A DNA stretch of 23,408 bases, taken from the IMG/VR virus record IMGVR_UViG_3300012936_000176, positions 1-23,408 of that record; one strand, given 5' to 3'. Positions within the stretch are counted from its first letter, which is position 1. The number at the start of each line of letters is the position of its first letter. The notes beneath the pieces were generated by a model. It worked only from the letters and a program-made list of their open reading frames with translations. It made no database searches and was not told the origin of the DNA. This stretch comes from a virus. Shown here piece after piece: positions 1 to 23,408 of the stretch. The position numbers and the translations under genes are program-made.

Positions 1-109
1 CCTCTATCTTTTTTGAGTCTATCTTCAGGTTCTTGTACACCCGGAGTAAAGCCTCTATCTTTTTTGAGTCTATCCTCTGGCTCTTGCTCACCTGGCGTAA
101 AGCCTCTGT
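1..109 (-). repeat. 51-bp tandem repeat inside the partial CDS
   Basis: Two 51-bp units (1-51 and 52-102) and the beginning of another (103-109) encode a 17-residue repeat with consensus DRGFTPG(V/E)QEPEDRLKK. The frame is kept, and most differences are third-position or conservative. More units may lie beyond the left edge. Confidence 0.9.
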
Positions 110-1283
110 CACCTGGACGAATTCTAGGATCTGGTCCTGCATTTGGTGTTTTCCTAGGATCAATAGCCAAAGGTGGTGCGCTTGGTCTTGGTGGCTTTGG
201 CTTAGGTAATGCTTGATCACCGCCTGGTCCTGTTGGTGGTGGTCCACCTTTCAAAGGATCGCCCATTGGTGGATTGTCCATAGCAGGCATATCAGGCGCC
301 GCACGTGGAGGTACTCTATCAAAACCTACACTGGGTGGTGGTGTGTTAGGCAAAGTCTTCATCTGGTTGATTTTTGGACTTTGGTTCTTATAAAACTTTT
401 GGTAGTCTTGACCCATGTACGGATCTTTCTCATCCAATTGGCTAATGATATTGATAAAATGTTCTTGTGTCATTTTGCCACTCTCGACCATTTTAAAGAG
501 CTTGTCCTTACTCTCTAGAAACTTTTTTTCGGATAAAGCTCTCCCCTCTAGGTCTGCAATTGCGCTTTCACCTTTTAGTTCTCTTCCGATTGGATTTTCA
601 TCACCTGCCGCGGCATCATCTGCATCAAAATCATCGCCCATGTCTGTGTCAACTGCCATGTCTGCTTCTGGATCTGCAGGAGCGTCCATTGCCATGTCTG
701 TTGGAGCAGGCTGTGCAGGTGCTTCTCCTCTAGCAGATAATGTAGCGTTTTCAACAGCGTCTTTTGCTGATTTACTTTGATCTAGTAATCCACCGAGTGC
801 TGAATCAACTGCATTATTATATGCTTCTGCTTGTTCAAAACCTACTTGCTCTTTCATAGCATCTACGATTGGCATTAGTTTTTGTACTTGCATTTCTGCA
901 ATATCTTCTACCATTTTTTGTAGTTCATCAACCAGCTCTTGAGCGGCAAGCATAACTTCCGCTTGCTCTAGATCGTCTTCCATTACAACACTTTCGCTTT
1001 TGGCTTTCATCTTTTTGCCATCAGTGCGTGTTGGAGCAACTTCGTTGATATATGTTTTTAGTTGGTGTTGGATAAGTCCAAGTTTGTTGTACTGCGGATT
1101 TTCCCAGTACTTGAGATCGCTTTCTTTGATAGCCATCATCTTGTTTTCTGTTGCAACAAGCATACGTCCAAGTGAATCAGTAGTCATCTCTGATAAGTCA
1201 ACCTCATGATTGAAAGTATCAGCGAGAATCTTGTTCAACTTGTCTACATTATGCTGTGCAGATGTTAAATCATTCAAATACAT
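1..1283 (-). CDS. Structural-type phage protein, 3' end missing
   Basis: Open reading frame of at least 427 codons running off the left edge. It starts at the ATG at 1283 with a GGGA ribosome site and a perfect late promoter just upstream. The N-terminal half is predicted helical and charged. Around residues 180-240 comes an Ala/Asp/Met/Gly-rich acidic stretch, and after about residue 310 a Pro/Gly-rich tail. The visible C-terminal end carries two 17-residue tandem repeats (DRGFTPG-x-QEPEDRLKK) and the start of a third. From memory, the helical region followed by a D/A/G-rich segment resembles a conserved structural-type protein of T4-like cyanophages. The late promoter agrees with a virion or assembly role. 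The exact role is unknown. Confidence 0.85.
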   Translation of the reverse strand, partial: MYLNDLTSAQHNVDKLNKILADTFNHEVDLSEMTTDSLGRMLVATENKMMAIKESDLKYWENPQYNKLGLIQHQLKTYINEVAPTRTDGKKMKAKSESVVMEDDLEQAEVMLAAQELVDELQKMVEDIAEMQVQKLMPIVDAMKEQVGFEQAEAYNNAVDSALGGLLDQSKSAKDAVENATLSARGEAPAQPAPTDMAMDAPADPEADMAVDTDMGDDFDADDAAAGDENPIGRELKGESAIADLEGRALSEKKFLESKDKLFKMVESGKMTQEHFINIISQLDEKDPYMGQDYQKFYKNQSPKINQMKTLPNTPPPSVGFDRVPPRAAPDMPAMDNPPMGDPLKGGPPPTGPGGDQALPKPKPPRPSAPPLAIDPRKTPNAGPDPRIRPGDRGFTPGEQEPEDRLKKDRGFTPGVQEPEDRLKKDR

Positions 1284-1309
1284 TGTTACATTCCCGTTCT
1301 ATTATATTG

Positions 1310-1317
1310 TATTTATA
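1310..1317 (-). promoter_or_regulatory. T4-type late promoter
   Basis: On the minus strand this reads TATAAATA, the exact T4 late (gp55-dependent) octamer. It overlaps the stop codon of the preceding gene. It lies 26 bases ahead of the start codon at 1283, leaving a leader of about 20 nt with a GGGA ribosome site. Confidence 0.8.
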
Positions 1318-1777
1318 GTCTTTTCATAATTTTAGATTTTGCATCATCGAGCTTTTCTTGTGCTCTGCTCAGCTTGGCTAATGCCACATCTTCGTTTATA
1401 CCGTTTTGAGCCCTATTTTTATGCATGTATACTTCGTACAAACTGTTTGTATACTCTGTGTCAAGTGTACTAAGTGCATTTACTCTGTTATACTTGCCTA
1501 ACATAAGGCTTTTTACAATACCCAATGCTGATTCAAATAGTCCTAAATCTTTTTCAACAACTTCACCGCATTCCAGAACAGTATAAAACTGTTTGCGTGT
1601 TCCAGCAAAATTTGCTTTGGCAATATCAATTGTGTAATCTCCTACACTGATACTGTTTTCAGTTACTTTTTGTGTAAGTGCCATTTGTAATTCAACATCG
1701 TGTTCAGCTTTTTCAGCTACACGTTTAGCCGTTGAATCGATTGCTTTGAGTTTGTTGATGATATCTACAATTTCCAT
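1313..1777 (-). CDS. Conserved hypothetical helical phage protein
   Basis: A 154-residue protein, charged and mostly helical by composition, with no recognised catalytic motif. It starts at an ATG one base after the stop of the upstream gene (1779), so it belongs to a tightly packed late operon. The C-terminal third is rich in Ala, Lys, Glu and Asp and could form a coiled coil. The stop codon overlaps the late promoter of the next gene. Position among late genes suggests a virion or assembly function, which is inference only. Confidence 0.8.
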   Translation of the reverse strand: MEIVDIINKLKAIDSTAKRVAEKAEHDVELQMALTQKVTENSISVGDYTIDIAKANFAGTRKQFYTVLECGEVVEKDLGLFESALGIVKSLMLGKYNRVNALSTLDTEYTNSLYEVYMHKNRAQNGINEDVALAKLSRAQEKLDDAKSKIMKRL

Positions 1778-1778
1778 A

Positions 1779-2003
1779 TTATCTCACCATGTTGTTGACG
1801 TTTAGTTTGTACTGTATATTTTTACCTTCTACAGTTTTATCTAGTACACCTCTGCCCACTAACTCCTGTGCAATATAGCGTTCTCTCTCAGTAAGGTTGT
1901 TTGCTTCTAACAATTCATTGTCTGAAAAGTTTTCTTCAATGAATTTGTTCTCTCTAGTGTTTATCCAATTATAAATGCCGCCTTTGGTAACTATTGCTCT
2001 CAT
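1779..2003 (-). CDS. Small hypothetical protein, winged-helix-like composition
   Basis: A 74-residue protein whose ATG overlaps the upstream stop (ATGA), indicating translational coupling. The order of an N-terminal helix pair, the segment NLTERERYIAQELVGRGVL and a C-terminal strand-like stretch (KNIQYKLNVN) is what a small winged-helix domain could look like, but no family is recognised. It sits in the middle of the late operon. Confidence 0.75.
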   Translation of the reverse strand: MRAIVTKGGIYNWINTRENKFIEENFSDNELLEANNLTERERYIAQELVGRGVLDKTVEGKNIQYKLNVNNMVR

Positions 2004-2389
2004 GTTTCATTCCCCGCCGCTTGTTGTGGATTGATAAGTCTTTGTGGAATACCTGTAGCAATTTTACGTTGCAGTCTATTAATTCTTCTTTGACTTGCTG
2101 ATTGAGCTATTTGTTGTTCTCTACCCAAGTCTCTATTTTTATTGTTGAGTCGTTTGTTCATGTTCTTCACTGTGTCAGCACCTGTTCTGCCTTGTGCAAC
2201 ACCTTGTCTCATGCCATAACGTTCGTCAACTTTTTTTAGTTCATAACAATTACAATGCTTACAATCTGAACCGCAAGAACATTCACTTACAGGTGCGCCG
2301 CAACAATCTTTGCTACACATCAGTACTCCGTCTTTTTCCCATGTACCTTTTTTAGTATACTTGTCAGGGAGAATGTCCATTATTTTCAT
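2000..2389 (-). CDS. Cys-rich protein with basic C-terminus
   Basis: A 129-residue protein. Between residues 25 and 48 there are eight cysteines (25, 29, 30, 37, 39, 43, 46, 48) in a CxC/CxxC-type cluster that would suit metal binding. The rest is rich in Arg, Asn and Gln and strongly basic, which suggests nucleic-acid contact. The N-terminus (MKIMDIL) resembles that of the nucleotidyltransferase at 5472-6245 (KIADIL). The ATG overlaps the upstream stop by 4 nt. The family is not recognised. The ligase-like protein at 4342-5472 carries a similar but shorter Cys cluster. Confidence 0.8.
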   Translation of the reverse strand: MKIMDILPDKYTKKGTWEKDGVLMCSKDCCGAPVSECSCGSDCKHCNCYELKKVDERYGMRQGVAQGRTGADTVKNMNKRLNNKNRDLGREQQIAQSASQRRINRLQRKIATGIPQRLINPQQAAGNET

Positions 2390-2679
2390 CTTCTTTTCCT
2401 CGGTTTGTTCAAAGATTTTAGCATTTTACTTGCAGGATTGAACTTTTTAGTACGTCCTGCTTTGCGTGTTAGTTTACTGCCTAGTCTATTTTTTGTACGT
2501 TGCAACACCATACGTTTTTTGATGTCAACTGGTGCGCTACATTGACTAGGATTACTTACAACTCTACCTGCACGTCTACCAACAAGGCAACGAAACTTTC
2601 TCGTAAGACTTTTGCCTTTGCGAGCCCAGACTAATTGTGCTTCTACCACATTGTCGCTATGTAGTTCTTGTAAGTTCAT
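2386..2679 (-). CDS. Very basic small protein, late gene
   Basis: A 97-residue protein with very high Arg/Lys content, especially after residue 50, including an RKRR C-terminus. The central segment RRAGRVVSNPSQC is of a type I associate with small conserved proteins of marine T4-like phages. A DNA-contacting or capsid-internal role is plausible but not shown. The start at 2679 is set by the lack of any other early Met and lies immediately after a perfect late promoter, at the predicted +1. No Shine-Dalgarno would then be present on that transcript. Confidence 0.82.
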   Translation of the reverse strand: MNLQELHSDNVVEAQLVWARKGKSLTRKFRCLVGRRAGRVVSNPSQCSAPVDIKKRMVLQRTKNRLGSKLTRKAGRTKKFNPASKMLKSLNKPRKRR

Positions 2680-2684
2680 ATGTG

Positions 2685-2692
2685 TATTTATA
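2685..2692 (-). promoter_or_regulatory. T4-type late promoter abutting a start codon
   Basis: Minus strand reads TATAAATA. The last A is 6 nt from the A of the ATG at 2679, the usual distance from a T4 late box to +1. The transcript is therefore predicted to start at, or within a base or two of, the start codon. Confidence 0.75.
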
Positions 2693-2699
2693 CGGAAGT

Positions 2700-2957
2700 T
2701 TAATTCATCAACAAAACGATAATAGTTGATAGTATGCCTGCAACCACAGTGGCGGCAGAACCTAGTAGTATTCTGTTACTAGACTGATGATTTTTGACAT
2801 TTTCGTCGTGCATGGCTCGCATCTCTGTGTGGAGATCCTTAACTGCCTTCTCGACGTTATCCAGACGTGTTTCCAATCCCTTGTACCTTTCTGCACAAAG
2901 ATCTACGTGCGCCTCCAAGTTCGTGCGCTCTAAATTTGTTGTTGTCGAGGTTGACAT
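2700..2957 (-). CDS. Coiled-coil plus C-terminal TM protein (XhlA-like architecture)
   Basis: An 85-residue protein. Residues about 20-60 form a heptad-type coiled coil (LETRLDNVEKAVKDLHTEMR). A hydrophobic transmembrane segment occupies about 64-84, ending LLMN. This layout is that of XhlA/hemolysin-type small phage membrane proteins, which help lysis in some phages. That link is by architecture only. The ATG is preceded by AGGAAAG at good spacing. A late-type promoter (3058-3066) lies about 100 bp upstream. Confidence 0.75.
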   Translation of the reverse strand: MSTSTTTNLERTNLEAHVDLCAERYKGLETRLDNVEKAVKDLHTEMRAMHDENVKNHQSSNRILLGSAATVVAGILSTIIVLLMN

Positions 2958-3057
2958 AGTTCAGCTTTCCTATCACTTCTAGTGACATAGTTCGTATAGG
3001 GTGCCTCAATTTATGTTTGCCTTAGTTTGTGCCAATAGTGTTGTGCCGTTACAATAA

Positions 3058-3066
3058 TATTTATTA
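3058..3066 (-). promoter_or_regulatory. Probable T4-type late promoter
   Basis: Minus strand reads TAATAAATA, one change from the TATAAATA octamer. It overlaps the stop codon of the gene ending at 3064, as at 1310-1317, and faces the coiled-coil/TM gene. The 106 bp between it and that gene contain an 11-base direct repeat (GAACTATGTCA on the minus strand), the second copy of which includes the start codon. Confidence 0.55.
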
Positions 3067-3480
3067 GATATCGCGGTTTCTCATAAAATACAAGTTAATC
3101 AAATCTTCATTTATAGTTTCAAATGTTTTGGTGGGAGACTCAGCAGTTTCCTCAAGTCCTACATATATTGGAACTCCATTACAGTCATTTAGCAAATGAC
3201 CCAGTTCATTTGTGTTATTAGCAAAAACATTGCTATGCTCTATACTAAAATCTAAAATCCATACTGTATGTAGTCCTTTATAGCGTTTTCCAAAGCCATA
3301 TTCAACTATATCTTGTGTCATTAAACAGTAACATTGTGTTTCCAAGGGCTGACTGCGTAGCCCAATGCTTTGAATCAATGTGTTGAGATTTTGTTGTTGA
3401 TTGAACAACAACTTGTCTTTTGGAAATCTGCTGTTTGTTTGTGTAATATCTACTAAAGTAAATGCTCTATAGTGATGCAT
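3064..3480 (-). CDS. Hypothetical late protein
   Basis: A 138-residue protein of mixed alpha/beta composition with no recognised motif. Its ATG shares a base with the stop codon of the upstream gene (TAATG), so the two are translationally coupled and probably functionally linked. I do not recognise the family. Confidence 0.78.
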   Translation of the reverse strand: MHHYRAFTLVDITQTNSRFPKDKLLFNQQQNLNTLIQSIGLRSQPLETQCYCLMTQDIVEYGFGKRYKGLHTVWILDFSIEHSNVFANNTNELGHLLNDCNGVPIYVGLEETAESPTKTFETINEDLINLYFMRNRDI

Positions 3481-4328
3481 TATTTCAAGCCGCCGAGGTC
3501 ACCTGTAGCATATCTTCTTCTATTACTACCACGGTCTGTTGCTTTACCTATTGCATAACCAGCGGCAAATCCACCTGCTAGTCCAGCCGCGGCTCCCACT
3601 GCCGCTTTTCTAATACTGTCGACTCCACGCATCTTTGGTACTTCTGCATTATGTGCATTTCTAATCTCAAGTTTTTGACTACGTGCCATATCTCTAAAGT
3701 GACTGTACAATTCACTTTTCAGTGCTTTTGTTCTATAGTACTGTAGCATTCTTGTGACTACCAATTGCTTTTGCATTTTGTTGATTCTATCCCAATCTTG
3801 ACTGAGTCTGCGAATAGCTCTATAGTTACTGTTGCTAATATCTAGTCCACGTTCCAATCTCATCAAGAAGCTACGTGCATTGGATATTGGTTGTCCTTGT
3901 GCAATAGCTCTTAGATAGTTTCTCACTTGCATATCATTTACTTTGTAGTGATTGTTTTGAATTCTATCGTTTTGTGTTGTGCCAGCTGTACCATTTTTGA
4001 TTGCGTTTAGCGCAACGTATAGATCAGTGCCACTTTGTCTATATGTGTTGAAGTTACCATACTGCATGGTACGTGCCGCATAGTTTTGTGCAATTGCTCT
4101 TGTATCATAGTTTTGATACAGTATCCAAAGTGCCAGCATGTTCATCATTGCAAAGTCGCCCATTTCTCTGGCATTTGTTCCTTGCACTCTTTGTTTAGTT
4201 CTGAACATAGGACTTTCATTGAGCTCGCTGAGGAAGCCAAATTTTGGTTCTGGTGTTTCAGTCATTTCGTGTCCACCTTGTATTTCTGACCACTGACGTA
4301 GTGTATATTGTTTCTCATAGTTGCTCAT
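3480..4328 (-). CDS. Hypothetical late protein with glycine-zipper tail
   Basis: A 282-residue protein, mostly helical and rich in Arg, Asn, Gln and Tyr. Near the C-terminus (about 238-262) there is an Ala/Gly-rich small-residue stretch (AAAGLAGGFAAGYAIGKA) typical of glycine-zipper membrane-associating segments, followed by a short basic tail. This could be a membrane-interacting virion or ejected protein, which is inference. The ATG follows a late promoter at the distance expected for +1, with no Shine-Dalgarno. Confidence 0.8.
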   Translation of the reverse strand: MSNYEKQYTLRQWSEIQGGHEMTETPEPKFGFLSELNESPMFRTKQRVQGTNAREMGDFAMMNMLALWILYQNYDTRAIAQNYAARTMQYGNFNTYRQSGTDLYVALNAIKNGTAGTTQNDRIQNNHYKVNDMQVRNYLRAIAQGQPISNARSFLMRLERGLDISNSNYRAIRRLSQDWDRINKMQKQLVVTRMLQYYRTKALKSELYSHFRDMARSQKLEIRNAHNAEVPKMRGVDSIRKAAVGAAAGLAGGFAAGYAIGKATDRGSNRRRYATGDLGGLK

Positions 4329-4333
4329 ATTAG

Positions 4334-4341
4334 TATTTACC
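4334..4341 (-). promoter_or_regulatory. T4-type late promoter abutting a start codon
   Basis: Minus strand reads GGTAAATA, followed by five bases (CTAAT) and then the ATG at 4328. The TAAATA-N5-ATG spacing is the same as at 2679-2692 and places the expected +1 on the start codon. Confidence 0.6.
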
Positions 4342-5472
4342 TTACAAATTAGGACGCCATCTGTGCCTTGGCACTAGTTTGATTTTATCTCTGGTAGCAA
4401 CATATCCTTCGCCGCCGCTTTGACCTTCTGTGCTTGCTGTTACATCAGCACCAGCACCATCTAATTGGTCAATGATGTTGTTCTTTACATTTTGTATTTG
4501 CACAACAAGATCCATTATAGCATCAAAACCCTTGCTGTCCATTGCCATGAGTTTTGCTTGTTGTCCTTTGCTAACTTTACTAGTTTTTAGCCAGTTGTTG
4601 AATCCACTGCGCAATTGGTCTAGTCTACCTTGTTTGACCATTTGGTTTACATATGTGTACAGTATGCCTGCTTTGTTGCTCAATCCTTTTTCTGGAGCAA
4701 GCCAAGCGTCAATAGCACTGGCATTTGCTCTTGCATTGGTTACAATTTTTTCAACTGCACTTGTGTCTACTTTAGGTGTGTGCGTAACATATGTTTGTCC
4801 TAGCACAACAACGTCATTGCTGTTGATGCTGTCTGTATCTTTTATTGGTGTGCCTGCTTTATCTCCAAATGCATCATGATATGTGTGAACCACAACACCA
4901 ACACTACTGTTAGCCATGCGTTTACCCAAATAACTGTTGGGGTCAACTGTATACGTAACTTTGTTTGGTGTAAACTGTAGCCCTTCATTTGAACGCTGAA
5001 TAGGCTTGCGAGGTGTGTACAATAAATCTCCATACACATAGCCTCTCATATCAGCAGGAGTGTTTCTCTCTAACACCTCAAACACACCTGCCATGTCGCT
5101 AGCAAAATCTTTACGCCAATCTTCACCTTTACCGGTGTTCATAATAAAATCTGCTAGCGCACCACTGCTGGTTGATTTGTTCTTTCCCCAACCATTCTTA
5201 CCTGTCATCACAAAAGTACCGTCTGGTTCACGACCCCAAAATATTGTAGGGTTGCCATCCCATTTGATACTAACGTCTCCTGTGTCTTGACCTAGTCTTG
5301 TTAGGATAGTTGCGGCTTTGAGTGCGCCTGCACTACCATCTACAAACACTAAATCTTCTAGATGCTGATACTCTCTGCCAACATTAGCCGCCTCTGTGAG
5401 TTTTTCACAAGTACAGGGTTCGCAGTTACACTTGCCACATACCCATTCTGCTAAAAATTGACGAGCTCTCAT
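4342..5472 (-). CDS. RNA-ligase-like covalent nucleotidyltransferase with N-terminal Cys cluster
   Basis: A 376-residue protein starting at the ATG at 5472, coupled (TAATG) to the nucleotidyltransferase gene upstream. Longer readings need a TTG. Residues 12-22 hold five cysteines (CGKCNCEPCTC), a probable metal site. Motifs of the ATP-dependent ligase/capping superfamily follow: KWDG (70-73; motif I, Lys70 the expected AMP acceptor), YGDLLY (147-152; like motif III), EGYVA (355-359; motif IV) and KIK (363-365; motif V). EGYVA and KIK resemble the T4 Rnl1 motifs as I remember them. The gap between motifs III and IV is unusually long, and IV-V unusually short. I believe relatives in T4-like cyanophages are filed as DUF6267, from memory. 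Ligase activity is inferred, not established. Confidence 0.75.
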   Translation of the reverse strand: MRARQFLAEWVCGKCNCEPCTCEKLTEAANVGREYQHLEDLVFVDGSAGALKAATILTRLGQDTGDVSIKWDGNPTIFWGREPDGTFVMTGKNGWGKNKSTSSGALADFIMNTGKGEDWRKDFASDMAGVFEVLERNTPADMRGYVYGDLLYTPRKPIQRSNEGLQFTPNKVTYTVDPNSYLGKRMANSSVGVVVHTYHDAFGDKAGTPIKDTDSINSNDVVVLGQTYVTHTPKVDTSAVEKIVTNARANASAIDAWLAPEKGLSNKAGILYTYVNQMVKQGRLDQLRSGFNNWLKTSKVSKGQQAKLMAMDSKGFDAIMDLVVQIQNVKNNIIDQLDGAGADVTASTEGQSGGEGYVATRDKIKLVPRHRWRPNL

Positions 5473-6245
5473 TAGTCTAGTTCTTTCCAATTAGGATCGC
5501 TACGAAGATCTGCAAGCATTGCATCACCTGCTTCTTTACCCAATGCCGCCATAATGGCTTCAACACTGCCTATATCTTTTCCTGAGGCATTAGGGCCTAA
5601 CAAACTGCGAGCTACTTCGTCTATATCTTGTGTGATAAACTTATCCTTTTTGCCGGCTTGGTCTCTGCTGAACAATCCTTGATAGGGTGAGAACAACATG
5701 TTCTTTTGTTTTGCTAACCAAGCTAGTGCTATCATCTTGTTCACACCTTTGAACTTACTACCTTGCGGTATGCTGTGTGTGTGAAACTTGCTAGCACGTT
5801 CGGCATTGGGGACGACCATAATATCAACCTGATGAGCATGGTCGTCCATTGGGACTTTTACATGTACACTTACTCCACTCTGACCTGTCTCAAGTCCTGC
5901 CAAATCAAATAATTGTCTTAATTTTTTACGGATAACTTTTGGGTCTGTTTGATCAAAGTGCTGAGCTAGTTGATCCTGATCAACAATCATATCCAAGTCA
6001 CCACTTACTTTACCCGGAGTAGGTGTTGCACCGCTTCCAATTGGTATCGCTTGTGCATTGGCTTTTGCTAACACACCGTTGATAGATTTCATTATTCCTG
6101 GGATCATCTTGTGGTCAAAACTAATGGTATCAGGGAAAATGTTTCCACCTTCCTTGAACAAACTACGACCTCTTATTCTTTTTATACGGCTACCACGTCG
6201 TTTTCTACGCTTATGTGTCCCGCCTAGTATATCTGCTATTTTCAA
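5472..6245 (-). CDS. Pol-beta-superfamily nucleotidyltransferase
   Basis: A 257-residue protein. The start is a TTG at 6245 with AGAGGA about 9 nt upstream; no ATG occurs before residue 47, and the reading continues KIADIL. Residues 11-28 are extremely basic. The nucleotidyltransferase signature is clear: GSG at 70-72, GDLD at 82-85 (metal-binding Asp83 and Asp85) and VDIMVV with the third Asp at 141. Such enzymes transfer nucleotides to RNA, protein or small molecules. The substrate here cannot be read from sequence. The gene overlaps the upstream small gene by 35 nt and is coupled to the ligase-like gene downstream, so the two probably act in one pathway, possibly RNA end repair. Confidence 0.85.
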   Translation of the reverse strand: MKIADILGGTHKRRKRRGSRIKRIRGRSLFKEGGNIFPDTISFDHKMIPGIMKSINGVLAKANAQAIPIGSGATPTPGKVSGDLDMIVDQDQLAQHFDQTDPKVIRKKLRQLFDLAGLETGQSGVSVHVKVPMDDHAHQVDIMVVPNAERASKFHTHSIPQGSKFKGVNKMIALAWLAKQKNMLFSPYQGLFSRDQAGKKDKFITQDIDEVARSLLGPNASGKDIGSVEAIMAALGKEAGDAMLADLRSDPNWKELD

Positions 6246-6477
6246 CTTTACTAATTCCTCTTTGAAATTTCCGCGGGTCTTTAGTTCGTATGCTGTTGAT
6301 CAATCGCTTGTTTAGATCAGCCGCTGTTTCTACATCAAAACTTTCATTGATCAAGTTGATCAAATTGATGGCTGTAACTATAACTTGTTGCGCATTGGAC
6401 TCAACAATATGCTTTTTATCACGCTTGGGTGACATAGCATTTATTTCTTCCAATAATGATCTCGTTTTCCGCTTCAT
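6211..6477 (-). CDS. Small conserved T4-like phage protein
   Basis: An 88-residue protein. The start is taken as the ATG at 6477 rather than any upstream in-frame codon, because the late promoter lies between them. A central helical region (VIVTAINLINLI) is followed by ETAADLNKRLINSI and a basic C-terminus. The pattern is familiar to me from small conserved proteins of marine T4-like phages of unknown function. It heads the late transcription unit that continues into the nucleotidyltransferase and ligase-like genes, overlapping the first by 35 nt. Confidence 0.78.
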   Translation of the reverse strand: MKRKTRSLLEEINAMSPKRDKKHIVESNAQQVIVTAINLINLINESFDVETAADLNKRLINSIRTKDPRKFQRGISKVENSRYTRRDT

Positions 6478-6485
6478 CTTAGTAG

Positions 6486-6493
6486 TATTTAGT
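6486..6493 (-). promoter_or_regulatory. Late promoter, leftward arm of a palindrome
   Basis: Minus strand reads ACTAAATA, 8 nt before the ATG at 6477, giving a predicted leader of about 3 nt. It forms half of the palindrome TATTTA-G-TAAATA (6486-6498), so an equivalent box faces the other way. Confidence 0.6.
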
Positions 6494-6498
6494 AAATA
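6491..6498 (+). promoter_or_regulatory. Possible late promoter, rightward arm of a palindrome
   Basis: Plus strand reads AGTAAATA, the mirror of the leftward box. It would start transcription near 6504, 25 nt before a short plus-strand reading frame (6529-6636). Confidence 0.35.
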
Positions 6499-6528
6499 TT
6501 GTTGCTGAAGCATTGGTGACTAGCACTT

Positions 6529-6636
6529 ATGGCATTTGCAGAGGACTTGATTCTCAACATAGGATCCATTTACAATAAGAGCAAAATCATCAATGGCATG
6601 CAAGCAAAACACAGGCTCACTTTAGGCTCATATTAA
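6529..6636 (+). CDS. Possible 35-residue plus-strand peptide
   Basis: ATG to TAA frame of 35 codons (begins MAFAEDLILNIGSIYNKSK) in the only sizeable gap between leftward genes here (6478-6710). The composition is protein-like, and a mirrored late box lies upstream, but there is no clear Shine-Dalgarno. It may be a real small gene, a remnant of a larger one, or chance. The rest of the gap shows nothing else I can support. Confidence 0.3.
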   Translation: MAFAEDLILNIGSIYNKSKIINGMQAKHRLTLGSY

Positions 6637-6710
6637 TGACTCAACTTTTTATTTTCGCTTGTAGTTCAGAATCGTATATAGATAGAGATAAGGTACACAG
6701 CACCTTTGCT

Positions 6711-7133
6711 TCAGCATACTTCATATTCAAAGTTTTGACAATCATGATGCTTTCCAATAAACTTAGCACCATTATTGATATGAAAATTACGTGCCATGTC
6801 TGTTAGTGGGCTGAGTGTAACAAAACGTTTTACCCATGGTCTCTGACTTTTGATTCTTTCCGCTACTCCGTTTACAATTTCTCTACCTGCTCCCTTTTGA
6901 TAACTCCACACAGTATAGAATACTGCCGTGTTCATTCCTACCCATTTCATATCTCTTTCACTTTGTGGTACTTCGTCCATGTATGCTACACAGATACACG
7001 CCGCAATTTCTCCATCACGCTCCAAAACATAAACTTCTCTACCGCTACGTGTGCGCCATTCTTTTTTGATGTGTGGTCTAACTGGGTCGTTTTCAATGTG
7101 TACAAGTTCTTCATTTGTTGCTAACCTAATCAC
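6711..7133 (-). CDS. GNAT-family acetyltransferase
   Basis: A 140-residue protein matching GNAT N-acetyltransferase layout: N-terminal strand/helix, a central strand pair (REVYVLERDGEIAACICVAY), the acetyl-CoA-binding region near VFYTVWSYQKGAGREIV (Q-x-x-G-x-G/A type) and a final part, MARNFHINNGAKF, resembling motif B. It starts with GTG at 7133, whose G is shared with the TAG of the helicase gene (TAGTG). Being last in the replication operon says little about its target. Substrate unknown. Confidence 0.75.
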   Translation of the reverse strand: MIRLATNEELVHIENDPVRPHIKKEWRTRSGREVYVLERDGEIAACICVAYMDEVPQSERDMKWVGMNTAVFYTVWSYQKGAGREIVNGVAERIKSQRPWVKRFVTLSPLTDMARNFHINNGAKFIGKHHDCQNFEYEVC

Positions 7134-8527
7134 TACTCGCTCTTTCTCAACAGACTTTTAAGTCGATCTGTTGCATCTACTTGTGGATCCGCATCCATAT
7201 TATTTTCAGCAACGTTCTCACCTGCGGGTGCTACACTGCTTTTTGTTTTTAGTTTTTGATAGATGCTGGTTACCCCGCCATCATCTTGTTGTTCATCCTC
7301 GTCCAAATCTTCAATTTTCAAACTGTCCATGTTGAACTTGAGATCCAGTTTACTGCCAACACCACTGCTACTACGTGTTTTCATAAACTGTATTTGTACC
7401 CTGCCACGTTCACGCATAGCTCTACTGCTGAAGATACCAATCAAGTTATCTGCTGTATTGATCTTACTAATACCGCCTGCAATATGGCTGTGGTCAAATT
7501 CTATTTCATCAACTGCACTTCTGTTCAACTGCGAAGCAGTAACAAACAGTATGCCCAGCTCAGTTGCTAGGTTACGCAATTCTTCACTTACAAATTTGTC
7601 TTTGATAAATTGATCACTTGGATTTACTTTTACTGTTACTGGCATCATCAAGTCCAAGTAATCTACCAACAGTGCATCAACATGCAAGTTGTGTTGTATC
7701 TGATATTCACGCAAATATGCTTTGACGTCATTGACTGTGCTACCATTTTTCATTTGCACAACCTGTAGACGTCCTGCTTTCTTACTTGCCATCTTTACAC
7801 GTAGTTCAACATCACTGCTGTTTTTCATTACGTCTTTTGTACCCATGCCTGTTAGCATGGCATCCAATCTCATACAACACAGTTCTTCACTAAGTTCCAA
7901 ACTGATGTACACAACGTTCTTGCCTTGCAGTGCCCAGTTCAGTGCCATGTTCTGCATGAACAAACTTTTACCACTACCACTGCCACCTGCAAAAATGTTT
8001 AGTTCACCTGGATTGAATCCTCCATACAACACTCTGTCAAATGTCTCCCAGCCTGTGCTGTTTTGACCTCTGTTGTCTTTGATGCTTTGTATACGTCCTG
8101 CGGGATCATCCCAATAGTTTGTACCAAAGTCTTTGGCAAGTCCAATCTCAGTTGCTTCTTTGATAATGCCTTCAACTGTGCCATACTCTTTGCGTTCAAG
8201 TTTGTCAGCACTTGCAAGTATTGCCGCCTCCAGTGCTTTGTGTCTACAGAACTGTTCAAAGTTATCCATAAACCAGTTTTTGTGTTCTGTGCTTAGTCTG
8301 TCACTTACATCTTGTACTTCAACGCCATTGACTGCACGTACTTGATCCAGCATGGGAACATCTTGATATTCTTCTGCATGCTTTTGTATAAAATCTACTG
8401 TGTCTCTGTATTGTCTATCAAAGTAACTGCTTTTCAGAATAGCATTACAACGCACAAACAAGTCCTTGTCTGCCAACAAGAACTCCAAGTACAGTTTTTG
8501 TAAATCTGCGCTGTAGTCTTCGCTCAT
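7133..8527 (-). CDS. 41: Replicative DNA helicase (T4 gp41 / DnaB type)
   Basis: A 464-residue hexameric helicase of the RecA-fold DnaB family, which unwinds the fork 5'-3' and works with the primase. The N-terminal helical domain spans about 1-150. Walker A GGSGSGKS is at 181-188 and Walker B LLVDYLDL at 286-293. A later segment, FVTASQLNRSAV, matches helicase motif H3. The acidic, low-complexity C-terminal tail follows about residue 400. Length agrees with T4 gp41. It lies downstream of the primase and a small protein in one operon, joined by ATGA to the gene upstream. Confidence 0.95.
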   Translation of the reverse strand: MSEDYSADLQKLYLEFLLADKDLFVRCNAILKSSYFDRQYRDTVDFIQKHAEEYQDVPMLDQVRAVNGVEVQDVSDRLSTEHKNWFMDNFEQFCRHKALEAAILASADKLERKEYGTVEGIIKEATEIGLAKDFGTNYWDDPAGRIQSIKDNRGQNSTGWETFDRVLYGGFNPGELNIFAGGSGSGKSLFMQNMALNWALQGKNVVYISLELSEELCCMRLDAMLTGMGTKDVMKNSSDVELRVKMASKKAGRLQVVQMKNGSTVNDVKAYLREYQIQHNLHVDALLVDYLDLMMPVTVKVNPSDQFIKDKFVSEELRNLATELGILFVTASQLNRSAVDEIEFDHSHIAGGISKINTADNLIGIFSSRAMRERGRVQIQFMKTRSSSGVGSKLDLKFNMDSLKIEDLDEDEQQDDGGVTSIYQKLKTKSSVAPAGENVAENNMDADPQVDATDRLKSLLRKSE

Positions 8528-8733
8528 ATTTGTCCCGTCAATTTCATAGTTATATAGTCTTCTTTACTATAACACTGTATAAACATACTGTCAAGATTGT
8601 TGTTTAGATAACTGCGTGTTTCTTTTTGCCAGAAATCTGTCCACAACACCCAACGATTTGCGGATACCCTAACAGGTATCCAAGCAAACTTTTTGTTCCA
8701 AAATACCTTTTGTTTGCGTTCTGCATAAAACAT
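8524..8733 (-). CDS. Small hypothetical protein between helicase and primase genes
   Basis: A 69-residue protein rich in aromatic and basic residues (Trp, Phe, Tyr, Lys). I use the ATG at 8733, one base after the primase stop, rather than an in-frame ATG at 8790 that would overlap the primase. It ends in an ATGA overlap with the helicase gene. The family is not recognised. Position suggests a link to the primosome. Confidence 0.72.
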   Translation of the reverse strand: MFYAERKQKVFWNKKFAWIPVRVSANRWVLWTDFWQKETRSYLNNNLDSMFIQCYSKEDYITMKLTGQI

Positions 8734-8734
8734 A

Positions 8735-9757
8735 CTATTTACACCGTGACTTGGAAAGGATCTTGATCTTGGTGCTCGATGTCTCAACATTCTCCAATAT
8801 ACTCCTCACTGTAAACAATCTACCATAGTGTTCAACTGCTTCGCCCACATCTTTTATGTTGTCGTCCCATTCAGGAAACGCAACACTCCAGCCACGTTTG
8901 ATTGCTGTGTTTATTGTATCTCTGCCTGCAACATCAAAGTCAGGACACAGTATAATGTCTTTGCCCAAGTCTTCGATTATACTGCACTGTGTTGCGCTTG
9001 GCGTATTACCAGCCAGTGCAACTCCGCCAGTGAGCAGTGCATCAAACTGTCCTTCTGTTACAATAACTTTGTCGTGTGTTTTTTGTGCATCCAAGTTGAA
9101 TACAAAATGACTTGGACTTTGCAAATAGTACTTGGGCATTGCTTCTGGTCTGTGTTCTGGCACCCAACGTGCAGTGTAGCCCACTGTTTCGCCTTTGTAC
9201 ACAAATGGCAGTATTACTCTGTTGGCAAAGTGCATGTGTGGACTCCAATGCCAGTTTTCGTGAAAGTCTAGTCCACGTTTCATTAGATATGTACAAGCCA
9301 GTGCTAGTTTGTCCAGTTCTTTTTTGTCCAGTTGATCTATTGGATAGTTGCCAATTGGATGACTGCGAGGTGGCAACTCCATGCTTTGCCATTTGATAAC
9401 TGTCTTTTTAGTTTCTTCTTCTGGCAAGTAGTGTTTGCTGATATCTCTAGCATCTTGTTCTTTGAGCAACTCCAAGTTTACACGTTGGATATCGCTTTCA
9501 TCAGCACCCATTACTTTGAGTAATTTGCTCAGTCTGCCACCAATGCGTCTATCATCGCTCCAGCCAGTAGCAAAGCCACAATTGAAACAATTGTAACGAA
9601 ACTTGCCTTCTTCAAACAAGAATCCACCTCTGCCTTTTGTGTCTGGTCTGCTCTCTCCATTTTGTGTACACATTGGACAATTACCATGTGTCCAACCACT
9701 AGGAGTTTGCTTCCAGCCATAAGGCATGTGCTTGCGAATAAAATCCAATACTATCAT
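8735..9757 (-). CDS. 61: DNA primase (T4 gp61 / DnaG type)
   Basis: A 340-residue primase that makes RNA primers on the lagging strand with the gp41 helicase. The N-terminal zinc site uses Cys27, Cys30, Cys57 and Cys60 (CPMC and CFNC). A TOPRIM domain follows, with the conserved glutamate in VTEGQFDA (Glu235) and the DxD pair in CPDFDVAG (Asp273, Asp275). Length matches gp61-type primases. It is the first gene of the leftward replication operon. Its ATG sits 7 nt downstream of a strong -10 box, at the predicted transcription start. Confidence 0.93.
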   Translation of the reverse strand: MIVLDFIRKHMPYGWKQTPSGWTHGNCPMCTQNGESRPDTKGRGGFLFEEGKFRYNCFNCGFATGWSDDRRIGGRLSKLLKVMGADESDIQRVNLELLKEQDARDISKHYLPEEETKKTVIKWQSMELPPRSHPIGNYPIDQLDKKELDKLALACTYLMKRGLDFHENWHWSPHMHFANRVILPFVYKGETVGYTARWVPEHRPEAMPKYYLQSPSHFVFNLDAQKTHDKVIVTEGQFDALLTGGVALAGNTPSATQCSIIEDLGKDIILCPDFDVAGRDTINTAIKRGWSVAFPEWDDNIKDVGEAVEHYGRLFTVRSILENVETSSTKIKILSKSRCK

Positions 9758-9763
9758 ATGTTG

Positions 9764-9792
9764 ATATTAGCTTCTATATACAACTTTGTCAA
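9764..9792 (-). promoter_or_regulatory. Sigma-70-type early promoter for the primase operon
   Basis: Minus strand: TTGACA (9787-9792), 17-nt spacer, TAATAT (9764-9769), then CAACAT and the ATG. It lies within the last codons of the structural-type gene. Predicted +1 is the A of the start codon at 9757. Confidence 0.8.
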
Positions 9793-10543
9793 GAGTTCCG
9801 ACGTTGGTAACGTCTGGTGTGTGTACCAATCTTACATACTGATACATTCCGTAAAAAGTGTAAAACCTCAAGCCTGTTTGTGCGCTCACTGTGTAGCTTT
9901 GGCTGGGTACGTCAAACCAGTCACTTGTAAGAGGTTGTAAACTTAGACTTGCTTGAAACTTGTATACACCTGTGTAATTTGTTGTGTAAACTACTGCCGT
10001 TTGCAATCCAGTTCTGCTGTCAGTTTGTGCAGTTCCTTCCATTCTTCCACCAATGCGATCATCACCGCTGGTTTGGAATGTGCTAACTGTAATGCTATCT
10101 GTCCCTTCTGGTAGTGCTCCGTCTTTTACTTCTAACACAAATGTAATTCTATTGTTCTGATCACTACTACCACCGTAACTACCAACTACTCCTGCTTCTT
10201 TGTAAGTTATTACTAAGTCGTACAATTTCTTTGTGAGAGTGAATGTTTCTTCGTGATCCAGTTTGAGTACCATTTTGCCCTGCTGATAATCTTCAGGAAT
10301 AAGTGATTTAGTAATTGCTGTTTTTTTATTTTGTCTATCAATAATAGTTGCAGTGTAAGTTTTATTGTGCAACGGCTGTGGTTTACGATCAGTATTCTTT
10401 AGAAAAAAGTCAAAGTCTACATTTAGACCTCTATACGCACAAAGTGGTTTGTGATTATCAGGACCGTAATAAGTTGTGCCTCTGCGAGTTGGCACAAGTA
10501 CTTCGCCTTGTTGATTATATTGATATACAGTTGCTTGATACAT
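9767..10543 (-). CDS. Probable virion structural protein, beta-rich
   Basis: A 258-residue protein rich in Thr, Tyr, Val and Gly with many short strand-like segments, as in Ig-like or fibre/baseplate proteins. The start is placed at the ATG at 10543. An ATG at 10573 lies upstream of the late box, whereas 10543 has GGAG directly before it, on the predicted 12-nt leader. The segment YRGLNVDFDFFLKN is of a kind I recall in structural proteins of marine T4-like phages. It is a late gene inserted between early operons, and its 3' end contains the primase promoter. Confidence 0.75.
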   Translation of the reverse strand: MYQATVYQYNQQGEVLVPTRRGTTYYGPDNHKPLCAYRGLNVDFDFFLKNTDRKPQPLHNKTYTATIIDRQNKKTAITKSLIPEDYQQGKMVLKLDHEETFTLTKKLYDLVITYKEAGVVGSYGGSSDQNNRITFVLEVKDGALPEGTDSITVSTFQTSGDDRIGGRMEGTAQTDSRTGLQTAVVYTTNYTGVYKFQASLSLQPLTSDWFDVPSQSYTVSAQTGLRFYTFYGMYQYVRLVHTPDVTNVGTLDKVVYRS

Positions 10544-10560
10544 TTCTAAATCTCCACTAG

Positions 10561-10568
10561 TATTTAGT
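10561..10568 (-). promoter_or_regulatory. T4-type late promoter
   Basis: Minus strand reads ACTAAATA. Predicted +1 is near 10555, the first G of GGAGATTTAGAA, directly ahead of the ATG at 10543. It therefore decides the start codon of the structural-type gene. Confidence 0.7.
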
Positions 10569-10586
10569 TGCATAAGTATCTTTGTA

Positions 10587-10967
10587 ATGAATACAATAGC
10601 TAAGAAATATCAAAAATTGTTAGATGATTTTCCTTTTTTGACTCTCGTAAGTTATGGCGGCAACGAATATGTTGGCATTGTACAAAATGTTGACAACAGT
10701 TTGGCTAGCATGTATAACTTCGACAGTATCAAAACAACAGAACAAAAACAAAAATTCTTAGACTTGGGAGAAGAATGGTGGTGGGGTACTAATCGTATGA
10801 TACCTATCAACATTATTTTTAGAACTGCATTTGACGAATTCAAACACTGTTTGATTACCATGAGTGTAAAAGACTTCAACGTGGTACACGGGCCAGTTAT
10901 TAGCCTCAATAATCTAAATCAAAAACGTGTCAAACGCAGAAACATTCAGCTGGTGCGTAGAGTCTGA
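10587..10967 (+). CDS. Conserved hypothetical protein, plus strand
   Basis: A 126-residue protein and the only confident rightward gene in the window. A beta-type N-terminal part (LVSYGGNEYVGIVQN) is followed by a Trp-rich segment (GEEWWWGTNR) and a basic C-terminus (NQKRVKRRNIQLVRRV). I recognise the pattern as a widely conserved unknown of marine T4-like phages. It diverges from the structural-type gene with only 14 nt to the upstream ATG of that frame. Its 3' end overlaps the oppositely oriented oxygenase gene by 22 nt. No good ribosome site or rightward promoter is visible. Confidence 0.85.
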   Translation: MNTIAKKYQKLLDDFPFLTLVSYGGNEYVGIVQNVDNSLASMYNFDSIKTTEQKQKFLDLGEEWWWGTNRMIPINIIFRTAFDEFKHCLITMSVKDFNVVHGPVISLNNLNQKRVKRRNIQLVRRV

Positions 10968-11704
10968 TTCTTTTGAGGATCAATAATTCGCAAACGTCTT
11001 GCAGTAGTTTTTTCTGCGGCATGTAACAGCAACCCACGTCTAATTGAGTCGCTATGATTTGGCATACTACTGTGCATGACTCGTGGATGCCAGCAGACAA
11101 AACTGCCGGCTGGTGCTAGGTGTTGCTTGTAGTTGTCACTGAAAAATATATCAAAATGACTTTGATCAGCATACATGTTTTGATAATAGTCATAGATATA
11201 CTTGTGTGTACCAGGAACATATCCTGTAGCACCATTGTCTGGTGTAAAGTCACACAACATTACCATAAACTGCAATCCCAACAATCCTTCAGTGTATTTG
11301 AATTCTTTGAATCTATAGGGTGTATCAATGTGTGGACGAACAAAGTTCATACCTGGGTACAAACAAATAAAATCACACATGTACCATTCCCAATTGTTTT
11401 CACCAAAGGCGGCATCTGCACACTCGCCTAGTTTGGGTTTGATAATGTTATCAATATAATGATTGCCTCTTGGCTCATCTGTCCAATAGTAAGCCCAATC
11501 AATGTCTTTGATGTTCTCACCTTTTTCTAATTTTTCTTCTAGTTGTTGCCAACCCCACCATTTCAATGCTTTGGTGTGACCTCGTTCCGGATTGAACTCT
11601 GAGGCCCATTGGTTGATTTCTTCAATTGAGTCTTTGTCAAATGCATCTTGATGTACTGTAAATCCGACATCATTTATTTCTTGTACAAATCTATCTTTAT
11701 CCAT
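10946..11704 (-). CDS. 2-oxoglutarate/Fe(II) dioxygenase, phytanoyl-CoA hydroxylase type
   Basis: A 252-residue oxygenase of the PhyH family. The iron triad is visible: His125-x-Asp127 (RPHID) and the distal His211 (WHPRVMHSS), with Arg222 in the following segment positioned to bind 2-oxoglutarate. Substrates in the family range from lipids to small metabolites and nucleobases. The phage substrate cannot be told. A ribosome site (AGGA) precedes the ATG, 1 nt after the stop of the DnaE-like gene. Marine phages often carry members of this family. The last seven codons overlap the plus-strand gene. Confidence 0.85.
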   Translation of the reverse strand: MDKDRFVQEINDVGFTVHQDAFDKDSIEEINQWASEFNPERGHTKALKWWGWQQLEEKLEKGENIKDIDWAYYWTDEPRGNHYIDNIIKPKLGECADAAFGENNWEWYMCDFICLYPGMNFVRPHIDTPYRFKEFKYTEGLLGLQFMVMLCDFTPDNGATGYVPGTHKYIYDYYQNMYADQSHFDIFFSDNYKQHLAPAGSFVCWHPRVMHSSMPNHSDSIRRGLLLHAAEKTTARRLRIIDPQKNQTLRTS

Positions 11705-11705
11705 A

Positions 11706-12275
11706 TTACTGTCCTAATTGCTCACACAATAAATTCATGTGTACTACTACAACCATTGCATAGCTCACTGCGTGTGCTTTTTTGAAGTAGTATGCTTTAT
11801 TATCGTTTACGGGTTTTTTCCAAACCTCTTTCATTATCGTTGGCCACCCTTTGTCTTGTAGGTGACGTTTTGCTGGTCTGATCACTGCCAGTGTTGCCGC
11901 TAATTGTTCTACCGAGGACGGTTTCAATTGCTTCAATAGACTGTCGTGCCCGCTTAGATGAAAAAGCTGATCTACGAAGTCTTTGTGCTCCAGAAGTTCC
12001 CATAGTGGTTCCCTTTCCATTAGTTGTGTTAAATGTTTGTCATCTACAACATCTTTATAGATGCTGAGATTCAGCAGATCCAACTTGAAAAAGCCCATGT
12101 TGTCTGCTTCGCTGTGTTCAACTGTACACACACTGGTGAATGGATTACTAGGTACTTTGTGAAAGTAGACACCTGTATTATGTTTTCTATTCTTTAATCT
12201 GGCTGGTACATGTTTGAATAACTCTAGTGCTTGCTGTCTATCAGCAAAGTCAATGTCAATATCAGGTAGTCCCAT
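11706..12275 (-). CDS. Miniature DnaE-like (Pol III alpha) polymerase core protein
   Basis: A 189-residue protein aligning with separate blocks of bacterial DnaE. PDIDIDF (4-10) matches PDFDVDF with two catalytic Asp (7, 9). HNTGVYFHKVP (32-42) matches the STHAAGVVI block. MGFFKLDLLNL (60-70) matches the GLVKFDFLGL block with the third catalytic Asp (66). The stretch from about 100 to 134 (LFHLSGHDSLLKQLKP, then LAVIRP) matches VFQLESRGM..LIKRLQP..ALFRP. FKKAHAVSYA (164-173) matches FNKSHSAAYAL. A bacterial DnaE has more than 1,000 residues. Here the PHP domain, the palm stretch between the first two blocks, and the beta-clamp and OB parts are missing. AGGAG precedes the ATG. It overlaps the zinc-finger gene by 14 nt. 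Activity is unknown. Confidence 0.8.
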   Translation of the reverse strand: MGLPDIDIDFADRQQALELFKHVPARLKNRKHNTGVYFHKVPSNPFTSVCTVEHSEADNMGFFKLDLLNLSIYKDVVDDKHLTQLMEREPLWELLEHKDFVDQLFHLSGHDSLLKQLKPSSVEQLAATLAVIRPAKRHLQDKGWPTIMKEVWKKPVNDNKAYYFKKAHAVSYAMVVVVHMNLLCEQLGQ

Positions 12276-12969
12276 CTATCATCTCCTGTACAAATTGAGC
12301 ATCATGCGGATTGAGTTTTGTTTTTTTACCCCAATGATCTGCATCGATACTATTAGCTATTCTGCCAAAACAATCTTCTGGCATGTTTCCTAGCGCATTT
12401 TGCGCTCGCTTACTGCTGAGTATAATCCATGGACTTATCTTTCCCATTTCAACCCAATCAGCAATAAGATATCCACTGGCACGTTCCCAAAATTCTGTGA
12501 AGTATTCTGTAGTACTTGCATGTTCTACAAAACGTTCTAATGCACGTTCTACACTTTCACGTTTACAATGAGCCTGCACAAACAACAAATACATTTTGTC
12601 TGTGGGCCAATCTTTTAGTTTGGCTTTGTTTTTGATCAACCAACGTGTAAATTGTTCTTGGTCAATTACTCGTGTGTTGATACAATAGTTACCATATTTT
12701 ACAAAGGCTGTGTAGTATTGACTGTCCACAAAGTCCTTGTACTCTTTTGGTTTGCTTTGCATTTCAATTCTATAAAACAAATCATAACTTGTAAAGCCTA
12801 CCAAGACATCTTGATTATCTTTTGCTTGCCAACGTCTTTTCTTTTCACAACTGTGTGCCATGAGTGTGCTTTCACGTTGAAAGCTCTTTTTGCAGTATTC
12901 ACATGTGAATGTGCCTTTTTTCAATGATACTTTTCCTACTGCGGTTACCAACTGTTCTGCTGTGGTCAT
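12262..12969 (-). CDS. Zinc-finger protein of unknown function
   Basis: A 235-residue protein with an N-terminal zinc finger: FTCEYCKKSFQRESTLMAHSC gives Cys23, Cys26, His39 and Cys41 in a C2H2/C2HC spacing. The rest is helical and basic/aromatic with no recognised motif. The ATG overlaps the upstream stop (ATGA), and the 3' end overlaps the DnaE-like gene by 14 nt, so tight co-expression is expected. The zinc finger could give DNA contact to the small DnaE-like partner, which is inference from adjacency. Confidence 0.78.
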   Translation of the reverse strand: MTTAEQLVTAVGKVSLKKGTFTCEYCKKSFQRESTLMAHSCEKKRRWQAKDNQDVLVGFTSYDLFYRIEMQSKPKEYKDFVDSQYYTAFVKYGNYCINTRVIDQEQFTRWLIKNKAKLKDWPTDKMYLLFVQAHCKRESVERALERFVEHASTTEYFTEFWERASGYLIADWVEMGKISPWIILSSKRAQNALGNMPEDCFGRIANSIDADHWGKKTKLNPHDAQFVQEMIDGTT

Positions 12970-13433
12970 TTGAACAGCTCTTTGATTTGTTTTTTATCCA
13001 AACCTAATTCTTCAGCCACTGCAACAAAATCTTGCTTGTCGTTTGTACTTACCAACAATTCTAATTCATCGTCGTTATATGTTGGATAAAGTTCCTGCAA
13101 CCATTTGAGCAGTTTACCTGCTTTGCCTTTTTTCTGTTTGCTGGGTGGGATCCACGGATGAAACTGATTCATACCCAAGCCCACACACTGTAGCAGTTTG
13201 AATTGCAGTTCAGGTTCTTTGCGAAGTATGTTGTAGTGTTTGTTTACCAGTTCATTTGTAAGTGCCAAGTAATGATATTCAATGTCTGGATTTTTTGTTT
13301 GCACTGCACTGGTATAGCGCATGAGTACAAAGATGCCCAACTTCTTTTGTTCTTCTTCAGTCAAACTATCCCACCACGCTCTATCACGTTGGTCAATAGC
13401 TCGCATCTCTTCTTTTATTGTTAGTTTACTCAT
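12966..13433 (-). CDS. Hypothetical protein
   Basis: A 155-residue helical, charged protein. The ATG at 13433 shares its A with the stop of the membrane protein gene upstream (TAATG). An in-frame TTG two codons earlier is less likely. The C-terminal part (DKQDFVAVAEELGLDKKQIKELF) resembles a small helical domain of the helix-hairpin kind. No family is recognised. It is coupled to the zinc-finger gene by ATGA. Confidence 0.75.
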   Translation of the reverse strand: MSKLTIKEEMRAIDQRDRAWWDSLTEEEQKKLGIFVLMRYTSAVQTKNPDIEYHYLALTNELVNKHYNILRKEPELQFKLLQCVGLGMNQFHPWIPPSKQKKGKAGKLLKWLQELYPTYNDDELELLVSTNDKQDFVAVAEELGLDKKQIKELFK

Positions 13434-13645
13434 TACCAAAATCCAAGTGTTCTTCCGTTACCTACTATTATAAAGCCACATGTAACAATATGCAAGACAA
13501 TCCAGAAGGTTCTAAATGCCAATGCACGTTTTACATCTGTTTGCGATATAGGTAAAAATTCAGGCTTGTCCTCATCATTGAGTCCAACTGGCATGCCAAC
13601 TGTTCTAGCCCAAAACTTTAGAAATCTACGTTGCCCGCTCACCAT
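13433..13645 (-). CDS. Small membrane protein
   Basis: A 70-residue protein with a basic, cytosolic-looking N-terminus and one hydrophobic segment at about 45-63 (RTFWIVLHIVTCGFIIVGNG). The start overlaps the upstream gene by 7 nt. From memory, the central PEFLPIS and C-terminal VGNGR..GFW resemble a small conserved protein of T4-like marine phages of unknown function. Confidence 0.72.
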   Translation of the reverse strand: MVSGQRRFLKFWARTVGMPVGLNDEDKPEFLPISQTDVKRALAFRTFWIVLHIVTCGFIIVGNGRTLGFW

Positions 13646-14142
13646 AAATCCTCTGTGCTGAGTACATCAGGTATCTTGTTTACTTCTTTTACAAAGTATA
13701 CGCATTTTGGATTGTCTTTGTCTTCCAATGGTACTGTTAGTATATGTCCAAACTTTAGTTTTGGAAAGTACCATTTGACTTCTTGATAGATGTTTACAAT
13801 TTCTATTTCATCAAAACTTGGAATAAAACCTGTGATTGGATTGAACACAAATGCTTTGAAGCCTCTGTCGTTCAAACTTGTTACTGGCAGTACTTCTGGA
13901 TCTCCCACTGTTGGATCACACACAATAATGCTCCAATCCAATGGTACTTTTACAAACCCATCTCCAATTTTTAGCACAGCCGCAGGACTATTGAAACTTT
14001 CTAAAAACACCAATGGTACAAAAATGTAATCTGCATTTTTGGTATCGCTGTAATCCAGTACACAATATCTAATATCATCTACTTCTTCTGGTACAAAGTC
14101 CAAGTCGTAACATTCATTCTCTACTGTCAATATTTTTGTCAT
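13639..14142 (-). CDS. Hypothetical beta-rich protein next to uvsW
   Basis: A 167-residue acidic protein, mostly strand-like with many Val, Ile, Phe and Pro residues, and no catalytic motif seen. It is coupled to the UvsW gene by an ATGA overlap and to the membrane protein gene by 7 nt, so it belongs to the uvsW operon. Function not recognised. Confidence 0.78.
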   Translation of the reverse strand: MTKILTVENECYDLDFVPEEVDDIRYCVLDYSDTKNADYIFVPLVFLESFNSPAAVLKIGDGFVKVPLDWSIIVCDPTVGDPEVLPVTSLNDRGFKAFVFNPITGFIPSFDEIEIVNIYQEVKWYFPKLKFGHILTVPLEDKDNPKCVYFVKEVNKIPDVLSTEDLW

Positions 14143-15590
14143 TTATAATCCACTTTCTCTATATGAAAGGGGTACTTGGCTTCTCGATAAAATTTCTTTC
14201 GCTCAGTCAAATGCCTCTTACTAAATTTTGCACTACTCGTGATATCCCATATCTGCACATGATCCTTGTCCTGTGCTTTACGAATACCTCTACCAATACT
14301 CTGAATAACTCTTACAAAACTTTTTCCTGGCTCAACTAGCACCAAGTTGAATATTCTGGGAATGTTGATACCAACAGCCGCCACTCCATAAGTTGCTACA
14401 ATAATCTTATTGTCAGCTTCACTTACTTCGTCATATTCATCTTTTCGTGTTTTGCTTTTCATTGATCCGCTGATAAACACTGCATCTTGCAAACGTTCTA
14501 TCAAGCCCTCGCCTGCACTGATACGATCTACCAGCACCAATGTGTTGCCACTTTTAGCCATTTGCTCGATTAGTCCGCTCATGTAATCCAGTCTATTTTT
14601 ATCTGTGGTCAAGTACGTAAGTTCACTTTGATAGTTTCCATAGCTAACTGTGTCTTGTAGTTGTAGTACGTTTACTTCACAGTTGGCTAGCACACCCATG
14701 TCTTGCAGTTCGTGTGCGCTCAAACTATTAGTTACTTCTCCCAAGCTCACTTCCAAGCTCAAGCGTTCATGATCCGCCTTGGGTACCGTGCCCGTCAACC
14801 CCCAACGAATTGGAATGTTGCTGAATGCTCCAGTAAGCAGTTTTTTTAGGACGTCTGCTTTGGCTTGGTGAACTTCGTCCACCATGACACACACGACACC
14901 CTCAGCGAATTGGTGCAACCCTTCGTCCGCTAGTCCATCACGGAACCTCTTTTCCAGAACGTTCAAACTCTGCCAAGTACATATGGTATGAGTTCTCCCC
15001 AATTCTTTTCGATCTCCGAAGTACACACCTACATCGAGTCCTAAGTTGATATAGTCAGCTTCTGTTTGAGTGACCAAATCTTTGTTAGGCACAATAACAA
15101 TGCTACGCCCATAGTCTTCACACATGTAACTCAGTGCCGCAGTAATCAATGTCTTACCTGCACCAGTTGCAATTTCCTGTAAACACTGTGGCGTTTGCAA
15201 AAACTTGTTTATAACTTCCACTTGATAATCACGTAATACGATTGGCTCACCTTCAGCTGGATGTCGCTTGGGCCAAACTCTATCACTGAACAGTTCTTCG
15301 GTTACCAGGTTCCATTTGAAATCATGTGGCTGTCTGTGATCGTCAATTTCAATACTGTAATTTTCTTCATCTAATATGGGCAGTATGGTGGGCAAGCAAT
15401 TTATAAATGTTGAACCACCCATGGTAAAGTAACCCACACAGCCATCCCATCTACCAAGTTTGTATGCTGGTACATGATATGCATGTGGTAAAAAGAACTT
15501 TAGTTTCTTTTCTAACTTGCGACGAGTAGTCAAGGCAAGTCCTTCAAACTTGCAGTTGACCTCGTCTTTGAGGATAAGTTTTGTATTCAT
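14139..15590 (-). CDS. uvsW: UvsW-type RNA-DNA/recombination helicase
   Basis: A 483-residue SF2 helicase. In T4, UvsW unwinds R-loops and branched DNA and turns off origin initiation. An N-terminal domain precedes the core. Motifs: Q-like LRDYQ (119-123), ATGAGKT (141-147, motif I), DEVH (238-241, motif II), TGT (266-268, motif III) and QSIGRGIRK (430-438, motif VI). Length agrees with T4 UvsW (about 500). It has a consensus sigma-70 promoter whose predicted start is the A of its ATG. Here, unlike the late regulation of T4 uvsW, the promoter is of early type. Confidence 0.93.
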   Translation of the reverse strand: MNTKLILKDEVNCKFEGLALTTRRKLEKKLKFFLPHAYHVPAYKLGRWDGCVGYFTMGGSTFINCLPTILPILDEENYSIEIDDHRQPHDFKWNLVTEELFSDRVWPKRHPAEGEPIVLRDYQVEVINKFLQTPQCLQEIATGAGKTLITAALSYMCEDYGRSIVIVPNKDLVTQTEADYINLGLDVGVYFGDRKELGRTHTICTWQSLNVLEKRFRDGLADEGLHQFAEGVVCVMVDEVHQAKADVLKKLLTGAFSNIPIRWGLTGTVPKADHERLSLEVSLGEVTNSLSAHELQDMGVLANCEVNVLQLQDTVSYGNYQSELTYLTTDKNRLDYMSGLIEQMAKSGNTLVLVDRISAGEGLIERLQDAVFISGSMKSKTRKDEYDEVSEADNKIIVATYGVAAVGINIPRIFNLVLVEPGKSFVRVIQSIGRGIRKAQDKDHVQIWDITSSAKFSKRHLTERKKFYREAKYPFHIEKVDYK

Positions 15591-15596
15591 ATTTTG

Positions 15597-15625
15597 ATTA
15601 TATGCTCGTTTTTATAATCTGTCAA
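15597..15625 (-). promoter_or_regulatory. uvsW: Consensus sigma-70 promoter for uvsW
   Basis: Minus strand: TTGACA (15620-15625), 17-nt spacer, TATAAT (15597-15602), then CAAAAT and the ATG at 15590. Both boxes match the consensus exactly. The -35 box overlaps the stop codon of the upstream coiled-coil gene. Predicted +1 falls on the start codon. Confidence 0.88.
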
Positions 15626-15831
15626 TAGCGAGGTATGCTTGCTTTAGCTTGTAAATCATTACAACGATTTTCCATTCGTTGCAGTTGTATTTGAAGTTCT
15701 GATATTTGTTCTTGTAGTTGTTGGATCGTCTTGTCTTTTTGTCTTAGTTCTTCAAGACCTCTATACCCGTATTCAGTATAACCCTTGTTGCTCTCTTCAA
15801 TGATTGATGCATGTAAAAAACCTTCTGTCAT
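15622..15831 (-). CDS. Small coiled-coil protein
   Basis: A 69-residue protein. Residues about 28-63 form a strong heptad coiled coil (LEELRQKDKTIQQLQEQI and onward). The ATG at 15831 is preceded by AGGAG. It lies downstream of a hairpin that would terminate transcripts from the AAA+ gene. A weak promoter (TAGTAT, with TTGCTA 18 nt upstream) might serve it. Function unknown. Confidence 0.72.
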   Translation of the reverse strand: MTEGFLHASIIEESNKGYTEYGYRGLEELRQKDKTIQQLQEQISELQIQLQRMENRCNDLQAKASIPRY

Positions 15832-15850
15832 GTGATTTCTCCTACTACAA

Positions 15851-15896
15851 TACTACTTATAAAATAAGGGGACTAGCAAGAAGTCTTACTAGCCCC
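15851..15896 (-). terminator. Probable intrinsic terminator after the AAA+ gene
   Basis: On the minus strand a hairpin (15868-15896) pairs GGGG-CTAG with CTAG-CCCC around an inner AAG/CTT stem with a tetraloop. It is followed by a T-rich run (TTATTTTAT). It would end leftward transcripts from the gene at 15979-16995. The loop arm contains AAGAAGTCTT, the same ten bases found in the spacer of the promoter at 17791-17819. Confidence 0.6.
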
Positions 15897-15903
15897 CTCA
15901 GGT

Positions 15904-15973
15904 ACTAACTGGTGTGAGTGAGAGTGACGCAGACAGAGGAGTACACCAGTTAGTTTTTAGGTCTATTGACCTA
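15904..15973. other. Two further perfect hairpins, possible structured RNA
   Basis: A perfect 12-bp inverted repeat (15904-15915 with 15943-15954) closes a 27-nt loop. It is followed by a perfect 6-bp hairpin with a TATT loop (15958-15973). With the terminator hairpin next door, three stems fill nearly all of the gap after the AAA+ gene. On the plus strand the larger hairpin is followed by TTTTT; on the minus strand it would lie in the 3' UTR of the AAA+ gene. Confidence 0.55.
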
Positions 15974-15978
15974 ACTTG

Positions 15979-16995
15979 TTAGCAACGTTTCATACAAGTT
16001 GACTCCACGTAGCTTTTCCATTTAGTTGCATTCATCTTACGTAGATCCGCAATCTTGAGAACCATTCGCAAGCTCATTTCACGCAACCTATTCTTATTGG
16101 TGTAGATGTAATCCATCAATTCATTCTCATCTTCTTTTGAGAACTTGTAGGTACTCAACATACCATCACCAACTATTTGTTTACACCTTAGAAACTTATC
16201 TCGCATTGTATCCAATGTAAGATCCAAATAGTGACACCTGGACATAATCGCATCTAAGTGGTCTTTCAGCTTGCCTCGTGTTTTATCAAACTTGAGGTTA
16301 GTAATAAAGATGATCGAACCTTTGAATTCAAAACTGTCCGGAACACCATTGTTAGCAAGTGCCCTGCTTTCTGAACGCCAGCTCAGTGTTCGCTTGGGAC
16401 TACTGTCCAGTGCCGCCTTGAGCAAGTTCAAACTTGTCTCGTCGTACAGTACACTATCACAGTCGTCTAGTACCAACACACTACCAGAGGCACTGTAATC
16501 ATAAAGTAACTGGAACAAACCAATTGGACTGGCGGCGCCTTTTTCTACACCAAACCTTCGCAGTGCATCATTACTAAGTTTTTTCATAATGCCAGCTTCT
16601 TTGAGAACTTTCTCAACTCCAAACGATTTACCAACACCCGGAGGTCCAGTAACTACCATGCCGCGGACGACCCCATCACATGATGCATATGTCATGTCCT
16701 CAAGGATCTCAAATCGCTCCCGTAACCGTTCGATGACTTGCTCATCTGTTTCAGGTTGGGCGGCTTGGCCTGAAACAACATTCTCTCCCTCAGCCATGTA
16801 GTCAAATTCACTTTTGTCAACTACCTTGATACGAATGGATCGATCCGGGAAGCCAGGCACTGCACTGCCATCAACAGTGATAAAGTTACCTGTTTTACCT
16901 TCTTTGTAATCTTTTACTAAAGGAAACACAACGTCCTTTACGTCTAAGTTTCTGTATGTACCATTTGCGATACGAACTTCAGTTGCTGTCTGCAT
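15979..16995 (-). CDS. AAA+ ATPase
   Basis: A 338-residue protein. An N-terminal region of about 100 residues precedes an AAA+ core with Walker A GPPGVGKS (117-124), Walker B VLVLDDCD (173-180) and a sensor-1-like strand ending in Asn (SIIFITNL). Later RCHYLDL and the C-terminal helices fit an AAA+ lid. It does not look like the T4 clamp loader gp44. It is a stand-alone ATPase, and its remodelling target is unknown. It has its own early promoter and a good AGGAG ribosome site, and is followed by a structured terminator region, so it is transcribed as a single gene. Confidence 0.85.
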   Translation of the reverse strand: MQTATEVRIANGTYRNLDVKDVVFPLVKDYKEGKTGNFITVDGSAVPGFPDRSIRIKVVDKSEFDYMAEGENVVSGQAAQPETDEQVIERLRERFEILEDMTYASCDGVVRGMVVTGPPGVGKSFGVEKVLKEAGIMKKLSNDALRRFGVEKGAASPIGLFQLLYDYSASGSVLVLDDCDSVLYDETSLNLLKAALDSSPKRTLSWRSESRALANNGVPDSFEFKGSIIFITNLKFDKTRGKLKDHLDAIMSRCHYLDLTLDTMRDKFLRCKQIVGDGMLSTYKFSKEDENELMDYIYTNKNRLREMSLRMVLKIADLRKMNATKWKSYVESTCMKRC

Positions 16996-17031
16996 AGTTT
17001 CTCACTCCTATTTGTTACAACCTATATTATA

Positions 17032-17059
17032 ATAATAGCATCTTTGTTTATGCTGTCAA
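17032..17059 (-). promoter_or_regulatory. Sigma-70-type early promoter for the AAA+ gene
   Basis: Minus strand: AAAAAGG then TTGACA (17054-17059), 16-nt spacer, TATTAT (17032-17037). The spacer begins GCAT and ends ATGC. The leader of about 30 nt carries AGGAG before the ATG at 16995. Confidence 0.75.
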
Positions 17060-17064
17060 CCTTT

Positions 17065-17760
17065 TTATTGCTCAATTTTCACATAATTGAACACAGTTTC
17101 TTTACAATTACTGAATTTACTCACGTCATGCGTCTTGACTTTACCAGTAAGAATCACGTCCTTGCCTTCCAAAATACCTTGGATATCAGGCTCACGATTG
17201 AAAAAGAATTTTACAATGTTGCCGTGTTTGTCCAAGCAGGTCACCAAATGAATTGCATACTTGGCAATAAACTTGACATCTTGTACATGAACAGGAAAGC
17301 GCATGCGTTCGCCAATCTTGCCAACAAACTCACTTGACTTGCGGTGCTGGTCAAAAAACTCATCCAGTCCTTGTCGCTTTTCCAACACACGAAAACTGTT
17401 GGGCAAACTTGCAAGTACTGCAACACCAAATCCATCTACAACATCACTGCTGATACTGTTGAGTACATTTTGTTCAAAGTCATTGATGTTGCCCATCATC
17501 TTTTTGGCAACCAATTCATGACGGAACTCATCTACAATCTTATCAGCTTGCACAGTACAGTCTTTGGTGATTGTAAATTCTTCTGCACCTTCTACGCCTT
17601 GCATGAAGTTTAGGATACAGGTTTTGTTGTCATGTACACGTTTGTCTGCTTCGTGATCATAAAAACCAAAACCGCTTTTGATAAAGCCTTGTGCTTTATC
17701 CACTGCAATAGCCAGTTCAAGTACTTGACGAGTATTGTATTGTGCTTTGTTGCGAGACAT
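17065..17760 (-). CDS. Hypothetical early protein with OB-like C-terminus
   Basis: A 231-residue protein. The C-terminal 50 residues (GILEGKDVILTGKVKTHD, then ETVFNYVKI) follow a G-x-V-K-x-H...ETV-x-N-x-V pattern that I associate with small OB-fold-like segments at the ends of phage proteins that handle nucleic acid. The rest is helical and charged with no catalytic motif. It starts at 17760 with AGGAG and has its own strong early promoter, so it is probably made early and in quantity. Assignment as a DNA-binding protein is tentative. Confidence 0.78.
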   Translation of the reverse strand: MSRNKAQYNTRQVLELAIAVDKAQGFIKSGFGFYDHEADKRVHDNKTCILNFMQGVEGAEEFTITKDCTVQADKIVDEFRHELVAKKMMGNINDFEQNVLNSISSDVVDGFGVAVLASLPNSFRVLEKRQGLDEFFDQHRKSSEFVGKIGERMRFPVHVQDVKFIAKYAIHLVTCLDKHGNIVKFFFNREPDIQGILEGKDVILTGKVKTHDVSKFSNCKETVFNYVKIEQ

Positions 17761-17790
17761 ATGAGCTCCTGTTTTTTAGCTTATAAAAAG

Positions 17791-17819
17791 ATAATAACAC
17801 CAAGAAGTCTTATTGTCAA
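17791..17819 (-). promoter_or_regulatory. Sigma-70-type early promoter with palindromic spacer
   Basis: Minus strand: AAAAAAAGG then TTGACA (17814-17819), 17-nt spacer containing AAGACTTCTT, TATTAT (17791-17796). The spacer is nearly identical to that at 22974-22990. The upstream A-tract could act as an UP element. Confidence 0.8.
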
Positions 17820-17826
17820 CCTTTTT

Positions 17827-18012
17827 TTATATAATAAAGACTAAACCTAAGAAAAAAAGTGACATTGAAAAGATGAAATACCAAATGAATACCAGTGTGT
17901 TGAATAACCACACAAACGGTGTGTACCATTTGAATCGGGGTTTGGAAACACTGAGGTTCTCCATGAGGATTTCCTCAGCTTCCCAAGTTGTTAGTTCACT
18001 AGCTTGTTGCAT
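17827..18012 (-). CDS. Small membrane protein
   Basis: A 61-residue protein with a charged N-terminal 25 residues. One or two hydrophobic segments cover about 31-60 (TPFVWLFNTLVFIWYFIFSM and on), running to the C-terminus. It overlaps the upstream small gene by 22 nt. Its stop lies just upstream of the -35 region of the next promoter. Function unknown. Confidence 0.7.
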   Translation of the reverse strand: MQQASELTTWEAEEILMENLSVSKPRFKWYTPFVWLFNTLVFIWYFIFSMSLFFLGLVFII

Positions 18013-18188
18013 ACTAATTCTTTTCCAGTTGGAGTTGTGATAGTTATAGCTGGCAACGTTGGGTCTACTTCCCTACATTTGATTTGTTGCCAAGTAAAAC
18101 CATCCGCACGTTGGGCTTCAACAGTTTCCAAGAACTCCTTGTTATCGTATGCGAACAAAGCGGCAGTGATTGCTAGTACTAGTGCCAT
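17991..18188 (-). CDS. Small protein with hydrophobic N-terminus
   Basis: A 65-residue protein. The first 14 residues (MALVLAITAALFAY) resemble a short signal or anchor segment. The remainder is hydrophilic with two Cys. AGGAG precedes the ATG, 16 nt after the 3' end of tRNA-Trp. No family recognised. Confidence 0.7.
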   Translation of the reverse strand: MALVLAITAALFAYDNKEFLETVEAQRADGFTWQQIKCREVDPTLPAITITTPTGKELVCNKLVN

Positions 18189-18204
18189 TTGCTCTCTCCT
18201 TGTT

Positions 18205-18279
18205 TGGCACCGGTGGGAGGAATCGAACCCCCGCTTTCAGTTTTGGAGACTGCTGTGCTACCATTATCACTACACCGAT
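18205..18279 (-). tRNA. tRNA-Trp (CCA)
   Basis: Cloverleaf seen on the minus strand: acceptor ATCGGTG with CACCGGT, T-arm with TTCGATT loop, anticodon loop CTCCAAA (anticodon CCA), discriminator G and an encoded CCA end. The top base pair of the anticodon stem is mismatched. Confidence 0.9.
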
Positions 18280-18284
18280 ACATG

Positions 18285-18374
18285 TGGCGGACGGACAGGG
18301 ATTCGAACCCTGGGAGGAGTTGCCCCCTCAACACCTTAGCAGGGTGCCGCTTTCGTCCACTCAGCCACCCGTCC
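18285..18374 (-). tRNA. tRNA-Ser (GCT)
   Basis: Long-variable-arm tRNA: acceptor GGACGGG with TCCGTCC, anticodon loop CTGCTAA (anticodon GCT, AGY codons), variable stem GAGGGGGCAACTCCTC, T loop TTCGAAT, encoded CCA. It lies 5 nt upstream of tRNA-Trp. Confidence 0.92.
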
Positions 18375-18386
18375 TAATTAATAATT

Positions 18387-18414
18387 ATAATAAACTATAC
18401 AGAAAATAAGTCAA
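18387..18414 (-). promoter_or_regulatory. Sigma-70-type promoter for the Ser-Trp tRNA pair
   Basis: Minus strand: TTGACT (18409-18414), 16-nt spacer, TATTAT (18387-18392), 12 nt ahead of the tRNA-Ser 5' end. It overlaps the 3' end of the upstream gene. Confidence 0.65.
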
Positions 18415-18631
18415 CCTGTTTTGTGTATTTTCTCACAGTTTCTTTGGTCATTACTCCGTTGAGCCAATTTTGTGCGGCATCAACTACGTAACTGCGACTT
18501 TTGTTGGGATATTCTATTCTACCAACAACTTTTTCGTCTTCAAAAAAACTGCACATTAGATATTCATCATCTACAAAACTAATCACAGCCAGTTTGTTAT
18601 CCCGTTCAAAACGATTGTAATAATCAGTCAT
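18395..18631 (-). CDS. Small conserved phage protein
   Basis: A 78-residue protein, with strands first (LAVISFVDDEYLMCSFFED) and then a helical C-terminus (SYVVDAAQNWLNGVMTKETV). The layout is familiar from unknown small proteins of T4-like marine phages. It overlaps the upstream paralogue gene by 8 nt, and its 3' end holds the tRNA promoter. Confidence 0.75.
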   Translation of the reverse strand: MTDYYNRFERDNKLAVISFVDDEYLMCSFFEDEKVVGRIEYPNKSRSYVVDAAQNWLNGVMTKETVRKYTKQVDLFSV

Positions 18632-19376
18632 CTATCCACTCCATGCTTACAATGTAATTGTATTGCTCTATTGTTTTATTCAACTCTGGTTTTGTTGCAT
18701 CAAGTTCACCTATCTTGATATGCTTGTCAAACCAACAGTTTTGTGATTGAATGTCGAACCCTCGACTTTCAAGTTCAGTTTGGTTAGCTTGTAACCATCT
18801 TGTTTCATCTTCATTGCGAACGTTTCTTGATTGTGTGTTCAATACCATGTCAATATTTAGAAAAGGACTCACATACAATTTGTCTCTTGGTACAATTTTA
18901 TCAATACTTGTGGCATCAGGATTGCGATATGCTTGGAAAATATGTGTGCTTTCGTCATTCAATCTTAGATTTTGATCAACGTCTTTGGTTTCCAAATACA
19001 ACTGTCCAAAGTCTCTGCCCCAAGTGTTGTCAAAGTCTGCTTCCACATATTCTTGTAGTTCAATATCAGGATCCAACAATCCAATTGTATCATTTTTGAT
19101 TAGATAATTGTGTAAATTAGGAATCAATTTGAATGGATGTTTGTTGCATCTAATAAAATTCAAGTATGGTCCTTGTTGTAAATTCTTAATTGTTTGCAAA
19201 TATGCACTCACACAAGGTTTGTCCAACATGGTCCATGTTATAGTGGCTTTGGGTTCACTGTTGGCATACAAATTATATTCCCAACTGCGGTGCCCATCTT
19301 CTTTATTGATGTGCAGTTCCATGCCAGTCTGTTGCTGATCATCTATTTCGTCGCTAAATCCAATTTGTAGTTTCAT
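18624..19376 (-). CDS. Hypothetical protein, paralogue of the upstream gene
   Basis: A 250-residue protein starting at ATG 19376, which overlaps the upstream stop (ATGA) and gives the same N-terminus, MKL-x-(I/F)G, as its neighbour. Both proteins share the order: MKL start, W-(E/N)-Y-N-L near residue 35, a PNL/PNF region, a KLY(V/M)(S/P) strand in the middle, and a C-terminal segment (GFDIQ..., K-I-x-I-G-E...). No known family is recognised. Confidence 0.78.
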   Translation of the reverse strand: MKLQIGFSDEIDDQQQTGMELHINKEDGHRSWEYNLYANSEPKATITWTMLDKPCVSAYLQTIKNLQQGPYLNFIRCNKHPFKLIPNLHNYLIKNDTIGLLDPDIELQEYVEADFDNTWGRDFGQLYLETKDVDQNLRLNDESTHIFQAYRNPDATSIDKIVPRDKLYVSPFLNIDMVLNTQSRNVRNEDETRWLQANQTELESRGFDIQSQNCWFDKHIKIGELDATKPELNKTIEQYNYIVSMEWIDD

Positions 19377-20155
19377 TCTATGCTCCAAGTTGCCCTTGTA
19401 ATGTATCTATTATTGCCAAGTTTGTTTACCACTTGTTTGTAATTTTTACATTCGCCTATTAGGATCTTTCTTTGAACTTCATAGTACAATCTTTCTGATG
19501 TAAATCCTAGGTCCAAAAACTGTTGTTCGTATCTAGTTGTGGGTAGATCTTCTAACTGTGTTTGCTTGTTGTACTTATCAGGCGAAATAGGAAACCTCAA
19601 ATCCAAATAAAATTCACCACGAACTAAATCAGGATAATAGTGAGGCACATTCTGTTCGTCCCACTTGCTCAAATACCATTGATTCAGTGCTACACCGTCT
19701 GGTTCCAGTCTATAGTCTCGAGTGTATATAGGAAACAATGGCATGTACAGTTTGCCAGGTTCTGTGGTGTAGCGCACATTGTCTAAATCCTGTTCAGTTG
19801 TGTCAGGCAACTCAATTGTTGGCACATAGTCATCCTGCTGAATGGTGTGCAAGATGGGAATGTAATCAAGTCTCAACAGTGTATCATTGAAATTTGGTAA
19901 CCATACATTGGGTTGGTGTGACAGTCCACACATTTTTAGATGAGGTTTTTGTATAAGTTTATGAATTATTGGAAGTATATTTTTTATACAAGGCAAATCA
20001 TACAGTTCGTATTCAATGCTGATTTTTTCTCTGTCAAACTCTTGACGCTTGAGATTGTAGTTCCAATATTCTTTTTCCGTGACATCTTCAATTAGCTTGA
20101 GATCACCATGTAAATCTTCTTGTAATTGATCTGTTAGTCCGAAAGTTAATTTCAT
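19373..20155 (-). CDS. Hypothetical protein, first of a tandem paralogue pair
   Basis: A 260-residue protein. The start is set at the ATG at 20155. An in-frame ATG at 20191 lies inside tRNA-Leu and is not credible. Only six bases (CTAATC) separate the tRNA CCA from this ATG, so processing of the tRNA would leave an almost leaderless mRNA. The sequence is related to the following gene (see its shared blocks, such as KLYMPLF / KLYVSPF and LIGE / KIGE). Function unknown. Confidence 0.78.
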   Translation of the reverse strand: MKLTFGLTDQLQEDLHGDLKLIEDVTEKEYWNYNLKRQEFDREKISIEYELYDLPCIKNILPIIHKLIQKPHLKMCGLSHQPNVWLPNFNDTLLRLDYIPILHTIQQDDYVPTIELPDTTEQDLDNVRYTTEPGKLYMPLFPIYTRDYRLEPDGVALNQWYLSKWDEQNVPHYYPDLVRGEFYLDLRFPISPDKYNKQTQLEDLPTTRYEQQFLDLGFTSERLYYEVQRKILIGECKNYKQVVNKLGNNRYITRATWSIE

Positions 20156-20161
20156 GATTAG

Positions 20162-20246
20162 TGGTGCCCATGGAGGGATTTGAACCCCCACTCTATAAAG
20201 AACAGGTACCTAAAACCTGCGTGTCTACCAATTTCACCACATGGGC
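20162..20246 (-). tRNA. tRNA-Leu (TAG)
   Basis: Acceptor GCCCATG with CATGGGC, anticodon stem CAGGT/ACCTG with loop TTTAGGT (anticodon TAG, CUA codons), long variable arm, T loop TTCAAAT, discriminator A and encoded CCA. Confidence 0.92.
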
Positions 20247-20253
20247 TATTTGA

Positions 20254-20478
20254 TTATGGCTTTTCAGCCGAATAAGTAAAAAATTTATCTAGCATTTCCA
20301 GGCGATCGTAAGCCGCCGCCATTTTGTCTAGCTCTGCAATAACTGCTTCAGTTACGTCACTGTGTTCCCCAATACCGGCTGGCATAGTCTTGTAGACTTC
20401 GATGTTGGCTTTGTGTACAGCCATTTCACCTTCTGCTTGCTTTCTTGCGGCTTCAATAATTGCGTCTCCTGCTTTCAT
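20254..20478 (-). CDS. Small helical protein
   Basis: A 74-residue protein rich in Ala, Glu and Lys, nearly all helical by composition (AGDAIIEAARKQAEGEMAVH). AGGAG precedes the ATG. It ends 7 nt before tRNA-Leu, downstream of the membrane protein gene in the same leftward unit. Function unknown. Confidence 0.7.
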   Translation of the reverse strand: MKAGDAIIEAARKQAEGEMAVHKANIEVYKTMPAGIGEHSDVTEAVIAELDKMAAAYDRLEMLDKFFTYSAEKP

Positions 20479-20499
20479 ACTATTCTCCTTTATTTTTAC

Positions 20500-20997
20500 T
20501 TATTCGTGTTCGCCACCTGGATCATTGGCATCCAGTTGTACTTTTTTTCCGTTGATCCACATGTTTTGTCTTGTGCGACTCAATGTGTGATAACCGTTTT
20601 TTAGATCGAACATTTCTGGTTTACGTTTGGCTGTTTCAAACGTACCCACTGTTACCGCAATGGCTCCCAGCAATGCCACGTGAATGATAGCACTGATACC
20701 AAATACGGTCCAGCTACCAACAATAAATGCAAATGTAATGCACCACATCCATGCAAGTACTTGCATGAGTAGGTGTCTAACTTGTAGGTCCGGAATGTTA
20801 CTCAGTGGATTCTTATCATAATCCATTACTGCATTCCAATTGTCATATACCCATTCTCTCATATCTTTTACCTTCTCGAATGTTACGTGTTTAGGATAGT
20901 GAGCATCTGCACTGTCTCTGAAATCAATAGCATCATATATGTCGTGAAACTTTTGCGACACTTTATAATCTTTGAAAAAGGCAGTTACTCTATACAT
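20500..20997 (-). CDS. Two-TM membrane protein
   Basis: A 165-residue protein. I choose the ATG at 20997 with GGGGAG upstream; an ATG at 21027 would start inside tRNA-Thr. The N-terminal 70 residues are soluble and charged. Hydrophobic segments lie at about 76-97 and 100-119 and form a hairpin, and a hydrophilic tail follows. No family recognised. It is the first protein gene after tRNA-Thr and shares its promoter. Confidence 0.75.
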   Translation of the reverse strand: MYRVTAFFKDYKVSQKFHDIYDAIDFRDSADAHYPKHVTFEKVKDMREWVYDNWNAVMDYDKNPLSNIPDLQVRHLLMQVLAWMWCITFAFIVGSWTVFGISAIIHVALLGAIAVTVGTFETAKRKPEMFDLKNGYHTLSRTRQNMWINGKKVQLDANDPGGEHE

Positions 20998-21013
20998 AGT
21001 TGCTCCCCAATAG

Positions 21014-21089
<76 letters not shown>

Positions 21090-21095
21090 TTTACT

Positions 21096-21125
21096 ATAAT
21101 ATAATATTCCTGTTTGTTTTGTCAA
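21096..21125 (-). promoter_or_regulatory. Sigma-70-type promoter for tRNA-Thr and following genes
   Basis: Minus strand: TTGACA (21120-21125), then TATTAT at 18 nt or TATATT at 16 nt. It ends about 7 nt before the tRNA-Thr 5' end and overlaps the region just past the TIM-barrel-type gene. Confidence 0.65.
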
Positions 21126-21130
21126 GATAT

Positions 21131-22258
21131 TTAGTCCCATTTTTTATACCATGTGCTAATTAAATCTTCTGCAGGCTTGCCTCTGACGTTAGCACTTTTA
21201 TTGTACAGACTGTCATTTTTATCTTGTGTTGTAAAAAGGTCATCTCTTAGATGATATCCCCAACTGTTGAGTCCTTGTACAAAATCAAATCGATTCACTG
21301 CATCAATTGCAATTTGGTATGCTTGTTTTTGTAGTTGTAAATCAATTTCAGTTGTGGGTGCTATACTGCCACAGGGTACACAAGGTTCAATATAACGAGT
21401 GTGTGCCACTGATTGTACTACACTAGGCGTGGTCACCATAAGCACAACACTTTTATCATAACGAGCAAATCGTTTGAGGTTTCTACTGAAGTCAGGTTCA
21501 ACAGGATCTTGCACTATAAATCCTATGTAATCAAATTGGTCAAATAACTTTTTACGAGCTTGCTCACCTTGATAATGACTGGTAGCATCAAATGCACTGT
21601 GCATTTCACTGGTGTCAAGTTCAGCATAATAACCTAGTTTACCCTTGTATACTTGTCTAACTTCATGTGCAAGTTTTTGCCAATAGTCAACTGCAACACG
21701 AATTTCATATACATTATTGTATCCAATGCTCAGTCTTTCCACACCAAGTGCTTGTGCCATACGAGCTCTTTTGACAATCAATTCACCCATGCTGGCAAAA
21801 TAACTGTCCCAAAATACTGTATCATCAATTGACCTTTCACTGAGTGTTTTGTTCCAATCACGTGTGCTGAACAATTGAATAATTATTTCTGTTTGTAATC
21901 CTTTGCTTTTTGCATCTTGTACCAGTACAGGATAATCACTGGCAGTGGGACTCATTGCCCAGTCGTGAGGATCAAATGCAATGTCAACTGTATCTTCTGC
22001 ACGTTTGATCCACAGTGTATCAATCAGTGTTACTGTGTTTGCATCAACAACTTCACTGAGTCTTGTGAATGTATTCTGATATGTTCCCTCTTTCATCAAT
22101 CTAGTATGATATCCGCCAACATCATGAATAGTAATACTTTGCATGATATCAGCATGTGCCGGAGCGCATGCCGTGATTGAAAATAATGCCGCAAGTATTG
22201 GAGCGGGTAACCGGAATCGAACCGATGTCTTTGGCTTGGAAGGCGATTGTAATACCAT
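21131..22258 (-). CDS. Exported TIM-barrel-type glycoside-hydrolase-like protein
   Basis: 375 residues if read from the ATG at 22258, which lies inside tRNA-Gly. That start gives a convincing export signal: basic N-region (KPKTSVRFR), hydrophobic core (PILAALFSITA), then either a lipobox (ITAC, Cys31) or an APAHA signal-peptidase site at residue 36. No other ATG precedes the mature part, which begins DIMQSITIHD. The mature protein alternates strands and helices like a (beta/alpha)8 barrel, and its C-terminus (GKPAEDLISTWYKK) resembles GH113-like/GH5-like glycosidases as I recall them. Catalytic acids cannot be assigned. It could act on the host envelope or exopolysaccharide. This would be unusual in an early tRNA-rich region. 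Confidence 0.7.
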   Translation of the reverse strand: MVLQSPSKPKTSVRFRLPAPILAALFSITACAPAHADIMQSITIHDVGGYHTRLMKEGTYQNTFTRLSEVVDANTVTLIDTLWIKRAEDTVDIAFDPHDWAMSPTASDYPVLVQDAKSKGLQTEIIIQLFSTRDWNKTLSERSIDDTVFWDSYFASMGELIVKRARMAQALGVERLSIGYNNVYEIRVAVDYWQKLAHEVRQVYKGKLGYYAELDTSEMHSAFDATSHYQGEQARKKLFDQFDYIGFIVQDPVEPDFSRNLKRFARYDKSVVLMVTTPSVVQSVAHTRYIEPCVPCGSIAPTTEIDLQLQKQAYQIAIDAVNRFDFVQGLNSWGYHLRDDLFTTQDKNDSLYNKSANVRGKPAEDLISTWYKKWD

Positions 22259-22272
22259 TATACTATACCCGC
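22199..22272 (-). tRNA. tRNA-Gly (TCC), weak anticodon stem
   Basis: Acceptor GCGGGTA with TACCCGC, anticodon loop CTTCCAA (anticodon TCC), T-arm ATCGG-TTCGATT-CCGGT, discriminator T and encoded CCA. The anticodon stem has only three of five pairs (mismatches at 27-43 and 29-41). Sixty bases of the gene double as the first 20 codons of the exported protein. Confidence 0.82.
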
Positions 22273-22275
22273 ATT

Positions 22276-22352
22276 TGGAGTGGGTGACTGGATTCGAACC
22301 AGCATAACACGGATTTGCAATCCGGCCCGTAACCGATTCCGGGCACACCCAC
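22276..22352 (-). tRNA. tRNA-Cys (GCA)
   Basis: Acceptor GTGGGTG with CACCCAC, D-arm CCCGGAATCGGTTACGGG, anticodon loop TTGCAAA (anticodon GCA), T loop TTCGAAT, discriminator T and encoded CCA. Three bases upstream of tRNA-Gly. Confidence 0.88.
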
Positions 22353-22358
22353 AAAAAT

Positions 22359-22436
22359 TGGCCCACTCTACAGGACTCGAACCTGTGACCTACGGTTTAG
22401 AAGACCGTTGCTCTAATCCAACTGAGCTAAGAGTGG
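22359..22436 (-). tRNA. tRNA-Arg (TCT)
   Basis: Acceptor CCACTCT with AGAGTGG, D-arm GCTCAGTTGGATTAGAGC, anticodon stem ACGGT/ACCGT with loop CTTCTAA (anticodon TCT, AGA codons), T loop TTCGAGT, discriminator G and encoded CCA. Confidence 0.92.
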
Positions 22437-22540
22437 ATTTGTTTTGGCTTCTAGATCTTGGCATGCAACTGTTTCAATCTAGTAACTTAGCCTACCCTTA
22501 TGTGGTCGCACGGACCGCCTTTGTAGGTACCAAGTAATAC
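22437..22540. other. Structured gap upstream of the tRNA cluster
   Basis: No gene seen. Two nested inverted repeats occupy it. GGCT..CTAGAT pairs with ATCTAG..AGCC across about 22445-22491. CCTAC..GGTC pairs with GACC..GTAGG across about 22492-22528. Either a 3' UTR structure of the gene ending at 22541 or a small RNA. No clear promoter for the tRNAs is visible here. Confidence 0.4.
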
Positions 22541-22933
22541 TTATTTCTGAACGTAAGGCACGTTCCAACTACCAACGTTCATGCTGATGTAATAAGCAGT
22601 GTCAAAGTAATCCGTCATTGAATCACTGTTGTCATACCAGCCTTTGTTTTTCCAATAACCTTCTCCTTTGATAGGAGCGGTTTTGATAATTTTATGAATA
22701 GCATCAAAAAACGATTGATGATCACCATACATGTGTGTATGATAATGATTGATCTGGGCATAACCTTCATCGCCTCGAAAGCAATCGCTGAAGTCTGTTG
22801 GACCAGCTTTTACTGTAACGTCAACACCGTTTGAACCGCCACTCATCTTTTTTACACCAAACTTGAACTTTGGAAATGTAGCTTTTAGTTCGTTACGGAT
22901 TGCTTTTACGTCTTCTGCGGAAATGTATGCCAT
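22541..22933 (-). CDS. LPD29-like small early protein
   Basis: A 130-residue protein. The N-terminal 50 residues (AEDVKAIRNELKATFPKFKF, then NGVDVTVKAGPT) match my memory of the LPD29 domain, which is found in large polyvalent proteins and as a stand-alone phage or plasmid protein of uncertain role. A C-terminal part rich in Tyr and Trp follows. AGGAG precedes the ATG. It has its own strong early promoter (22968-22996), so high early expression is likely. An anti-host role is speculation. Confidence 0.75.
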   Translation of the reverse strand: MAYISAEDVKAIRNELKATFPKFKFGVKKMSGGSNGVDVTVKAGPTDFSDCFRGDEGYAQINHYHTHMYGDHQSFFDAIHKIIKTAPIKGEGYWKNKGWYDNSDSMTDYFDTAYYISMNVGSWNVPYVQK

Positions 22934-22967
22934 GTTGTCAACTCCTGTTTTTCTAACTTACTCTTAT

Positions 22968-22996
22968 ACAATAGCACCAAGACGTCTTATTGTCAA
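22968..22996 (-). promoter_or_regulatory. Sigma-70-type early promoter with palindromic spacer
   Basis: Minus strand: AAAAGG then TTGACA (22991-22996), 17-nt spacer containing the perfect palindrome AAGACGTCTT, then TATTGT (22968-22973). A second AGACGTCT lies just upstream of the -35 region. On the plus strand the two copies form a hairpin followed by seven Ts, a possible rightward terminator. Confidence 0.78.
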
Positions 22997-23025
22997 CCTT
23001 TTAGACGTCTTTTTTTGAAAAAAGA

Positions 23026-23235
23026 TTATCCCCAATCTTTGAAATCACCAGCTTCTTCGTTGTCTTTATAACCAGCATGGTATGCTTCAATTTCAGCATT
23101 GGTCATCAATGCTTCGGGGATTTTTTCACTTTGCATACTGTCACCAACGTAATAGTGAGGATCAAAACCTCTGCGGTAGTAGCTGTCTGCTCCACCTCGG
23201 TCATATGGACCGCCATGTCTATCATCATACTTCAT
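23026..23235 (-). CDS. Small conserved phage protein, Tyr/Gly-rich
   Basis: A 69-residue protein. The start is taken at the ATG at 23235, which has GGAG 8 nt upstream; an ATG at 23250 lacks one. An Arg/Asp/Gly/Tyr-rich N-terminal half (with DPHYYVG) is followed by an acidic C-terminus containing EIEAYHAGY and ending KDWG. The pattern resembles small unknown proteins of T4-like marine phages. It overlaps the upstream gene by 11 nt. Confidence 0.72.
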   Translation of the reverse strand: MKYDDRHGGPYDRGGADSYYRRGFDPHYYVGDSMQSEKIPEALMTNAEIEAYHAGYKDNEEAGDFKDWG

Positions 23236-23408
23236 GTATGTTCTCCACATCTGAAAATTTTACAACATAAGTTTTGGGTTTACCATCTGCTTTGGAATCT
23301 TCAACTTCCATAAGTTCGGTATTCAAGTCACGAGCAATAATGGCTCCAGTGCTTGTATAATTTCCCATTTTCTCAATGGGAAGATCTGCCATGCTATACA
23401 TGCCACCA
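23225..23408 (-). CDS. Hypothetical protein, open at the window edge
   Basis: Reading frame open from the right edge to a TGA at 23225. If it starts at the ATG at 23401 it encodes 58 residues (begins MYSMADLPIEKMGN). The Shine-Dalgarno cannot be judged because only seven upstream bases are present, and the gene may begin outside. A central strand-like segment (TGAIIARDLNTELMEVED) and a C-terminus, KPKTYVVKFSDVENIHEV, are visible. The 11-nt overlap with the next gene supports it being real. Family not recognised. Confidence 0.6.
   Translation of the reverse strand, partial: GGMYSMADLPIEKMGNYTSTGAIIARDLNTELMEVEDSKADGKPKTYVVKFSDVENIHEV

Follow-up and report, generated by a model that had tools for sequence, protein, structure and literature searches.

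The gene pair described here comes from a marine giant phage and lies on the minus strand of a 23,408-nucleotide window, the term used here for the whole stretch of DNA analysed (Table 1). Both open reading frames named in the preliminary description were present, and they overlap by one base, as TAATG. P0002 starts with TTG, and its relatives begin at the same position with ATG, GTG or TTG. The frame of P0001 is open upstream to a TTG at 5490; because relatives carry a stop codon between 5490 and the ATG at 5472, the gene was assigned to complement(4342..5472). A longer open reading frame (6211-6513) containing the first gene of the cluster matches phrog_11854 (PHROG E 1.5e-17). The gene at 3480..4328 has blastp homologues that adjoin the pair in a 335-kb relative, in locus L078 and in Phosso (E 2e-21 to 2e-26). 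Primase and helicase genes also adjoin the pair, and the seven tRNAs reported earlier were confirmed in the window. The late-promoter-like TAAATAC ahead of the cluster is one of five copies; each lies on the coding strand, 4 to 25 bases ahead of an ATG, and their number is no more than chance would give (4.3 expected in the window). In three of the five the distance to the ATG is only 4-7 bases, very short for a -10-type element.

Table 1. Features of the P0002/P0001 locus, with positions in the window.
Feature	Position	Strand	Basis
First cluster gene, phrog_11854 virion structural protein family	6211..6477	-	ATG 6477, start by position
P0002, family X polymerase-like nucleotidyltransferase, palm and thumb, 257 aa	5472..6245	-	Translation, model, Foldseek
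P0001, DUF6267 covalent-nucleotidyltransferase (ligase-like, predicted) protein, 376 aa from ATG	4342..5472	-	PF19782, start from relatives, model
Third gene after P0001, conserved	3480..4328	-	blastp homologues in relatives
Late-promoter-like TAAATAC ahead of cluster, function putative	6485..6491	-	Sequence motif
P0002 disordered basic N-terminal tail ending F-K-E32↓GG, possible propeptide	6150..6245	-	Tail pLDDT <50
P0002 SGDLD, residues 81-85, first two catalytic carboxylates	5991..6005	-	S81, G82, D83, D85 in 45/45
P0002 third carboxylate, D141	5823..5825	-	45/45
P0001 capsid-targeting-like N-terminus, residues 1-27, two L-x-E sites (E9, E27) flanking Cys cluster	5392..5472	-	Clade pattern; disordered in model
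P0001 motif I KWDG, residues 70-73, K70 predicted lysyl-nucleotide site	5254..5265	-	109/109
P0001 motif III GDLL, residues 148-151	5020..5031	-	G148, D149 in 109/109
P0001 motif IV EGYV, residues 355-358	4399..4410	-	E355, G356 in 109/109
P0001 motif V lysine, K365	4378..4380	-	109/109

The motifs read earlier in the two proteins, GSG, SGDLD and VDIMVV in P0002 and KWDG, YGDLLY, EGYVA and KIK in P0001, were all found in their places. The predicted model of P0002 has the palm and thumb of family X DNA polymerases; it matched Pol lambda in Foldseek (E 1.3e-8, probability 1.00) and Pol beta in VIA (Z 12.5, 181 aligned, 4.1 A). S81-G82-D83, D85, D89 and D141 are invariant in 45/45 relatives, and these include all three catalytic carboxylates expected of family X (D83, D85 and D141). 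The model contains no N-terminal lyase or fingers domain, a disordered tail of about 33 residues being followed by the palm. Lyase and fingers domains are present in Pol beta but not in all family X members. A Pfam search of the 45 relatives at E up to 0.1 gave no RNA-repair nucleotidyltransferase family, RlaP included, which at that sensitivity is no proof of absence. No match to P0002 was obtained by tblastn against the phage collection, the homologues in PA5oct and Phosso being found by profile only, or by a PDB sequence search. Of two other PDB sequence searches, one gave three matches (best E 0.043), each to a helical protein with no relation to ligases, and the second gave no relevant match. 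The predicted fold suggests that P0002 is a family X-like nucleotidyltransferase of the Pol-beta superfamily, which may act as a polymerase.

P0001 is a member of DUF6267 (PF19782; E 1.8e-32, 113.6 bits against a Pfam gathering cut-off of 27) and of phrog_455, which is T4-GC71 of cyanophages. No function is assigned to this family in Pfam or PHROGs, and a literature search found no paper naming DUF6267. The 115 non-redundant family sequences were represented in the alignment by 108, which with the window made 109 rows; L002, identical to the window, and L095, L142, L186, L223, L227 and L228 were left out. K70, W71, D72, G73, K92, G148, D149, E355, G356 and K365 are invariant in 109/109 rows, so that the K-x-D-G of motif I and the E-G of motif IV of covalent nucleotidyltransferases are both present throughout. 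Rows with all expected catalytic residues go down to 20% identity. Because they are invariant across relatives (109/109 and 45/45), the motifs of P0001 and P0002 are far beyond chance.

Conservation had been proposed as a test of the ligase-like motifs; Lys70, Glu355 and K365 passed it in every row, but K363, the first lysine of KIK, occurs in only 21/109. Against a ligase reading, motif III has Asp in place of the usual Glu in all 109 rows. The unusual distance from motif III to motif IV that had been remarked on is a family trait: the intervening region contains helices and measures 206 residues in P0001, with a family median of 244 and a range of 206-251. The N-terminal Cys cluster, also remarked on, is present in P0001 but not characteristic of the family (4/109 rows), and it was rejected as a conserved zinc site. 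P0001 had no match to the Pfam DNA ligase family PF01068 or RNA ligase family PF09414 at E up to 0.1, and neither is among the 25 Pfam families listed for the 109 relatives. The AlphaFold model of P0001 (pLDDT 90) ranked nearest to RNA/DNA ligase cores, weakly, with a VIA Z of 6.8 where the tool's caution line is 8; ligases also headed the Foldseek list, with a best E of only 0.6. The top-ranked solved structures were the RNA ligases Naegleria Rnl, REL1 and Trl1, and no OB domain was identified in P0001. Judged by its motifs, P0001 looks like a covalent nucleotidyltransferase of the ligase type; it may act as a ligase, with DNA a more likely substrate than RNA. The initial view of the locus, in which a nucleotidyltransferase of the Pol-beta superfamily is coupled to a covalent nucleotidyltransferase resembling a ligase, is supported.

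The expected co-occurrence in related phages was observed: DUF6267 and Pol X-like genes are adjacent in 93 loci, where locus counts include overlapping loci of one contig (e.g. L060/L164 and L084/L188) and the window itself (L001). The neighbourhood of DUF6267 contains a nucleotidyltransferase of the Pol X-like or of the HIGH type, and the two never occur together there. Among 20 contigs, a Pol X-like gene was present in 11, PF01467 in 8, neither in 1 and both in 0. In the wider set of loci, 14 had neither partner although the flank was long enough. A strict exclusion across whole genomes was dropped because the 335-kb relative has other HIGH-family genes elsewhere, and the exclusion is limited to the neighbourhood. 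One of the four seeds of the HIGH-type profile, L083, was read in a wrong frame and is junk. In an independent check of six proteins encoded at HIGH-type loci, every one matched PF01467 (E 5e-8 to 0.046), and three did so above the Pfam cut-off. Two unrelated nucleotidyltransferase folds fill the partner position, with at least two switches on the tree. HIGH-type partners form part of multi-domain proteins, alongside PAP2, ParB-like and kinase domains, a kinase domain being fused to the partner in L141. Distant DUF6267/Pol X-like pairs were found in Phosso and, less surely, in PA5oct. The P0002 homologue of PA5oct identified by profile is gp253; its P0001 homologue, gp256, is weak, since the profile match covers only motifs IV-V (E 0.0065) and HHalign gave E 0.0037 at a probability of just 9. 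PA5oct gp258 and gp257, which occupy the expected positions and are annotated ESI-MS/MS, were rejected as homologues of P0002 and P0001 as they gave no profile match.

The N-terminus of P0001, MRARQFLAE, is like that of its kin (MRANQFLTE↓A) and of T4 IPIII (MKTYQEFIAE↓A). This capsid-targeting-like pattern, which was defined after the N-termini had been seen, is present in 19 of 21 distinct DUF6267 N-termini of the window's clade compared with 4 of 151 genes of a relative. It was also present in 45/80 HIGH-type partners as against 30/732 control ORFs, any ATG in the first 40 codons being counted in families and controls alike and, for the HIGH-type partners, also lying before the HIGH motif. 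T4 IPII and IPIII fit the pattern, but IPI does not. Relatives of P0002 have xxE↓GG[NK] in 43/45 cases, with L or I two residues ahead of the Glu in 37. In the 335-kb relative, PA5oct and Phosso, an S77 prohead protease gene shares its contig or record with the pair; none was found in a 133-kb relative, and the window itself is a fragment. PA5oct gp253 is noted in its record as a virion protein (ESI-MS/MS), and gp256 is not marked there as detected. T4-GC190, the partner of DUF6267 in cyanophages, is reported from S-SM1 virions (PMC3037559). No report of a DUF6267 protein itself in a virion was found in the literature or records searched, and the N-terminal signal is absent from cyanophage DUF6267 and PA5oct gp253, which speaks against packaging. 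The capsid-targeting-like N-termini and the virion proteomics of relatives nevertheless support well an early side remark that the proteins may be packaged. On these two lines P0001 and P0002 are probably packed in the virus head and injected with the DNA.

The explanation we tentatively prefer, with confidence a little short of even, is a virion-delivered pair that fills and seals gaps, in DNA more likely than in RNA. P0002 and P0001 would be made along with the virion proteins, taken into the prohead by their short N-terminal signals and trimmed by a T4-type prohead protease after L/I-x-E. They would then travel inside the virion and leave it together with the genome. P0002, with its palm and thumb and no lyase domain, would add the missing nucleotides at a gap, and P0001, after forming a lysyl-nucleotide on Lys70, would close the nick ahead of any phage gene expression. 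Direct observations are the family memberships, the invariance of catalytic residues, the folds as predicted, the conservation of the pairing, the N-terminal signals and the protease type of relatives; we infer the packaging of these two proteins, their polymerase and ligase activities, DNA as the substrate and repair as the purpose. HIGH-type partners, which do not fill gaps, replace P0002 elsewhere, and this argues against gap filling.

The repair of tRNAs cut by host defence had been suggested at the outset, and no specific support for it was obtained. P0002 would here restore lost end nucleotides and P0001 seal the ends, countering host anticodon nucleases, perhaps after delivery in the virion. 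The RNA ligases among the structures nearest to P0001, the seven tRNAs and the kinase fusion of L141 are in line with this, and in known phages the Pol-beta family enzyme RlaP accompanies RNA ligases (PMC7824862). However, P0002 resembles DNA polymerases beta and lambda, its 45 relatives matched no RNA-repair nucleotidyltransferase family in Pfam at E up to 0.1, and primase and helicase genes adjoin the pair, as gp43-uvsX-gp41 adjoin DUF6267 in cyanophages. For these reasons the filling and sealing of gaps in DNA is preferred, and RNA repair appears unlikely.

A role outside nucleic-acid repair, in which a host or virion target is modified after ejection by protein nucleotidylation, end capping or tagging, would make the Pol X-like and HIGH-type enzymes interchangeable nucleotide donors. 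The exchange of unrelated folds at the partner position and the multi-domain HIGH-type proteins would agree with such a role, and T4 Alt is a precedent for an ejected modifying enzyme (PMC9026906). The Pol X-type thumb fold and the ligase motifs jointly indicate polynucleotide substrates, however, and DUF6267 is near-universal in T4-like cyanophages and therefore suits a core rather than an arms-race role; target modification is considered distinctly unlikely. It is very improbable that the two are inactive components of the head in which enzyme folds have taken on a structural or scaffolding role: the gene ahead of the pair belongs to a virion structural family and the P0002 homologue of PA5oct is a virion protein, but every expected catalytic residue is invariant even in the most divergent rows.

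By tblastn, DUF6267 was found in 470 phage records, 455 of which are named Synechococcus phage, Cyanophage or Prochlorococcus phage. According to a published survey (PMC7824862), no known DNA ligase is present in most phages of the P-SSM2-type subgroup. Three ligase families searched in complete cyanophage genomes were absent in four of four, whereas T4 had two of the three. It is conceivable, if rather unlikely in full, that DUF6267 is a new ligase family and the missing ligase of T4-like cyanophages, and that in the giant-phage clade of the window it has joined a minimal family X polymerase in a gap-repair kit, packaged in the virion, that mends the incoming genome ahead of phage gene expression, the HIGH-type enzyme of cyanophages being an alternative end-activating partner. 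DUF6267 as the sole ligase of the window's clade was dropped because two of five clade records tested have a separate PF01068 DNA ligase. Should DUF6267 prove to be a ligase, the cyanophage ligase gap could be tested directly; should the pair be packaged, some phages would bring a polymerase and a ligase into the cell alongside their DNA, of which the literature search found no phage example.

Compared with the cyanophage members of its family, DUF6267 of the window's clade has a capsid-targeting-like N-terminus and a Pol X-like instead of a HIGH-type partner. P0001 shares the order and invariance of motifs I, III, IV and V with the RNA/DNA ligase and capping enzyme superfamily (Naegleria Rnl, T4 Rnl1/Rnl2, T7 DNA ligase), but differs in the Asp of motif III, the single motif V lysine, the long III-IV stretch and the absence of a Pfam ligase match. 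The RlaP and RNA ligase pairs of phages likewise have a Pol-beta-superfamily enzyme adjoining a ligase (PMC7824862), whereas the fold match of P0002 is to DNA polymerases, and Pfam gave no match to an RNA-repair nucleotidyltransferase family. With Pol beta and Pol lambda P0002 shares the palm, thumb and catalytic Asp triad, but it is the catalytic core only, without a lyase domain and with a long basic disordered tail. The pair shares with the capsid-targeted T4 proteins IPII, IPIII and Alt a short N-terminal signal ending in L/I-x-E, and relatives have the S77 protease, although the cargo here resembles a polymerase and a ligase. A minimal family X polymerase, Pol X, and a DNA ligase also occur together in African swine fever virus, with a proposed role in genome repair, but that virus is unrelated and its ligase belongs to another family.

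The window, a virus record of 23.4 kb, carries most of its genes on the minus strand, and the two-gene pair that the preliminary description had placed at 4342-6245 was present. The genes of P0002, a Pol X-like nucleotidyltransferase, and P0001, a ligase-like protein, share a single base (TAATG). In P0001 the open frame reaches six codons further 5' than ATG 5472; as relatives carry a stop within this stretch, the start was corrected to this ATG. The short gene upstream of P0002 matched the PHROG family phrog_11854 'virion structural protein' and is preceded by TAAATAC. The window has five copies of this motif, a number that does not exceed chance, and each lies on the coding strand with an ATG 4 to 25 bases downstream. 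Three of them are only 4-7 bases from the ATG, so that as promoter elements they would leave hardly any leader.

Coordinates of the gene pair and of the TAAATAC motif in the window
Feature	Position	Strand	Remark
P0002	complement(5472..6245)	-	257 aa
P0001	complement(4342..5472)	-	376 aa, start ATG at 5472
TAAATAC sites	1309, 2684, 4333, 6485, 10560	-	

Seven tRNA genes (Trp, Ser, Leu, Thr, Gly, Cys, Arg) were found at 18205-22436, several overlapping long predicted ORFs. A 189-aa piece encoded at 11706-12275 resembles part of a DnaE-type polymerase; a Phosso gene of similar size in the same place is annotated as DnaE-like DNA polymerase III alpha, and PA5oct gp264 resembles the piece. The product of 2000-2389 and P0001 both have an N-terminus that fits MK/R..D/Q.L and a Cys-rich stretch close to it. 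The helicase encoded nearby shares 52% identity with its counterpart in jumbo phages of the PA5oct type (PA5oct, MIJ3, Paride), and a 133-kb contig with the same pair (G001) has a tail sheath 44% identical to theirs. Both genes are also present on L254 (G021:C57), a contig of 335 kb placed in a marine MAG, where P0001 is 62% identical; the contig further carries genes for a gp23 capsid protein and an S77 prohead protease of the T4 type.

P0001 matched DUF6267 in Pfam (E 1.8e-32), an entry without function; its PHROG family, 455, is listed as of unknown function, and no paper naming DUF6267 was found in the literature searched. In 109 aligned DUF6267 sequences, the most divergent only 20% identical to the window protein, K70-W71-D72-G73, K92, G148-D149, E355-G356 and K365 are invariant. 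This is the set of residues that a covalent nucleotidyltransferase should have; K92 is, at a guess from its spacing, the counterpart of ligase motif Ia, and motif III has Asp where Glu is usual. In the KIK motif noted previously, K365 is conserved but the first lysine is not. Beyond the aligned set the motif rules are looser: the Vibrio phage protein NVP2275O_191 (E 1.5e-54) has KYDG and QAD. The long stretch between motifs III and IV proved to be a trait of the whole family, with 206 to 251 partly helical residues. The AlphaFold model of P0001 is confident apart from the first 30 residues. Foldseek against the PDB gave weak matches (best E 0.6) with ligases at the head of the list. VIA re-alignment ranked Naegleria RNA ligase at the top (Z 6.8, 190 residues, 4.9 A), then REL1 (5.7), human LigIV (5.6) and fungal Trl1 (5.5), and further down T4 Rnl2 and T7 DNA ligase (both 5.3) and T4 Rnl1 (5.2). 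Motifs and fold together make it very probable that P0001 belongs to the ligase-type covalent nucleotidyltransferase superfamily, a membership that does not tell a DNA from an RNA substrate.

Foldseek matched the model of P0002 (pLDDT 87, first 33 residues disordered) to DNA polymerase lambda (E 1.3e-8, probability 1.00), and 181 of its residues aligned with polymerase beta at Z 12.5. The match spans palm and thumb and leaves no space for the lyase domain. All 45 sequences keep SGDLD and the third Asp, D141, unchanged. Pfam assigned the window protein to no family (E up to 0.01), and one of the 45 touched DNA_pol_B_palm (E 0.053). On the model, a Pol X-like fold is highly probable. At the superfamily level, the earlier proposal of a ligase and a nucleotidyltransferase stands.

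Among 234 DUF6267 loci, some of which overlap one another, a P0002-like gene adjoined in 93, a HIGH-type (PF01467-type) nucleotidyltransferase gene lay within 4.5 kb in 100, neither was present in 41, and both in none; when only the 126 loci with 1 kb or more upstream and 3 kb or more downstream are counted, the numbers are 53, 59, 14 and 0. The HIGH-type domain is fused to DUF6267 itself in S-PM2 and L232, and at several loci it shares one protein with Pol-beta-type nucleotidyltransferase, kinase, PAP2 or ParB-like domains. Mapped on the tree of DUF6267, the label 'Pol X-like' requires three changes, at least two of them forced by well-supported branches, and the HIGH-type rows L079 and L167 are nested in the Pol X-like clade. 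More remote pairs were seen in two phages. The Phosso gene ph446, whose product has ligase-like motifs, overlaps ph447, which the P0002 profile detected at E 1e-9; next comes ph448, homologous to window 3480-4328. In PA5oct both partners are encoded downstream of the helicase: gp253 was detected by the P0002 profile (E 1.6e-8), and gp256 has ligase-like motifs with weak support from the profile.

Near DUF6267 at L141:6183-8921, a 913-aa protein combines a P-loop kinase, a Pol-beta-type nucleotidyltransferase motif and a HIGH-type nucleotidyltransferase behind a capsid-targeting-like N-terminus, MKFKEFLLQE. Proteins beside DUF6267 at L137, L148 and L167 have the HIGH-type partner fused to PAP2 or ParB-like domains, and this spot therefore seems to gather multi-domain, possibly injected proteins. 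P-TIM40_181 (L082:4151-4930, 259 aa), upstream of DUF6267, has kin in ten phage records and is nuclease-like by eye.

The earlier hint at packaging is well supported by N-terminal signals and by virion data on relatives. T4 internal proteins, according to the available text of PMC9026906, are directed into the head by an N-terminal stretch of 10-19 residues and cleaved after L/I-X-E; IPII and IPIII begin with MKTYQEFIAE↓A, and IPI is outside the pattern. DUF6267 proteins of the window's clade begin with MRANQFLTE↓A, MKARQFLAE↓A and similar, and the pattern was present in 19 of 21 distinct N-termini, versus 4 of 151 G001 genes, DUF6267 among the four, and 0.45% of shuffled N-termini as controls. 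Window P0001 has two L-x-E sites, E9 and E27, flanking its Cys cluster; a Cys stretch splitting the signal in this way occurs in 4 of 109 relatives. HIGH-type partners matched in 45 of 80 distinct ORFs versus 30 of 732 control ORFs (Fisher p 5e-32), and several of those outside the pattern differ at the second residue only. P0002 and its kin have xxE↓GGN or xxE↓GGK at the tail end in 43 of 45 sequences; in 37, the second residue ahead of the Glu is L or I.

The record of PA5oct gp253, a P0002 homologue, reads 'structural protein' with the note 'ESI-MS/MS', and the available part of the MIJ3 paper names four major proteins only. T4-GC190, a 'putative citidylyltransferase', was reported in purified S-SM1 virions (Sullivan et al. 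2010; PMC3037559, available text); it is SSM1_190, which overlaps the end of SSM1_189 (T4-GC71, DUF6267) and begins with MKKFSAFLNE↓A. The PA5oct and S-SM1 data agree with packaging. Against it count the absence of the signal from PA5oct gp253, gp256 and the cyanophage DUF6267 proteins, and that no report of a DUF6267 protein itself in a virion was found in the accessible text of the literature searched. Packaging of at least one of P0001 and P0002 is probable. Two further G001 genes, at 109535 and 111645 (contig of L238-L244), start with MKTFTEYLKEG and MKSLKQYLAES, and may therefore also encode packaged head proteins.

In the most likely reading, P0001 and P0002 would be taken up by the prohead, trimmed there and ejected along with the DNA, whereupon P0002 would fill short gaps and P0001 would seal the nick via a lysyl-nucleotide intermediate. 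For this whole model of DNA gap filling and sealing by a virion-delivered pair, the chances appear evenly balanced. A DNA substrate is favoured by the polymerase fold of P0002 and by the neighbourhood, primase-helicase in the window and gp43-uvsX-gp41 in cyanophages. The folds closest to P0001 and the known RlaP-ligase pairs (PMC7824862, available text) speak for RNA as substrate, and tRNA repair, as proposed previously, is one of several possibilities. Gap filling does not account for the switch to HIGH-type partners; that these activate 5' ends is a loose idea.

A tblastn search with DUF6267 gave 470 phage records; by name, 370 of these are Synechococcus, 61 Cyanophage and 24 Prochlorococcus. 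With the tail sheath as query, the records numbered 378 for Synechococcus and 61 for Cyanophage. According to a survey (PMC7824862, available text), no known DNA ligase is present in most phages of the P-SSM2 subgroup, and PF01068, PF01653 and PF09414 were absent from all four cyanophages searched (P-TIM40, S-PM2, P-HM1 and S-SM1). In the window's clade, a PF01068 ligase was present in two of five records examined, the 335-kb relative and a 56-kb contig, and absent from the 133-kb contig. DUF6267 is therefore a candidate for the missing ligase of cyanophages. T4 and the Vibrio phage have PF01068 and PF09414, PA5oct has PF01068, and Phosso has PF01653 and PF09414; in giant phages DUF6267 would be an additional enzyme.

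Follow-up and report, generated by a model that had tools for sequence, protein, structure and literature searches.

A viral DnaE-like gene as the probable C-terminal part of a minimal DNA polymerase III alpha subunit encoded by two genes

The split Pol III alpha of jumbo phages and the locus studied here

A split minimal DNA polymerase III alpha was predicted by Iyer et al. 2021 (Viruses 13:63, PMC7824862) in "group 2.2" jumbo phages, where an N-terminal NTP-binding protein and a C-terminal Mg/template-binding protein are encoded by distant genes in genomes that also carry a family B polymerase (PolB). The formation of an active enzyme from both halves is a prediction of that study, which also put the split enzyme forward as a model for ancestral Pol III (PMC7824862). 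Two phage proteins had been noted earlier, CBB_328 as a truncated alpha subunit (PMC5259590) and Atu_ph07 gp316 as an alpha subunit (PMC6102473), and the PHROGs entries for the N-terminal half (PHROG_11127, piece A below) and the C-terminal half (PHROG_11778, piece B) are both already labelled "DNA polymerase". We found no experimental study of a split phage Pol III in the open-licence literature.

The DNA analysed here (the window) is a viral stretch of 23,408 nucleotides, positions 1 to 23,408 of IMG/VR record IMGVR_UViG_3300012936_000176. One of its ORFs is a further member of the split Pol III alpha kind and corresponds to piece B: as in the arrangement described by Iyer et al. 2021, its sequence opens at PDIDIDF, and both the metal-binding aspartates and the template-side motifs are retained. 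It is 34-51% identical to the copies of the isolates and has nothing structurally distinctive. The first-pass annotation had placed a DnaE-like protein at the right coordinates and was silent on the strand; the gene lies on the minus strand, the plus strand of the same interval being riddled with stops. Every motif block that it had listed is present and aligns to E. coli DnaE, in order, at residues 400-406, 510-514, 552-559, ~600-641 and 756-765; the positions of the catalytic aspartates were assigned by alignment to DnaE. All features are collected in Table 1.

Table 1. Features of the piece B locus in the window and, in the last row, unsplit PHP-less DnaE genes of other contigs
Feature	Position	Strand	Remarks
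Piece B, C-terminal half of split minimal Pol III alpha (P0001, PHROG_11778)	11706..12275	minus	ORF, 189 aa; ATG start, read 12275-11706
Shine-Dalgarno AGGAG	12283..12287	minus	7 nt 5' of the piece B ATG; from sequence
PDIDIDF, piece B residues 4-10	12246..12266	minus	metal-binding Asp = E. coli D401, D403 (and D405)
HNTGVYFH, piece B residues 32-39	12159..12182	minus	= E. coli KHAGG (H511, G514); hhalign
FFKLDLLNL, piece B residues 62-70	12066..12092	minus	K64 = K553; D66 = third catalytic Asp D555; hhalign
Finger remnant, piece B residues 104-134 (LFHLSGHDSLLKQLKP...AVIRP)	11874..11966	minus	= E. coli ~606-640; LFHLSGHDSLLKQLKP at residues 104-119, AVIRP at 130-134; R133-P134 = E. coli R639-P640
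FKKAHAVSYA, piece B residues 164-173	11757..11786	minus	= E. coli 756-765 (K758, H760, Y764)
Upstream neighbour, PHROG_11058	12262..12969	minus	weak N-terminal C2H2 zinc finger; overlaps piece B start by 14 nt
Second upstream neighbour, PHROG_11758	12966..13439	minus	same order in RaK2
UvsW-like helicase	14139..15590	minus	upstream of piece B; phrog_16 E 3e-73
gp61-like DNA primase	8735..9757	minus	downstream of piece B; phrog_47 E 1e-25
gp41-like DnaB replicative helicase	7133..8527	minus	downstream, replication cluster; phrog_19 E 4e-72; PF03796
PhyH-type dioxygenase	10946-11704		directly after piece B, starting two bases past its stop; PF05721 E 5e-23
Seven tRNA genes (Trp, Ser, Leu, Thr, Gly, Cys, Arg)	18205-22436		interspersed among short ORFs
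Unsplit PHP-less DnaE (other contigs)	L055:16149-17408; L127:142-1782 (contig of L058); L120:13672-14868		several kb downstream of piece B, near gp41 helicase

As can be seen, the window carries a T4-like replication cluster in which uvsW is followed by two PHROGs families of no assigned function, piece B, and the primase and gp41 helicase genes. The placement of piece B between uvsW and the primase/helicase genes recurs in most isolates, and the gene order around it is similar in RaK2, GAP32, 121Q, PA5oct, SCTP-2 and Vibrio 2.275; a PHROG_11058 member also lies just upstream of piece B in RaK2. The second upstream neighbour was considered by eye as a clamp-loader small subunit, a candidate that searches of PDB, Pfam and NCBIfam did not support. 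At the place of the PhyH-type dioxygenase, a small ORF on the opposite strand occurs in Phosso, RaK2, GAP32 and others. Another ORF of the window (5472-6245) has a GSG...GDLDM pattern that looks nucleotidyltransferase-like by eye, with no PHROG or NCBIfam match.

Homology and conservation of piece B

Piece B is a homologue of bacterial Pol III alpha (DnaE, C family), and at the level of family profiles the relation is firm. It scored 12.6 bits against the DnaE profile, compared with a maximum of 4.5 among 2000 residue shuffles, and was aligned to DnaE by hhalign with an E-value of 6e-7. PHROG_11778 matches it over its length (E 5.7e-61), and every PDB match of the piece B family profile is a Pol III alpha (best E 4.5e-4). 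Single-sequence matches are weak and likewise all to Pol III alpha: Pfam PF17657 (fingers domain; sub-threshold, E 0.033), PDB 5LEW (E 0.073) and NCBIfam polc (E 0.0021). An AF2 model built on a 50-sequence alignment reached a pLDDT of 87.5, and its top 13 Foldseek matches were all Pol III alpha chains. The best Foldseek E-value was only 1.1e-3 and the query TM scores were 0.31-0.49; what is matched is half a palm, and such modest values are expected for half a palm with rearranged fingers. Profile, alignment, PDB and fold thus all uphold the C-family assignment of the first-pass annotation.

Conservation was surveyed in 83 distinct piece B sequences, for which one of the two IMG/VR retrieval patterns contained DIDID and may have favoured conserved aspartates. 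D5, D7, D9, D66, K64, H32, G35, R133, P134, H168 and Y172 are invariant (83/83), and K166 is kept in all sequences but one (82/83). The phages retrieved by tblastn, which are free of the DIDID bias, agree. Retention of the catalytic aspartates, claimed from the single sequence, therefore extends to the family: the equivalents of D401, D403, D405 and D555 are present in all 83 homologues, and no homologue in this set lacks them.

Full-length homologues (at least 80% of the length) were found by tblastn in 63 phage records, nearly all of them jumbo phages with kinship to RaK2, 121Q, GAP32, PA5oct, Atu_ph07, Phosso, SCTP-2 and XacN1, with a few shorter assemblies, and identity to piece B is 34-51% among the matches listed. 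More than 430 homologues are present in IMG/VR. The dN/dS of piece B against its three nearest relatives is 0.07-0.10, which indicates purifying selection, and its length is uniform, 185-232 aa over 92 frames. The view of piece B as a stable reduced protein rather than a decaying one is confirmed by the dN/dS values and the number of IMG/VR homologues.

Several public annotations of these genes deserve comment. The RefSeq start of Atu_ph07 FDI40_gp074 (L002:12001-12570) is set ~25 codons too far downstream, which cuts off PDIDIDF, and the GAP32 homologue is annotated as a membrane protein. Phage-like contigs with piece B (L257, L258, L259-L267) have been binned into MAGs of both bacteria and archaea (Neomarinimicrobiota, Methylophilaceae, Natrialbaceae and others).

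The other half and the split point

In the genomes of RaK2, Phosso and Atu_ph07, Pfam DNA_pol3_alpha finds a second ORF, far from piece B. This piece A (172-177 aa in the three phages, ~175 aa across isolates) matches the DnaE segment just upstream of PDIDIDF, which holds the GRGS nucleotide-binding element; its G-x-GRGS is invariant (93/93). Piece A of Phosso ends in ...WGVGRGSSVASYVLFLIGIHRVNSITYELDFDEFLN. In RaK2, A and B correspond to gp373 and gp411. The alignment of piece A to E. coli DnaE extends up to residue 393 (FERFLN being residues 388-393), and the homology of piece B opens at residues 400-406, PDFDVDF. Since A ends at FERFLN and B begins at PDFDVDF, the break in the palm falls after GRGS and before the Asp motif, and this boundary is identical across 21 genomes. 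Between them, A and B make up the catalytic palm of the nucleotidyltransferase and a remnant of the fingers, and the PDB matches of both halves, by sequence and by fold, are C-family polymerases. There is no intein or intron at the split, neither half having spare junction sequence. We found no fused A-B among the IMG/VR loci, where the only clearly longer frames with both kinds of motif are unsplit PHP-less DnaE proteins.

These results change the picture drawn by the first-pass annotation, which took piece B for an odd stand-alone enzyme: the gene of piece A is its other half. The annotation had also reported that much of the palm is missing between the first two blocks. A gap does exist there, and the absent stretch (E. 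coli DnaE 407-509) is, by the domain borders of Lamers 2006, mostly thumb and not palm. The missing part of the palm lies upstream of PDIDIDF and is encoded by piece A.

Piece A is present in all ten B-carrying jumbo phage isolates examined, always as a separate, distant gene. The closest large relative of the window, the 335-kb contig PBPT01000016 (PBPT01000016.1, L258), whose B is 64% identical to that of the window, has A at 102,932, PolB at 128,430 and B at ~316,543; this phage-like contig was binned with a Neomarinimicrobiota MAG. Among IMG/VR contigs, A is present in 4/4 large ones that were chosen for B and hold the PolB region, and B in five of the six chosen for A (>270 kb). The exception, and the only uncoupled case seen, is the 359-kb contig IMGVR_UViG_3300035698_035310 (G021), which has A, PolB and a DnaQ-like exonuclease and in which B was not detected. 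Three contigs with B (G005, G007 and G008) are missing both A and PolB; since PolB is missing too, and A and PolB lie ~25 kb apart in this phage group, they are most simply fragments and not cases of A loss. Within the 23-kb window, a fragment of insufficient length to include A, a profile search of all 248 frames found no piece A (best E 0.22), and no PolB was found among the ORFs checked in this fragment.

No isolate and no large IMG/VR contig with A lacked the family B polymerase, which was expected for this phage group from the outset, and nearly all copies have the DTDS catalytic motif. Of the isolates, 8/10 encode a DnaQ-like exonuclease, against 2/8 of the large metagenomic contigs; as it occurs in only 10 of these 18 genomes, we rejected it as an obligate partner. 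Pairwise identities of A and B correlate in a mirror-tree comparison (r = 0.77, 210 pairs), a value that is not usable as evidence of binding since shared ancestry alone would produce it.

The predicted enzyme and its relation to known polymerases

The roles of individual DnaE residues and the domain borders used here follow published DnaE structures. Between them, the two proteins keep GRGS (in A) and the metal ligands with the equivalents of K553, H511/G514, R639-P640, K758 and H760 (in B). The PHP domain, the thumb (E. coli ~433-510), the OB and clamp-binding parts and nearly all of DnaE after ~775 are missing, as are R390 and the NPER segment at the cut and ~115 finger residues, including L-R709-R710-A-M-G-K-K. 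In DnaE, R709 and R710 contact the dNTP phosphates. With the thumb, these finger residues and R390 gone, DNA and dNTP would have to be bound in another mode.

We consider it probable that piece B is the C-terminal half of a minimal Pol III alpha which T4-related jumbo phages make as two proteins, and that A and B act as an accessory polymerase beside PolB. A distant gene outside the 23-kb fragment would supply piece A with its GRGS triphosphate-binding element. The two proteins would fold together non-covalently into a single C-family nucleotidyltransferase palm, to which A would contribute GRGS, and B D401/D403/D555, K553, H760 and the small finger remnant. Such an enzyme might serve second-strand, gap-filling or repair synthesis, with the family B enzyme as the main polymerase of the replisome and, in some phages, the DnaQ-like exonuclease possibly joining in. 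A non-covalent nucleotidyltransferase is the simplest account of the near-strict co-occurrence, the complementary halves of the active site and the invariant catalytic residues; the neighbouring replication genes point to a part in DNA synthesis, probably a specialised one next to PolB. Physical assembly, polymerase activity and biological role are here inferred.

With the thumb and the finger arginines lost, an untemplated transferase is also conceivable, as is, with lower probability, an idle scaffold. According to the first of these readings, A and B form an active nucleotidyltransferase other than a template-directed DNA polymerase, e.g., a transferase (terminal or gap-limited) or an enzyme that modifies RNA. 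Only a minimal nucleotidyltransferase core is left after the loss of the thumb and the R709/R710 segment, and seven tRNAs are encoded in the window, but the conserved position next to the primase, gp41 helicase and UvsW genes and the retained finger-derived R639-P640 and K758/H760 equivalents make this unlikely. A catalytically idle structural or regulatory subunit, such as a scaffold for PolB or the exonuclease, would fit the presence of an intact PolB that has a catalytic motif of its own and the lost dNTP-binding residues of the fingers; it is improbable, as all metal ligands, K553 and GRGS stay invariant even between divergent phages, which would be unexpected without catalysis. That piece B acts alone as a nuclease, decoy or regulator is very improbable: it is a self-contained ORF, and A occurs without B in the uncoupled 359-kb contig, but A accompanies B in 10/10 isolates and the nearest large relative, and B has no nuclease domain and is without the part of the active site that holds GRGS. 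Of the roles suggested in the first-pass annotation, nuclease and decoy gained no positive evidence, the PHP nuclease domain being absent and the active-site residues strictly conserved; terminal transferase and regulator keep a small probability. Decay of a captured full-length dnaE, to which the loss of about four fifths of a normal DnaE might point, is rejected as next to impossible given the low dN/dS, the uniform length, the more than 430 homologues and the one split point across 21 genomes.

It is possible, if rather doubtful, that a two-gene palm devoid of the thumb and the dNTP-binding arginines of the fingers represents a distinct second polymerase or transferase with its own role at the fork beside the family B enzyme. 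If active, it would be, to our knowledge, the smallest Pol III-type enzyme, and bacterial-type and archaeal/eukaryotic-type polymerases would be combined in one viral replisome.

The order of Asp401/403/555, K553, H511, R639-P640 and K758/H760 in E. coli DnaE (PDB 2HNH) and the Taq enzyme (3E0D) is that of piece B. Compared with bacterial DnaE, A and B together are without PHP, thumb, most of the fingers and the beta-binding, OB and tau-binding parts, and the palm is divided between two genes. In cyanobacteria, DnaE is also encoded by two genes, with a break further downstream and ligation of the two halves by a split intein; in contrast, the phage break is inside the palm and leaves no room for intein pieces. 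The unsplit PHP-less phage DnaE (~547 aa; matching phrog_405 and phrog_11165), found in short contigs of relatives with B (L127, L055, L120), shares the C-family palm and the absence of PHP but is a single chain, in which part of the thumb, the RRAFAKK motif (R709/R710) and a far larger portion of the fingers are retained. Near the gp41 helicase of the window, a gene of this type is absent. To the split Pol III alpha known before, the present analysis adds a survey of individual residues, the precise split point in 21 genomes, the absence of R709/R710, a wide metagenomic spread and three contigs in which piece B occurs together with the unsplit PHP-less DnaE.
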